A DNA stretch of 64,000 nt from Actinobacteria bacterium HGW-Actinobacteria-2 (GTDB lineage Bacteria; Actinomycetota; Actinomycetes; Propionibacteriales; Propionibacteriaceae). Within the stretch, counting starts at the first letter, position 1; the number at the start of each line of letters is the position of its first letter. The stretch lies in contig PHEY01000001.1 of the NCBI GenBank assembly GCA_002841335.1, positions 248,964 through 312,963 of the forward strand. Reading direction: 5' to 3'. Below the pieces are notes generated by a model that made no database searches, was not told where the DNA came from, and saw only the letters and a program-made list of their open reading frames with translations. A program made the position numbers and the translations under genes. Below are positions 1-64,000 of the stretch, piece after piece.

Positions 1-564
1 CGCGACACCGATGTCGGGATCGTTGGCCACCAGGTCGGCGACTCGGTCACAGGCGACCTCGGCGTCGCGGGTCGAGTACCCCAGCCCCTCCAGGCCGCCG
101 CGGACCTGTTCACGCCAGCCGCCGTCGTCCGCCGGGGTGGTCACCACCGTGGTCGAGCCGACGAAACCGAGCACCTTGTCCTTCAGCTCCAACACCAGCT
201 TGGCCGCCCCCTTGGCGCCGATCCCGGGGACCTTGGTGATGGCGCTGGTGTTATCGGCGCGCACCGCGGATGCAAACTCGGCCGGGGTGAACACCGAACA
301 GATCGCCAGGGCGATCCGCGGCCCGATCCCGGAGGCGGACTGGGCCAACTCGAACAGATCACGCTCGTCGGCGGAGCCGAAGCCGTACAGGGTCAGCGAG
401 TCTTCCCGCACCACCAGTGAGGTGTGCACGATCAGCTGCTCCCCCAGCCGAGCCGAAGCGGCGGTGGCGGGGGTGCACAACACCCGCACGCCGAAGCCGG
501 ACAGATCCAGCTCCACCCACGTGCCGCCGGCGGCGAGCACCTCGCCGCGAAGCCGGGAAATCAT
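1..564 (-). CDS. ruvA: Holliday junction branch migration protein RuvA (C-terminus cut by window edge)
   Basis: RuvA binds four-way junctions as a tetramer and loads the RuvB motor for branch migration in recombinational repair. The 188 codons visible begin MISRLRGEV, typical of RuvA, followed by the OB-fold. Two helix-hairpin-helix motifs follow, near residue 80 (SGIGPRIALAI) and near residue 115 (VPGIGAKGAAKLVLEL). RuvA is usually about 200 residues, so only the last 10-15 are missing; the reading frame runs off the left edge. The ATG overlaps the ruvC stop as ATGA, so translation is coupled to ruvC. Expression should follow the LexA-boxed promoter upstream of ruvC; ruvB presumably lies beyond the edge. 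Confidence 0.95.
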   Translation of the reverse strand, partial: MISRLRGEVLAAGGTWVELDLSGFGVRVLCTPATAASARLGEQLIVHTSLVVREDSLTLYGFGSADERDLFELAQSASGIGPRIALAICSVFTPAEFASAVRADNTSAITKVPGIGAKGAAKLVLELKDKVLGFVGSTTVVTTPADDGGWREQVRGGLEGLGYSTRDAEVACDRVADLVANDPDIGVA

Positions 565-1068
565 GCGCTTGCCTTCCTACCCTGCCGAGCTATCGCCTCG
601 GCCATCCGATCACTGGCTGCCCCGCGCCACAGGTGGCAGATCGCCAGCGCGACCGCGTCGGCAGCATCTGCCGGTTTGGGGGGTGCATCCAGACGGAGGA
701 GCCGAGCCACCATGTGGCCGACTTGGGCCTTGTCGGCTCGCCCGGAGCCGGTGATGGCGGCCTTGACCTCAGTCGGGGTGTGGGTGAACACCGGCAGCCC
801 GGCACGGGCACCGGCGACCATCGCCAGGCCTGCGGCCTGCGCGGTGCCGATCACCGAATGCAGATTGTGCTCGGCGAAGACGCGCTCCACCGCGACCACG
901 TCCGGATGATGCTCGGCGATCCATTCGGTCAGCGCGGTCTCGATCATCAGCAACCGTCGCGACGGATCCAGATCGGCGGGGGTGGTGATCACGCTGCCGA
1001 CCAGGGGCTCCGTCCACCACACCGACCCCACAACGGGTCAGGCCGGGATCGACTCCCAGTACTCGCAT
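561..1068 (-). pseudogene. ruvC: Crossover junction endodeoxyribonuclease RuvC, apparent frameshift
   Basis: RuvC resolves Holliday junctions as a dimeric RNase H-like nuclease with four acidic residues. The start at 1068 gives MRVLGVDPGLTRCGVGVVDG, which contains the first catalytic Asp (GVDPG). That frame then becomes nonsense near 1003. The rest of the protein (VITTPADLDPSRRLL, VVAVERVFAEHN, GSGRADKAQVGHMV, DAADAVALAICH) is in another frame down to 561. The GTG at 1031 in the second frame would give a protein lacking the first Asp. Compared with E. coli and mycobacterial RuvC, about six residues are missing at the break. A deletion of 3n+2 bases (for example 17) would explain both the gap and the frame change. 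A sequencing error is the main alternative, since downstream residues look fully conserved. Confidence 0.8.
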
Positions 1069-1079
1069 GCGCGCCGCCT

Positions 1080-1097
1080 TCCGAACAGATGTTCGGA
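1080..1097 (-). promoter_or_regulatory. LexA-type SOS box upstream of ruvC
   Basis: The sequence TCCGAACAGATGTTCGGA is a perfect palindrome with 8-bp arms and a 2-bp centre. Its core CGAACAGATGTTCG matches the Gram-positive/actinobacterial LexA consensus CGAACRNRYGTTYC at all but the last base. It ends 12 bp before the ruvC start and directly abuts the predicted -10 element, so bound LexA would block initiation. ruv genes are classic SOS genes. The site itself is seen in the sequence; LexA control is inferred. Confidence 0.85.
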
Positions 1098-1125
1098 TAT
1101 TAACCAGCCTCGTCGAACCGGTCAG
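1097..1125 (-). promoter_or_regulatory. Predicted ruvC-ruvA promoter
   Basis: Reading the minus strand, a -35-like CTGACC (1125-1120) is separated by exactly 17 bp from a strong -10 TAATAT (1102-1097). Transcription would begin near 1090, inside the LexA palindrome. Confidence 0.65.
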
Positions 1126-1138
1126 GCAGGCACGCCGG

Positions 1139-1906
1139 TCACTCGCCGAGCTGTTCGCCGATCTCGTCGGGGACGTCCTCGTTGCTGTAGACGTTCTGGA
1201 CGTCGTCGAGGTCTTCGATCGCATCCAGCAGCTTGAACAGCTTCTCAGCCACCTCGACCGAGTCGATCGCCTGCCCGTACTGCGGCAGGAACTGCACCTC
1301 GGCCGACTCGTAGTCCAAGCCGGCGGCCTGCACGGCCTTGCGAACCTCGACCACGACGCTCGGGTCGCTGATCACCTTGAAGGTCTCGCCCTCGTCGCTG
1401 ACGTCCTCGGGGTCGGCGTCCAGGGTCGCCTCGAGCAGATCGTCCTCAGAGACGGTCTTGCCGGCCTGGCTCTTGGCGACCTCGACCACACCCTTGCGAT
1501 CGAAGATGCGCGAGACCGAGCCGACGTCGGCCATGGTGCCGCCGTTGCGGGTGACCGCGACCTTCACCTCGGCAGCCGAGCGGTTGCGGTTGTCGGTGAG
1601 GCACTCGATCAGAATCGCGACCCCGGCTGGGCCGTAGGCCTCGTAGGTGATCTCGATGTAGTCGACCGATTCGCCGCCGATGCCACCGCCGCGCTTGACC
1701 GCGCGCTCGATGTTGTCCACGGGCACCGAGTTCTTGCGAGCCTTCTGGATCGCGTCGTACAGGGTCGGGTTTCCTGAGGGGTCAGCACCACCGGTACGCG
1801 CGGCGACCTCGATGTTCTTGATCAGCTTGGCAAACAGCTTGCCGCGCTTGGCATCGATAGCAGCCTTCTTGTGCTTGGTGGTGGCCCACTTGGAGTGCCC
1901 GCTCAT
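1139..1906 (-). CDS. yebC: YebC/PmpR family protein
   Basis: A 255-residue member of the YebC/TACO1 family, described variously as a DNA-binding regulator and as a ribosome-associated factor that relieves stalling on proline-rich stretches. The N-terminal signature [28 protein letters not shown] is nearly invariant in the family. The three-domain length and the acidic C-terminal tail ([15 protein letters not shown]) are also typical. It lies just upstream of ruvC-ruvA on the same strand, the conserved yebC-ruvC order, but the SOS promoter in the 70-bp gap suggests ruvCA can be transcribed separately. A divergent -10 (TAGACT, minus strand 1951-1946) could drive it. Confidence 0.95.
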
Positions 1907-1958
1907 TTAGTCCCCATCGTCGAACTGGTGGCTTTTGCGCCGCTTAGTCTAGGCCACA

Positions 1959-1964
1959 TAGCCT
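1959..1964 (+). promoter_or_regulatory. -10 element (TAGCCT), leaderless start for the lipoate ligase gene
   Basis: TAGCCT fits the actinobacterial TAnnnT -10 pattern and ends 7 nt before the ATG at 1972. Transcription would therefore start at or next to the initiation codon. No Shine-Dalgarno sequence is present. Confidence 0.5.
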
Positions 1965-1971
1965 GACCGCC

Positions 1972-3060
1972 ATGAGCGAGCCCCTGCACGGCGAGTACAA
2001 GGTCCCCGGCGGCAAGCTGGTCGCGGTCGATCTGGAGGTCCACGACCACCGGCTCAGCCGGGTCGCGGTGAGCGGAGACTTCTTCCTCGACCCCGACGAA
2101 GCCCTCGAGGTGATCAACCACTGCCTCGACGGTGCGAGCGTCGACACCACTGTCGGCGAACTGCGCTCGCGCATCGAGCAGGCCCTTGCCGACGCCCATT
2201 CCCGCGGGACGTTCGGTGCGCCGGTGACCATGGCCGGCTTCGATGCTCATGCGGTGGCGATGACGGTTCGCCGCGCCCTGGGACGGGCAACTGCCTGGGC
2301 CGATCACGAGATCACCTTCCTCGATCCCGGACCGCTGGATCCGGCGATGCACGCCGCCCTCGACGAGGTACTCGGACGCGAACTGGCCGCTGGGCGTCGC
2401 GGGCCGACCTTCCGGTTCTGGGAGTGGCACAACCCCGCGGTGGTGATCGGGTCGTTCCAATCGCTGCGCAATGAGGTGGATGCCGAGGCCGCCGAGCGGT
2501 ACGGCATTCAGGTGGTGCGACGGATCTCCGGCGGTGGCGCGATGTTCATGGAGGCCGGCAACTGCATCACCTTCTCCTTGGTGGTGCCCGAGTCGCTGGT
2601 CGACGGAATGAGCTACGAGGCGTCCTATGCCTTCCTGGACCAATGGGTGCTGCGGGCCCTGGCCGAGGTCGGCGTCGACGCGCACTACGCCGGGCTCAAC
2701 GACATCGCCTCACCGGCGGGCAAGATCGCCGGAGCGGCCCAGAAACGATTCGTCGGCGGCGCGGTTTTGCATCACGTGACAATGGCCTACGACATTGACG
2801 CCGACAAGATGCTGCAAGTACTGCGGATCGGTCGCGAAAAGCTGTCTGACAAGGGCACCAAGAGCGCCAACAAACGGGTCGATCCGGTGCGCTCGCAGAC
2901 TCACTTGCCTCGCGCCGAGGTGATGGCGTCCTTCCTGAACTCGTTCCGCGCCAACTTCCGAGTCGTGGACGGCAGTCTCACTGCCGACGAGCTCGCTCAG
3001 GCAGAGGCCCTTGTGGCGACCAAGTTCGCCACCCCGGAATGGACGGCCCGGGTGCCCTGA
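1972..3060 (+). CDS. Lipoate-protein ligase A family protein with N-terminal accessory domain
   Basis: A 362-residue BPL/LplA-fold protein expected to attach lipoate (or octanoate) to the lysine of E2 or GcvH domains. Residues about 5-75 (VPGGKLVAVDLEV, VSGDFFLDP) resemble the small accessory domain normally found at the C-terminus of LplA. The catalytic domain follows at about 110-340 with RRISGGG (183-189), GLNDI (241-245) and the presumed catalytic lysine in GKIAGAAQ (K251). The domain order is thus inverted relative to E. coli LplA. Lipoate specificity is inferred; a transferase role such as LipM/LipL is possible. It stands alone, divergent from yebC. Confidence 0.85.
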   Translation: MSEPLHGEYKVPGGKLVAVDLEVHDHRLSRVAVSGDFFLDPDEALEVINHCLDGASVDTTVGELRSRIEQALADAHSRGTFGAPVTMAGFDAHAVAMTVRRALGRATAWADHEITFLDPGPLDPAMHAALDEVLGRELAAGRRGPTFRFWEWHNPAVVIGSFQSLRNEVDAEAAERYGIQVVRRISGGGAMFMEAGNCITFSLVVPESLVDGMSYEASYAFLDQWVLRALAEVGVDAHYAGLNDIASPAGKIAGAAQKRFVGGAVLHHVTMAYDIDADKMLQVLRIGREKLSDKGTKSANKRVDPVRSQTHLPRAEVMASFLNSFRANFRVVDGSLTADELAQAEALVATKFATPEWTARVP

Positions 3061-3168
3061 TCGGGGCTGCCTCGATCAGAGCCCGGGGGGTCGCACGGGC
3101 CACCGCCGGGCCCCACTCGCGAAATGAGAATCTCGAAGTGGTGCCGTTTTGATTGCGTGGCACCCGGC

Positions 3169-3174
3169 TAGCCT
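3169..3174 (+). promoter_or_regulatory. -10 element (TAGCCT), leaderless start for GNAT gene
   Basis: TAGCCT lies 6 nt before the ATG at 3181. This argues for the ATG rather than the in-frame GTG at 3175, which would lie upstream of the transcription start. Confidence 0.5.
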
Positions 3175-3180
3175 GTGGCT

Positions 3181-3615
3181 ATGCCCACCCTCGATACATT
3201 GACCATTACCATCGGCGCGTCCCCCACTCTCGATGAAGCCCTCACCTTGTATGGCGAAGTCGGCTGGGCCAGCTATCTGCGCGATCCCGAACGCTTGCGC
3301 CGCGCCCTGGGCGGCTCGCTGCTCGTCGCCACCGCCCGCGACGGAGATCAGCTGGTCGGCCTGGCCCGGGTGGTCGGCGACGGCGCCTCGATCATCTATC
3401 TCCAAGACGTGCTCGTGCACCCGCAGTACCGGCGCCTCGGACTCGGCCGGCGGCTGGTCGAGTCGGTGTTCGGCCCCTACTCCAACGTCTACCAACAGGT
3501 GTTGATCACCGACGCTGAGCCCGAACAGATCGGCTTTTACCAGTCCTTGGGTTTCACCGAGTTGCGCGACTTCCCCAACGACGGCCTGCGCGGCTTCCTC
3601 CGGTTTCCTGACTGA
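3181..3615 (+). CDS. GNAT family N-acetyltransferase
   Basis: A 144-residue single-domain GNAT acetyltransferase, near the minimum size for the fold. The acetyl-CoA-binding motif is visible as HPQYRRLGLGRRLVE, preceded by the typical beta strand (IIYLQDVLV) and followed by the C-terminal FYQSLGF strand-helix. The substrate cannot be predicted. I chose ATG 3181 over GTG 3175 because a TAnnnT box sits 6 nt upstream. It converges with the next gene, and a 9-bp hairpin lies between them. Confidence 0.85.
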   Translation: MPTLDTLTITIGASPTLDEALTLYGEVGWASYLRDPERLRRALGGSLLVATARDGDQLVGLARVVGDGASIIYLQDVLVHPQYRRLGLGRRLVESVFGPYSNVYQQVLITDAEPEQIGFYQSLGFTELRDFPNDGLRGFLRFPD

Positions 3616-3621
3616 GCCACG

Positions 3622-3646
3622 CGCGGGCTAGTACCAGCTAGCCGCG
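3622..3646. terminator. Hairpin between convergent GNAT genes
   Basis: The arms GGCTAG (3626-3631) and CTAGCC (3638-3643) are extended by CGC/GCG after a single bulged G, around a 6-nt loop. There is no T-run, as is common for high-GC terminators. The right arm contains the stop codon of the minus-strand gene. Confidence 0.4.
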
Positions 3647-4462
3647 TCCCGTCGGCGACCAGACATAGGGGGTGGTCGTGGTGACCGCCCGCAGACCGGA
3701 GCGCTCCAGGATCGGACGGCTGAACTCGGTGCACTCGGCGTAGACCACGGTGCAACCCCGTTGTGCCGCCTCGAGGCAGCGGGCGGCGGTGAGCGCGCGA
3801 TACAGGCCGCGTCCGCGCCAGGCCGGATCGGTCGCGCCGCCCCACAACCCGGCGACCGGTGCGGTCAGATCAAGGCGCCCAGCGCACAGCACCCCACCAG
3901 CGTCGTTGACAACCATCCACAGCTTGACCCGGTCGGGACGCTGTTGCAGCTTCGCCAGCACCGCCTGGTCGTAGTCGTCGCGGTGGTGTTCGAAGACGGC
4001 CGCATGGAGTCTCCCGACCGCGGCGACGTCATCGGCCAGCGACTTCTCGCCGGCGCCGGCCTGGCGCAGCACCACGCCGTCGGGAAGGACGCTCGCGCGT
4101 CCGATCAGCATGGCCGGCTCCCCCACCATCACCGTTTCTGCGGGCTCTGCGTCGAATCCGGCCGCCCTCAGGGCCACATCGAGTTCGGATGCGCGGTCGT
4201 CGTGACCGCGGGTCTTCCATTCGAAACCCATCCCGAGCGCGCCGAAGTGCGCCTTGGCCGCCGCGATCAGGTCAATCAGATCCGGGCCGCGTGCCCCGTC
4301 GAGGTCGCGATAGGTGACCAACCCGTGCCCGCCGAAACGGCCCAACCACAGCGGGCCGATCTGGACGACATCAGCGGCATCCTCCAGCTCGACCGCCCCG
4401 CGAATCAGTTCATCATGCAGCGCGAGCAGTCGCACCTGCTCCCGGTCAGGCGCCGGCGACAT
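3638..4462 (-). CDS. GNAT family N-acetyltransferase (double-domain type)
   Basis: A 274-residue protein with a C-terminal GNAT domain (about 130-270). The CoA motif is [23 protein letters not shown], with [10 protein letters not shown] near the end. The N-terminal half (about 1-125, ending with [10 protein letters not shown] and [16 protein letters not shown]) looks like a degenerate second GNAT module, an arrangement frequent in actinobacteria. Its start overlaps the 3' end of priA by 17 bp on the same strand, so it is the last gene of the his operon. It occupies the place where hisF often lies. The substrate is unknown. Confidence 0.8.
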
Positions 4463-5171
4463 CCAAGGCCTCAGCCAAGGTGAAGTTGCCGACGTAGAGG
4501 GCCGTGCCGATGATGGCGCCTTCGACGCCGAGCGGCACCAGTTCGCGCAGCGCCCGCAGATCGTCGAGGGTGGAGATGCCGCCCGAGGCGATCACCGCGG
4601 CATCAGTGCGGGCACACACCTCGCGAAGCAGTTCGAGGTTCGGGCCGGTCAGCATGCCGTCACTAGCCACGTCGGTGACCACATAGCGCTGGCAGCCGGC
4701 GGCGTTGAGTCGGTCGAGGGTCTCGAACAGCTCGCCACCTTCGCGGGTCCACCCGCGCGCGGCCAACCGGGTGCCCCGGACGTCCAGGCCGATGGCGATC
4801 CGATCACCGAACTCGCCGATGATCCGGTCACACCACTGGGGGTTCTCCAGCGCGGCCGTGCCGATGTTCACTCGCCGACAACCCGTCGACAACGCCCGAG
4901 CCAGCGACTCGTCGTCGCGGATGCCTCCGGACATCTCCACCTGGAGATCCAGTTGGGAAACGATGCCGGCCAGAAGTTCGGCGTTGCTCCCCCGCCCGAA
5001 GGCGGCGTCCAGGTCGACCAGGTGCAGCCAGCGCGCACCGGCGTCCTGCCAACGCAGCGCCGCGGCCAGCGGCTCGCCGAACACCTTCTCGCTGCCGGCC
5101 ACCCCTTGCACCAGTTGGACGGCCTGACCGCCCTGAACGTCGACGGCGGGCAACAGCTCCAACACGGTCAT
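4446..5171 (-). CDS. priA: Bifunctional ProFAR/PRA isomerase PriA
   Basis: A 241-residue (beta/alpha)8 sugar isomerase of histidine synthesis (HisA reaction). In actinobacteria it also performs the TrpF reaction of tryptophan synthesis. The first catalytic Asp is in [10 protein letters not shown] and the second in [15 protein letters not shown]. Phosphate-binding loops include SGGIRDD and ASGGIS. RGWT and the SDGM segment fit PriA rather than enterobacterial HisA. No trpF gene accompanies the trp genes in this window, which supports dual function. The ATG overlaps the hisH stop (ATGA). Confidence 0.92.
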
Positions 5172-5803
5172 TCGGCCTCTTTCAGCGTGGCGATCCAGTT
5201 GCGGAGCAGTCGGGCTCCGGCTTCCCCGGACTTCTCCGGGTGGAATTGAGTGCTCCAGACTGCGCCGCGCTCGACCGCGGCGATGAAGCGATCGCCACCG
5301 TGTTCGGTGAAGCTCGCCAGCGCATCGGACGGCCAGCTCGCGCTCGGGTGGACGCCGTAGGAGTGCACGAAGTAGAACCGCTCCCCCTCAACCCCGGCGA
5401 ACATCCGCGATCCCGCGGCAGGCTCGACGGTGTTCCAGCCCATGTGCGGCAGCGGCCGGGCCGCCAACTCCTCGACGACCCCGGGAAACAGGCCCAGGCC
5501 GTCGGCCTGCGCGCCATGCTCCACGCCGAGGTCGAACAGAACTTGGTGCCCCACGCAGATCCCCAGGATCGGACCGCCGTCGGCCAAACGCCGGGCGACG
5601 ATCTCGCGTCCGCCCACAGCTTCCAGCCCGGCCATGCACGCGGCGAACGCACCCACACCGGGAACCACCAGGCCGTCAGCAGCCAGGCACACCGCAGCAT
5701 CGGCGGTCAGTACAACGTCCGCGCCAGCGGCAGCGAGCGCACGAGTGGCCGAATGGAGGTTGCCGGAGCCGTAGTCCAGCACCGCCACTCGTGCAGCGCT
5801 CAC
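5168..5803 (-). CDS. hisH: Imidazole glycerol phosphate synthase glutaminase subunit HisH
   Basis: A 211-residue class I glutamine amidotransferase that supplies ammonia to HisF for imidazole-ring formation. Visible features are [11 protein letters not shown] at the N-terminus, the nucleophile Cys in [11 protein letters not shown], the oxyanion/substrate segment PHMGWNTVE, and the His-Glu pair in [10 protein letters not shown]. It starts at GTG, overlapping the hisB stop (GTGA). Its partner HisF is not encoded in this window. Confidence 0.95.
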
Positions 5804-6414
5804 AAGCTGCCCTTGGTCGAGGGAACGATGCCGGTGATCCGCGGGTCGATGGCGACCGCGTCCCGTAGAGCACGCGCCAATGCCTTGAACTCCGCCTCCA
5901 CGATGTGGTGCGGGTCACGTCCGGCCAACAGCCGCAGGTGCAAGGTGATGCCGGCGTTGAGCGCGAACGACTCGAACACATGCTGGGTCATCGAGCCGGG
6001 GTAGGCCACCCCGCTGCCGCCGATACGGGCGTAGGCCTGCCCGTCCGGTTCACCGGAGAAAACCACGTACGGACGTCCGGCGATGTCAACCACGGCCTGA
6101 GCCAGCGCCTCGTCCAACGGGACGGTCGCATCGGCGTAGCGACGGATGCCGGCCTTATCACCGAGGGCTTCGGCGAATGCCTGACCCAGCACGATCGCGG
6201 TGTCCTCGATGGTGTGGTGGGCATCGATGTGCACGTCGCCGGTGGTGGCGATCTCCAGATCGATCAGAGAGTGCTTGGACAGTGCGGTGAGCATGTGGTC
6301 GTAGAAGCCGACCCCGGTGCTGATCGTCGACTGACCGGTGCCGTCCAGGTTCAGCACAACCCGAACCTCGGACTCGCTGGTCCGACGCTCACGGGCCGCT
6401 GTGCGCGGGCTCAT
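5800..6414 (-). CDS. hisB: Imidazoleglycerol-phosphate dehydratase HisB
   Basis: A 204-residue monofunctional IGP dehydratase (no phosphatase domain), a Mn-dependent enzyme of histidine synthesis. Metal-binding histidine motifs are visible: [28 protein letters not shown] and [19 protein letters not shown]. The start at 6414 overlaps the hisC stop as ATGA and gives the normal length. An in-frame extension upstream to 6549 lies inside hisC and is not credible. Confidence 0.95.
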
Positions 6415-7505
6415 CTGATCTCCTCCAATACCTCGGCCAAGGCGCGGTAGAACGCCTCGGTCTCCTGCGGAGTGCCGACAGAGACGCGCAAGAAACCGGA
6501 CGGACCGGTTTCGCGCACCAAAACGCCACGGTCGAGCAACCGCTGCCACATATCATGACGGTCGTCGAATCGCCCGAACAAACAGAAGTTGGCGTCGGAG
6601 TCGATCACCTCCACCCCGAGTTGAGGCAGCCGCACCAGCATTTCGTCGCGGGTTCGACGCAGTTCGTCGACCTTGGCCAGCATCTCGTCGGCGTGCGCCA
6701 GCGCCACCTGGGCGATGGCTTGGGTCTGCGCCGACAGGTGGTACGGCAGTCGGACGATCCGGCAGGCGTCCACGATTGCCGGGTTCGCGGCCAGGTATCC
6801 GACCCGGCCACCGGCCAGGGCGAAGGCCTTGCTCATCGTCCGGCTGACCACCAGGTTGCCGAACTCGCCCAGCAAAGAGATCGCGGTCTGCTCGGGGTGA
6901 CGTGCGAACTCCTGGTAGGCCTCGTCGACGATCACGATCGCCTCGGTGGCCGCCAGCACGTCTGCGATCACTTCGCGCGGCGTGGTGGTGCCGGTGGGGT
7001 TGTTCGGGGTGGTGATGATCACCACGCTCGGGTCGTGCTCGGCGATCGCGGCCAGCACCGTGGCTGCGTCCAGGTGGTAGTCCTCAGTGCGGGGCACGAC
7101 CACGTACTCGCTGTGGGTGTTGCGCGCATACTCGGGATACATCGAGTACGTCGGGGTGAAGGTGAGCACCTTCCTTCCCGGTCCGGCGAAAGCTCCCAGG
7201 AGGTGGATCATCACCTCGTTCGACCCGTTCGCCACCCACACATTGGCCGCAGTCAGCCCGTGTCCGAGGTAGTCGGCCAAGGCTTGGCGCAGGACGGTCG
7301 CCTCCCGGTCGGGATAGCGATCGATGGCCCCCGCAGCCGCAGCGACCGCCTGGGCCATCTCGGCCACAATCCCCGCACTGGGCGGATACGGGTTCTCATT
7401 GACGTTCAGGCGCACCGGGACGTCCAGCTGCGGGGCGCCGTAGGGCACCTCGCCGACCAACTCGGGACGCAGCGGCAGCTGGTCCAGCCGCACCTCGGGC
7501 TTCAC
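6411..7505 (-). CDS. hisC: Histidinol-phosphate aminotransferase HisC
   Basis: A 364-residue fold-type I PLP aminotransferase that converts imidazole-acetol phosphate to histidinol phosphate. The PLP lysine is in [17 protein letters not shown]. The [18 protein letters not shown] and [10 protein letters not shown] segments and a C-terminal arginine motif (GFLRVSVGT) are typical. It overlaps hisD by four bases. Specificity for histidinol phosphate rests on its position between hisD and hisB; related ArAT/Phe aminotransferases are similar. Confidence 0.92.
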
Positions 7506-8803
7506 GACTGTCTCCGGACGCTGATCGCCGCCCCGTGCGCAGGCAGGTCCTCTGCCGCGGCGAAGGTCTCCACCAGCGGCGCGATCTCGCGCAATGCGGC
7601 CTGGTTGTAGTCGATCAGGTGCACCTGCTTACGGAAGCTGTGCACATTCAATCCCGAGGAGTGGTGGGCCGCGCCGGCGGTCGGCAGCACGTGCGTGGAA
7701 CCGGCGCTGTAGTCGCCGAGCGAGACCGGTGAGTAGGAGCCGATGAAGATCGCCCCCGCATTGCGGACCCGCGCAGCCAACGCCGCCGCGTCCCGGGTCT
7801 GAATCTCCAGGTGCTCTGCGGCGTAGGCGTCGACCACGGCGAGACCCTGCTCGAGATCATCGACCAGCACGACCGCAGATTGCGGCCCGCTCAACGCGAT
7901 CCGGATGCGTTCGGCGTGCTTGGTGGCCACGATCTGCGGCTCGAGCGCGGCGCGGACGGCCTCGGCCAGCTGGGTGGAGTCGGTGACCAGCACCGAGCCG
8001 GCCATCGGGTCGTGTTCGGCCTGGGAGATCAGATCGGCGGCGACAAAGGCCGGATTGGCCGAGTCGTCGGCCAAGATGGCGATCTCGGTCGGACCGGCCT
8101 CGGAGTCGATCCCGACCCGTCCGCGGAGCAATCGCTTGGCGGCGACAACGTAGATGTTGCCGGGCCCGGTGACCAGATCCACTGCCGGGCACAACCCGTC
8201 CACCCCGTAGGCGAACATGGCGATCGCCTGTGCGCCGCCGACCGCGTACACCTCTTCAACGCCGAGCAACGCACACACGGCCAGGATGTTCGGGTGCGGA
8301 AGTCCGCCGAACTCGGCCTGCGGCGGGCTCGATACCGCGATCGAGGACACTCCGGCCACCTGGGCCGGCACCACGTTCATCAACACACTGGAGGCCAGCG
8401 GCGCCAGGCCACCGGGCACATAGAGTCCGACTCGCTCCACCGCGATCAGCTTCTGCTCGACCACGGCCCCGGGGGCCAACTCCACGCGCGCGGGCACGCT
8501 GCGCGCCTCGGCCTCGGCGACCAGCCGACGGCGCCGGATCGCCTCGGTGAACGCGGCGCGTACCTCGTCGGACAACCCCGCCTCGGCGGCAGCCAGGGCG
8601 GCCGCAGGCACCCGGAAGTGCTCGGGGCGGACATGATCGAAACGCTCGCTGAACTCAGCCAGGGCTTCCTGGCCCCGCTCCGCGACCGCGGCGACGATCG
8701 GGGCCACCGCCACGACGGCGGCTTCCACGTCGAAGGCGGCACGCGGAACCACGGTCCGGTAGTCGGACACGCTCACGCCTCGCAGATCTATGGTTCGCAG
8801 CAC
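7502..8803 (-). CDS. hisD: Histidinol dehydrogenase HisD
   Basis: A 433-residue Zn- and NAD-dependent enzyme catalysing the last two oxidations to histidine. Recognisable blocks are [39 protein letters not shown], the zinc-site region [13 protein letters not shown] and the C-terminal [13 protein letters not shown]. The start is GTG at 8803, four bases after the stop of the upstream gene, without a recognisable Shine-Dalgarno sequence. This suggests translational coupling to the polysialyltransferase-like gene. Confidence 0.95.
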
Positions 8804-8807
8804 GCCG

Positions 8808-9998
8808 TCATTCTAGAGCCGCTCGCCGGCGAGGCCGGACGAGCCCACCGGTGCGTACCTGATGCCACAGCTGGTGGCGGCGCGCCGGTGGCGGAACCAG
8901 TCCGAGGCGCTCCAAACGGAGCCGCCAGAAGTAGCGTCGGCGCTCGGCCTCGGGCAGCCGGGCCAGTGCGGCGACGGCCCGTTCGGCCCGCTCCGGACGC
9001 CACTCGGGCCGGATCACATAGGACAGTGTGTCCAGCAGATCCTGCGCGACCTCATCGCTGACCGGTGCCCGATCCTCGCGAAGCTGGGAGTCCAACAAGA
9101 TCCAGGGCAGCCGCAGAGGGTGCTGGTAGGGCGTCAGTGCCGACAGCAATCGGCTCAGACCCACCGTGTGCACCCGGGCACCGGCGCGCTGCAGTGCCAA
9201 CAGCTCCACGGCGTCCACTCCGATCGCCACCGAGGGCGTGCCCCAGCGCCGTGCCGCCGCGGCCTCGCCCCACTCCAGCCGCGCCTCCCATTCCCGGCAA
9301 CGCCAGCGGGCCTGCGCCACCAGCGCCGGGGGCATCGACGGCGAGGGCAACACCCGGATCGGGCCGGCTTCGGCGGCGGCCAGACGAATCGCCTCCACCA
9401 ACAGATCCAGTTCCGCGGTCGCGGTGATCGCTCCTGCGCCGGCCAGATCGCTGCCCAACACCAGCGTCCACTCCCCCGGACGGCCTCTGGGCAGTTCGAG
9501 CGGCAGGCCGCGCGCCAAGCCACCGGAGGCGGGCTGAAGCTGCGGCAGATGCTCGAAGTACCAATGGGCGGCCACCCGGTGATCCAGTGCCGCCTCCCGG
9601 CGGATGGCCGGAGGCCCATAGGCGTCCAGGCCCGGTTGAAGCACGTGAATGGCCGCACCAGGGACCAGTCGGGTCAATGCTCGGGCGACCTTGTGATCAA
9701 GGTCTTCGACCACCAGCGTGTCCACTCCGACCATCCGGGGCTCCAGCAGCGCGGCCAGCAGCGACAACTCCAGGTCGCCGGGATCCCATTGGGCCGGATG
9801 AAAAGGGGCCAACAGCCCGTTGAGGTCGACGACCTCTTCGAACTCCCCCGCGACGATCTGCGGACGGCCGGCCAGCTCCGGGATCATTGCATCCGACCAG
9901 GTGAGCACAGTGCGGGGGTGTTGGAAGCCGGATCGGGACACGGCAGCGCGCAGCAACCGCAGGCCCGCACCGGTACGGATCGCGGCCAATGTGGTCAT
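8808..9998 (-). CDS. Putative alpha-2,8-polysialyltransferase-like protein
   Basis: A 396-residue protein without membrane segments. Its middle part ([55 protein letters not shown]) resembles bacterial polysialyltransferase-family (POLYST) proteins, in which a two-Rossmann glycosyltransferase contains a conserved D-G-Y-GP segment. Residues [25 protein letters not shown] could be the nucleotide-sugar side. It overlaps the upstream GT2 gene by ATGA and ends 4 bp before hisD. The pair probably builds a surface or cell-wall glycan. The family call is from memory of sequence patterns and is moderate at best. Confidence 0.45.
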
Positions 9999-10975
9999 GG
10001 GCGCACTCCCACCCGGCGCAGCACCGGTGCCAGCACCGCGCGCCGCTGGGCGTCGACCTGGTACACCGCCGCGGACACCACTGGTCGCGGCACCGCGGCG
10101 AGTACCCGTGCCGCCTGAGTGATCAGGGCATGGCGTACTTGCCGGCGTCGGGTCTGGCTCAGATGCTGCACGGTCAGTGCCAGCAATGACTGCACCAGCT
10201 TTGCCAAAAGACGCTCCTGGTCGGGGTCGGACGCCACGCCACGCCGCACCGAATCCAGGGCAGTCAGGTAGCCGAGTCGACGTTGATCATCAGCTTGGGT
10301 GAGCGAGCGCGGAAGCCCACGTCGATAGAACGCCCCCGGCGCATCGGCGACAACATAGGCGGTGTCGGCCAGGTGCAGGCGCCACATCAGCTCCCGGTCT
10401 TCGGCACTGGGCAGGTCCTCGTCGAACCGCAACAGCCCCTCATCCAGGAGCCTGCGGTGAAAGAGGCCGGCGAACATCGCCGGGTGATCGACCATCGTCC
10501 GCGACGTCGACGGCAGGATGCCCGCTCGTCCAGGCAGCCGGACGCCCCGGCGCGACTCCGGCGCCGCCAGCAGGCTGCGCTGGCGCTCGGCGACCAACAC
10601 CACGTCGGTGCGCACGAAGTCGGCACCCACGCGATCAAGCGCAGCGCGCAGCACCTCCAGCCGTCCGGGTGCGAACCAGTCGTCGGCATCGAGGAAGCCG
10701 ATCAGGCGTCCGGTCGCCTGCGAGAGCCCGGCGTTGCGGGCCGCGCACACCCCGTATCCCGCACTGGCGATCACCCGCAGACTGCCACCTGGCACTCCTG
10801 CGGTGGCAGCGATCTCCGCGCTGGCGTCGGTGGAGTGATCATCGACCACGATCACCTCCAGGCCGCCGGGGTCGGGCAGTTGCTCGGCCAGCCCGGCCAG
10901 GGCGTCGCCGATGAAGTCGGCACCGTTGTGCACCGGGATGATGATGCTCACCTCCGGACGGTCACCACTGGTCAT
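9995..10975 (-). CDS. GT2 family glycosyltransferase
   Basis: A 326-residue GT-A-fold inverting glycosyltransferase. The N-terminus VSIIIPVHNGADFI, the nucleotide-binding VIVVDDHSTD, the DxD motif in IGFLDADDWFAP and the acceptor/base region PSAEDRELMWRL are diagnostic. No transmembrane helix is visible, so it is cytoplasmic or peripheral. The C-terminal about 90 residues are helical and basic. It is the first gene of the run leading into hisD, divergent from the DUF554 gene. The sugar and acceptor are unknown. Confidence 0.88.
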   Translation of the reverse strand: MTSGDRPEVSIIIPVHNGADFIGDALAGLAEQLPDPGGLEVIVVDDHSTDASAEIAATAGVPGGSLRVIASAGYGVCAARNAGLSQATGRLIGFLDADDWFAPGRLEVLRAALDRVGADFVRTDVVLVAERQRSLLAAPESRRGVRLPGRAGILPSTSRTMVDHPAMFAGLFHRRLLDEGLLRFDEDLPSAEDRELMWRLHLADTAYVVADAPGAFYRRGLPRSLTQADDQRRLGYLTALDSVRRGVASDPDQERLLAKLVQSLLALTVQHLSQTRRRQVRHALITQAARVLAAVPRPVVSAAVYQVDAQRRAVLAPVLRRVGVRP

Positions 10976-11102
10976 CGCGTACTGTCACCACCCTTCGTCC
11001 CTCAGTAGGCCACAGCCAGACCTCGCGACTGCGACAGCCAGGTGAACGTCGGGGAACCATTCGCCGAACCCCGGGCCGGACGGGGTCTGCGGCCGTGATT
11101 GA

Positions 11103-11849
11103 ATGGCGGCCATGTTCATCGGCGCAGGAACGGTCATCAACGTCATCACCGTGGTGGTCGGCAGCCTGTTGGGACTGGTGATCGGCCACCGCTTTCCGGA
11201 ACGGACCCGGCACGTGGTCACCCAGATCCTGGGCCTGATCTCACTGGTGATCGGCGCCCAGTCGATCGCACAGGGCTTCTCGTCGGCCTTCGCCGAAGCG
11301 GTCGGCCCGAACGCCCGCCTGCTGATCGTCCTCGGTGCCCTGCTGATCGGCGGGGTCTTCGGCTCGTTCGTCCGCCTGGAAGAGCGCCTCGACGGTGCCG
11401 CCGACTGGCTGCGGCAGAGGTTCGCCAAAGGAGCCGACCAGCACACCTTCATCGAAGGCGCGGTGACCTCAACTCTGATCTTCTGCGTCGGCCCGCTGGC
11501 CATTCTCGGCTCGCTCAGCGACGGCATGGGGCACGGTGCCGATCAGCTGATCATCAAGGCGGTCATGGACGGCTTCGCCGCGATGGCCTTCGCCACCAGC
11601 CTCGGCATCGGGGTGGCCTTCTCCACGATCCCCCTGGCGCTGTACCAGGGGGCGCTCACCCTGCTGGGCTTCTGGCTGGGCAATGTGGTGCCCCAAGCGA
11701 ATCTGGACGCGCTGACAGCCACCGGTGGGGTGATTCTGCTGGGGCTGGGCCTGCGCCTGATGAACATCAAACAGGTCCCGATCGGCGACTTCCTGCCGTC
11801 GTTGGTGGTCGCTCCGGTTCTGGTCGCTGCCGTGGCGGCGTTGGTCTGA
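11103..11849 (+). CDS. DUF554 family membrane protein
   Basis: A 248-residue integral membrane protein with six or seven hydrophobic helices. It carries the family hallmarks: a GxGTxxNVxxxxxGSLLG first helix (FIGAGTVINVITVVVGSLLG), FIEGAVTSTLIFCVGPLAILGS and AMAFATSLGIGVAFS. The function is unknown, possibly transport. The ATG at 11112 is an equally good start. It is followed after 2 bp by ybaK. Confidence 0.85.
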   Translation: MAAMFIGAGTVINVITVVVGSLLGLVIGHRFPERTRHVVTQILGLISLVIGAQSIAQGFSSAFAEAVGPNARLLIVLGALLIGGVFGSFVRLEERLDGAADWLRQRFAKGADQHTFIEGAVTSTLIFCVGPLAILGSLSDGMGHGADQLIIKAVMDGFAAMAFATSLGIGVAFSTIPLALYQGALTLLGFWLGNVVPQANLDALTATGGVILLGLGLRLMNIKQVPIGDFLPSLVVAPVLVAAVAALV

Positions 11850-11851
11850 TC

Positions 11852-12331
11852 ATGGCCGCCACCCCTGCCACCGCCGTCCTGGACGCCGCCGGCGTCAGCT
11901 ACCGGCTACACAGCTATGACCACGATCCGGCCAACACCAACTACGGCGCCGAAGCGTCCGCAGCGTTGGGGATCGACCCTGATCAGATGTTCAAGACCCT
12001 GGTGATCGACATCGGCGCCACCCGCAGCGAGCTGGCCGTGGCCGTTGTCCCGGTCTCGGGCCAATTGGGCCTGAAACAGTTCGCCGCAGAACTCGGCGCG
12101 AAGCGCGCCGCCCTGGCCGAGGCGGGCCTGGTCACTCGGACCACCGGCTACATCCTGGGAGGGGTCTCACCCCTGGGCCAGAAGGTGGCGCTGCCCACCC
12201 TGATCGACGAAACCGCCGAGCTGTGGGACACCATCTTCGTCTCGGCGGGACGCCGCGGGATGGATATCGAACTGGCCCCGGCCGACCTGGCCCGGCTGAC
12301 CGGAGCCCGATTCGCAGACCTGGCTCGCTAG
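11852..12331 (+). CDS. ybaK: Cys-tRNA(Pro)/Ala-tRNA deacylase, YbaK/EbsC family
   Basis: A 159-residue editing-domain protein that hydrolyses mischarged aminoacyl-tRNA in trans. The pattern TNYGAEASAALGIDPDQMFKTLV with the key lysine, then TGYILGGVSPLGQK and ALPTLIDETAELWDTIFVSAGRRG, matches YbaK closely. The ATG at 11852 immediately follows the DUF554 stop. It converges with the CYTH-CHAD gene, only 2 bp apart. Substrate choice between Cys-tRNA(Pro) and other tRNAs cannot be read from the sequence. Confidence 0.92.
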   Translation: MAATPATAVLDAAGVSYRLHSYDHDPANTNYGAEASAALGIDPDQMFKTLVIDIGATRSELAVAVVPVSGQLGLKQFAAELGAKRAALAEAGLVTRTTGYILGGVSPLGQKVALPTLIDETAELWDTIFVSAGRRGMDIELAPADLARLTGARFADLAR

Positions 12332-12333
12332 GG

Positions 12334-13782
12334 CTACAGCAGCTCGGCCAGCGCCGCCCGCGCGGCGGCCAGCGACTCACGGATCGCGCGATCCTCCAGT
12401 GCCCTCAGCTCATCGAACGGAGCCCGATCGGCGCCGTTCTGCACCGCGGCCCAGGACACGTCGGAGACGAACTGGTTGCCGATGACCGCGTCCTGCACGG
12501 CCCCCAGCCAGCCGGCCACGGCCGTCCAGCCGGCCACCGTGGCCTCGCCGTCGTCTGGACGCACGCGCGCCACCAGCTCCGCGCCGTAGCGGGCGGCCTT
12601 GGCCGCCTTGCGCACGTCGTGCCAGCGGGTCAGATCGGACGGGCGCGCCTCGGCGCGCAGCACAGCTTGTCGTACTCGTGCCACCGCTTGGTCGAACATC
12701 TGCGGTAGCAGAATCGCGCCGGACTCCCCGGCCATGGGATGCAGCGGCGGTGCGGCCAGCAGCTGCTCCAGGCTCAGCTGCAGGCGCCGGTAGCGATCGG
12801 TCATCATGCTGGTCACCAGCGCCTTGTGGGCCTGCTCGTGGTGCCCCACCACCGCCTTCTCGATCGCCGGACGCACGACGGCGGCGTCGGCCTCGGACAG
12901 GTGGTCGAGTTTGTCTGCCAGCCGAGCCGTCAGCACCTCGGTGTCTCGCGGGACGCCGAGCATCTCGCCGGACCAGCGGAGTTCCTCTCGCAACCCGCGG
13001 ATCGCCACCGCCCGGAAGGCGCCTTCGAAAGTACGCAAGGTGCACCGCAATCGGCGGGTCGCCACCCGGCTGCGGTGAACCGCCTCAGGTTCGTCGCGGA
13101 TCACCGGAAGCTCCAGGGCCTGCAGCACTCCGACCTGGGTGGCCAGATAGCCACTGACCACTTCGGCCACCGACGCCGAACCCCGGTCCTCCGCCAGCCG
13201 GGCCACCTCGTCGGCCAGCGCCTGGGCCAGCTTGGACGGGCTCGCTGAGCGTGGCACTCCCGCAGCAGCCAAGGCAGCCTCGACGGCGTCCAGCAGTGCT
13301 GGAGACCCGCCGACCAGCTCCACCTCGGCTTCGGTCCACTCCTTGCTGCCGCCGGCGACACTGGTCACCACTTCGTCGGCACTGGCGATCGCCAGCACGG
13401 TGCCATCGGCACCCAACAACTCCCGTGAGGTACGGCGGGTACGGATCTGCGCCACCGGATACAACGGACGCTCCCCCACGCTGGCCGTGACCAGGTCGCG
13501 CAGCTCCCGCGGCATTCGCTCTCCACAGTGGGGCAGATGCACTTCAACACGCTCGTCAGGGTTCTGAGTCGGCAGCTTGGCCTGCCAGCCGGCGTCCGGC
13601 CCGCCGGTTCGCCGGCGGATCAACTGGCGCGCCGCGTTCAGTCGCAGATCAGGGGTGTCGTAGTACACCGAGACCTGCTCGTATTGGGTGGTGGCACCCT
13701 CGGCCGCGATGGCATCAAGACTCGGGAGTTGCTGGCCCTTCGCCAGCGCGAACTTCCGTTCGGTCTCGATGCCGGTCGTCAT
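12334..13782 (-). CDS. CYTH and CHAD domain-containing protein
   Basis: A 482-residue two-domain protein. The N-terminal CYTH (triphosphate tunnel) domain, about residues 1-200, starts with ETERKF in place of the canonical ExExK strand and includes VSVYYDTPDLRL and QLIRRRTGG. CYTH enzymes hydrolyse triphosphates or make cAMP/thiamine triphosphate products. The C-terminal CHAD domain (about 215-480) is all-helical with conserved basic and histidine positions (VHRSRVATRRLRCTLRTF, WHDVRKAAKAARYGAEL) and binds polyphosphate. Most likely an inorganic triphosphatase with a polyphosphate-binding module. It starts 5 bp after the upstream gene. Confidence 0.9.
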   Translation of the reverse strand: MTTGIETERKFALAKGQQLPSLDAIAAEGATTQYEQVSVYYDTPDLRLNAARQLIRRRTGGPDAGWQAKLPTQNPDERVEVHLPHCGERMPRELRDLVTASVGERPLYPVAQIRTRRTSRELLGADGTVLAIASADEVVTSVAGGSKEWTEAEVELVGGSPALLDAVEAALAAAGVPRSASPSKLAQALADEVARLAEDRGSASVAEVVSGYLATQVGVLQALELPVIRDEPEAVHRSRVATRRLRCTLRTFEGAFRAVAIRGLREELRWSGEMLGVPRDTEVLTARLADKLDHLSEADAAVVRPAIEKAVVGHHEQAHKALVTSMMTDRYRRLQLSLEQLLAAPPLHPMAGESGAILLPQMFDQAVARVRQAVLRAEARPSDLTRWHDVRKAAKAARYGAELVARVRPDDGEATVAGWTAVAGWLGAVQDAVIGNQFVSDVSWAAVQNGADRAPFDELRALEDRAIRESLAAARAALAELL

Positions 13783-13787
13783 GCCGG

Positions 13788-14414
13788 TCAGCCCTCCTCG
13801 GTGGTGACCACGCCCAGTTCGTCGACCGTCGGCGACGCCTCAGGCACCTCAACACGCTTCGTCCGTCGTCGTGGGCCCGGATCCTCGTCGTCGGGACCCA
13901 GCGAGGATGCCAGCAGCACCGGGGTGACAGCGGCAAAGCCCCAGACCGCCAGCGCTGACCACGCCCGCAGCTCCAGCGACATCGAAACGGTGTCGCCGCG
14001 TACGGCCTTGGCGAGCCGTTCGGCGAAGGGGCCAGGACCCATCACCTCGCCGAGCTTCCAGCACACCAAGCCGGCCAGAAGCCCCGACCCCGCAGCCAGC
14101 AGCGCCGAAGGCCACCCCAACGGACGGAACCACTTCCAGGTGAGGATGCCCAGCCCCGTGCCGACCAGCGCGCCGGTGATCACGTACCAGACGTCGGCAG
14201 AGACCACCTGGGTCAAGCCGCGCTCACCGATCACGGCAGACTCATCGGGTTGGATCGTGTAGGCCGGAAGATCCACCACCCCGGACCAGAACACCGCGGC
14301 CAGCCCGCCGACGACCAGCGACAGCCCCACCAGCAGTGCGATCCAGGCGACCACGGACGAGGACGCGGGCGGCTCGCTCTGTTCGGTGAAGTCCTCAGCG
14401 ATGGTGGTGCTCAC
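13788..14414 (-). CDS. Membrane protein, DUF2567-like
   Basis: A 208-residue protein with about four transmembrane helices (near residues 22-45, 78-92, 103-120 and 150-170) and a charged cytoplasmic tail (DDEDPGPRRRTKR). It resembles actinobacterial DUF2567 proteins, of unknown function. The GTG start lies 7 nt after a TATCCT -10 box. It is followed 5 bp later by the CYTH-CHAD gene, so the two are probably cotranscribed. Confidence 0.65.
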   Translation of the reverse strand: MSTTIAEDFTEQSEPPASSSVVAWIALLVGLSLVVGGLAAVFWSGVVDLPAYTIQPDESAVIGERGLTQVVSADVWYVITGALVGTGLGILTWKWFRPLGWPSALLAAGSGLLAGLVCWKLGEVMGPGPFAERLAKAVRGDTVSMSLELRAWSALAVWGFAAVTPVLLASSLGPDDEDPGPRRRTKRVEVPEASPTVDELGVVTTEEG

Positions 14415-14421
14415 GGACAGC

Positions 14422-14427
14422 AGGATA
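14422..14427 (-). promoter_or_regulatory. -10 element (TATCCT), leaderless start for DUF2567-like gene
   Basis: On the minus strand TATCCT is followed by 7 nt and then the GTG start at 14414. There is no Shine-Dalgarno sequence. Confidence 0.5.
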
Positions 14428-14477
14428 GCCGAGTGACCCCGCAGAACCGGTGGTCACGGCCGTCATTGTCCGCCGGT

Positions 14478-17400
14478 CTAGACGTTCACACACGACGGGC
14501 CCAGCAACGCCTTCAGGTCGGCCATCAGTGGCCGCGACGGCGACACCCGCAGGGTCTCGTCCAGCTTCCAGATCTTGCTGCCATTGGTCGCCGAGATCAG
14601 CTTCACCCGTACCTCGGTGGCGCCAGGATGTGCGCGCAGCACTTGTCGCAACTGCTCCACGACCGCCGGGGTGCAGCGCACGGCCGGCATCTGGATCAGC
14701 AGCGGGCCGGACGGACCCTCCGACACGTCCGGGAAGGAGACCTCTTGACCGGTCATCTCCAGGCTGTCGTCCTTGGTGCGCACCCGGCCCTTGATCCGCA
14801 CGATCGTGTCGCTGGCCAACGACAGCGCGACCGTGGCGTAGACCTTCGGGAACAGCAGCACCTCGATGGCCGACTCCAGATCCTCCACGGTGACGATCGC
14901 CCACAGATCACCGTTCTTGGTCTGCTTGCGCACCACCTGGGTGATCATGCCGGCGATGGTGACCATGCCGTCGCGGGGCCCGTCGTCTGCGCGCAGCTCG
15001 CCGATGCTCAGGTCTCGGTGCGCCCCCAGGACGTGTTCCAGCCCCTGCAACGGATGATCGGACACATACAGGCCGAGCATCTCGCGTTCGAATGCGAGTC
15101 GAACCCGCTTGTCCCATTCGGGGATGTCCGGCACCGGTGAAGCGCCGACCTTGTCGGTGCCACCGAAGTCGCCGAAGAGATCATCTTGGCCATTGGCCTG
15201 GTTGCGCTTCAGGTCGATCACCTCGTCGACTCGGCGCTCGAAGCACTCCATCAACGACCGACGGGTGTGACCCATCGAGTCGAACGCGCCGGCCTTGATC
15301 AGCGACTCGATCACTCGCTTGTTGCAGGCGACCAGCGGAATCTGATCGAGGAAGGCGTTGAAGTCGACGGCCTTGCCGCATTCGGAGCGAGCCTCGACGA
15401 TGCCCGCCACCACGTTGTCGCCGACATTGCGCACCGCGGCCAAGCCGTAACGGACGTCCACGCCGACCGGGGTGAACATGCCCACGGACTCGTTCACGTC
15501 CGGCGGCAGTACCTGGATGCCCATTCGTCGGCACTCGCCCAGATAGAGCGCGGTCTTGTCCTTGTCGGACTTCACCGACTCCAGCAGTGCGGCCATGAAC
15601 TCGGCCGGGTAGTTCGCCTTGAGGTAGGCCGTCCAGTAGGAGATCACCCCGTAGGCAGCCGAGTGGGCTTTGTTGAAGGCGTAGGCGGCGAAGGGAACCA
15701 TGATCTCCCACAGCGTGGAGATCGCCTTGTCGGAGAAGCCGTTGGCCTTCATGCCGGTGCTGAACGGCTTGAACTCGGCCTCCAGCACCTCCTTCTTCTT
15801 CTTGCCCATGGCTCGGCGCAGCAGGTCGGCCTGACCCAGGCTGTAGCCGGCGACGCGCTGAGCGATCTGCTGGATCTGCTCCTGATAGACGATCAGGCCG
15901 TAGGTCATGTCCAAGATGTCGGCCAGGGGCTCAGCCAGCTCGGGGTGAATCGGCTCGACCTTCTGGCGTCCGGTCTTGCGCAGCGCATAGTTGGTGTGGC
16001 TGTCGGCACCCATCGGGCCGGGACGGTAGAGCGCAATGGTCGCCGAGATGTCTTCGAAGTTGTCCGGACGCATCATCTTCAGCAGCGAACGCAGGCCGCC
16101 GCCGTCCAGCTGGAAGACGCCCAGGGTTTCCCCGGAGCCGAGCAACTCGTAGGTGGCCGGATCGGTCATGTCGCGACGCAGCGCGTCCAGGTCCAGGTCG
16201 ATGCCACGGTTCACCTTCACGTTGCGCACCGCGTCATCGAGGATGGTCAGGTTCCGCAGGCCCAGGAAGTCCATCTTGACCAGGCCGAGCGCCTCGCAGC
16301 TCGGGTAGTCGAACTGGGTGATGATCTGGCCGTCCTGCTCCCGCTTCATGATCGGGATGACGTCCATCAGTGGCGCACTGGACATGATCACGCCGGCGGC
16401 ATGGACGCCCCACTGCCGCTTCAGACCCTCGATGCCGCGGGCGGTGTCGACCACCAGTTTGGCCTCGGGGTCGGACTCGTACAGCTCGCGGAACTCGGTG
16501 CCTTCGCCGTAACGCTCGTTCTGCGGGTCGAACACATAGGGCAACGGCAGGTCCTTGCCCTGTACCGGGGCCGGGTAGGCCTTGGTGAGCTTCTCCCCCA
16601 TCGAGAACGGCATGCCCAGGACGCGACCGGCGTCCTTGATCGCCTGCTTGGCCTTGATGGTGCCGTAGGTGACGATCTGGCAGACCCGGTCGTCGCCGTA
16701 TTTCTCGGTGACGTAGCGGATCACCTCGCCGCGACGACGATCGTCGAAGTCGACGTCGAAGTCAGGCATCGAGGGACGTTCGGGATTCAAGAAGCGTTCG
16801 AAGATCAGGCCGTGCGGCACCGGATCCAGGTCGGTGATGCCCATCGCGTAGGCGCACATCGAACCGGCACCCGACCCACGTCCCGGACCCACCCGGATCC
16901 CGTTGCGCTTGGCCCAGTTGATGAAGTCGGCCACCACCAGGAAGTAGCCCCCGTAGCCCTTGCCGATGATCACTTCTTCTTCGTACTCGGCCTGTTTGAC
17001 CGCGTAGTCCGGGACGCCCTCGGGGAAGCGTTTCATCAGGCCGGTGTTGACCTCCTTGATGAACCAACTGGTCTCCGACTCACCGTCGGGAACCGGAAAC
17101 TCCGGCATGTAGGTGCCGGTGCCCTCGTCGAAACTGGTGCTGCACCGCTCGGCGATGGCCAAGGTGTTGTCACAGGCGTCGGGCAGGTTGGAGAAGAGCT
17201 GCCGCATCTCCTCGGCCGACTTCAGGTAGTACCCGCTGCCGTTGAACTTGAAGCGATTGGGGGTGTCCTTGTTCGCGCCGGCCGACACGCACAGCAAGGT
17301 GTCGTGGTCCTCGGCATCGGAGGCGCGAACGTAGTGCAGATCGTTGGTGGCCACCAACGGCAGCTTGAGGTCCTTGGCGATCCGCAACAGGTCGTCGCGC

Positions 17401-17996
17401 ACCCGGGTCTCGATGTCCAGGCCGTGATCCATCAGCTCGACGAAGAAGTTGTCTGCACCGAAGATGTCGCGGAACTCTGCCGCCGAAGCCAGCGCCTCCT
17501 TGTACTGTCCCAGGCGCAGGTAGGTCTGCACCTCGCCGGACGGGCAGCCGGTGGTGGCGATCAGGCCTTCGTGGTAGCTGTTCAGCAGTTCCCGGTCGGC
17601 ACGCGGCTTGTAGAAAAAGCCCTCCAGCGAACTCAGGGAGCTCAGCCGGAACAGGTTGTGCATACCCTGGGCGCTCTCGGCCCACACCGTCATGTGGGTG
17701 TAGGCGCCCTTGGAGGCCACGTCGTCGCCGGTGCCATCGCCGAACTGCACCCGCTTACGCTCGCTGCGGTGGGTCTTGGGGGTCAGGTAGGCCTCCAGGC
17801 CGATGATCGGCTTCACCGCAGAGTTCTTGGCCACCTTGTAGAACTCGTAGGCGCCGAACAGGTTGCCGTGGTCGGTCACCGCCAACGCGTTCATGCCGAG
17901 GCTCTCGGCGGTGGAAACCAGGTCCTTCAGCCGTGCAGCACCGTCCAACATCGAATATTCCGAGTGGCAATGCAGGTGGACGAATTCGGCCGACAC
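14478..17996 (-). CDS. dnaE: DNA polymerase III subunit alpha
   Basis: The 1172-residue replicative polymerase. The N-terminal PHP domain has intact metal-ligand motifs (HLHCHSEYSMLDG, AVTDHGNLFG, TNDLHYV), consistent with the Mg/Zn-dependent proofreading exonuclease known for actinobacterial DnaE1. The polymerase active site PDFDVDFDDRRRGEV is near residue 410. A beta-clamp/OB region lies near the C-terminus (VTIAGMITQVVRKQTKNGDLWAIV). The GTG at 17996 is preceded by GGAGG at about 9 nt. Length and domains match DnaE1 rather than DnaE2/ImuC. Confidence 0.97.
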   Translation of the reverse strand: MSAEFVHLHCHSEYSMLDGAARLKDLVSTAESLGMNALAVTDHGNLFGAYEFYKVAKNSAVKPIIGLEAYLTPKTHRSERKRVQFGDGTGDDVASKGAYTHMTVWAESAQGMHNLFRLSSLSSLEGFFYKPRADRELLNSYHEGLIATTGCPSGEVQTYLRLGQYKEALASAAEFRDIFGADNFFVELMDHGLDIETRVRDDLLRIAKDLKLPLVATNDLHYVRASDAEDHDTLLCVSAGANKDTPNRFKFNGSGYYLKSAEEMRQLFSNLPDACDNTLAIAERCSTSFDEGTGTYMPEFPVPDGESETSWFIKEVNTGLMKRFPEGVPDYAVKQAEYEEEVIIGKGYGGYFLVVADFINWAKRNGIRVGPGRGSGAGSMCAYAMGITDLDPVPHGLIFERFLNPERPSMPDFDVDFDDRRRGEVIRYVTEKYGDDRVCQIVTYGTIKAKQAIKDAGRVLGMPFSMGEKLTKAYPAPVQGKDLPLPYVFDPQNERYGEGTEFRELYESDPEAKLVVDTARGIEGLKRQWGVHAAGVIMSSAPLMDVIPIMKREQDGQIITQFDYPSCEALGLVKMDFLGLRNLTILDDAVRNVKVNRGIDLDLDALRRDMTDPATYELLGSGETLGVFQLDGGGLRSLLKMMRPDNFEDISATIALYRPGPMGADSHTNYALRKTGRQKVEPIHPELAEPLADILDMTYGLIVYQEQIQQIAQRVAGYSLGQADLLRRAMGKKKKEVLEAEFKPFSTGMKANGFSDKAISTLWEIMVPFAAYAFNKAHSAAYGVISYWTAYLKANYPAEFMAALLESVKSDKDKTALYLGECRRMGIQVLPPDVNESVGMFTPVGVDVRYGLAAVRNVGDNVVAGIVEARSECGKAVDFNAFLDQIPLVACNKRVIESLIKAGAFDSMGHTRRSLMECFERRVDEVIDLKRNQANGQDDLFGDFGGTDKVGASPVPDIPEWDKRVRLAFEREMLGLYVSDHPLQGLEHVLGAHRDLSIGELRADDGPRDGMVTIAGMITQVVRKQTKNGDLWAIVTVEDLESAIEVLLFPKVYATVALSLASDTIVRIKGRVRTKDDSLEMTGQEVSFPDVSEGPSGPLLIQMPAVRCTPAVVEQLRQVLRAHPGATEVRVKLISATNGSKIWKLDETLRVSPSRPLMADLKALLGPSCVNV

Positions 17997-18133
17997 TGAC
18001 CAGGACCTCCGGTCTGGATGGATTGCAGAAACCTGGCGCTGGGGGAAGTCAGCGGAGCTTCACCTTAACTCTGCCAGCTGACGATCCGCGGCCCCGACTC
18101 ACCCCTGAGCAGCGGTCTTCGACAACTTCGTGC

Positions 18134-18697
18134 TCAGGACTCCAACAGCTCGACCAGTCGGACCATGGTGTTCAGATTTCGAGCGGTCAGCACCGCCGGC
18201 GCGGCGACCCGCGCCATCCCCGCCGCGAGCCGAGAGGATGCCTGGCCGTCAGGGAAGGCGGCGAAGACGTCCGCCCCCACGACCTGCAGCCTTTCGGTGC
18301 CCGACGCCAGCGCCACCAGCCGATCGATCGTGGCCTGGTCCAGTTCACGATCGGCGCAGGCGATCACCGTCCGGGCCGGATCGCCGGAGGCGAACGGGTG
18401 TTGATCGATCAGTGCTCGTAGTTGTGCGCCCGTGCGGATCACCACCGCCACGTCCATCCGCAACTCGGCAGCGATCGCGACGCTCAACGCCGCGGCCAGG
18501 TCCTCGTCGTAGCCGGAGGCTCGAAAGAGCAGGTTTCCGCTGCGCAGCACGGTGGTCAACTCGGTCCACCCCAGCCCGCGCGCGACATCAATCAGAGCCG
18601 ACATCGACAGCTGAGCGGCCCGACCGACATTCACCCCGCGCAGAAGTGCCACCCGCCGTGGCGGTGGAGTCCCATCGGGGCGGTGAGCTACCGTCAT
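18134..18697 (-). CDS. DUF1697 domain-containing protein
   Basis: A 187-residue protein of the DUF1697 family (function unknown). The conserved opening RRVALLRGVNVGR and the LTTVLRSGNLLF segment identify it. ATG 18697 is chosen because a GATAAT -10 box ends 6 nt before it; longer in-frame extensions would cross into arginase. It is divergent from rocF with only 39 bp between start codons. Confidence 0.8.
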   Translation of the reverse strand: MTVAHRPDGTPPPRRVALLRGVNVGRAAQLSMSALIDVARGLGWTELTTVLRSGNLLFRASGYDEDLAAALSVAIAAELRMDVAVVIRTGAQLRALIDQHPFASGDPARTVIACADRELDQATIDRLVALASGTERLQVVGADVFAAFPDGQASSRLAAGMARVAAPAVLTARNLNTMVRLVELLES

Positions 18698-18703
18698 AGC
18701 TGG

Positions 18704-18709
18704 ATTATC
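18704..18709 (-). promoter_or_regulatory. -10 element (GATAAT), leaderless start for DUF1697 gene
   Basis: On the minus strand GATAAT, a near-consensus -10, is followed by 6 nt and then the ATG at 18697. Confidence 0.55.
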
Positions 18710-18736
18710 CCCGACTTTCGGAACAGGACCAGTGCA

Positions 18737-19663
18737 GTGTTGCAGCAGGTAAGTCTTATCGGAGCCCCCACCGACATCGGCGCATCGCGCCTGGGCTGTC
18801 GCCTCGGACCGCAGGCATTGCGGGTAGCCGGCCTCGGATCGGCGTTGGCCGGGTTCGGCTGTGATGTGCGCGACGTCGGCGATCTCACTGGACCCGACAA
18901 CCCGCAACTGCCCCCGGTGAACGGCTATCGCCACCTGGACGAGGTCATCGCCTGGAACCGCGCGGTCTACGAGGCCACCGCTCAGGAGTTGGCCGACGGA
19001 CGCCTACCCATCCTGCTCGGCGGCGATCACAGCCTGGCCATCGGGTCAATCAGCGCGGTCGCCGCGCACTGTCGCCGAGTCGGCAAGAAACTGCGGGTGA
19101 TCTGGGTGGACGCCCACGCCGACTTCAACACCGCTGAACTCACCCCGTCCGGGAACATCCACGGGATGCCGGTGGCCTGTCTGGCCGGCCACGGCCCGGC
19201 TGCGCTCACCGAAATGTCCGGGCAGCGTCCGGCGATCTCCACCGATCAGATTCGTCAGGTGGGGCTGCGCAGCGTCGATGTCGGCGAGAAGTCGTTCCTG
19301 CGCGCCGAAGGTGTGGAGGTCTTCGACATGCGCTTCATCGACGAGATCGGCATGCGCCGCACCATGGTGCGCGCGTTGGCCGGGGTGGACGCCGATACCC
19401 ACCTGCACCTGAGCATCGACCTGGACTTCGTCGACCCCGAGGTCGCCCCGGGCGTGGGCACGCCGGTGCGCGGCGGGGCCACCTACCGCGAGGCGCAGCT
19501 CTGCATGGAGATGGTCGCCGACACCGGACGACTCGGTTCGATCGATCTGGTCGAGGTCAACCCGGCCCTGGATGAGCACAACACCACCGCTGAGCTCACC
19601 GTCGACCTGGTCGAGTCTCTGTTCGGCAAGTCGACCTTGGAGCGGCTGCGCACCGAGGAGTAG
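18737..19663 (+). CDS. rocF: Arginase / ureohydrolase family
   Basis: A 308-residue binuclear-Mn ureohydrolase that splits arginine to ornithine and urea. Metal ligands are visible in LLGGDHSLAIG, IWVDAHADFNT and LSIDLDFVDPEVAPGVGTP. The N-terminus SLIGAPTDIGASRLGCRLGP and the size fit arginase better than agmatinase or formiminoglutamase. Start codons GTG 18737 and TTG 18740 are adjacent; GTG is used here. No ornithine aminotransferase or urease is nearby. It converges with a membrane-protein gene 4 bp away. Confidence 0.88.
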   Translation: MLQQVSLIGAPTDIGASRLGCRLGPQALRVAGLGSALAGFGCDVRDVGDLTGPDNPQLPPVNGYRHLDEVIAWNRAVYEATAQELADGRLPILLGGDHSLAIGSISAVAAHCRRVGKKLRVIWVDAHADFNTAELTPSGNIHGMPVACLAGHGPAALTEMSGQRPAISTDQIRQVGLRSVDVGEKSFLRAEGVEVFDMRFIDEIGMRRTMVRALAGVDADTHLHLSIDLDFVDPEVAPGVGTPVRGGATYREAQLCMEMVADTGRLGSIDLVEVNPALDEHNTTAELTVDLVESLFGKSTLERLRTEE

Positions 19664-19667
19664 TGGT

Positions 19668-21194
19668 TCAGCCGACGGGCAGGAACATCCGGAACGGCCC
19701 GTCGCTGGCGGCCAGGCGCCACTGTGGCGAGCCTTCCACGCCGGCCAACAACAGTCCCGAATCCGGGGCTGAGGCGTCGATCACCACACACGTGGCGCCC
19801 GGCGGCACCGGTGTGGCGTTGGTCTGATAGAAGTAGCCGTAGCCATCGATCAGGTGTGCGCGACCGTAGTAGTCGGCCCGCCCGTCCATCCATACCGTCA
19901 CGTCCGGACGCACCAGGATCGCCGCACCGCCGATGGCCCCGCTGCTGAACAGCTGGCAGCGGGCCGGTAGCTGGCGCAGCAGGCTCGTCTCGGACGGCTC
20001 CGCGTGCAGTGCGGTCAGGTAGACCACGCCCGGCGACAGCACCACCAGCACCGCAGCCACCACCACTCGCCAGAAGGCTCCGGTGGTGTACTCCCCCCAT
20101 CGCCCGGGCGGACGTCCACCCCAGCGAGCGCGGGCCTGATCCAGCCAGCCGGTGGCCGCGACCGCCACTGCCGGGGCGAGCATCAGCAAGGCGATCCCCA
20201 AGAATCGAATCGCCCACCAGCCGGCCACTGCCGACGGCACGCCGATCAACGCCAGCGCAAACACGCCGGTGTCGGAGCTCGTCCACGCGCCCGAGCGGAA
20301 TCGCTGCCACACCCACACCGACACCACCACTGCGGCCACCGTGGCGGCCAGCACCATCAGCCAGAAGACTTTCGAAATCTCCCCAGAGAAGGGCGTCGTC
20401 CACTCCAGGATGAGCCCGGCGCACACCTCTTGCACCACCCGGCTGCGTTCGAGACCGAGGCTCACCCCGTACGGGGTGGCCAGCACCCCGATCAACCAGC
20501 CGAGTCCCCCGCCCACGGCTGCGGTGATCCGGCGGGGCCAGCTGATCGGAGTGAGCAGCCACACCAGGCCCCACACGCCACCCACGGCGGGCCCGAGGAT
20601 CAGGAAAGAGAGGTGAAGCTGGTTGCCAACCGCAGACAGCGCCGCGGCGATCAGCGCGACGACCACTCCTAGCACCGTCGTGGGCAACCTGCTCAGATCG
20701 CGTCGGCTGAGTTCGATCACCACCCACACCGCCGCCAGCATGACGATCTCGACCATCAACGTGGCCCGCGGGCTGAGCATGGCCAAAGCCGGGGAAACCG
20801 TGGCCATGATGGCTACCAGCGCCGGCAAGCGGCGTCCGCCCAGCTGCAGGGCCAGCAGGTAGTCCATGGCGAAGTAGCCGATCATCACGGCAGCGGTGAA
20901 GATGAAAAAGCCCCAGAAGCCGGCCGCGGCATAGCTGCCACCCAGAGCGGTGTTCCACAGCGGGGAGTTCTGGAACCATGGCCCCGGCACGCCGGCCCAA
21001 CTCCAGGTGTCGTCGCGAATCAACGGCCAGCCGGCCAGATTCTCCATGCCGGCCCGCGCCTGCCAATAGGGATCGCGCTCCTCGAACCTGCCGGCCCGCG
21101 CGAGGGCGAAGCCCACAAAGAACAATGGCACCAGTACCCGGTCAACCCGCGGGTTGGCGAGGCCTCCTACGATTCGACGCCACCGCTCAGCCAT
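19668..21194 (-). CDS. Polytopic membrane protein, GT-C-like architecture
   Basis: A 508-residue protein with 10 or more hydrophobic helices. After the first helix, an external loop ERDPYWQARAGMENLAGWPLIRDDTWSW and WFQNSPLW follows the D.xW...G...G.P..D..S pattern of a widespread uncharacterised bacterial membrane family thought to have a GT-C-type fold. The C-terminal part (VWMDGRADYYGRAHL) also matches that family. A lipid-linked sugar transfer role is possible but not shown. It is monocistronic, between arginase (convergent) and gltD. Confidence 0.6.
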   Translation of the reverse strand: MAERWRRIVGGLANPRVDRVLVPLFFVGFALARAGRFEERDPYWQARAGMENLAGWPLIRDDTWSWAGVPGPWFQNSPLWNTALGGSYAAAGFWGFFIFTAAVMIGYFAMDYLLALQLGGRRLPALVAIMATVSPALAMLSPRATLMVEIVMLAAVWVVIELSRRDLSRLPTTVLGVVVALIAAALSAVGNQLHLSFLILGPAVGGVWGLVWLLTPISWPRRITAAVGGGLGWLIGVLATPYGVSLGLERSRVVQEVCAGLILEWTTPFSGEISKVFWLMVLAATVAAVVVSVWVWQRFRSGAWTSSDTGVFALALIGVPSAVAGWWAIRFLGIALLMLAPAVAVAATGWLDQARARWGGRPPGRWGEYTTGAFWRVVVAAVLVVLSPGVVYLTALHAEPSETSLLRQLPARCQLFSSGAIGGAAILVRPDVTVWMDGRADYYGRAHLIDGYGYFYQTNATPVPPGATCVVIDASAPDSGLLLAGVEGSPQWRLAASDGPFRMFLPVG

Positions 21195-21234
21195 CGCACT
21201 CCTGTCGCCACAACGGCGGTCAGCTTAGCCGCGA

Positions 21235-21257
21235 TGGCGCCGGCTCCCCCGGCGCCA
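21235..21257 (-). terminator. Hairpin downstream of gltD
   Basis: Perfect 9-bp arms TGGCGCCGG and CCGGCGCCA enclose a 5-nt loop and begin 12 bp past the gltD stop. There is no T-run; a terminator lacking a U-tract is likely. Confidence 0.5.
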
Positions 21258-21269
21258 CGTCGGTCGACG

Positions 21270-22739
21270 TCAGGCAGTCAGCGGACGATCCGTGGGCATG
21301 ATCGGCTTCGGCAGCCGGGACTCCCGTCCTGCCAGCAAGGCGTCCACTCCGTTGGCCGCAGAGCGACCTTCGGCGATGGCCCACACGATCAGCGACTGGC
21401 CACGACCGGCGTCGCCACAGGCGAAGACCCGATCGACGTTGGTGGCGAAGTTCTCATCGCGCGCGATGTTGCCACGCTCGTCCAGAGCGACCCCCAGCTG
21501 TTCGATCACACCACCGCGCTCCGGGCCGACGAAGCCCATCGCCAGTAGCACCAGCTGCGCGTCGATGGTGCGGGTCGTGCCCGCAATCACCTCCAGCTTG
21601 CCGTTGACGAACTCGACGTCGTTGACCACCAGACCGGTGAGGTTGCCCTCGGTGTCACCGACGAACTCCGCGGTGGACACCGAGTAGACCCGATCGCCAC
21701 CTTCCTCGTGAGCCGAGGTCACCTTGTAGGTCATCGGGTAGGTCGGCCACGGCTGGGAGCCGGGACGGCTCTGCGGCGGCATCGGCATGATCTCCAGCTG
21801 GGTCACCGAGCGCGCACCCTGGCGCAGCGAGGTTCCCAAGCAGTCGGCGCCGGTGTCGCCGCCGCCGATGATCACCACGTCCTTGCCGGTGGCCAGGATC
21901 TGATTCTCGACCTCCTGGCCGACCGCAACCCGGTTGGCCTGCGGCAGGAACTCCATGGCCTGGTGAATGCCCTTCAGCTCGCGTCCGGGAACCGGAAGAT
22001 CGCGCGGAATCGTCGAACCGACAGCGAGCACGACCGCGTCGAAGCGATCCAGCAGCTGCTCGCCGGTGATGTCGACACCCACGTTCACGCCGGTCTTGAA
22101 GGCGGTGCCCTCCAAGCGCATCTGCTTCAGGCGGCGCTCCAGCACCGACTTCTGCATCTTGAACTCGGGGATGCCGTAGCGCAGCAGGCCACCGGGGGCA
22201 TCGGCGCGCTCGTAGACGACCACGGTGTAGCCGGCGCGAGTGAGCTGCTGGGACGCGGCCAGTCCAGCCGGTCCCGAGCCGATCACAGCCACCGTCTTGC
22301 CGGTGTGCCACGCGGCCGGTTGTGCCCGCACCCGGCGGTCCTCCCAGGCGCGGTCGATGATCGAGACCTCGATGTTCTTGATGGTCACCGGATCACGATG
22401 GATGCCCACCACACACGCGGTTTCACACGGTGCCGGGCACAGCCGTCCGGTGAACTCGGGGAAGTTGTTGGTCGCATGCAACCGATCGGTAGCGCCCACC
22501 CAGTCGTCGCGCCAGATCATGTCGTTCCACTCCGGGATCAGGTTGCCCAACGGGCAACCGGAGTGGCAGAACGGAATGCCGCAGTCCATGCAGCGTCCGG
22601 CCTGCTTGGCGATGATCGGCAGCAAGGCAATACCAGGAGCACCCTGGTACACCTCCTGCCAGTCCTGCAGGCGGTCCTCGACCGGACGGCGGTCAGCGAC
22701 CTGACGGCCGGTGGTGATGAACCCTCTCGGATCAGCCAT
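21270..22739 (-). CDS. gltD: Glutamate synthase (NADPH) small subunit
   Basis: A 489-residue FAD-dependent beta subunit that passes electrons from NADPH to GltB through iron-sulfur clusters. N-terminal cysteine clusters ([20 protein letters not shown] and [11 protein letters not shown]), the FAD-binding [13 protein letters not shown] and the NAD(P)-binding [13 protein letters not shown] are all visible. The start codon overlaps the gltB stop region, giving a tight gltB-gltD operon. Confidence 0.95.
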
Positions 22740-25700
22740 GGGACGCCTCCATCATCAACTTGATCGTGGTCTCCTCATCCAGCCCGGCGGCTTCGGCTTT
22801 CGCCCGAGCCGCGAGCACCCGTGCGTAGTCACGCGGGATCAAGGTGGTGAACCGCTTGCGCCACTCATCCTCGCCGGCGGCGAGCAACGCAGCCGCTACC
22901 GCCGAGCCGGTCTCCTCCAGATGCTTGGTCAGCAGGACGCCGATCCGCTCCAGGTCGGCCGCGCCCGGCTCCAGGGCGTCCACCAGTTCCCGGTTCAACC
23001 GAGACGGCAGCAGGTCCAGGACCCAGGCAACACCGCCGGACATGCCGGCCGCCAGGTTGCGCCCGGTGGCACCGAGGATCAGCGCCTCGCCGCCGGTCAT
23101 GTACTCACAGGCGTGGTCACCGACGCCCTCCACCACGGCAGTCGCGCCGGAGTTGCGGACGCAGAATCGCTCGCCGACCTGGCCGCGAATGAACATCTCA
23201 CCGCTGGTGGCGCCGTAGCCGATCACGTTGCCCGCGATGATCTGCTCCTCGGCGGCGAACGGCGCCGACTCGTGCGGACGCAGGGTGAGGCGTCCACCGG
23301 ACAGGCCCTTGCCGAAGTAGTCATTGGAGTCGCCGACCAGTCGGAGCGTCACCCCAGCCGGAAGGAACGCACCGAAGCTCTGTCCCGCGGTTCCCCGCAG
23401 CGTGAAGTCAATGGTGTTCTCCGGCAGCCCGGCGCCCTTGGTGGCCTTGGTCACTTCGTGGCCGAGCAGGGTGCCGACCGTGCGGTCGACGTTGCGGACG
23501 GCCACATCGGCGCGCACCAGCTCACCGGTGAACAGCGCCGGCTGAGCCAACGCGATCAGCTGCACGTCGAGCTTGTCCTTCAGACCGTGATCCTGGCCGA
23601 TGACTCGGTGCAGCGGGGTGCCCTCGGGCACCTCCACCTGATGCAGCACCGGCGCGAGATCGAGGCCTTCGGCCTTCCAGTGCGTGATGGCATCGCGGGT
23701 GCGCAGAGCTTCGACGTGCCCCACGGCCTCTTCGATCGAACGGAAGCCCAGTTGAGCCAGCAGTTCGCGAACCTCTTGTGCGATGAACTCGAAGAAGTTC
23801 ACCACATAGTCGGCGTGACCGGCGTACTTCTCCCGCAGCTGTGGGTTCTGGGTAGCCACGCCCACCGGGCAGGTGTCCAAATGACACACTCGCATCATCA
23901 CGCAGCCGGACACCACCAGTGGCGCAGTGGCGAAGCCGAACTCCTCAGCGCCCAGCAGCGCCGCGATGACCACATCGCGGCCGGTCTTGAGCTGACCGTC
24001 GACCTGGACGGTGATGCGGTCACGCAGGCCGTTCAGCAGCAGGGTCTGCTGAGTCTCGGCCAGGCCGAGCTCCCAGGGTCCACCGGCGTGCTTGATCGAG
24101 GTCAGCGGAGCCGCCCCCGTGCCGCCGTCATGGCCGGAGATGAGCACCACGTCGGCCTTCGCCTTCGATACGCCCGCGGCCACCGTGCCGACACCGACCT
24201 CGGCGACCAGCTTGACGTGGATCCGAGCGACCGGGTTGGCGCACTTCAGATCGTGGATCAACTGCTTGAGATCCTCGATCGAGTAGATGTCGTGGTGCGG
24301 CGGCGGCGAGATCAGGCCCACGCCCGGCGTGGAGTGCCGGGTCTTGGCCACCCAGGGGTAGACCTTGCCACCAGGCAGCTGACCGCCCTCGCCGGGCTTG
24401 GCGCCTTGGGCCATCTTGATCTGAATGTCGTCGGCATTGGTCAGGTAGTCACTGGTGACGCCGAATCGTCCGGAAGCGACCTGCTTGATCGCGCTGCGAC
24501 GCTGCGGATCGTAGAGCCGGTCGGCGTCCTCACCGCCTTCGCCGGTGTTCGACTTGCCGCCGAGCCGGTTCATGGCGATGGCCAGGGTCTGGTGCGCCTC
24601 CAGCGAGATCGAACCGTAGCTCATCGCGCCGGTGGAGAACCGCTTGACGATCTCGCTGACCGGCTCGACCTCCTCGATCGGCACGCTGGGACGCTCGGAA
24701 TCGAAGTCGAGCAGGCCACGCAGGGTCATCAGCCGCTTGGACTGATCGTTGACCCGGTCGGTGTAGCGCTTGAACAGGTCGTAGCGGCCCTCGCGAGTGG
24801 CGTGCTGCAGCCGGAACACCGTCTCCGGGTCGAACAGATGCGGCGGGCCTTCGCGGCGCCACTTGTACTCCCCGCCCACGGCCAGCGTGCGGTGCGGCAG
24901 GACGATCCCCAGCGGCGGGTAGGCGACCGCGTGCCGCTTGGCGACCTCCGCCGCGATCTCGTCCAGGCCGATGCCCTCGATCCGGCTGGTGGTGCCGGTG
25001 AAGTAGGCGTCCACCAATTCGCTGGACAGGCCCAATGCCTCGAAGATCTGGGCGCCGGTGTAGGAGGCGATGGTCGAAACGCCCATCTTGCTCATCACCT
25101 TCAGCACGCCCTTGCCCAGCGCCTTGCGGACGTTGTAGACCGCCTGCTCCGGGGCGAGGTCGACCAGCCACTCCCGCCGGGCCAGGTCTTCTGCCGACTC
25201 GAACGCCAGGTAGGGGTTCACCGCAGCCGCGCCGTAGCCGATCAGCAGCGCGACGTGATGCACCTCACGCACATCGCCGGCCTCGACGATCAAGCCCACC
25301 TGGGTGCGCTTCTTCTCCTGCACCAGGTGGTGGTGAATCGCCGCGGTCAACAGCAGCGAGGGAATCGGGGCCATCTCGGCTGAGGAGTGCCGATCAGAAA
25401 GGATCAGCGTGCGCGCGCCGGCGGCGATCGCCTCACTCACCTCGACGCACAAGTCGTCCAGAGCGGCCTTGAGGGCTGCTCCCCCGCCGGCAACCGAGTA
25501 GAGACCACGCACCACGTGGGTTTCGTAAGCCGGCATCGAGCCATCCCGGTTGATCCGCACCAGCTTGGCCAGCTCATCGGAATCCAGGATCGGGTAGCTG
25601 ATCACGATGTGACGGCAGGACTCCGGTCCGGGCTCCAGCAGGTTGGCCTCGGGGCCCAAGGTCGCGGTCAGCGAGGTCACCAACTCCTCGCGGATGGCGT

Positions 25701-27264
25701 CCAGCGGCGGGTTGGTCACCTGAGCGAACAGCTGGGAGAAGTAGTCGAACAACAACCGCGGACGATCACTGAGGACGGCCACCGGGGTGTCGGAACCCAT
25801 CGAGCCGATCGGCTCGGCGCCGGTGTTGGCCATCGGAGTGATCAGCTGACGCAGTTCCTCGTGGGTGTAGCCGAAGATTTGCTGGCGCCGGATCACCGAG
25901 GCGTGGCTGTGCACCACATGCTGCTGCTCGGGCAGGTCAGCAAGATCGATCCGACCTTGGTCAACCCACTCCTCGTAGGGGTGCTCGGCAGCCAGCTGGG
26001 CCTTGATCTCGTCGTCGTTGATCAGTCGATGCTCGTTGAGATCGACCAGCAACATCCGTCCCGGCTTCATCCGGCCCTTGATCGTGACCTTCGCCGGATC
26101 GATGTCCAGCACACCCGCCTCGGAGGCGAACACCACCAGGCCGTCGTCGGTCACCCAGTAGCGACCCGGACGCAGGCCGTTGCGGTCCAGCACCGCACCG
26201 ATCAGGGTGCCGTCGGTGAAGGTCACCGACGCCGGACCGTCCCAGGGCTCCATCAACGAGGAGTGGAAGGAGTAGAACGCCCGGCGAGCCGGGTCCATCT
26301 CGGTGTGCATCTCCCAGGCTTCGGGGATCATCATCAGCACCGCGTGCGGCAACGAACGTCCGCCCAGGTGCAGCAGTTCCAACACTTCGTCGAAGGAGGT
26401 GGAGTCCGACCCACCCGGGGTGCAGATCGGGAACAGCCGCTCCAGGTCGCCCGGGATGGTCTCGGTGGCCAGCAGCGCTTCGCGGGCCCGCATCCAGTTG
26501 CGGTTGCCCTTGACGGTGTTGATCTCGCCGTTGTGCGCCATCAGACGGTACGGGTGGGCCAACTCCCACGCCGGGAAGGTGTTGGTGGAGAACCGTGAGT
26601 GCACCAGCGCCAAGGCGCTGGCCATCCGCTCGTCCAAGAGATCGGGAAAGACCTCTGCCAGCTGCTGAGTGGTCAGCATGCCCTTGTAGACCGTGGTGCG
26701 AGCCGACAGCGAGGCGAAGTACACCCCGGCGTCGTTGCGCGCGCGCTGCCGCAACGGGTAGACCGCACGATCCAGCTCGATACCGCCCAGGTCGCTTTCG
26801 GCGGACACGAAGATCTGCTCGAAGAACGGCATGTTCCCCGCAGACACCGGACTCAGCGTCTCCGCGGAGGTGGGCACCACCCGCCACCCGTGGACGATCA
26901 GGCCCTCTTCGGTGGCCAAGTATTCGATAGTCCGCTTCGCGGTCGCCCGCTTGGCCGGATCGGTGGGCAGGAACGCCATGCCCATCGCGTAGTGCCCGGC
27001 CGCCGGCAACTCGAAGGCCACCTCGGCCCGCAGGAAGGCGTCCGGGACCTGCATCAACATGCCGGCACCGTCACCGGCAGCGATGTCGGCACCGGTGGCG
27101 CCGCGATGGTCCAGGTTCTCCAAGGCGGTCAGGCCCTTGGCAATGATGTCGTGATCGGCCTCGCCGCTGAGGCGAGCCACGAAGGCCACCCCACAGGCAT
27201 CGTGCTCGTAGGCAGGGTCGTACAGACCGCTGGCCGGCCGTTGAGGCATGGACATCACCGCCAT
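22732..27264 (-). CDS. gltB: Glutamate synthase (NADPH) large subunit
   Basis: The 1510-residue alpha subunit makes two glutamates from glutamine and 2-oxoglutarate. The N-terminal Ntn-type glutaminase nucleophile is Cys24 in HDACGVAF, so a 23-residue propeptide is removed on maturation. The FMN/2-oxoglutarate domain contains [17 protein letters not shown] and the 3Fe-4S cysteines in [15 protein letters not shown]. The C-terminal beta-helix (GXXG repeats) is present from about residue 1250. ATG 27264 is preceded by GGGAG; further in-frame ATGs follow at 27255 and 27249. Confidence 0.96.
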
Positions 27265-27346
27265 AGATATCTCCCAATCTGCGCTTCAGGCGCCGGGGGT
27301 GCCAGATGCATCGGCTTCCGAGCCGACGCTGCACACTCGCCGGGCG

Positions 27347-27352
27347 AGCCTA
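27347..27352 (-). promoter_or_regulatory. Possible -10 element of gltBD
   Basis: TAGGCT on the minus strand lies about 83 bp upstream of gltB and fits TAnnnT. It would give a leader of roughly 76 nt, which contains a small TCGGCT/AGCCGA hairpin (27311-27326). No convincing -35 element is visible. Confidence 0.3.
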
Positions 27353-27434
27353 CCTGAACGCGCCCCCGCTTCTCGCACGCCCGCTTGCATGATGGACCCT
27401 CAATGGCAGAGCCGGTAGTGGTGTCCAACTCCGC

Positions 27435-27453
27435 GGGGCAGCACAAGTGCCCC
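27435..27453 (-). terminator. Hairpin downstream of lgt
   Basis: Arms GGGGCA and TGCCCC around a 7-nt loop begin 15 bp past the lgt stop. It probably ends the trp-lgt transcript before gltB. Confidence 0.4.
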
Positions 27454-27467
27454 TTTCCCCTTGTCAA

Positions 27468-28442
27468 TCAGGGTTCAGAGGGTGAACTTTCGGCGGGCGC
27501 CGCTTTCTCTTGCGGCGCCTCGCCAGCATCGTCAGTGCCCCCGGAAGCGGCCTCAATGTCGGCTACCTCGCCGTCCGACTCCTCCACCACCACGGATTTC
27601 GTAGCCTCGGTGATCACATTCGACGGATCCACGTTGCTCTCGCGACCGGGACGGAAGCGAATCAGCCAGATCAGCAAAATCACGCCGGCCAGACAGATCA
27701 GCATGGCGACGGCGGCATTGAACCGGATCGGGCCGAAGACGTCGTAGGAGTAGTCGGTGCGAAGCGACTCGGTAAAGCTACGACCGAGGCCGTACAGGGC
27801 GATGTAGAGCGCGAAAACCTTGCCCCGTCCGAGGGTGAACTTCCGGTCCGCCCACAGCAGGACGCCGGCAACCAGCAGGTTCCACAGCGACTCATAGGCG
27901 AAAGTGGGATGGAACGTGGCGTATTGCTCGTAGCCGGGCACTCGATGGGCCGGGTCGATCTCCAGGCCCCACGGCAGATCGGTCGGCAGCCCGTACAACT
28001 CCTGGTTGAACCAGTTGCCGAAACGTCCCAGGGCCTGTCCCACCGCGATACCGGGCGCCAGCGAGTCAGCCAGTGCGGCGAAGGCCAGGCCGTGGCGCCG
28101 GGCCACCAAGAAGGCGGCCAGCGCCCCGAAACCGATCGCCCCGTAAATGGCGATTCCGCCCTCCCAGATCGCCCACCAGTGCTGATTGGCGCCCGGGCCG
28201 AAGTAGTCACCCAGATGAGTCATCACGTGATAGAAGCGGGCGCCGACGATGCCGATGGGAATCGCCCACAACAAGACGGTTTCGAAGCTCTCCGACGTGC
28301 CCCCGCGGCGCTGCCACCGGTTCACACCGATGATCCACGCGGCGATGATGCCGGTGATCAGGCACAGTGCATAGATGTGGATGGTCACCGGCCCGAGGCT
28401 GAAGCTGTTGATCGACGGGCTGGGGATGAACAACGCCATCAT
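27468..28442 (-). CDS. lgt: Prolipoprotein diacylglyceryl transferase
   Basis: A 324-residue polytopic inner-membrane enzyme that transfers diacylglycerol from phosphatidylglycerol to the lipobox cysteine of prolipoproteins. Lgt hallmarks include IVGARFYHVMTH, EGGIAIYGAIGFG, GRFGNWFNQELYG (essential Arg/Asn region) and HPTFAYESLWNLLV. The last about 55 residues are an acidic, disordered tail, as in many actinobacteria. The start ATG 28442 has AAGGAG 7 nt upstream and overlaps the trpA stop. Its coupling to trpA is a common actinobacterial arrangement. Confidence 0.95.
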   Translation of the reverse strand: MMALFIPSPSINSFSLGPVTIHIYALCLITGIIAAWIIGVNRWQRRGGTSESFETVLLWAIPIGIVGARFYHVMTHLGDYFGPGANQHWWAIWEGGIAIYGAIGFGALAAFLVARRHGLAFAALADSLAPGIAVGQALGRFGNWFNQELYGLPTDLPWGLEIDPAHRVPGYEQYATFHPTFAYESLWNLLVAGVLLWADRKFTLGRGKVFALYIALYGLGRSFTESLRTDYSYDVFGPIRFNAAVAMLICLAGVILLIWLIRFRPGRESNVDPSNVITEATKSVVVEESDGEVADIEAASGGTDDAGEAPQEKAAPAESSPSEP

Positions 28443-29263
28443 CGGCGGACTCCTTGCACAAGATCGGCCACCACCGTACGCAGCCCGGACAAGTCCTCGG
28501 GCGTACCGGCATCGTCAGCGACCAACAGCGGCTTGATCAGTGCGGAGCCGACGATGACCGCATCGGCGAAACGGCCGATCTCAGCTGCTTGGTCCCCGTT
28601 GGACACGCCCAGGCCCACTCCGATCGGCAGGCCCGGCGCCAGCGAGCGGATCCGCTCCACCAGCTTCGGGGCGGCGTCGGACGACGCGGACCGAGTGCCG
28701 GTGACGCCCATGACGGCGGTGGCGTACAACCACCCGCGGGCCGCCTGCGCGGTCATCGAGATGCGCTCGTCGGTCGAGGACGGCGAGACCAAGAAGACCC
28801 GATCCAAACCGTAGGCGTCACTGGCAGCGAGCCACTCGCCGGCCTCGTCCGGGATCAGGTCGGGGGTGATCAACCCCGAGCCGCCGGCATTGGCCAAGTC
28901 GCGGGCAAAGGCGTCCACGCCATAGCGATCGACCAGGTTCCAGTAGGTCATCACCACCGCCGGCTTGCCGGCTGCGCGGACGGCCTCCACCGCGGCGAAC
29001 ACGTCCGTGGTGCGGACACCGCGAGCCAGCGCCCGGGTGCCGGCCCGCTGAATCACCGGGCCGTCCATCACCGGGTCGGAGTAGGGCATGCCGATCTCGA
29101 CCAGGTCCACGCCTTCGCTGGAGCCATCGGCACCGCACAGCGTGGACAGCGCGGCCAGCGAACCGGCCACGCTCGGGAAACCGACCGGCAGGTAACCGAT
29201 CAGCGCAGCCCGTCCGCTCGCACGGGCAGCCGAAATCGCCGCCGCTGAGGATGTCACGCTCAT
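28439..29263 (-). CDS. trpA: Tryptophan synthase alpha chain
   Basis: A 274-residue (beta/alpha)8 lyase releasing indole from indole-3-glycerol phosphate. The catalytic Glu is in [18 protein letters not shown], and the second acid is in [14 protein letters not shown]. The phosphate-binding [12 protein letters not shown] and the C-terminal VIVGSALIK are typical. ATG 29263 overlaps the trpB stop (ATGA). A longer open frame upstream lies within trpB and is not used. Confidence 0.95.
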
Positions 29264-30516
29264 GCCTGCCCTCCGGTGTAGAGATCGGGATGGCCCGGCA
29301 GCCCGAAGTAAGAGATGGCGGTGGCCACATCCTTGTCGCCGCGCCCGGACAGGCAGGCCACGATCAGCGGGGTGGCGTCGGGCTGTTCGACGGCCAAACG
29401 CTGCCCCAGCCGCATGACTCCGGCCAGCGCGTGCGCCGACTCGATGGCCGGCATGATTCCTTCGGTGCGGCACAGCAGCTGGAAGGCCGCCATCGCCTCG
29501 GTATCGGTCACCGCCTCGTAGTCGGCCCGTCCGGTCGCGGCAAGCCACGCGTGCTCAGGGCCGACGCCGGGATAGTCCAGCCCGGCAGAGATCGAATGCG
29601 AATCCATGGTCTGGCCGTCGGCGTCCTGCAGGACGTAGGTCCGCATGCCGTGCAACACCCCCACCGAGCCGCCCTGGATGGAGGCGGCATGCCGTCCGGT
29701 CTCCACGCCATCGCCACCGGCCTCGAAACCGTAGAGGGCCACCTGCGGGGTGTCGATGAAGTCGGCGAAGGTGCCCAAGGCATTGGAACCGCCGCCCACG
29801 CAGGCGCACACGGCGTCCGGCAACTGGCCGAAGCGCTCGGTCATCTGCTCGGCGATCTCGGTGCTGATCACCCGCTGGAACTCCCGCACGATCTTGGGGA
29901 ACGGGTGCGCGCCGGCCACCGTGCCGATCAAGTAGTGGGTGTCGTCGACAGTGGCCACCCAGTCGCGCATGGCCTCGTTCATGGCGTCTTTGAGGGTCTG
30001 GCTTCCGGACTCGACTGCGACCACTTCGGCGCCCAGCAACTGCATCCGGGCCACGTTGAGCGCCTGCCGATCGGTGTCGACCTTGCCCATGTAGACCCGG
30101 CACTCCAGGCCCATCAGTGCGGCCGCGGTCGCCGTGGCCACGCCGTGCTGGCCGGCGCCGGTCTCGGCAATCACCCGGGTCTTGCCCATGCGTTTGGTCA
30201 ACAGGGCCTGGCCGAGCACGTTGTTGATCTTGTGTGAGCCGGTGTGGTTCAGATCCTCGCGCTTGAGCAGCACCCGGGCGCGGCCGCAGTGGGCGGCGAA
30301 TCGCGGTACCTCGGTCAACGGGGTCGGACGTCCGGAGTACTCCCGGCGCAGACGGTTCAACTCCGCCCAGAAATCCGGATCGGCATTGGCCCTGGTGAAC
30401 TCGGCGTCCAACTGGTCGAGCGCGGCGACCAACGCCTCGGGCACGTAGCGCCCGCCGAAAATGTCGAAATGGCCGGACGGGTCCGGCAACGAAGCCTGAT
30501 TCACCCGTCTATTCAC
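29260..30516 (-). CDS. trpB: Tryptophan synthase beta chain
   Basis: A 418-residue PLP enzyme condensing indole with serine. The PLP lysine is in [15 protein letters not shown], the catalytic glutamate segment in [21 protein letters not shown], and the phosphate-binding loop in [10 protein letters not shown]. This is the standard TrpB1 type that pairs with the adjacent TrpA. GTG 30516 or GTG 30504 could be the start. It follows trpC by about 20 bp. Confidence 0.95.
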
Positions 30517-30535
30517 TCACACTCGCAGGCTGTGG

Positions 30536-31315
30536 TCACGCCAGCGACCGGAGGGCGGCCACTGCCGCCCGCGGATCGCCATGGCGAACCAGCAGTTCGC
30601 CGACCAAGATCACATCGGCACCGGCATTGCGCATCCGAGCCGCGTCCTGAGCCGACAGGATGCCGGACTCGGCTACCTTCACCGCGTCGTCACCGATGAC
30701 GCCCACCATCTCCTCGAAGTGGTGCAGATCCACCTCGAGCGTCTTCAGGTCGCGGTTGTTCACCCCGATCAACTCGGCACCCACGTCGAGCGCCCGACGG
30801 ACCTCGTCGGCGGTATGGGTCTCCACCAGCGCGGTCATGCCGAGTTGTCCGGTCTCGGCCAATAGCCGGGCCAGTTCGGCATCGTCCAGTGCCGCCACGA
30901 TCAGCAGGACGAGATCGGCGCCGGCCGCCCGGGCCTCCCACAGCTGATAGGAGTCGACGATGAAGTCTTTACGCAGCAGGGGCGTGGTCACCGCAGCACG
31001 CACAGACCGGAGATCGTCGAGGCTGCCACCGAACCGGCGCCGCTCGGTGAGCACCGAGATGGCTGCGGCACCCCCGGCGGCATAGGCACGAGCGAGTTCG
31101 GCGGGGTCCTCGATCGGCGCGAGAGCCCCCTTACTGGGGCTGGACCGCTTCACTTCCGCGATCACCGACAACCCGTCGGCGCGCAACGCCGGCAGTACCG
31201 GCAGCGCCGGTGCGACCGTCGGCACCGCTGCGGCGACCTCGTCGAAAGAGCGCGCGGCACGCCGGTCGGCGAGATCCTCCACCACCCCGGCGATGATCTC
31301 GTCCAGGACCGTCAT
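30536..31315 (-). CDS. trpC: Indole-3-glycerol phosphate synthase
   Basis: A 259-residue (beta/alpha)8 enzyme converting CdRP to indole-3-glycerol phosphate. Key segments are [13 protein letters not shown] (catalytic Lys), [38 protein letters not shown] and VAESGIL. It is monofunctional, without a fused TrpF domain, so PRA isomerisation must come from elsewhere, probably PriA at 4.4-5.2 kb. ATG 31315 overlaps the stop of the upstream membrane-protein gene. Confidence 0.95.
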
Positions 31316-31542
31316 CAAGACTGTCCGATTCCCAGACGACGCAGCACCGCTCTGGTCACCACCGCGAGCACCAGCAAAACCACTGCCAACCACATCAGGG
31401 TCCAGTTCGGACCCAGCCACAGCGCGACAAGCCCGATCAGAACGGCAACTGCCGCCATGATCTCGCCGGTCCAGGCCACCCCCATGGGCCCAGAGGCGTA
31501 CTTGCCGGGCGCGATTGTCGCGCGCTCAGCTCTATCCGTCAT
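31315..31542 (-). CDS. Small two-helix membrane protein of the trp operon
   Basis: A 75-residue protein with two hydrophobic helices (about residues 24-44 and 46-62) and a basic C-terminus. Actinobacterial trp operons commonly carry such a gene between trpE and trpC, with a family motif near the first helix; here the corresponding segment is [12 protein letters not shown]. The function is unknown. The start at 31542 is supported by AGGAG about 7 nt upstream. It overlaps trpC as ATGA. Confidence 0.7.
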
Positions 31543-31629
31543 TTGACTGCTCCTGATCGCTCCCGCATCCCCAGTCGGGGTCCATCTTGGCCGCTTTAGG
31601 CCGATTGCGCCACCGCAGGAATCCATGAA

Positions 31630-31635
31630 AAGCTA
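31630..31635 (-). promoter_or_regulatory. Possible internal trp promoter (-10 TAGCTT)
   Basis: The 192-bp gap between trpE and the small membrane-protein gene contains a locally AT-rich patch with TAGCTT on the minus strand. It could drive the trpCBA-lgt part separately. No -35 at proper spacing, no Trp-rich leader peptide and no attenuator hairpin pair were seen. Confidence 0.25.
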
Positions 31636-31734
31636 AAGAATCTTGTTCGTGAACGGCGTTCTCACTAGGGCTTTCACCCAGATCCGCACCCCCGGACCAG
31701 GACCAATCGCCTAGTCACGCCGGAGCTGGAACAC

Positions 31735-33243
31735 TCAAACCAACTGCCGCAGCCCGGACGCCCGGGCGATCGCCCCCAAGACCGCTTTGGCCTTGTTCTG
31801 GCTCTCCAGATCTTCCATCTCGGGCACCGAGTCGGCCACCACGCCCGCGCCGGCCTGGACGTAGCCCACGCCATCGCGAAGGACGGCGGTGCGGATCGCG
31901 ATCGCGGTATCGGAGTCTCCGGCGAAGTCGAAGTAGCCCACCACACCGCCGTAGAGGCCTCGCCGGGAGACTTCGAGTTCGTCGATGATCTCCATGGCGC
32001 GCACCTTCGGCGCGCCGGTCAAGGTGCCGGCCGGGAAGCAGCTCAAGGTGGCCGACAGAGCGCTGCAGCCGTCGGTCAACGTTCCGGTGACGGCGGCTTC
32101 GAGGTGCATGACGTGGCTGTAGCGACGGACCTTCATGAACTCCACCACCGTCACCGAGCCCGGCTTGCACACCCGGCCCAGGTCGTTGCGGCCCAGGTCG
32201 ACCAGCATCAGATGCTCGGCGGCTTCCTTCGGATCGGCCAACAGTTCGGCCTCCATCACCGCGTCAGCGCTCGGATCCGCCCCGCGCGGACGAGTACCGG
32301 CGATCGGATGGGTGGTGGCCCGGCCTCCCGTCACCGTCACCAGCGCCTCAGGGCTGGCACCGACGACGGCAAAGCCGTCCAGCCGGAGCAGGTAGAGGTA
32401 CGGGCTGGGGTTGCTACGTCGCAGTTCGCGGTACACGTCCAGGGCATCGGCAGGGCAGTCGACCTCGAATCGCTGGCTCGGCACGATCTGGAAGGCCTCG
32501 CCGGCACGGATCTCCTCGATCGCCGCACTCACCGCGGCCTGGTACTCCTCGCTGGTGCGCTGTCGGCGCACCACGTCCGAGGGGGAATCCTCCGCGGCCA
32601 CGGCAACCAGCGGTGCCGCCGGACGCAGCAGGTCTGCCGCCATCGCCTCGATCCGCGTGACCGCATCGTGGTAGGCCTCGGTGATCCGCTCGGCTGAGTC
32701 ATCGAAGTTGATCGCGTTGGCCACCAGCCACAACTCGCCGGCGTGATGATCGAGCACGGCGACATCGGCGGCCACCATCATCGACAGTTCTGGAATGCCG
32801 AGATCGTCGGGGTTGGCATCAGGTAGCCGCTCCAGCCGACGAACAACGTCATATCCGAGATATCCGACCAGGCCGGAGACCAGCGGTGGCAGATCGGGCT
32901 GGCGCGGAGTGTGCAACTCCTGCAGCGTCTGCTCCAGCACCACCAGCGGATCCCCGCCAGCGGGGAGCCCGCTGATCGGACGCCCACTCCACTGCCAGGT
33001 TGCCGCGCCGTCGACCTCGGTGAGAGTGGCGGCGGCTCGCACGCCGACGAAGGAGTACCGCGACCAGGCGCCGGCGTCGGCCGACTCCAGCAGGAAGGTG
33101 TTCCGACGGTGTCCACACAGCCGGTGGTACGCCTCCACGGCGGTGAGCTCGGCGGCCTGCAGGCGCGCGTACACGCTGACCACCCGACGCTGGGCCCCGG
33201 CGATCAGGAAGTCGTCCAGGGATGGCTCGATCGGCAGGGTCAC
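31735..33243 (-). CDS. trpE: Anthranilate synthase component I
   Basis: A 502-residue chorismate-utilising enzyme making anthranilate with ammonia from TrpG. The chorismate-binding core contains [69 protein letters not shown] and [16 protein letters not shown]. The N-terminal region has [17 protein letters not shown], where the Trp-feedback LLES motif lies, so allosteric inhibition by tryptophan is expected. It starts at GTG, overlapping the hisI stop (GTGA). trpG is not adjacent. Confidence 0.95.
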
Positions 33244-33590
33244 TGGGGATCCTCCGCCAACACCATCGCATCGAAGCAGCTCGTGGTTCCGGTGTGACAG
33301 GCCGGACCGGTCTGCTCGACGCGGTAGAGCAACGTGTCACCGTCGCAGTCCAGCCGCACTTCGCGGACGTGCTGGGTGTGGCCGCTGGTCTCGCCCTTGA
33401 CCCACAACTGCTGCCGACTGCGGGAGTAGTAGGTCGCCTTCCGGGTGGCGAGGGTCCGCGCGAGGGCCTCGTCATCGGCCCAGGCCAGCATCAGGACCGT
33501 CCCGGTGTTCGCCTCTTGGACGACCACCGGCACCAGCCCGGTCTCGGTGCGCTTCAGCGCGGCGGCAATTCGTGGATCCAACTCGCTCAC
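33240..33590 (-). CDS. hisI: Phosphoribosyl-AMP cyclohydrolase
   Basis: A 116-residue monofunctional HisI that opens the adenine ring of PR-AMP in histidine synthesis. It shows the zinc/Mg motifs [49 protein letters not shown]. No HisE (pyrophosphohydrolase) domain is fused. It lies upstream of trpE, away from hisDCBH-priA, linking the two pathways. The GTG start is 20 bp after the histidine-kinase stop. Confidence 0.95.
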
Positions 33591-33610
33591 CGGTTCATTG
33601 TGACAGCGGA

Positions 33611-35467
33611 TCAGGTCAAGCTGCTCACGTCGCCCAGCAACGAACGCGCGTTGAGCTCCCCCACTCCGCCTGAGCCGGCCGCGAGCAAGGCCACGGTGAG
33701 CCGTCCTTCTTCGCCGTCGGATTCGGCCCAGTCCACGGCCAGCGAGTCGATCAGGGTGCGCCCCAGGCCTGGTCCGCCGATGGCCCCCAGCGGGGTGCGG
33801 GAAGCATTCATCTCCCGTACGCGAATCCCCAACACCGCGCGTTGGCCCGCACCGATGACCACTTCGGCCCGGGTGGCTCCACTGTGCCGCACCGAGTTCA
33901 ACAGGATCTCTCTGACCACCTCGACACAGGCATCAGCCAGATCGGACGTCGCGGTCATCATCTGCAGCCCACCGGGACGCAGATCCAGCCAGACGTCGAG
34001 GACGCCGGCCCACACCGAGGTCACCGTCTCCAGCCGCTGCCCAGGAGGCTCCACGGGGCCATCGTCCACCAGGTTCGCCAGGGCCACCGTGCTGCGCACA
34101 CGCTCGATCACCGCGGCGTCGAGGGCGCCACTGTCTCGCAACTGCTGACGCGCGCCGCCCAGGATCAGGCTGGCCGCAGTCAGGTTCGCCTGCACCCGTC
34201 CGTGCAAAGCGGTGGCCAGTCGCCGCCGGCGCGCCCACAGTCGCTGGCGGGTGCGGTGCACCTCCCAGTTGGTGCGACGGATCAGCGCGCGCGCCGCGGC
34301 GCTCTCGTCCTCACGGATCCGGGCGAAGGCCGAGATGCCACCAGCGACCATCGCCAACAACGCCGGCACCAGGAACGCCTCCAATGGGGTGGGGTTCTCC
34401 CCCACCATCGCGATGATCAGCGTGGCCAGGCCGAGCAGGTACAACACCAGGTAGATCGCGAACACCACCGCAGCTCCCGACCGCGCGGGCATTCGCGCGA
34501 CCCGCGGCGCCAGGATGCGCTCCGATCCCCACAGCAGCAGCACCTGCAGCGCCAGGATGACGATCGAAACCGAGCTGGATGTCGACAGCCGATGCGGTTC
34601 TGGAACAACCTCGGCCACCATCACCATCGGCAGAGACAGGATGCCCACCAACGCCGGCTGGAAGGGATGCGCCTTCGGCCAGGCGCGGATGATCGCGGGA
34701 ATCAGTTCACGGCGACCCGGCCACAGCGGATCGACGTGAATCGGCTCCAGATTGTCCTCCAGGCGCGCCAGGTCATGACTGGCCGGACGAACCGAGCCGC
34801 CCACCACGTCGTCGATCACGGTGATGCACTCATCGAGTTGGGCCAACGTCATCCCCGGCTCCAGGCGTCCTTCGATGTCGGCCAGGGCCTGGCGGGTGCG
34901 CTCCCGAACTTCGATCAGTCGGCGGTCGGTCTCGGCCAGCGCACGGGCGTCCTCGCTGCGGCTGAGGATCTGCCGTTCGTACTCGGTCTCCAGTCGCACG
35001 CGCTGAGCCCGGGCCTGATGCCACCAGCTGACCAGGACGGCCGCCGCGGTCATCCAGATCCCGGTGTTCAGCGCCCACGACAGCGACAGCCACCCCCACT
35101 GGGTCCAGTTCATGGTGCCTGCGCTGGTGGCCAGCACCATCACCGTCGCCGGGGCCACCCCGGCGAGACTGAAGAAGAACAGCTCCAGGCCGAGCGCGGA
35201 ACGCAGCCGGAACGCCCACTTCACCACGGGCACCAGGCCCCAGCACAGCACGATCGCGGTGAGCAGGTAGGCGGTGAGCGCACCGAGGGAGGACACCACC
35301 GCCTCCGACGGGCTCAGCCCGTTCTGGGTGCCGTAGTAAAGCTGGTTGCCATATAGCCAGGGAGCCGGAATCAGCAGAACCGAGAGCCGCACCGGACCGT
35401 CCCAGGAAGCCAGCCTCAGTTCGCTGAGGACCGACCGCGGTGAGAGCCGGTCCAGGGGGCTGGTCAC
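33611..35467 (-). CDS. Membrane sensor histidine kinase with two transmembrane bundles
   Basis: A 618-residue protein. Four hydrophobic helices (about 25-150) are followed by a charged, coiled-coil-like segment (150-215). A second set of four helices (about 270-385) precedes the catalytic part. The phosphoacceptor region is [11 protein letters not shown] (His422). A HATPase domain follows with [14 protein letters not shown] (N box) and [13 protein letters not shown] (G box). This resembles the NarL-partner (HPK7-like) class, but the split eight-helix sensor is unusual. It overlaps its response regulator by GTGA. The ligand is unknown. Confidence 0.8.
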
Positions 35468-36132
35468 TTCGCGCTGGGCCCGTGGGCGTAATAGAGCTTG
35501 GCGAGTTGGACCCGCGGGTTCATCGCCGACCCCTTTTCGACCTCCAGCCGGAGGATCAGCCGCTGCACGATCTGCTCCACCCCGTGGCTGGACGTGCCGC
35601 GACGCGCGGCGATCTCGGCGTTGGACAGCCCGGCGGCGATCAGCCGCAGAACCTCCAGCTGGTCTCGGCTCAGTCCACTCAGAGGCCCCGCAGCCGCGAT
35701 GTCGTCTCGGCGGGGCGCCTGGTCACGCAGGACGCCTTCGAGGGTCTCCAACACCAACTCTGCGTTCGCCAGGGACCGCTTGTGGAGATAGGCCGCACGC
35801 GCCGGAATCAGCCGGGCGTCGACACCGGCCACCTCCGGTGAGGGGGCATTGGTCATCACCACCAGCGCGGCCCACGGGGCATAGCGATCGGCGTAGGCCA
35901 ACACCTCGGCACCGCCGGGGCCTTCACCCAGATCGAGGTCGACCAACAATGCGTCGGGATCGAAGGACTTCAAAGCGGTGATCGCGTCGGCCGCCGTGCC
36001 CACCCCCATCGCGTCGAACCCGGCGTTCTCCAATAGCGAGGTCGTCAATGACCGAATCAACGGCTCGTCCTCGACAACCAGCACGCGACGTGGTGCAGGC
36101 GTGAACGAGTTCGGACTGGCGGTCGGCGGCAT
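35464..36132 (-). CDS. LuxR-type response regulator
   Basis: A 222-residue two-domain regulator. The receiver domain (about 15-135) has VEDE acidic residues, the phosphoacceptor Asp in ALLVDLDLG (D65) and the conserved Lys in YLHKRS. The C-terminal helix-turn-helix (LSRDQLEVLRLIAAGLSNAEIAARRG) is of the NarL/FixJ type, although the recognition helix region (TSSHGVEQIVQRL) departs from the usual TVKNHV pattern. AGGAG precedes the ATG by 6 nt. It forms a two-component pair with the downstream kinase. Target genes are unknown; the nearest downstream genes are hisI and trpE. Confidence 0.88.
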   Translation of the reverse strand: MPPTASPNSFTPAPRRVLVVEDEPLIRSLTTSLLENAGFDAMGVGTAADAITALKSFDPDALLVDLDLGEGPGGAEVLAYADRYAPWAALVVMTNAPSPEVAGVDARLIPARAAYLHKRSLANAELVLETLEGVLRDQAPRRDDIAAAGPLSGLSRDQLEVLRLIAAGLSNAEIAARRGTSSHGVEQIVQRLILRLEVEKGSAMNPRVQLAKLYYAHGPSAK

Positions 36133-36494
36133 CGGTCACTCCTGGCTCGGGATGGTTGCTCCATTCTCACACCGGTTTCGGTGTGGTCGCCGCATTTACG
36201 CGAGCGTGAAGCTGGGGTTTTCCCCACTCCGAGCGCCGGTCAAATGTCGGGTACGGCCAGAATGAAGCTACGCCCACCGGCGTGGTTTCGCAGGAGCCTT
36301 GCGGACCCAGATAACCACATAGATCCGGAGTTCAGCTGCGGGAGCCCGCTGAGCCGCCTCGGGCAGGGCTGCTCATCGCCTCACACACGAACTCCAACCT
36401 GATCGGATGGGGAACCTGCCCCCCCACCGCCATCCAGAGGTTCCCCATCCGATCAGGCCCCCCGCGCCTCCCCCTCCCCCCGCAGGACCATCCC
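36133..36494. other. Gene-poor divergent intergenic region
   Basis: This is the upstream region of the response regulator (minus strand) in the 583-bp gap before serC. It holds a small palindromic hairpin CACACCG-gttt-CGGTGTG (36168-36185) about 40 bp before the regulator start, which could be an operator, and the large inverted repeat at 36399-36456. No protein-coding frame with convincing features and no RNA gene was recognised between 36190 and 36395. Confidence 0.6.
36399..36456. repeat. Perfect 19-bp inverted repeat with 20-nt spacer
   Basis: Left arm CTGATCGGATGGGGAACCT (36399-36417) and right arm AGGTTCCCCATCCGATCAG (36438-36456) are exact reverse complements. The spacer is C-rich. 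It lies between divergent genes, so it is not in the usual place for a terminator. Possibilities are a REP/MITE-type element, a leader hairpin, or a terminator of an unseen transcript. Confidence 0.8.
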
Positions 36495-36641
36495 ATGAAT
36501 CTTGATCGCTTCGCGACCACCATCCAGCACGACCGGCGCGCCGCCCATGAGGAGCGCGATCGGGCCACCACCGGCTCGCCGTCAACCCCAGAGACTCCGG
36601 CTGCACCGACAGGCTCCGAGCCCAACGCGCCGGCACGCTGA
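36495..36641 (+). CDS. Possible small hydrophilic protein (48 aa)
   Basis: An ATG-started 48-codon frame begins MNLDRFATTIQHDRRAAHEE and ends in a Pro/Thr/Ser-rich, probably disordered tail. Codon third positions are GC-rich, as in neighbouring genes. Only a weak purine stretch (CAGGA) precedes the start. It lies 75 bp upstream of serC and just after the inverted repeat. There is no recognised homologue; it may be spurious. Confidence 0.3.
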   Translation: MNLDRFATTIQHDRRAAHEERDRATTGSPSTPETPAAPTGSEPNAPAR

Positions 36642-36692
36642 CTCAGCGGCTCGCCATTGCGTCCAAACTCGGGACCGGTGCACGTCTATCCG

Positions 36693-36698
36693 TAAAGT
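36693..36698 (+). promoter_or_regulatory. Possible -10 element of serC-serA
   Basis: TAAAGT fits TAnnnT and would start transcription about 11 nt before the serC ATG (36716). The -35 region is weak. Confidence 0.35.
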
Positions 36699-36715
36699 TC
36701 CTGAAACAATGAGCC

Positions 36716-37798
36716 ATGCGCGTCTACAACTTTTCCGCCGGTCCTGCCATGCTCCCGATCGAGGCCCTCACCGTTGCCCAGTCCGAGTTGACCGACTGGA
36801 AGGGTTCCGGCATGTCTGTGCTGGAGGTTTCCCACCGAGGTAAGGACTTCGTGGCCTGCGCCGCCGAAACCGAGCAACTCCTGCGTGAGGTTTTGGCGGT
36901 GCCCGACAACTACCGGGTGTTGTTCCTCCAGGGTGGCGCTTCGGGCCAGTTCGATGCCATTCCGCTGAACCTCACCGCCGCTGGTGATCGAGTCGACTTC
37001 ATCAAGACCGGCCAGTGGTCGGCCAAAGCGATCAAGGCCGCCAAGGCCCAGGGGCTGGAAGTCAGCGTGATCGCCGATCAGGCGGCGTCCAACTACACCG
37101 ACACCCCGGCCGCGGACAGCCTGGTGGTCGACCCGAGCGCGGCCTACCTGCATTACACCCCCAACGAGACCATCGGCGGGGTGGAGTTCGGCTACGTGCC
37201 CGCTGCCGGGGAGGTTCCGCTGGTCGCCGACTTCAGCTCCACGATCTTGTCCCGGCCGATCAACGTCGCCGACTACGGCCTGATCTACGCCGGCGCCCAG
37301 AAGAACATGGGTCCGTCGGGTCTGTGCGTGACGATCGTCCGCGACGATCTGCTGGGACGGGCCCGCCCGGGCACCCCGTCGATCTGGAACTACAGCGAGA
37401 TGGCCGCCGCCGACTCGATGCTGAACACGCCGCCCACCTTCGGGGTGTACCTGCTCGGCCTGATCCTGAAGTGGGTCGCCGATCTCGGTGGTCTGCCGGC
37501 CATGGCCGAGCGCAACCGCGCCAAGGCCGAGGCCTTGTACGGCTTCATCGATGCCAGCGGCTACTACTCCAACCCCGTTGCTGCCGACTCTCGCTCCTGG
37601 ATGAACGTGCCGTTCCTGCAGGCCAACGCCGAGCTCGACAAGACCTTTGTCGCCGAGGCCGCTGCCGCCGGGCTGACCAACCTGGCCGGCCACCGCAGTG
37701 TCGGCGGCATGCGCGCGAGCATCTACAACGCCATGCCGGCCGAAGGCGTGCAGGCACTGATCGACTTCATGACCGACTTCGAACGCCGCAATGGGTGA
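36716..37798 (+). CDS. serC: Phosphoserine aminotransferase
   Basis: A 360-residue class V PLP aminotransferase converting 3-phosphohydroxypyruvate to phosphoserine. The opening VYNFSAGPAMLP, LFLQGGASGQFDAIPLNL, the PLP lysine in YAGAQKNMGPSG and the C-terminal GHRSVGGMRASIYNAM are diagnostic. The last codons and stop lie 7 bp upstream of serA, forming a serine-biosynthesis operon. Confidence 0.96.
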   Translation: MRVYNFSAGPAMLPIEALTVAQSELTDWKGSGMSVLEVSHRGKDFVACAAETEQLLREVLAVPDNYRVLFLQGGASGQFDAIPLNLTAAGDRVDFIKTGQWSAKAIKAAKAQGLEVSVIADQAASNYTDTPAADSLVVDPSAAYLHYTPNETIGGVEFGYVPAAGEVPLVADFSSTILSRPINVADYGLIYAGAQKNMGPSGLCVTIVRDDLLGRARPGTPSIWNYSEMAAADSMLNTPPTFGVYLLGLILKWVADLGGLPAMAERNRAKAEALYGFIDASGYYSNPVAADSRSWMNVPFLQANAELDKTFVAEAAAAGLTNLAGHRSVGGMRASIYNAMPAEGVQALIDFMTDFERRNG

Positions 37799-37805
37799 GG
37801 AACCA

Positions 37806-38975
37806 ATGACCTTTCAGATCAAGACTCTCAACGCCATCAGCAAGGTGGGTCTGAACCGCCTGCCGGACACGACCTACACGGTCGGCAACGACATCGAATC
37901 GCCTGACGCGATTCTGCTGCGTTCGGCCAGTCTGCACGGGGTGGAGATTCCCTCCTCGGTGCTGGCGGTGGCTCGCGCGGGTGCCGGCACCAACAACATC
38001 CCGATCGCGGAGTACAGCGCCAAGGGCATTCCGGTGTTCAACACCCCCGGCGCCAACGCCAACGCCGTGAAGGAACTGGTGGTCGCGGCGCTGTTCCTGG
38101 CGGCTCGCAACATCATTCCGGCGGCGTCTTTCGCCCATCGCCTCGACGGTGATGCCGGCGAGATGGACAAGGCCGTCGAGGCCGGCAAGAAGCAGTTCGT
38201 CGGCTTCGAGTTGCCCGGGCGGACGCTGGCGGTGATCGGCCTGGGCGCCATCGGCGTCGAGGTCGCCAATGCGGCGGTCGCCTTGGGCATGAAGGTGATG
38301 GGCTACGACCCGGCGATCACCATCGAGCACGCCTGGAACCTGTCGAGCAAGGTCGAGCGGGTCACCAACCTGGAGGCCATGCTGAAGCGGGCCGACATCG
38401 TCACCATCCACGTCCCGCTGGTCGACGGTACCCGGGGCCTGATCGGTGCCGAGCAGCTCAAGGCGATGCGAAAGTCCGCCGTGCTGGTGAACTTCGCCCG
38501 TGGTCCGATCGTCGACCAGGCCGCTGTGGTCGAAGCGCTGGAGTCCGGCAGCCTGCGCGGCTACGTGTGCGACTTCCCGACCCCCGAGCTGAACAAGCGC
38601 CCCAATGTGGTCACGCTGCCGCATCTGGGCGCCTCGACCAACGAGGCCGAGGAGAACTGCGCGTACATGGCCGCCGAGGAGCTCAAGGCGTACCTGGAGG
38701 ATGGGACGATCACCAACTCGGTGAACTTCCCCAACGCCGAGCTCGCTCGCGCCGAAGGCACCCAGCGGCTGGCCATCGCCAACAGCAATGTGCCCAACAT
38801 GGTCGGCCAGATTTCGACGCTGCTGGCCGAGTCGGGTCTGAACATCGCCGATCTGCTCAACAAGTCTCGTGGTGACCTGGCCTACACCTTGGTAGATGTG
38901 GACGGCGAGATCCCGGCGTCCGTCGTGACCAAGATCCTGGCCATCGACGGGGTGCTGTCCGCCCGGGCGATCTGA
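37806..38975 (+). CDS. serA: D-3-phosphoglycerate dehydrogenase (short form, ACT domain)
   Basis: A 389-residue NAD-dependent enzyme that starts serine synthesis. The Rossmann motif is VIGLGAIGVEVAN. Catalytic residues lie in NFARGPIVDQ (Arg) and VTLPHLGASTNEAEENC (Glu/His). A C-terminal ACT domain (about residues 310-389) suggests serine feedback. The intervening ASB domain of mycobacterial SerA is absent, so this is the shorter type. ATG 37806 is preceded by GAGGA; an in-frame ATG at 37791 lies inside serC. Confidence 0.95.
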   Translation: MTFQIKTLNAISKVGLNRLPDTTYTVGNDIESPDAILLRSASLHGVEIPSSVLAVARAGAGTNNIPIAEYSAKGIPVFNTPGANANAVKELVVAALFLAARNIIPAASFAHRLDGDAGEMDKAVEAGKKQFVGFELPGRTLAVIGLGAIGVEVANAAVALGMKVMGYDPAITIEHAWNLSSKVERVTNLEAMLKRADIVTIHVPLVDGTRGLIGAEQLKAMRKSAVLVNFARGPIVDQAAVVEALESGSLRGYVCDFPTPELNKRPNVVTLPHLGASTNEAEENCAYMAAEELKAYLEDGTITNSVNFPNAELARAEGTQRLAIANSNVPNMVGQISTLLAESGLNIADLLNKSRGDLAYTLVDVDGEIPASVVTKILAIDGVLSARAI

Positions 38976-38997
38976 GTCCTGCAGCAACTTCATGGAA

Positions 38998-39035
38998 GAG
39001 GTGTCCGCTTCGGCGGGCACCCCTTCTGCTTTTTG
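38998..39035. terminator. Rho-independent terminator after serA
   Basis: The 9-bp stem GGTGTCCGC/GCGGGCACC (one G-U pair) has a stable TTCG tetraloop and is followed by CCTTCTGCTTTTT. It is the most canonical terminator in the window and lies between convergent serA and the helicase gene. Confidence 0.85.
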
Positions 39036-39048
39036 TCGAAAGTCGGGA

Positions 39049-40803
39049 TCAGGACGCCGCCAGCCAGCGCCGGGCCATCGCGATCCTGGCCTCGACCTGC
39101 TCGGTGGTGGCTTGCGCCAACGGCGGGCCTCCGGCCTCTCGACGCAGACCGGCGTGAATGTGACTGTGCGGCACCCCGCGCAGCCGCGCGACCTGGGATA
39201 CCAGTGAGTTCAGCTCCTTGCGGCGGGCTTCCAGCGCTCGGTGCAGGCTGATCTCGGCGCCGTCGGGCTGTCGGCGCGTCTGGCGATCGCGGCGGGCAAG
39301 TTGGCGGCGCTGCCGTTCGGCGAGCAAGGCGCCCACCTGGTCGGGTTCCAGGAGGCCTGGCAGGCCGAGGTAGTCGGCCTCCTCTTCACTCGACGGGGCG
39401 GTCTGCAGGCCGTACGCGGCGGCATCGAAAAGCACGTGGTCGAAGGCCGCGATCGCCTCCAGGGTCTCCTGCTCGCCTTCGAACTCGGCCACCCGTTGGG
39501 CGCGATTGGCCTCAGCCAGCATGGCCTCCTCGGGATCCCACAGACCTTCTTCGGTCGCCGGCTTTCCGAGGGCGTGATCACGCTGCTTCTCCATGGTGCT
39601 GGCATGGGCCAGCAGGATCGGCACCGTCGGCAGGAACACGCTGGCGATCTCGCCACGTCGGCGGCTGCGCACGAAGCGTCCGACCGCCTGGGCGAAGAAC
39701 AGCGGCGTCGAGGTGGCCGTGGCGTACACCCCCACCGCCAAGCGGGGGACGTCCACACCTTCGGACACCATCCGCACCGCGACCATCCAGCGCTCGACAC
39801 TCGAGCTGAACCGCTCGATCTTGCGGCTCGCGGCGGCGTCATCACTCAGCACCACCGTGGGACGCTCACCGGCGATCTGTTCCAGTGCCCGCGCATACGC
39901 GCGGGCCTGTCTTTGATTGCTGGCGATCACCAACCCACCCGCGTCCGGCACATGCCGGCGCACTTCGGTCAGTCGCCGGTCTGCACTGCGCAGCACGGCG
40001 CCGATCCACTCCCCTGCCGGGTCCAAAGCGGTACGCCAGGCCTGGGCGGTGAGGTCCTTGGTGAGCGGTTCACCGAGGTTCGCGGCCAGCTCGTCGCCGG
40101 CCTTGGTACGCCAGCGCAGACCGCCGCCGTAGGCCATGAACATCACCGGACGCACCACCTGGTCGCGCAAAGCCTCGGCGTAGCCGTAGACGTAGTCCGG
40201 GTCTGAGCGCCGCACCCCGTCGGCACCCTCCAGGTAGCGCACGAACGGGATCGGATCGGTGTCGCTGCGGAACGGCGTACCGGTCAGGCACAAGCGCTTG
40301 GTAGCCAGCTCGAACGCCTGGCGGATGCCTTCACCCCAACTGCGTGAGTCGCCGGCGTGATGGATCTCGTCGAAGATCACCAGCGTCTTGGCTCGCACCG
40401 TGAGAGCCTCCATCCGGTGCACCGCTGCAGCGACGCCGGCGTAGGTGATCGCCTGGCCGTGGAACTGCCGGCTGCGACCCGCCTTGGCTCGTCCCATGCC
40501 CGGATCCAGGTGCAAGCCCACCTTGGCGGCCGCTTCGGCCCACTGAATCTTCAGGTGCTCGGTGGGGGTGACCACGATCACCTGCTCGATCCGTCGCTCG
40601 CCGATCAGGTCCGTGGCGACCCGCAGCGCGAAGGTGGTCTTGCCGGCGCCGGGGGTGGCCACCGTCAGGAAGTCCACAGCGTCGAGGTTGCGGTAGCGGG
40701 CCAGCGCCTCGACCTGCCAGGCCCGCAGGCGCGCCGCGGTGCCCCAGGCTGCGCGGCCGGGGAAGGCAGGAGAAAGCGCATCGAAGGCGCCAGGGGTCGG
40801 CAA
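39049..40803 (-). CDS. DEAD/DEAH box helicase
   Basis: A 584-residue superfamily 2 helicase. Walker A is ATPGAGKT (residues 50-56), Walker B is FDEIHH (144-148), motif III is LCLTGTPFRSD, and motif VI is FAQAVGRFVRSRRRGE. The second RecA-like domain starts near residue 290 (GLVIASNQRQARAYARAL). The C-terminal about 130 residues are charged and helical. It resembles a conserved actinobacterial helicase of unknown role, related to type III restriction helicase subunits but without a nuclease or methylase here. The start appears to be TTG at 40803, just after the vanZ-like stop. Confidence 0.88.
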   Translation of the reverse strand: MPTPGAFDALSPAFPGRAAWGTAARLRAWQVEALARYRNLDAVDFLTVATPGAGKTTFALRVATDLIGERRIEQVIVVTPTEHLKIQWAEAAAKVGLHLDPGMGRAKAGRSRQFHGQAITYAGVAAAVHRMEALTVRAKTLVIFDEIHHAGDSRSWGEGIRQAFELATKRLCLTGTPFRSDTDPIPFVRYLEGADGVRRSDPDYVYGYAEALRDQVVRPVMFMAYGGGLRWRTKAGDELAANLGEPLTKDLTAQAWRTALDPAGEWIGAVLRSADRRLTEVRRHVPDAGGLVIASNQRQARAYARALEQIAGERPTVVLSDDAAASRKIERFSSSVERWMVAVRMVSEGVDVPRLAVGVYATATSTPLFFAQAVGRFVRSRRRGEIASVFLPTVPILLAHASTMEKQRDHALGKPATEEGLWDPEEAMLAEANRAQRVAEFEGEQETLEAIAAFDHVLFDAAAYGLQTAPSSEEEADYLGLPGLLEPDQVGALLAERQRRQLARRDRQTRRQPDGAEISLHRALEARRKELNSLVSQVARLRGVPHSHIHAGLRREAGGPPLAQATTEQVEARIAMARRWLAAS

Positions 40804-40806
40804 GGC

Positions 40807-41220
40807 TCAGCGATCGTCTCTGGTCACCAGCAGCCACACCAGTGCGATCGTGATGCCCACCAGGTCGGCCGCGCCATCGAAGACATCACCGTCGCGTCCG
40901 GGTACCCACAGCAGTTGCACCATCTCGCTGACGGCAGCATGTGCCGCGAAGATCGCCGCGATCAACCACGGCCGCCGGGTCAACCGCCCCAGCAACCAGG
41001 TAGGCACACCGAACAACGCCGCGTGCACCAACTTGTCGACATAGATCGGTTGGGGGATCGATGGGTTGCCCGGCAGGTAGAGCGCCAACAGATGCACCAA
41101 CAACACCGGCGGAACCAACCACCACAGGGCTCGCCGGGTCGGCGGATCCAGATGGACGTCAGGCTCCACCGTCCCCCCGGGGGTGAGGTCCAGCGGTTCG
41201 TCCGGGTCCGCGTCAGCCAA
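40807..41220 (-). CDS. VanZ-like membrane protein
   Basis: A 137-residue protein with four hydrophobic helices and the VanZ-type pattern [21 protein letters not shown] followed by [32 protein letters not shown]. VanZ proteins confer low-level teicoplanin resistance in one context, but most homologues have no known function. The TTG start overlaps the gatB stop, with no strong ribosome site. Confidence 0.8.
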
Positions 41221-42703
41221 GGCGTTCCACGATCAGCTCGCGCACCCTGCCGGCATCGGCCTGCCCGCGCAGGTCCTTCATCACCGCACCGATCAACGCA
41301 CCGGCGGCAGCCATTTTGCCCTCGCGGATCTTCGCGGCCACGTCCGGGTTGGCCTCGATCGCCCGGTCGACCGCTGCGATCAACGCGCCGTCATCGGAGA
41401 CCACCGCCAGCCCACGGGCGCTGACCACCTCGGCAGGCTCACCCTCGCCGGCCAGCACGCCATCGATCACCTGGCGAGCCAGCTTGTCGTTGACCGTGCC
41501 GGCGTCGACCAACGCCTGCACGGCGGCCACCTGCGCCGGTGTGATCGCCAATGCCGTCAGCTCGACTCCGGCCTCGTTGGCGCGCCGAGCCAGCTCGGAC
41601 AGCCACCACTTTCGCGCAGCGGACGCCGGCGCACCCGCGGCCACGGTCGCCTCGATCAGGTCCAACGCACCGGCGTTGACGATGTCAGCGAACTCCTGCT
41701 CGGCGAAACCCCAGGCGGTCTGCAGCCGCTTGCGCTTGACGTCCGGCGCCTCCGGCAAGGTCGCCCGCAACTCTTCGACCCACTCCCGGCTCGGTGCCAC
41801 CGGCACCAGGTCGGGCTCGGGGAAGTAGCGGTAGTCCTCGGCCTGCTCCTTGGAACGGCCCGGGGTGGTGTAGCCCTCCTCGTGCCAGTGCCGGGTCTCC
41901 TGATGCACCTTCCCGCCACCGGCCAGCAGCGCGGCCTGTCGGCGGATCTCGTAGGTGAGAGCGGCCTCGATGCTGCGCAGCGAGTTCACGTTCTTGGTTT
42001 CGGTGCGCAGCCCCAGCTCGGTCTCACCCTTGGGCATCAGCGACACGTTGGCGTCGCAGCGCAGCGAGCCCTGCTCCATCCGGACGTCCGACACGTCCAA
42101 GGCCCGCATCAGGTCGCGCAGGTAGGACACATACGCCTTGGCCACCTGGGGCGCCTTGGCCCCGGTGCCGCGAATCGGCCGCGTGACGATCTCGATCAGC
42201 GGAGTGCCCGCCCGGTTGTAGTCGACCAAGGAGTACTCCGCGTCGCCGATGCGTCCGGTGACGCCACCGGCGTGCACCAGCTTGCCGGCGTCCTCCTCCA
42301 TGTGCGCGCGCTCGATCTCGATCACGAAGACCTCGCCGTCGACCTCCAGCTCGACGCGTCCGTCGAAGGCGATCGGCTCGTCGTACTGGGAGGTCTGGAA
42401 GTCCTTGGTCATGTCCGGGTAGAAGTAGTTCTTCCGGGCGAACCGGCACCATTCGGCGATGTCGCAGCCCAGCGACAGGCCGATCCGGATGGCTGAGGCG
42501 ATCGCGGTGGCGTTGACCACCGGCAGCGAGCCCGGCAAGCCGAGGCACACCGGGCAGGTGTTGGTGTTCGGCTCGGACCCGAAGACGTTGGCGCAGCCGC
42601 AGAACATCTTGGTGGCGGTGTTCAGCTCGACATGCACCTCCAGTCCCAGGACCGGGTCGAACTGCGCCATGGCGTCCTCGAAGGACAGCAGTTCCTCGCT
42701 CAT
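41213..42703 (-). CDS. gatB: Asp-tRNA(Asn)/Glu-tRNA(Gln) amidotransferase subunit B
   Basis: A 496-residue kinase-like subunit that phosphorylates and transamidates misacylated t[25 protein letters not shown] with [18 protein letters not shown] (zinc-binding cysteines), [19 protein letters not shown] and the C-terminal YqeY-like helical tail ([20 protein letters not shown]) are diagnostic. It overlaps the gatA stop (ATGA). Confidence 0.96.
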
Positions 42704-44226
42704 CGCACGCCTCCCCGCAGATGCGCACCGGCCGGGCCGGTCGCCAAAGTGTCCAGCAGCGGCGCTCCCCAGCGTTGGGCCAGCGCGTTCTCCAGCGCCG
42801 CCCCCACCCGATAGAGCCGATCATCGGCCAACGCCGGGGCCATGATCTGCAGGCCCACCGGCAACCCGTCGTCCGGGCTGAGTCCGACCGGCACCGACAT
42901 CGCGCAGTTCCCGGCCAGGTTGGACGGGATGGTGCACAGGTCCGCCTTGTACATCGCCAGCGGGTCGTCGACACGCTCACCAATGGTGAAAGCGGTGGTC
43001 GGCGTGGTCGGCGAGACCAGCACATCGGCGTGCGCGAAGGCGGCGTCGAAATCGCGGCTGATCAGGGTGCGCACCTTCTGTGCCGAGCCGTAGTAGGCGT
43101 CGTAGTAGCCCGACGACAGCGCGTAGGTGCCGATGATGATCCGGCGCTTGGCCTCGGCTCCGAAGCCGGCCCCGCGGGTGAGGTTCATCACCTCTTCGGT
43201 GCTGTTCACCCCGTCGTCACCGACCCGCAGCCCGTAGCGCATCGCGTCGAAGCGGGCCAGGTTGGAGCTGACTTCGCTCGGCATGATCAGGTAGTAGGCG
43301 CTGAGCGCGTAGTCGAAGCTCGGGCAGGACACCTCGGTGATCACTGCTCCCAGGCCGGCCAGCACTTCGAGGGCTTCGTTGAAACGCTGCTCCACGCCGG
43401 GCTGGTAGCCCTCGCCGCCGAGCTCGCGCACGACCGCGATCCGCAGGCCCTTGACGTCGGCCTGGCGGGCGGCAGCCACCACATCGGGGACGGGCGCGTT
43501 GATCGAGGTGGAGTCCCGCGGATCCCAGCCGGCGATCACCTCGTGCAGCAGCGCCGCGTCCAGAACGGTTCGTGCGCACGGGCCGGGAGTGTCCAGGCTG
43601 GAGGCCATCGCGACCACGCCGTAGCGGGAGGTGGCACCGTAGGTGGGCTTGACCCCGACCGTCCCGGTGACTGACGCGGGCTGGCGGATCGAACCGCCGG
43701 TGTCCGTACCCAGTGCCAGCGGCGCTTCGAAGGCCGCCAGCGCTGCGGCCGAGCCGCCACCGGAGCCACCGGGGATCTTGGTCAGATCCCAGGGGTTGTG
43801 GGTCGTCTGATAGCCGGAATTCTCGGTGGAGGAACCCATCGCGAACTCGTCCATGTTGGTCTTGCCGAGCACGACGATGCCCGCAGCCAGCACCTTCTCG
43901 GTGATTGTGGAGTTGTACGGCGGAATCCAGCCCTCCAGGATCCGCGAGCCGCAGGTGGTTGGTGCGCCGGTCATGGTGAAGATGTCCTTCATCGCCAGCG
44001 GGACCCCGGCCAGGCGTCCCAGCGGAGCACCGGCTGCACGCTGCTCGTCAACGCTGCTCGCCGCGGCCAGCGCCCGGTCGCCATCGACATGCAGGAAGGC
44101 TTTCACCTGGCCGTCGACGCGCTCGATCTGCTCCAAACACGCGGTGGTGAGCTCTCGGGCGCTCAGTTCCTTGGCGGCGAGCCGATCGCTGAGTTCGGCT
44201 GCGGAGGCGGTCAGCAGTTCGCTCAC
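42700..44226 (-). CDS. gatA: Asp-tRNA(Asn)/Glu-tRNA(Gln) amidotransferase subunit A
   Basis: A 508-residue amidase-signature enzyme releasing ammonia from glutamine. The Ser-cisSer-Lys triad is visible: Lys in [12 protein letters not shown], cis-Ser in [14 protein letters not shown] and the nucleophile Ser in [13 protein letters not shown]. It starts four bases into the gatC stop and is followed by gatB. Presence of GatCAB implies indirect formation of Gln-tRNA and/or Asn-tRNA. Confidence 0.96.
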
Positions 44227-44519
44227 GCTTCCTCCCCCAGGATCCGCGGCACACGGAAGCGGCCGTCTTCGACCGCGGGCGCACCGGCCAGCACGTCCTC
44301 GCGCGGCAGCGATGGGCGCACCACGTCGTCACGGAACACATTGGTGAGCGGAATCGCATGCGAGGTGGGCGGCACGTCAGGGGTAGCCACCTCGGTCACC
44401 CGCGCCACCGCCGCCAGGATCACATCCAATTGCGGGGCCAGCAGTTCGGTTTCGGACTCGGTCAACCGGACCCGGGCCAACTCGCCCAGTCTGGCCACCT
44501 CGGCTGCGGTCAAAGCCAC
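44223..44519 (-). CDS. gatC: Asp-tRNA(Asn)/Glu-tRNA(Gln) amidotransferase subunit C
   Basis: A 98-residue small subunit that wraps around GatA-Gat[21 protein letters not shown] and the C-terminal [30 protein letters not shown] are typical. I chose GTG 44519 because AGGAG lies 7 nt upstream and the protein then has the usual length. A GTG at 44564 would add 15 residues. Confidence 0.92.
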
Positions 44520-44608
44520 CGTCAGACTCCTGCTCAACTCGATGCGACGGACGAGATCCGCCACGGCGTCTCAGTCTAACGGGGGCGTTTGACGCGTTTG
44601 TAACGCTG

Positions 44609-45247
44609 ATGCGCCACACTGTCACGGTGTTCTTGGTTCGAGTAGCTCTTCCTGACCGTCCTGGCTCCCTGGGGGCGGTGGCAACCGCCATGGGTCACGC
44701 CCACGCGGACATCATGGCTGTGGAGATCGTGGAGAAGTACGAGGGCTACGCCATCGACGACTTCATGGTCGAACTGCCCTCAGGGGTAGCCGCCGACACT
44801 TTGGTGACCGCCTGCGAGTCCGAACCCGGTGTCGAAGTGATCTGGGTCTCCCACTATCCCGAGGCCTGGGGCCTGCAGGCCGATGTCGACCTGCTCAACG
44901 CCATGACCGAGGATCCGCAACACGCCGAAGAACTGCTCACCGCGCAGGCGCCGGCGGTCTTTCGCGTGGCCTGGGCCGTTCTGATCGACCGGAAGTCCGG
45001 TGAAGTGCTGACCCGCTCGGAGATGGCACCCGATCTGGACGCCGCCGGCGTCGCGGCCCTCGGCGATCTGAGCCAACTGCGGGTCGAGGAGTTGCCCGAC
45101 GGCTGGATTCCCGGTTGGAGCGACACGTTGATCGCCGTGGCCCCGCTCAAGCGCCGCGCAGCCATCGTGCTGGCCCGCCGCGGCGGTCCGGAGTTCATCA
45201 AGTCCGAGCTCGCCCGGCTGCGACACCTGGCCGCGCTCGCGCTCTGA
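44609..45247 (+). CDS. ACT domain-containing protein
   Basis: A 212-residue cytoplasmic protein with an N-terminal ACT domain (about 8-75: LVRVALPDRPGSLGAVATAMG, ADIMAVEIVEK), the small-molecule-binding fold of amino-acid regulators. The C-terminal 110 residues show a weak second, possibly GNAT- or ACT-like, fold (APAVFRVAWAVLIDR, SDTLIAVAPLKRRAAIVLARRGGPEF). The true start may be GTG 44627. It is divergent from gatCAB, a placement that recurs in actinobacteria. The function is unknown. Confidence 0.75.
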   Translation: MRHTVTVFLVRVALPDRPGSLGAVATAMGHAHADIMAVEIVEKYEGYAIDDFMVELPSGVAADTLVTACESEPGVEVIWVSHYPEAWGLQADVDLLNAMTEDPQHAEELLTAQAPAVFRVAWAVLIDRKSGEVLTRSEMAPDLDAAGVAALGDLSQLRVEELPDGWIPGWSDTLIAVAPLKRRAAIVLARRGGPEFIKSELARLRHLAALAL

Positions 45248-45302
45248 CTCACAAACACCCCGCGACTCAAGAGCATTCGGGAACTGTGGGGCGCCTCGTG
45301 GC

Positions 45303-45506
45303 TCAGTGCAAGATCGTCCACATGTAGAAACCCAGTGCGGACACGGCCGCGAGCGCCACCACCGCTGCGATGATCGCGTACCACCGCTGCCGCTTCTTGG
45401 TGCGGGTGTTCGGGACGTCAACCGGCCCCCACTCCCCCATCACCGGACGGACGCGCGGCGGGGAGCCCTCGTTGAGGTTCAGATTCGAGTTCAGACCTTC
45501 GGGCAC
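45303..45506 (-). CDS. Small single-pass membrane protein
   Basis: A 67-residue protein: a polar N-terminal half (about 40 residues, ending in TRTKKRQRW) followed by one C-terminal hydrophobic helix (YAIIAAVVALAAVSALGFYMW). This is the topology of a tail-anchored protein. The GTG start lies 6 nt after a TAGGAT box. It follows ligA by 9 bp on the same strand. The function is unknown. Confidence 0.65.
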   Translation of the reverse strand: MPEGLNSNLNLNEGSPPRVRPVMGEWGPVDVPNTRTKKRQRWYAIIAAVVALAAVSALGFYMWTILH

Positions 45507-45515
45507 GCCGCGATC

Positions 45516-47588
<2,073 letters not shown>

Positions 47589-47611
47589 CTAGCGCCCGCC
47601 ACCGACGGTGA

Positions 47612-48613
47612 TCAGCCGCGGTGGTAGTCCTCGGCCACGCGTTGGCTCACCCGGCGCAACGAGGCCAGGGCTTGGCTCACCTGAGCCGGCGTCCACGACG
47701 CCATCCCGCAGGCCGGAGTGAGCACGATCGAGGCCGGATCCGGGTTGCCCAGCCGATCCAGCAGCCGCAGCGTGCGGGTGGCCAAGGCGTCGACGCCCAG
47801 CACCTCGCCCACAGTAGGCAGGACCCCCAGATAGCCGGCCAGCCCGGCGTCCAGCGACTCTCCCCACTGATCCAGATCGGCGGCGGTGAGGGTATCGATG
47901 TCCAGGCTCATCCCGCCGATCCCGGCCCGAACCAGCGCCGGCAGCGGCCAGGCGGCTCCCGGCCCCTTCCAGGGAGCACAGCTGTGCACCAGGCTGCGCA
48001 CGCCGACGCGGTCGGCAGCCGCGGCGATCCACCCGAGCGCGGTGACGATCTCGGGCACATCCACCGCGCGGTGGCGGAAGAAGCCTCCCGGCGTGGGCAC
48101 GGCACCGGCAGCGACCGCCGGCAGGGACGGTTCATCGAGTTGCAGCACCAGTTCGGCACCCGGCAGGCGACGGTGCAGGTCGGCCAGCAACACGCTCACG
48201 CTTTCGGCCAGTGACTGGGCGAGGTCTCGGCGGGCGCCACGGTCGGCCAGCACACGTCCGGTGTGCGCGACGCCGAGCGAAGCGGCCAGCGTCCACGGGC
48301 CGGCGACGGCCACCTTGAACCGGCCGGTGTAGCCCTGCGCGTTCTCCTCCAAGACATCCAGGTCGTCGCGCCAGGTGGCTCGCGCCCGCCGCTGATCGAT
48401 GCCTGGCGCGTCGGCCAGCCGCCACTCCCCTGCCTGCAGGTCGGCCGGCAACCCGTCGGGAAGGCCGAGCCCGCGACCGATCAGCTGGGCCCACGGCCCA
48501 CGCGCAGGCAACTCCGGCAGGTAGGGGAAGTCTTCGACCTTGTCGAAGGTCATGCGTGCGGCCGAGGCGAAGTCTGTGCCGGGCAGTGACCCCAGGCCGG
48601 TGACGGTGACCAT
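47612..48613 (-). CDS. MetE C-terminal-domain-like methionine synthase family protein
   Basis: A 333-residue protein matching only the C-terminal (beta/alpha)8 half of cobalamin-independent methionine synthase. Features include TGLGSLPGTD at the start, VLQLDEPSLP, a His-x-Cys pair in LVHSCAPWKG and the third zinc ligand region LTPACGMASWTP. Full MetE has about 750 residues; this stand-alone form occurs between mnmA and ligA in mycobacteria. The methyl donor and acceptor are unknown. ATG overlaps the mnmA stop (ATGA). Confidence 0.8.
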   Translation of the reverse strand: MVTVTGLGSLPGTDFASAARMTFDKVEDFPYLPELPARGPWAQLIGRGLGLPDGLPADLQAGEWRLADAPGIDQRRARATWRDDLDVLEENAQGYTGRFKVAVAGPWTLAASLGVAHTGRVLADRGARRDLAQSLAESVSVLLADLHRRLPGAELVLQLDEPSLPAVAAGAVPTPGGFFRHRAVDVPEIVTALGWIAAAADRVGVRSLVHSCAPWKGPGAAWPLPALVRAGIGGMSLDIDTLTAADLDQWGESLDAGLAGYLGVLPTVGEVLGVDALATRTLRLLDRLGNPDPASIVLTPACGMASWTPAQVSQALASLRRVSQRVAEDYHRG

Positions 48614-49689
48614 CAGGTGCCCGTGGCCGCGATGGTGGCCGCCCCGACCACCCGATCACCGTCGTAGTGGACGGCAGCCTGGCCAGGTGAGACGCCGAAC
48701 ATCGGCGCGTCCAGTTCGATCTCGAGCCGGTCCGCGACGGCGGTGAAGGTCGCGGGCACCGCCTCGGCGTGGGCACGCACCTGCACCAGGCCACGCCAGG
48801 AGCCGCCCACCGCGGCTTCGGTCCAGGTCGGACGAATGGCGCTGATCGTGCGCACCGCCAGCTGCTGCTTGGCCCCGACGGTGACGGTGTTGCTCACCGG
48901 GTCCAGCCCGACCACATACCGCGGACGCCCGTCGGCGGCGGGCACCGACAGGTGCAGGCCGTGACGCTGGCCCACGGTGTAGCGGTAGTAGCCCTGATGA
49001 GCGCCCAGCACCTCGCCGTCGACGTCGACGATGTCGCCGCTGCGCCGACCGAGCCGGTCGTCCAAGAAGCCACCGGTGTCGCCGGTGGGGATGAAGCAGA
49101 TGTCGTAGCTGTCGGGCTTGTCGGCGACCAGGAGACCCCGCTCGGCGGCCTCAACCCGCAGCTCGAGCTTGGAAACGACCTCGCCCAGCGGGAACTCGCA
49201 GTGCGCCAGTTGCTCGGCGGTGAGCACCCCGAGCACGTAGGACTGGTCTTTGGCCGGTTCGGCTGCCCGGTACAGCGACACCTGGTCGTCGGTGCGGTCC
49301 AGCCGGGCGTAGTGCCCGGTGGCCACCCGCTCGAAGCCGAGCGCGACCCCGCGTTCCAGCACCGCGGCGAACTTGATCTTCTCGTTGCAGCGCAGACAGG
49401 GGTTCGGCGTGCGTCCGGCGGCGTACTCGCTGACGAAGTCGGCCACCACGTCATCGGCGAAGCGCTCGGAGAAGTCCCACACGTAGAACGGGATCCCCAA
49501 CACGTCCGCGGCGCGCCGGGCGTCGTTGGCGTCGGCGATCGAGCAGCACCCCCGCGAGCCGCTGCGGAACAGCTCAGGGTTACGCGACAGGGCCAGATGC
49601 ACCCCGGTGACCTCGTGACCGGCCTCCACCAGGCGCGCGGCAGCCACGGCGGAATCGACTCCACCCGACATCGCGGCCAAGACCCGCAT
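48613..49689 (-). CDS. mnmA: tRNA-specific 2-thiouridylase MnmA
   Basis: A 358-residue PP-loop ATPase inserting sulfur at U34 of Glu/Gln/Lys tRNAs. The PP-loop [15 protein letters not shown], first catalytic Cys in [12 protein letters not shown] and second in [13 protein letters not shown] are visible. A GAGAGG ribosome site favours ATG 49689; GTG 49695 is in frame. It follows iscS, its likely sulfur source, by about 27 bp. Confidence 0.95.
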
Positions 49690-49716
49690 CGACACCCCTC
49701 TCGGAACCGTTGGAGT

Positions 49717-50850
49717 CTACGTCGCCACGGCGCGCCGTGCGGTCTGCACTGCACCGGGCAACACCGCCACCAGGCGATCGACGTCGGCCGAGGTGGTAGT
49801 AGCACCGAAGGAGAACCGCAGGCTGGCGCCGGCTTCAGCCCGGCTGCGCCCCATGGCGAGGAGCACCTCGCTGGGTTGGTGCATCCCCGCCGTGCACGCC
49901 GAGCCGGTGGACGCATCGATCCCGGCCGCGTCCAGCAGCAGCAGAACGTCGTCGGCCCGGGTGCCGGGGAAGGTCAGGTTGATGATCGCCGGACTGTGCT
50001 CCTCGGCGGAGTTGTCCACCGCACCGTCGATCACAGCGGTGAGCGCCGCCACTCGAGCCCGCAGCGCCTCCAAACGCTCGGCCTCGGCGGCCAGGACGTC
50101 CACGGCGGCCTGGGCAGCGGCGGCGAAGCCGGCCACCAGCGCCACCGGAACCGTGCCGGAGCGAAGCTTGGCCTCCTGGCCGCCGCCGAACCCGCTGGCC
50201 CGCAGCCGCGTTCCGCGCCGGACGACCAGCGCCCCGACTCCCACCGGACCGCCCAGCTTGTGGGCGCTCAGGCTGAGCAGATCCAGCCCGGTCGCCGCGA
50301 AATCGATGGGCAGATGCCCGAACGCCTGGACGCCGTCGCTGTGCGCGAGCGCGCCGCCGGCGTGGGTCCGCTCGACGATCGCAGGCACGTCCTGGATCAC
50401 GCCGGTCTCGTTGTTGACCCACATCACCGACGCGATTGCGGCGCCGTCGACCAGGCGGGCGAAGTCGTCGAGGTCAAGCCGTCCATTCGCATCGACGCCG
50501 GCAACCGCGACCCGGTCGCGCAGGCGACCGATCTCGGCCACCGAGGGATGTTCGATCGCCGAGATCACCACCGGCGCATCAGCGTCAGCCGCGCCGAGCA
50601 GGGCCAGGTTGTTGGCCTCGGTACCCCCGGAGGTGAACACGACTTCGCCGGGCTGAGCGCCGAGGCAGGCGGCCAGGGACTCGCGGGCTTCCTCCACGAT
50701 CCGCCGCGCGCCCCGTCCGGACCCGTGCAGGGCGGAAGGATTACCGTAGCCAGCAAGGGTTTCGGCGATCACGGCGATCACCGACGCCGACATCGGCGAA
50801 CTGGCGGCGTGGTCGACATATGACCGCGACACGTTGATCGAGGTCGTCAT
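49717..50850 (-). CDS. iscS: Cysteine desulfurase (IscS/NifS-like)
   Basis: A 377-residue class V PLP enzyme mobilising sulfur from cysteine. The opening YVDHAASSPMS, FTSGGTEANNLALLG, PLP lysine in SLSAHKLGGPVGVGALVV and the persulfide Cys in STGSACTAGMHQPS are clear. It begins an iscS-mnmA-metE-like-ligA run. GGAAGG precedes ATG 50850. It is divergent from glgX, and the two predicted -10 boxes overlap (plus 50906-50911, minus 50907-50902). Confidence 0.93.
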   Translation of the reverse strand: MTTSINVSRSYVDHAASSPMSASVIAVIAETLAGYGNPSALHGSGRGARRIVEEARESLAACLGAQPGEVVFTSGGTEANNLALLGAADADAPVVISAIEHPSVAEIGRLRDRVAVAGVDANGRLDLDDFARLVDGAAIASVMWVNNETGVIQDVPAIVERTHAGGALAHSDGVQAFGHLPIDFAATGLDLLSLSAHKLGGPVGVGALVVRRGTRLRASGFGGGQEAKLRSGTVPVALVAGFAAAAQAAVDVLAAEAERLEALRARVAALTAVIDGAVDNSAEEHSPAIINLTFPGTRADDVLLLLDAAGIDASTGSACTAGMHQPSEVLLAMGRSRAEAGASLRFSFGATTTSADVDRLVAVLPGAVQTARRAVAT

Positions 50851-50883
50851 TTGCTCATCCTTCCGCCCACCGCGGTTTCAGCC

Positions 50884-50911
50884 TTGTCTGTTCGATGGTC
50901 CAGACTAGGCT
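50884..50911 (+). promoter_or_regulatory. Predicted glgX promoter
   Basis: TTGTCT (50884-50889) and TAGGCT (50906-50911) are separated by 16 bp and lie about 25 bp before the glgX ATG. The complementary strand carries TAGTCT across the same bases, suggesting overlapping divergent promoters with iscS. Confidence 0.5.
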
Positions 50912-50936
50912 GCCTGAACCGGAGCGAAAGCAGGAA

Positions 50937-53084
50937 ATGTCCGCATCAGTGCGTCCCACGCCGCCCGACGGAGCCGTTCTCGGCGCCCACGTCGGAGACG
51001 GTGGTACCACCTTTTCGCTGTGGGCTCCCCGCGCCACCCGAGTCGAGCTCGCCCTGATCGACGATGCGGGGACCCAGGCCAACCACGATCTCGCCCTCGA
51101 CGAGGGTGGGGTCTGGCGGGTGTTCGTGGCCCATGTCGAACCCGGACAGCGTTACGGCTTCCGGGTGGACGGCAAGTGGGATCCGCCGAGCGGGCAGCGG
51201 TTCAATCCGGCCCGCCTGCTGCTCGATCCGTACGCCCGTGCGATCACCGGTGGCGTGGACTACTCCGGGCCACTCACCGACCACACCGCCGACTCCAACT
51301 ACGAGCCCGACCCCACCGATTCGGCCGGCTCGGTGCCGCTGAGCGTGGTGGTCGCCAACTCCGCGCCGCCGACTCCGCTGACTCACCCGCTGCCGCTGTC
51401 GGAGATGACTGTCTACGAGACCCACGTCCGCGGTTTCACCCGTAGCCACCCCGCCGTTCCCGAGCATTTGCGCGGCACCTACGCCGGCCTGGCCTACCCC
51501 GCCGTCATCGAGTACCTGGTCGACCTGGGCGTCAACGCCGTCGAACTGCTGCCGGTGCACCACTTCGTCTCCGAGCCGTTCATCGTCGGTCGTGGCCTGG
51601 TCAACTACTGGGGCTACAACAGCCTGGGCTTCTTCGCCCCGCACGCGCCCTACTCCGCCTCCGGCAGTCACGGCGAACAGGTCAGCGAGTTCAAGGCGAT
51701 GGTTTCGGCGCTGCACGAGGCCGGTATCGCCGTCATTCTCGATGTCGTCTACAACCACACCGGCGAGGGTGGCCACGAAGGGCCCACCTTGTGTTTCCGC
51801 GGTATCGACCACGCCGCGTACTACCGACTCACCGATGACCAGCGCAACGACTACGACGTCACCGGCTGCGGCAACGCGGTCGACACCGCCAACCCGGCAG
51901 TGTTGAAGCTGGTGTTGGACTCGCTGCGCTACTGGATCACCGAGATGGGCGTGGACGGCTTCCGGTTCGACCTGGCCACCACTTTGATCCGGGACGCACG
52001 TCATCACGTCGATCAACAGCACCCGTTCAAGCAGGCCATCGCCGCCGATCCGGTCCTGGCCGACAAGGTGATGATCGCCGAGCCGTGGGACATGGGTCCG
52101 TACGGCTACCAGGTGGGTCGTTGGGGGGCCGGCTGGACGGAATGGAACGATCGGTTCCGCGGCTTCACCCGCGACTTCTGGCGCGGTGCCACCGGCGGCG
52201 TTCAGGAGTTGGCTACCCGGTTGAGCGGATCGTCCGACATCTTCGACCACTCCGGACGCCCGGTGCTCGCCTCGCTGAACTTCATCACCGCCCATGACGG
52301 CTTCACCCTGCGCGATCTGACCACCTACAACCTCAAGCACAACGAGGCCAACGCTGAGCGCAATCGCGACGGCGCCGACGACAACCGGTCGGACAATCAT
52401 GGCTACGAAGGCGAGACCGACGATCCGGTCATCAACGCCGCCCGCCAACGCACCGCACGCAACATGATGGCCACGCTGCTGCTCAGTGCCGGCGTCCCGA
52501 TGATCACCGCCGGCGATGAGTTCGGCCGCACGCAAGGCGGCAACAACAACGCCTACTGCCAGGATTCGCCGCTGTCGTGGGTGAACTGGAACATCACTGA
52601 CGGCTGGGAACACCAGCTCGAACTCACCCGCAGCCTGCTGGCGCTCCGCCGCGCGCAACCGTTGCTGCGCCCCGAGCAGTGGCGCCGGCATGGCGAGGTC
52701 ACCGGCCCGGACGGGCACAGCCTGGGGCGCTCCCCGGTGGCCTGGTTCACCGAACTCGGCGTCGAGATGACCACCGACGCCTGGCACGACTCCGGACGGC
52801 GCACGCTCGGCCTCTACCTCAGCGACGCCACCACCGGTCTGCTGGCGGTTTTCCACGCCGGCTCTGCGCCGATCGAGGTGTCGCTGCCAGGCGCACCCTG
52901 GGCCGAGGGCTACCAGTTGATCACTCACACCGGTGAGCCGCATGAGCTACCGCGTAAGCGGCTCAGCCCGGGGGCCACTGTGGAAGTGCCCGCTCGTACG
53001 GTTGCCGTTTTCGCCGCAGACGTCCGCACCAGCGCCATCCGGGTGCCGGTATCACCGGAATCTCCGCAAGATCCCGAGGTCTGA
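50937..53084 (+). CDS. glgX: Glycogen debranching enzyme GlgX (isoamylase type)
   Basis: A 715-residue GH13_11 enzyme that cleaves alpha-1,6 branches. An N-terminal CBM48 (about 10-110) precedes the catalytic barrel. The nucleophile Asp is in VDGFRFDLATTL, the acid Glu in VMIAEPWDMGPYG, and the third acid in ITAHDGFTLRDLTTY. ITAGDEFGRTQGGNNNAYCQD is typical. ATG 50937 is chosen by the family N-terminus and an upstream GGAG. It heads the alpha-glucan cluster. Confidence 0.95.
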   Translation: MSASVRPTPPDGAVLGAHVGDGGTTFSLWAPRATRVELALIDDAGTQANHDLALDEGGVWRVFVAHVEPGQRYGFRVDGKWDPPSGQRFNPARLLLDPYARAITGGVDYSGPLTDHTADSNYEPDPTDSAGSVPLSVVVANSAPPTPLTHPLPLSEMTVYETHVRGFTRSHPAVPEHLRGTYAGLAYPAVIEYLVDLGVNAVELLPVHHFVSEPFIVGRGLVNYWGYNSLGFFAPHAPYSASGSHGEQVSEFKAMVSALHEAGIAVILDVVYNHTGEGGHEGPTLCFRGIDHAAYYRLTDDQRNDYDVTGCGNAVDTANPAVLKLVLDSLRYWITEMGVDGFRFDLATTLIRDARHHVDQQHPFKQAIAADPVLADKVMIAEPWDMGPYGYQVGRWGAGWTEWNDRFRGFTRDFWRGATGGVQELATRLSGSSDIFDHSGRPVLASLNFITAHDGFTLRDLTTYNLKHNEANAERNRDGADDNRSDNHGYEGETDDPVINAARQRTARNMMATLLLSAGVPMITAGDEFGRTQGGNNNAYCQDSPLSWVNWNITDGWEHQLELTRSLLALRRAQPLLRPEQWRRHGEVTGPDGHSLGRSPVAWFTELGVEMTTDAWHDSGRRTLGLYLSDATTGLLAVFHAGSAPIEVSLPGAPWAEGYQLITHTGEPHELPRKRLSPGATVEVPARTVAVFAADVRTSAIRVPVSPESPQDPEV

Positions 53085-53120
53085 ACTGCTGGGCACCGCC
53101 CGCAACGGGACACCACCCGC

Positions 53121-53126
53121 TAGTTT
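53121..53126 (+). promoter_or_regulatory. -10 element (TAGTTT), leaderless start for glgE
   Basis: TAGTTT lies exactly 6 nt before the GTG at 53133, in a 48-bp gap after glgX. This suggests that glgE can be transcribed from its own promoter. Confidence 0.5.
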
Positions 53127-53132
53127 TGGCTT

Positions 53133-55232
53133 GTGAGCGCCAATCCCCGTCCGCCCCGCAAGCGGCCGGCGCCGGCCAAAGACGGCCGGAAGCCCGCCCC
53201 TCGCACCCCGGCGAAGCCCCCCGTTCCCGAACCCGTCACGCCCAGCCTGCAGCTGGCTCCGCCGATCGCGGTGGCCCGCGGCTTCGGCCGCATTCCGGTA
53301 CGCGGCGTCAGCCCGGTCATCGAAGGCGGCGCCTACCCGGCCAAGGCGGTCGTCGGCGAGCTGATCCCGATCCGCGCCAAGGTCTTTCGCGAGGGCCACG
53401 ACGCGGTCAACGCGTCGGTGATCTTCACCGATCCCACCGGCGTCGAGCACCGCACCGACCTGGCCCCGATCGAGCCGCGCGGCCTGGATCCGTGGGAGGC
53501 GTGGGTGCGCTTGGACCAGCCCGGCCGCTGGACGTTCCGGGTCGAAGGCTGGTCGGATCCCTGGGCCACCTGGCTGCACAACGCCGAGGTGAAGCTCCCC
53601 GCCGGCATCGACGTCGACCTGGTCTGCTTGGAGGGCCGGACGCTGTTGGAGACCACCGCGGCCACCGCCGCGTCCGCCGGCGACGCCGTCCACGCCTCGG
53701 TGCTGCAAGCCACTGCCCAACTGCTGTTGCCGGAGCGCTCGGCCGCCGACCTGATCGAGGTGGTGACCGCTTCGGGCACCGCCACCGCGATGCGCGTCCA
53801 TGGGCCGCGGGAGTTGGTCTCGCCTACCGCCGACTTCGACATCTTCGTCGACCGTCGAGAAGCCCTGTTCGCCAGTTGGTACGAGTTCTTCCCGCGCTCG
53901 ATCGGCGCCACCAAGAGTCCCCGGGCCAAGAAGTGGGCCTCAGGCACCTTCGACTCCTGCCACCATCGGCTGGAGGAGGTCGCTGCGATGGGCTTCGACG
54001 TGGTCTATCTGCCGCCCATCCATCCGATCGGGAAGGCATTCCGCAAGGGCCGCAACAACACCCTCACTCCCGAGACCGGCGATCCGGGCTCGCCGTGGGC
54101 GATCGGGTCGGCCAAGGGCGGCCATGACGCGATCCACCCCGACCTGGGTGATTGGGACAGCTTCGACCGGTTCATCGCCAAGGCCGCCGAGGTCGGCCTG
54201 GAGGTGGCCCTCGACTTCGCTCTGCAGGCCTCCCCCGACCACCCGTGGGTCCGTCAGCATCCCGAATGGTTCACCACACGCCTCGACGGCACCATCGCCT
54301 ACGCCGAGAACCCGCCGAAGAAGTACCAAGACATCTACCCGATCAACTTCGACAACGATCCGGTCGGCATCTATCACGAGGTGCTGCGGATCCTGAAGCT
54401 GTGGATCTCTCACGGGGTGAAGATCTTCCGGGTAGACAATCCGCACACCAAGCCGGTGCAGTTCTGGGCCTGGATCATCGACCAGGTCCGCCAGCACGAC
54501 CCGGACGTGCTGTTCCTAGCCGAAGCCTTCACCAAGCCTGAGATGATGCACGCCCTGGGCAAGGTCGGCTTCCACTCCAGCTACACCTACTTCACCTGGC
54601 GCAACACCAAGTGGGAGCTCACCGAGTACCTGACCGAGTTGTCGACCCAGACCGATGCGTTCTTCCGGCCGAACTTCTTCGTCAACACCCCCGACATCAA
54701 CCCGGCCTTCCTGCAGTCCGGCAACCCGGCCGCCTTCGCCATCCGCGCCGTCCTGGCAGCAACGCTGTCGCCGGCGTGGGGTGTCTATTCCGGCTTCGAG
54801 TTGTTCGAACACGCCGCCCTCAAACCCGGCGGCGAGGAGTACCTCGACTCGGAGAAGTTCGAGTACCGGCCGCGCGATTTCGCCGCCGAGCCGAACCTGA
54901 ACCTGCTGATCGGACGCCTCAACCAGATCCGCCGCGAACACCCGGCGCTGCAGCAGTTGCGCCAGATCCACTTCCTGGACGCCGCCAACGACCAGGTGCT
55001 GGCCTTCGTCAAGACCGACGGCGAAGACCAGGTGATCGTGGTGTGCAGTCTGGATCCCGACCAGACCATCGAGACCGTGGTGGGACTGGACTACGGCGCG
55101 CTCGGCCTGGCCCCAGGACCGGTGACGGTGCGCGACGAGCTGACCGGCAACACCTTCACGTGGGGCTACGACAACTTCGTCCGGCTGCCACCGGCGAATC
55201 CGGCGCACATCCTGCACATCGTCAAGAGTTGA
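53133..55232 (+). CDS. glgE: Alpha-1,4-glucan:maltose-1-phosphate maltosyltransferase
   Basis: A 699-residue GH13_3 enzyme that extends alpha-1,4-glucans with maltose-1-phosphate. The first about 30 residues are Pro/Lys/Arg-rich and probably disordered. The family-specific N and S domains follow (FGRIPVRGVSPVIEGG). Then come YLPPIHPIGKAFRKGRNNT, the nucleophile in GVKIFRVDNPHTKPVQFW, the acid in LFLAEAFTKPEMM and NFFVNTPDIN. This signature separates GlgE from other GH13 enzymes. Maltokinase follows after 4 bp. Confidence 0.95.
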   Translation: MSANPRPPRKRPAPAKDGRKPAPRTPAKPPVPEPVTPSLQLAPPIAVARGFGRIPVRGVSPVIEGGAYPAKAVVGELIPIRAKVFREGHDAVNASVIFTDPTGVEHRTDLAPIEPRGLDPWEAWVRLDQPGRWTFRVEGWSDPWATWLHNAEVKLPAGIDVDLVCLEGRTLLETTAATAASAGDAVHASVLQATAQLLLPERSAADLIEVVTASGTATAMRVHGPRELVSPTADFDIFVDRREALFASWYEFFPRSIGATKSPRAKKWASGTFDSCHHRLEEVAAMGFDVVYLPPIHPIGKAFRKGRNNTLTPETGDPGSPWAIGSAKGGHDAIHPDLGDWDSFDRFIAKAAEVGLEVALDFALQASPDHPWVRQHPEWFTTRLDGTIAYAENPPKKYQDIYPINFDNDPVGIYHEVLRILKLWISHGVKIFRVDNPHTKPVQFWAWIIDQVRQHDPDVLFLAEAFTKPEMMHALGKVGFHSSYTYFTWRNTKWELTEYLTELSTQTDAFFRPNFFVNTPDINPAFLQSGNPAAFAIRAVLAATLSPAWGVYSGFELFEHAALKPGGEEYLDSEKFEYRPRDFAAEPNLNLLIGRLNQIRREHPALQQLRQIHFLDAANDQVLAFVKTDGEDQVIVVCSLDPDQTIETVVGLDYGALGLAPGPVTVRDELTGNTFTWGYDNFVRLPPANPAHILHIVKS

Positions 55233-55236
55233 CCCC

Positions 55237-56499
55237 ATGCATCCTGGGCAGGCCTGGCACACCTTGTTGCCGCGGATGCGGTGGTTCGCCGGCAAGAGTC
55301 GGGTGATCGCCGAGGTCGTTCTCACGCCGCTGCCGTGGGCCACAGCCGAGGGCGCCTGGCCCGCCGTGCGCACCGAGATGCTGGACGTCCGCTACGCCGA
55401 CGGCGGTACCGAGACCTATCACCTGATCTCGGCCTACCGGCGCGACGGAATCGACGGCCTGACCCTGGCAATCGTGGACGTCGACGGCCTGGGCTCGGTG
55501 GCGCTCAGCGATGCCGCCGCTGACCCAGACGCGTTCGCCGCCTACGCCGCCTCGGTCGACATCGACCCGCTTGTCGAGCTGTGGGCGCGTCCGCAGCCGT
55601 TGGGGGTCGAGCAGTCCAACAGCAGCGTCCGGATCGCCGCCAACGCCCTGTTCAAGGTGCTGCGACGCCCCCAGGTGGGTGGCCAGCGCGAGCTTGAACT
55701 ACTCACCCGGCTGGCTGATTCCGGCGTCACTCCGCGGATTTTCGGCTCCACCTGGAGCAGTGAAGGCGCCCTGACCGGCGTGGTGATGGAGTTCATCTCC
55801 TCGGTCGGCGACGGTTGGCAGCTGGCCACCTCCGCCTGCCGCAACGGCACCGACTTCCGCGGTCCGGCCGCCGAGCTCGGCCGCGCCCTTCGCCTGGTGC
55901 ATCGGCGGCTGGCGACGCCCACTGCCGATGACCCAGGCACCACCACGGTCGCCGGTTCGCAGCTGACCGACGAGCTCATCGGCAGACTGTCCACCGCCGT
56001 CGACGAACTCCCCCAGATCGCCGAGCTGGCCTCCGCGCTGCGAGCGGTGTACGAGGCCGTCGCCCAGACTCCGGTGGCGGTACATCAGATCCACGGCGAC
56101 TTCCATCTCGGCCAGGCGCTCTACCGGGCCGACGCGAACGGGTGGGCACTCATCGACTTCGAGGGTGAGCCGCTGGTCTCGGTTGGCGAGCGCAATCGTC
56201 CAGACTCCCCCTGGCGCGATGTCGCCGGTGCCCTGCGTAGTTTCGACTACGTCCGTGGCGCCCAGGCTCAGCCCGACTCCGCTGCCGTCCGCGCCTGGGC
56301 CGCGAGCGCTCAGGACGCCTTTCTGGCCGGCTACGCCGACGGTGAGACCATTCCCGAAGCGCTGTTGCGGGCCTATGTGCTGGACAAGGCCGTTTACGAG
56401 GTGCGCTACGAAACCAGCAACCGGCCCGAATGGGTCCACATCCCGCTGGAAACAGTCCAAGATGAACTCACCGGCGCACGACGCCGGGACAACAAGTAG
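55237..56499 (+). CDS. mak: Maltokinase
   Basis: A 420-residue bacterial maltokinase (Pep2-type) that phosphorylates maltose with ATP to make the GlgE substrate. The N-cap region RWFAGKSR is typical. The kinase-like core has LGVEQSNSSVRIAANALFKVLRR, the catalytic loop QIHGDFHLGQALYR and metal-binding WALIDFEGEPL. In many genomes it is fused or adjacent to TreS; here it is separate, directly between glgE and glgB. Confidence 0.93.
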   Translation: MHPGQAWHTLLPRMRWFAGKSRVIAEVVLTPLPWATAEGAWPAVRTEMLDVRYADGGTETYHLISAYRRDGIDGLTLAIVDVDGLGSVALSDAAADPDAFAAYAASVDIDPLVELWARPQPLGVEQSNSSVRIAANALFKVLRRPQVGGQRELELLTRLADSGVTPRIFGSTWSSEGALTGVVMEFISSVGDGWQLATSACRNGTDFRGPAAELGRALRLVHRRLATPTADDPGTTTVAGSQLTDELIGRLSTAVDELPQIAELASALRAVYEAVAQTPVAVHQIHGDFHLGQALYRADANGWALIDFEGEPLVSVGERNRPDSPWRDVAGALRSFDYVRGAQAQPDSAAVRAWAASAQDAFLAGYADGETIPEALLRAYVLDKAVYEVRYETSNRPEWVHIPLETVQDELTGARRRDNK

Positions 56500-56510
56500 A
56501 GGAGACGTCG

Positions 56511-58412
56511 ATGGCACACGATCCCAATGGTGGCCTGACCGGCTGGGACCTGGAGGGGTTCCACAGCGGCGGCGACACCGAGTGCTGGCGGCGGCTCGGC
56601 GCCCATGAAGTGACCGTCTTCGACGACGAGCGTGGCGAGGTGCGCGGTACCCGCTTTGCGGTCTGGGCACCCAACGCCAGGGACGTCCGGATCAATGCCG
56701 ACTTCAACTGGTGGACCGGTGACGCCATGCACCTGGTGCCCGGCTCCGGGGTCTGGGCGCTGTTCGTCGAGGGTGTCGGCGAAGGCGCGATGTACAAGTT
56801 CAACATCCTCGGCGCCGACGGCGTCTGGCGGGAGAAGGTCGATCCGATGGCCTTCTTCGCCGAGCAGGCACCAGCCAACTCCTCGATCGTCTACACCTCC
56901 AAGTTCGCCTGGAGCGACCAGGAGTGGCTCGACAGGCGCGCGGCCTCCCGGCCCCATGCCGAGCCGATGAGCGTCTACGAGTTGCACCTGGGTTCGTGGC
57001 GCAAGGGCAAGACCTACCTGGAACTAGCCGACGAGCTGGTCGAATACGTCACCTGGGCCGGGTTCACCCACGTGGAGTTCATGCCGGTCACCGAACACCC
57101 CTTCGAACCCAGCTGGGGCTACCAGGTCACCAACTACTTCGCACCTCAGTCGCGCCTGGGACGTCCCGACGAGTTCCGCTACCTGGTCGACCGGCTGCAC
57201 AACGCCGGCATCGGCGTGATTCTGGACTGGGTGCCGGGCCACTTCCCCAAGGACGAGTGGGCGCTGGGTCGCTTCGACGGCAGTGCCCTCTACGAGCACG
57301 CCGATCCCCGCCAGGGCGAACACAAGGACTGGGGCACCTACATCTTCAACTACGGCCGTAACGAGGTGAAGTCGTTCCTGGTCTCCAACGCGCTGTACTG
57401 GGTGACCGAGTTCCACATCGACGCGCTCCGGGTCGATGCCGTGGCCTCGATGCTCTACCTGGATTACTCCCGCGAAGAGGGCGAATGGGTGCCCAACCAG
57501 TACGGCGGTCGGGAGAACCTGGAGGCCATCGACTTCCTGCGCTACGTGAACTCCCACCTCTACGCCCGGGTGCCCGGCGTGGTGATGATCGCTGAAGAGT
57601 CCACCTCCTTCCCCGGGGTCACCAAGCCCGTCCATGACGGCGGCCTGGGCTTCGGCTTCAAGTGGAACATGGGCTGGATGAACGACTCGCTGCGCTACTT
57701 GCACGAGGAACCGATCAACCGCCAGTACCACCACAACCTGATGACCTTCGCGATGGTGTACGCCTACTCGGAGAACTTCGTGCTGCCGATCTCCCACGAC
57801 GAGGTCGTCCACGGCAAGGGCTCGATGATCAACAAGGTGCCGCAGGACGCCTGGCGCCAGTTCGCCACGCTGCGGGCCTTCTACTCCTTCATGTGGGCCT
57901 TCCCCGGCAAGAAGCTGATCTTCGCCGGGTGCGAGTTCGGCCAGCGCAGCGAGTTCAACGAAGCCGTCAGCCTGGAGTGGTGGGTCAGCGGCCTGTGGGG
58001 CCACCAGGGCCTGCAGCGGATGTTCACCGACCTCAACGCGCTTTACCGCGCCTATCCGGCGCTGTGGGAGTTGGACAGCTCACCCGACGGCTTCCGCTGG
58101 ATCAACGCCGATGACGTCTCGGGCAACACCTTCTCCTGGGTGCGCGCCGACAGCGCCGGCAACCAGCTGGCCGCAGTGATCAACTTCTCCTCCGAGCCGT
58201 GGACCGGCTACCGGATCGGCCTGCCGGCCGCCGGCCAATGGACCGAGGTCTTCAACTCCGACTCCGGCATCTATGACGGCACCGACAACTTCGGCAATCT
58301 CGGCGAAGTGACCGCCGTACCCGAACCGCACAACGGCTTCCCGGCGAGCGCCACCATCGTGGTCCCACCGCTGGCAGCGGTCTACTTCTCCCGATCTGCG
58401 GAACGGGCCTGA
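56511..58412 (+). CDS. glgB: 1,4-alpha-glucan branching enzyme GlgB (short form)
   Basis: A 633-residue GH13_9 enzyme creating alpha-1,6 branches. A CBM48 domain (about 45-130, TRFAVWAPNARDVRI) precedes the barrel. The nucleophile is in IDALRVDAVASM, the acid in VVMIAEESTSFPGVT, and the third acid in PISHDEVVHGKGSM. The extra N-terminal N1 domain of about 110 residues seen in many actinobacterial GlgB proteins is absent. GAGGAG precedes the ATG. Confidence 0.96.
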   Translation: MAHDPNGGLTGWDLEGFHSGGDTECWRRLGAHEVTVFDDERGEVRGTRFAVWAPNARDVRINADFNWWTGDAMHLVPGSGVWALFVEGVGEGAMYKFNILGADGVWREKVDPMAFFAEQAPANSSIVYTSKFAWSDQEWLDRRAASRPHAEPMSVYELHLGSWRKGKTYLELADELVEYVTWAGFTHVEFMPVTEHPFEPSWGYQVTNYFAPQSRLGRPDEFRYLVDRLHNAGIGVILDWVPGHFPKDEWALGRFDGSALYEHADPRQGEHKDWGTYIFNYGRNEVKSFLVSNALYWVTEFHIDALRVDAVASMLYLDYSREEGEWVPNQYGGRENLEAIDFLRYVNSHLYARVPGVVMIAEESTSFPGVTKPVHDGGLGFGFKWNMGWMNDSLRYLHEEPINRQYHHNLMTFAMVYAYSENFVLPISHDEVVHGKGSMINKVPQDAWRQFATLRAFYSFMWAFPGKKLIFAGCEFGQRSEFNEAVSLEWWVSGLWGHQGLQRMFTDLNALYRAYPALWELDSSPDGFRWINADDVSGNTFSWVRADSAGNQLAAVINFSSEPWTGYRIGLPAAGQWTEVFNSDSGIYDGTDNFGNLGEVTAVPEPHNGFPASATIVVPPLAAVYFSRSAERA

Positions 58413-58417
58413 ACCCC

Positions 58418-59173
58418 GTGCTGCCGCTGAGGGTTCGCCACGGCGTGGCGCGAATCGAGTTGTCGGGCGTCGCGGGCGACGCCGAGCTCGACGCGCTACT
58501 CAGTCAGGCCCGTGATGCCGCCTTCGCCGACCCATCGGTCCGGCGGGTCGAGGCGCTCACCTCGTCCGAAGACTGGCCGCTGCGGCGGGCCCTGCACCGG
58601 GCCGGGTTCCGTCTCGACGGCATCCTGCGCGGTCGGCTGCCCGACGGCGGCGATCAGTGTCACTACGCGTTGCTGCGTGGGGAGACCACCGAAGGCCGCC
58701 ACGCGTTCACCGCAGTGATGAACACCGTCACCCCTCGTAAGCGGGTGATCGCCCACCTGCTACTCACCGACGACCAGGGCCGGGTGTGCGTCCTGGAGAC
58801 CACCTTCAAGCCTGATTTCGAGCTTCCCGGCGGCATCGTCGAACCCGGCGAGAGCCCGCGCGAGGCCGTCCGACGGGAGTCGGAGGAGGAGGTCTCGCTG
58901 AGGGTCGAGGTCGGGCCGCTGCTGGTGGTCGACTGGCTGGCCCCCTACCTGGGCTGGGAGGACGCGGTCGAGCTGGTTTTCGACGGTGGCACCTGCGCCG
59001 ATCCCGCTGCGCTGATCCCCGACGGACGTGAGATCCGTGCGGCCTCCTGGCTGCCGCCCGAACAGGCCATGGCCACGATGGCTCCTTACGCCCAGGGACG
59101 CCTGCGCGCGGCGTTGGCGGCCCGCGGCTCCGGCCGGACGTTGTACCTGGAAGCGGGCCAGCAGATCGGCTGA
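58418..59173 (+). CDS. Nudix hydrolase with N-terminal GNAT-like remnant
   Basis: A 251-residue protein. Residues about 105-240 form a Nudix domain with the box GGIVEPGESPREAVRRESEEEV. This keeps the catalytic RE..EE glutamates but has Ser where the box normally has Gly. The N-terminal about 95 residues (WPLRRALHRAGFRLDGILRGRLP, QCHYALLRGE) look like the second half of a RimJ/RimL-type GNAT domain without the CoA-binding motif. GTG 58418 follows the glgB stop by 5 bp, so coupled expression is likely. The substrate is unknown; a sugar-nucleotide would fit the context. Confidence 0.75.
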   Translation: MLPLRVRHGVARIELSGVAGDAELDALLSQARDAAFADPSVRRVEALTSSEDWPLRRALHRAGFRLDGILRGRLPDGGDQCHYALLRGETTEGRHAFTAVMNTVTPRKRVIAHLLLTDDQGRVCVLETTFKPDFELPGGIVEPGESPREAVRRESEEEVSLRVEVGPLLVVDWLAPYLGWEDAVELVFDGGTCADPAALIPDGREIRAASWLPPEQAMATMAPYAQGRLRAALAARGSGRTLYLEAGQQIG

Positions 59174-59273
59174 TATCGGTACGCCGGGCTTCGCAAGAGG
59201 CGCCGTCGGGCCGTCCGAGCCGAGGCCGTCACCCTCACCGAAGACAGCGGCAGACCAAGCGCTGGCCGCAGGC

Positions 59274-60152
59274 TCAGAACAGGGCGGTGGTCAGCGCGCG
59301 GCGGGCTTTGAGCACCTCTGGATCGCCGGGTTCGACGGTGTCGAACAGCTCCAGCAGCCGCAATCGCACCTGCTCGCGAACATCCCCACGGGTGATGGCG
59401 ATCAGCTCGATCAGTCGGGCGAACGCCGCCGGCGCCCGTCCTGTGCCCACCTCGACGTCGGCGGCAGCCAACTGCAGTTCGGCATCCTCGCGGGCAGCGT
59501 CGGCCTGCGCGAGCGCGGCGGCCGGGTCAATCCGCGACAGCCGTCCCAGCAGCGCAGCCTGGGCTCGTCCGGCCCGGGCCTCGACATCGTTGGGCGAGTT
59601 GTTGAGCAACGTGTCGAACTCGGCCACGGCCTTGTCGAAGTCGCCGACGGCCAGGGCCTCATCGGCTGCGGCGAAGCGGGGATCCGGACCGGCGTCGGCG
59701 TCGATGCTGGCCGGTTCGGCCCGCCCGACCACACCATTGGCCGCGGCCACCTGCAGGAGCTGATCGAGGTACGCCTTGGCGTCCTCCTTGCTCCGGGTGC
59801 CCTGCCACAGCGGCGCCAGCTGCCCCGCGATCACAGCGATCACGGTCGGCACCGATTGAATCCCCAAAGCCTGCGCCACCGTCGGCTCGGCGTCGACGTC
59901 GACCCGCGCCAGCAGATAGGCACCGCCGGCCTCGTTGGCCAGCTCGGCCAGGATCGTCGACAACTCGGCCGCGTTCGCACGCGGCGAATGCAGCTCTAGT
60001 ACCACCGGGTGTTTCACTGACAACGCCACCAGCGCTTCGAGGTCGGCAGCGGTGACATCGGTGACATAGCCGGCCCCGGCAGGGGGCGGCGGCGCCTTTG
60101 CAGCAGCCACGATCGCAGACAGATCCATCGCACCGGCGGGGTTGAAACTCAT
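59274..60152 (-). CDS. Thioredoxin-fold/TPR co-chaperone, YbbN (CnoX)-like
   Basis: A 292-residue protein. A thioredoxin-like domain (about 45-145) carries VVLELHSPRANAAELS where thioredoxins have the CxxC site, so it cannot do dithiol chemistry; the cis-Pro loop (GIQSVPTVIAV) is kept. TPR-like helices follow (FAAADEALAVGDFDKAVAEFDTLL). This is the YbbN architecture, a chaperedoxin that hands clients to GroEL. ATG 60152 is chosen by domain fit. Longer upstream frames are antisense to pgm. Confidence 0.85.
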   Translation of the reverse strand: MSFNPAGAMDLSAIVAAAKAPPPPAGAGYVTDVTAADLEALVALSVKHPVVLELHSPRANAAELSTILAELANEAGGAYLLARVDVDAEPTVAQALGIQSVPTVIAVIAGQLAPLWQGTRSKEDAKAYLDQLLQVAAANGVVGRAEPASIDADAGPDPRFAAADEALAVGDFDKAVAEFDTLLNNSPNDVEARAGRAQAALLGRLSRIDPAAALAQADAAREDAELQLAAADVEVGTGRAPAAFARLIELIAITRGDVREQVRLRLLELFDTVEPGDPEVLKARRALTTALF

Positions 60153-60206
60153 GGTGGCATTCTGGCATGCCGGACAATCCGGCCGGGTACAGGGCAAGAT
60201 GAGTCC

Positions 60207-61847
60207 ATGGTTCATGAACGCGCCGGGCAGGTGGCCCGCCCAGAAGATCTGATCGACCCCGATGCCGTGGTCGCTGCCTACTTCGACCTGGTCCCTGATC
60301 CCGACGACCCCGACCAGCAGGTCGTGTTCGGCACCTCGGGCCATCGCGGCTCCAGCCTGGACGCCGCGTTCAACGAGGCGCACATCGCCGCCACGACGCA
60401 GGCGATCGTGGAGTACCGCGCCGGCCAGGGCACCACCGGACCGCTGTTCATCGGCAAGGACACCCACGTCCTGTCCGGCCCGGCCTGGCGGACCGCCATC
60501 GAGGTGCTGGTCGCTAACGGGGTAGCCGTCCACGCCGAGAACGATGAGGACTTCACCCCCACGCCGTCGGTGTCGCGGGCGATCATCACCTACAACCGCG
60601 ACCACACCGGTCCGCGCGCCGACGGCATCGTGGTCACGCCGTCGCACAACCCGCCCCGTGACGGCGGCTTCAAGTACAACCCCCCGAACGGCGGCCCGGC
60701 CGACACGGACGCCACCGGTTGGATCGCTGCTCGGGCCAACGAACTGCTGCGCGATCCGTCCGCGATCAGGCGGGTCAGCTACCAGCAGGCCTCGCCCCAG
60801 GTGACGCGTTTCGACTACCTCGCCGCTTACTGCGAGGATCTGCACAACGCGCTCGACCTGGACGCGATCCGCTCCGCCGGGGTGCACATCGGCGCCGACC
60901 CGCTCGGCGGGGCGTCTGTGCAGTACTGGGGCTACATCGGCGAGCGTCTGGATCTCGACCTGACCGTGATCAACCCCACCGTGGACCCGACCTGGCGGTT
61001 CATGACCCTGGACTGGGACGGCAAGATCCGGATGGACTGCTCCAGCCCGTACGCCATGGCCAGCCTGATCGCGAATCGTTCCCGCTTTGCGGTCTCCACC
61101 GGCAACGACGCCGACTCCGATCGTCACGGCATCGTCACCCCCGACGGCGGCCTGATGAACCCCAACGCCTACCTCGCGGTGGCCATCGAATACTTGTTCA
61201 GCCATCGTCCGCAGTGGAACCAGAACGCCGGGATCGGCAAGACCCTGGTGTCCAGTTCGTTGATCGACAAAGTCGCCGCCGATCTCGGCCGACGGCTGGT
61301 CGAGGTCCCGGTCGGGTTCAAGTGGTTCGTGCCGGGCCTGATCTCCGGGGAACTGGGCTTCGGCGGTGAGGAGTCCGCCGGAGCGTCCTTCCTGGCTCGG
61401 GACGGCAGCACCTGGACGACCGACAAGGACGGCATCCTGCTGGCGCTGCTGGCCAGTGAGATCACCGCCGTCACCGGCTCGTCGCCGAGCCAGCTGTACG
61501 CCGCGTTGGAGGCTCGCCACGGCGCCTCCAGCTATGCCCGCATCGATGCCCCGGCCAGTCGCGAACAGAAGGCCAAGCTGGCCAAGCTCAGCGCGACCGA
61601 CATCGCCGCCACCGAACTCGCCGGCGAACCGATCACCGCGATCCTCACCCACGCCCCCGGCAACGGCGCGGCGATCGGCGGATTGAAGGTGACCACCGAA
61701 TCGGCGTGGTTCGCCGCCCGTCCGTCCGGCACCGAGAACGTGTACAAGATCTACGCCGAGTCCCTGCGCGGGGCGGAGCATCTTAGTCGCGTCCAGGCCG
61801 AGGCGAAGCTTGTGGTCGATGCCGTCTTGACCGATCCGACTGTGTAA
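60207..61847 (+). CDS. pgm: Phosphoglucomutase, alpha-D-glucose specific
   Basis: A 546-residue alpha-D-phosphohexomutase interconverting glucose-1- and glucose-6-phosphate. The phosphoserine loop is VTPSHNPPRDGGFKYN, the Mg loop is STGNDADSDRHGIVT, the sugar loop is GFGGEESAGASF, and the phosphate-binding loop is ARPSGTENVYKIYAES. The N-terminus GQVARPEDLIDPDAVVAAYF is typical of this Pgm class. It supplies glucose-1-phosphate and fits functionally with the nearby glg genes, although it is a separate transcription unit, divergent from the ybbN-like gene. Confidence 0.96.
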   Translation: MVHERAGQVARPEDLIDPDAVVAAYFDLVPDPDDPDQQVVFGTSGHRGSSLDAAFNEAHIAATTQAIVEYRAGQGTTGPLFIGKDTHVLSGPAWRTAIEVLVANGVAVHAENDEDFTPTPSVSRAIITYNRDHTGPRADGIVVTPSHNPPRDGGFKYNPPNGGPADTDATGWIAARANELLRDPSAIRRVSYQQASPQVTRFDYLAAYCEDLHNALDLDAIRSAGVHIGADPLGGASVQYWGYIGERLDLDLTVINPTVDPTWRFMTLDWDGKIRMDCSSPYAMASLIANRSRFAVSTGNDADSDRHGIVTPDGGLMNPNAYLAVAIEYLFSHRPQWNQNAGIGKTLVSSSLIDKVAADLGRRLVEVPVGFKWFVPGLISGELGFGGEESAGASFLARDGSTWTTDKDGILLALLASEITAVTGSSPSQLYAALEARHGASSYARIDAPASREQKAKLAKLSATDIAATELAGEPITAILTHAPGNGAAIGGLKVTTESAWFAARPSGTENVYKIYAESLRGAEHLSRVQAEAKLVVDAVLTDPTV

Positions 61848-61857
61848 AGCTGGAGTC

Positions 61858-62301
61858 ATGAACAACGACGATCTGTTTGTCTGCATCGATCACGTCGGCC
61901 TGGCGGTCCCCGACCTTGACGAGGCCATCAAGTTCCACACCGAAGTCCTCGGCTGGCGAGTGCTGCACCGCGAAACCAACGAGGAGCAAGGCGTCGAGGA
62001 GGCGATGATCGGCACCGGCGAACAGGGCCCCGAGAACGCCCAGATCCAGCTGTTGGCGCCGCTGAACGAGAACTCCACGATCGCCAAGTTCCTGGCCAAG
62101 AACGGACCGGGGATGCAGCAGCTGTGCTACCGAGTGACCGACCTGGACCGCACATCGGCGATTCTTCGTGAGCGCGGCGTCCGCCTGCTCTACCCCGAAC
62201 CGAAGATCGGCACCGGTGGATCACGGATCAATTTCGCCCACCCCAAGGACGTCGGTGGCGTGCTTTTGGAGATCGTTCAGCCGGCCGCGTCCGCACACTG
62301 A
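61858..62301 (+). CDS. mce: Methylmalonyl-CoA epimerase
   Basis: A 147-residue vicinal-oxygen-chelate enzyme that racemises methylmalonyl-CoA at C2, joining propionyl-CoA and succinyl-CoA metabolism. Metal ligands are in CIDHVGLAVPDLDEAIKF (His), the central glutamine/histidine region (MQQLCYRVTDLD) and VLLEIVQP (Glu). GGAG lies 2-6 nt before the ATG, which is 10 bp after the pgm stop. The mutase subunits are not in the window. Confidence 0.93.
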   Translation: MNNDDLFVCIDHVGLAVPDLDEAIKFHTEVLGWRVLHRETNEEQGVEEAMIGTGEQGPENAQIQLLAPLNENSTIAKFLAKNGPGMQQLCYRVTDLDRTSAILRERGVRLLYPEPKIGTGGSRINFAHPKDVGGVLLEIVQPAASAH

Positions 62302-62313
62302 TCGGAGCCTGTC

Positions 62314-62340
62314 GCCCGGTGTCGTCAGACGGCACCGGGC
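62314..62340. terminator. Strong hairpin after mce
   Basis: Twelve base pairs (one G-T) pair GCCCGGTGTCGT with ACGGCACCGGGC around a 3-nt loop. It starts 12 bp past the mce stop and has no T-run. It probably ends pgm-mce transcription and overlaps the -35 zone of the next promoter. Confidence 0.5.
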
Positions 62341-62343
62341 CGC

Positions 62344-62349
62344 TACGAT
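62344..62349 (+). promoter_or_regulatory. -10 element of the DivIVA-like gene
   Basis: TACGAT, about 28 bp before the GTG at 62378, would give a short leader containing the ribosome site GGGAGG. Confidence 0.4.
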
Positions 62350-62377
62350 GCTGGCCTAACGACTACGGGAGGCAAGC

Positions 62378-63556
62378 GTGACCTACGACGACACTTCGGG
62401 CTTGGATCTGTTTGACGAAACCGCCACCGCGGTAGGCAACTTCCCGCAAGCGTTACGTGGGTACGACAAAGGGGCGGTTGACGCCTACGTCCGCGATGTG
62501 GAGGCCCAGCTTTCTCGCGCCAAGGCCCAGATTCGCCAGCAGCAGAAGCAACTGGCCGCTGCGGCAGCCAAGACTGACGACACCGACTTCTCCAAGCTGG
62601 GCGCGCACGCCCGCGGGATGCTGCGTTCGGCAGAAGCCCAGGCCAACGAACTGCTGACCACTGCGCAGAACAAGGCTAAGGAAATCGTCACCCAGGCCGA
62701 AGCCGAGGCTGAGCGCAAGGCCGAGGAGGCTCTCGCTAACGTCGAAGCCAGCCGCGCGCAGTCCGTCGACAGCTTCGCCGAACTGCGCAGACAGCTGAGT
62801 GAGCAGAACGCCGCCGATCTGGCCGGGGTCAAGGACCAGGCCACCCTGATTCGTGAGGCCGCCGAACGCCAAGCCGAGCAGATCATCGCCGAAGCCCAGG
62901 CGCAGGCGAAGCTGATCGCCGAGAAGAACAACACCGAGTGCGAGGCCAAGCTCGCCGAGGCCGAACGGCACTACGCCGAGCAGCAGGTGGCCCTGGCCCA
63001 GCAGAAGGAAGCCGACCTGGCCTCGCTGAAGCTGTCGCAGGAGGAGTCCGCCGCCGCGCTCGATGCGCTGGTGGCGTCGGCCCGCTCCCAGGCAGAGACC
63101 TACCAGACCAAGATCGAGTCCGACTCTCAGACGTGGGATCAGCGCCGCGAGGCCGTCCTGGCCGAGGCCGAGCGCACTCGTCAGGCGGCCGAGGCCGAAG
63201 CTGCCACCATCGTGTCGGCCGCACGGGCTGAGGCCAAGACCGTCCATGCGAAGGCGATCAAGGTGGCCGAAGAAAAGAAGGCCAAGCTGGAGTCCGCCGT
63301 GGACCTGCTCGCCGGACGGCAGAAGGCGATCCTCACGCAGCTCAACGAGCTGTACGCCATGGCCGGCAAGAGCGTCTCGGAGTTCACCGAATCCGACGAG
63401 GCTGCGCCGGCGCCGACCGCCGAGGTCACCGAGCCCGAGGTCACCGAGCCCGAGGTCGCTGAGGCCGAGCTCGCTGAGGCCGAGGTCATCGATGCCGAGC
63501 AGACTGAACTTCCCGAGAGTGAGCAGACCGTTCTCCTGGGCAAGAAGTCGGAGTAA
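62378..63556 (+). CDS. DivIVA-like coiled-coil protein
   Basis: A 392-residue acidic protein. A DivIVA-type N-terminal motif (FPQALRGYDKGAVDAYVRDV, about residues 22-41) is followed by roughly 300 residues of Ala/Glu/Gln/Lys-rich heptad sequence predicted to form a long coiled coil. The C-terminal tail contains five 5-residue repeats of the type E-V-T-E-P / E-V-A-E-A. Such proteins are cytoplasmic scaffolds of polar growth or cell-wall synthesis; an exact role is not assignable. GGGAGG lies 5 nt before the GTG. The AI-2E-family gene follows after 3 bp. Confidence 0.7.
   Translation: MTYDDTSGLDLFDETATAVGNFPQALRGYDKGAVDAYVRDVEAQLSRAKAQIRQQQKQLAAAAAKTDDTDFSKLGAHARGMLRSAEAQANELLTTAQNKAKEIVTQAEAEAERKAEEALANVEASRAQSVDSFAELRRQLSEQNAADLAGVKDQATLIREAAERQAEQIIAEAQAQAKLIAEKNNTECEAKLAEAERHYAEQQVALAQQKEADLASLKLSQEESAAALDALVASARSQAETYQTKIESDSQTWDQRREAVLAEAERTRQAAEAEAATIVSAARAEAKTVHAKAIKVAEEKKAKLESAVDLLAGRQKAILTQLNELYAMAGKSVSEFTESDEAAPAPTAEVTEPEVTEPEVAEAELAEAEVIDAEQTELPESEQTVLLGKKSE
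63422..63496 (+). repeat. Five 15-bp tandem repeats encoding acidic pentapeptides
   Basis: Units such as GAGGTCACCGAGCCC (63422 and 63437, identical) then three diverged copies (63452, 63467, 63482) encode EVTEP-EVTEP-EVAEA-ELAEA-EVIDA. They are in frame with the DivIVA-like gene; copy number may vary between strains. Confidence 0.85.
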
Positions 63557-63559
63557 GCC

Positions 63560-64000
63560 ATGACCGTTCCCCCTGCTGACCCCGGACCCGACGCCGTCGA
63601 CGCCGTTGCGGCTGCGGCCGCCGCCGACCCCGCCGGTGAACCGGGCAGCAGAGGGTGGTTGCGGCGCTGGCGGCGAATCACCCAGCCCACTCCCCCGGAC
63701 CTCAACCCCGGGACCACCGACGACCCCAGTCGCACCAGCTTGCTGGATCGCAGCCCGCTGCAGATCGGCTTCTTCGGCACCATCGGGGCGATGGCCGCGG
63801 TCGCCTTGGTCTCGACCGTGGGCGCCTTGGGATCCATCCTGCTGCTGGTGCTCTTCTCCTTCGCCCTCGCCTTGGGCCTGAATCCGGCGGTGAGTTGGTT
63901 CCACAACCGTGGGCTTCGGCGCGGTCTGGCGGTCGTGGTGGTCGCCCTGGTTGCACTGATCCTGCTGGGCCTGGCGATGTGGGCGCTAGTCCCGGTGATC
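63560..64000 (+). CDS. AI-2E family transporter (N-terminal part, cut by window edge)
   Basis: 147 codons are visible. A Pro/Ala-rich cytoplasmic N-terminus of about 70 residues is followed by the first hydrophobic helices (FFGTIGAMAAVALVSTVGALGSILLLVLFSFALALGLNPAVSWFHNRGLRR and AVVVVALVALILLG). The GLNPAVSWFHNRG segment is typical of the AI-2E/PerM family of polytopic permeases, most of which have no known substrate. The ATG follows the DivIVA-like stop by 3 bp, so the two are probably cotranscribed. Confidence 0.8.
   Translation, partial: MTVPPADPGPDAVDAVAAAAAADPAGEPGSRGWLRRWRRITQPTPPDLNPGTTDDPSRTSLLDRSPLQIGFFGTIGAMAAVALVSTVGALGSILLLVLFSFALALGLNPAVSWFHNRGLRRGLAVVVVALVALILLGLAMWALVPVI

Follow-up and report, generated by a model that had tools for sequence, protein, structure and literature searches.

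The window, by which we mean the whole 64-kb stretch of DNA that was analysed, belongs to a 2.92-Mb genome in 14 contigs (98.6% complete), and its first 2 kb carry a ruv locus read from the minus strand. The order of genes is an intact yebC/TACO1-type gene (1906-1139), ruvC (1068-561; ATG at 1068-1066, original stop at 563-561), ruvA (564-1, an open frame that runs on beyond the window, 200 amino acids in all) and, beyond the window, a ruvB-like gene with an open frame, which was recognised by eye and not through a family search. Upstream of ruvC lies an intact SOS (LexA)-type box, CGAACATCTGTTCG (1082-1095, minus strand); such a box is found no more than 60 nt upstream of ruvC in 25 of 28 congeneric loci. 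The original ruvC stop and the ruvA ATG overlap in the sequence ATGA, an arrangement shared by 23 of the 28 congeners. Among the best 80 loci listed, the closest come from metagenome-assembled Propionibacteriales, Propionicimonas and Propionibacteriaceae; the first of them (L062) and the nearest congener, G004, give identical alignments with the window. When the first 2 kb were compared with plasmid records, matches of 60-80% were found in nine of them.

A preliminary description had placed ruvC at 561-1068, split between two frames, with its first residues and the first catalytic Asp in one of them. This was borne out, the ATG being at 1068 and the stop at 563-561. In the assembled sequence the ATG side extends to 995/992, and the remainder of the gene is read in another frame at 1031-561. 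The ATG-frame ORF (1068-769, minus strand, 99 amino acids) begins with 25 RuvC residues, the first catalytic Asp among them, which are identical to those of G004 and replace the earlier count of about 22 before the break; out-of-frame sequence then follows as far as a stop at 771-769. The second-frame ORF (1031-561, minus strand, 156 amino acids, GTG start as listed) matched the Pfam RuvC profile PF02075 with 137.8 bits (cut-off 22.2, E 3.3e-40) over positions 29-148, the N-terminal 28 positions being missing, and the ATG-frame ORF gave no match to Pfam. With the NCBIfam equivalog model NF000711 (cut-off 163) neither part reached the threshold: the second frame scored 127.4 bits, and the ATG frame 20 bits over residues 1-49 (E 0.0005). 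The second frame alone passed a further NCBIfam equivalog, TIGR00228 (103.8 bits against 100.65, positions 34-148), despite its absent N-terminus. No single frame holds the whole RuvC domain with all its catalytic acids, the first Asp lying in the ATG frame and the rest elsewhere.

For measurement of the missing stretch, congeneric loci were aligned after seven duplicate loci from the same genomes had been dropped, and the distance from the ATG to the VITTP-equivalent codon was counted. Of the 28 loci, 27 have a distance of 96 nt and one (L056) of 93 nt; in the window it is 76 nt. Ungapped fits to G004 over 100 nt left nine mismatches with a gap of 20 nt, as compared with 19 for a 17-nt gap and 22 for a 23-nt gap, and the net loss relative to G004 is 20 nt (6 2/3 codons); the 17-base loss proposed earlier was revised on both counts. 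Three placements of the gap are equivalent, which sets the junction at 995/992 (positions 992-995, minus strand), 8-11 bases further into ruvC than the break near 1003 that had been described, with a microhomology of 2 nt; a microhomology of this length is readily given by chance. The missing stretch corresponds to seven residues of G004, which align to residues 25-31 of Escherichia coli RuvC.

The same description had explained the loss by slippage between two copies of a direct repeat, CTGGTCGGCAG. The copy at 1004-994 is indeed there, and it is the only one in the window ruvC. The second copy was sought in G004, the nearest relative, which served as a stand-in for the window's own ancestor; its ruvC likewise has one exact CTGGTCGGCAG, with a shorter TGGTCG 17 nt beyond it and no second full copy. 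Since the loss is 20 nt, and since the product of a 17-nt deletion predicted from G004 differs from the window, the slippage model was rejected.

Comparison with the ruvC of close relatives, which had been recommended as a check, was then informative as to how the two frames might be read. Each of the 28 congeneric loci has ruvC in a single open frame, 171-199 amino acids long, in which residue 7 is Asp and the two RuvC active-site motifs further downstream are present. Programmed or efficient +1 frameshifting could in principle join the two frames, as a single +1 shift would do so with loss of whole codons, and would yield a working RuvC lacking seven residues. With one open frame in every congener no conserved frameshift signal is to be expected, and none of the 28 loci shares the split, so a conserved programmed event was dismissed. 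The first-frame stop is moreover >200 nt past the junction, unlike stop-dependent +1 sites, and the protein would be without the residues that align to E. coli 25-31. We regard frameshifting as hardly credible. Internal initiation within the second frame, in which GTG codons are present, would instead supply a truncated RuvC that either works or interferes. Such a protein would be missing the first catalytic Asp together with the N-terminal 28 Pfam positions, and D7A abolished resolution by Deinococcus radiodurans RuvC (PMC9601230); this reading is accorded a very small chance.

Selection on the sequence downstream of the junction was assessed against G004 over 143 codons, which gave dN 0.033, dS 0.813 and dN/dS 0.040. 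The corresponding ratios for neighbouring genes were all higher (ruvA 0.113, yebC 0.070, lplA 0.117), and those for ruvC against five more distant congeners ranged from 0.098 to 0.183. Three amino-acid changes fell on the window branch and five on the G004 branch, with two not assigned to either. The relaxed selection of a decaying pseudogene was not seen over these 143 codons, and neutral evolution as a pseudogene can have occupied no more than about 6-14% of the branch since the split from G004, an estimate that depends on its assumptions and on a high dS. Such strong constraint implies that the lesion is either very recent or an artefact. The earlier view of ruvC as broken by a small out-of-frame loss, recent or made by the assembly, with conserved codons downstream, therefore holds.

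The second of these possibilities, in which the organism has an intact ruvC and the 20 nt were lost in assembly, in polishing or from mixed strain variants, was weighed with a survey of genomes. A RuvC match was obtained in 94 of the 96 genomes searched (own genome included), the two without one, G027 and G031, being 80% and 82% complete. The match starts at profile position 1 in the 93 other genomes and at position 29 in the genome of the window, so that none of the other 93 shares the lesion. In a second search, some of whose genomes are shared with the first set, all 197 genomes of the class at a completeness of at least 95% (own genome included) matched RuvC; every RuvC match among those listed starts at position 1, and the window's own genome and G112, which has a weak match (6.3e-20), fall outside those listed. 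Natural loss of ruvC thus looks rare, which makes an artefact correspondingly likelier. The lack of decay in the downstream codons, as expected of an intact gene, was likewise counted against a real lesion, and assembly errors account for many of the pseudogenes reported in bacteria (PMC11017572). On the other side, the loss is of 20 nt, lies outside any homopolymer and has 2 nt of microhomology. The typical homopolymer error is of one base.

As a further test of the assembly, the window was audited for frame breaks with the genes of G004, G015 and G008, whose best matches cover 53.8-57.2 kb of the 64 kb. The first pass produced eight apparent breaks with G015, six with G008 and four with G004 ORFs, mostly owing to antisense shadow ORFs. 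Four breaks in the window remained in a stricter pass, one of them ruvC, seen with the G015 gene; with the ruvC of G004 and G008 the break had been detected in the first pass and was not in the stricter one. On inspection, the break at about 37.8 kb proved to be a shadow over two complete serC- and serA-like genes, that at about 62.3 kb a shadow ORF, and that at about 56.5 kb a gene boundary, where a single ORF in G008 corresponds to two complete genes in the window. A first-pass break at about 44.5 kb was traced to an over-long reference start, the gene being in one frame in both G015 and G008, and those at about 1.9, 13.8, 21.2, 28.4 and 48.7-49.8 kb were checked visually against the genes listed in the stricter pass. 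The ruvC break is the only credible one in the 53.8-57.2 kb under matches, and the assembly is accordingly not generally poor here, which speaks against an artefact. On balance, an error of this kind is quite possible, at somewhat less than an even chance.

The audit also drew attention to features of the reference genomes. The two genes at 55237-56499 and 56511-58412, maltokinase-like and GlgB-like by appearance, are represented in G008 by one ORF of 1115 amino acids (L151:160-3507), possibly a gene fusion in that genome. The product of 48769-50823 (684 amino acids) matches G015 (L146) in two frames with 43-46% identity, which may reflect a break in G015 and not in the window. For 18422-19663, the match to G008 (L149) is 89% over residues 102-409, with residues 5-96 matched in another frame at 42%; a break or a different start in G008 could explain this.

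Our preferred reading is that ruvC has undergone a recent out-of-frame deletion of 20 nt that makes it a null allele, to which we assign a probability of roughly 0.55; we rate this slightly above an assembly error. We infer that the lesion is present in the cells and abolishes RuvC activity. From the native ATG, translation would yield 25 RuvC residues and then out-of-frame sequence up to the stop at 769, and the second frame, if translated, would carry the remaining active-site acids without the first catalytic Asp. Holliday-junction resolvase activity is not expected of either product, since this Asp and the other acids lie in different frames. Ribosomes would also end 205 nt upstream of the overlapping ruvA start; given the ATGA overlap of the two genes, such early termination might lower translation of ruvA.

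Set beside known systems, the locus resembles that of a standard RuvC (PF02075), the DNA-repair enzyme also called crossover junction endodeoxyribonuclease, in that the second frame is clearly RuvC, the order is yebC-ruvC-ruvA-ruvB and an SOS-type box stands upstream; it differs in that the 20-nt loss breaks the frame and leaves no coding sequence for an intact RuvC. Bacterial pseudogenes that are recent frameshifts or made by the assembly (PMC11017572) likewise have one frame lesion in a gene that is otherwise conserved. The neutralisation of ruvA in Wolbachia is comparable as a loss within the RuvABC pathway, but there (PMC4224334) selection was relaxed in some of the strains, whereas the window ruvC has a single lesion and no sign of relaxation. 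The ruvC of the window is a housekeeping gene that was either broken recently, in an ordinary way, or misassembled; it is not a new biological system. In annotation, the gene is better flagged as disrupted or suspect than listed as a shorter functional one. A real lesion would make this a rare natural ruvC-null actinobacterium, as all 197 genomes of the class that were searched match RuvC, the broken one included.

The genome was then searched with family models for another resolvase, as had also been suggested. PF02075 gave one match only, and RusA, RecU and Hjc gave none, with positive controls for each of these searches; replacement by a second RuvC or by one of these other resolvases was thereby rejected. 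The model for Endonuclease VII had no match in this genome, nor in any control. The search did return RuvX, as an intact open frame whose closest solved relative is a Mycobacterium tuberculosis protein (7ess). PMC9601230, citing another paper on the point, credits the M. tuberculosis YqgF/RuvX with resolvase activity and reports none for D. radiodurans YqgF. A lineage that had truly lost RuvC and kept RuvAB might on this basis now resolve junctions with RuvX, a relative of the reported M. tuberculosis resolvase. Since RuvX is a normal gene that 10 of the 14 control genomes also carry, its presence is no sign of compensation; we consider such a replacement highly unlikely. RecG-like helicases are present as well, the best scoring 614.6 bits, below the model cut-off of 659.4, and a real lesion would put to the test whether RuvX or RecG can replace RuvC.
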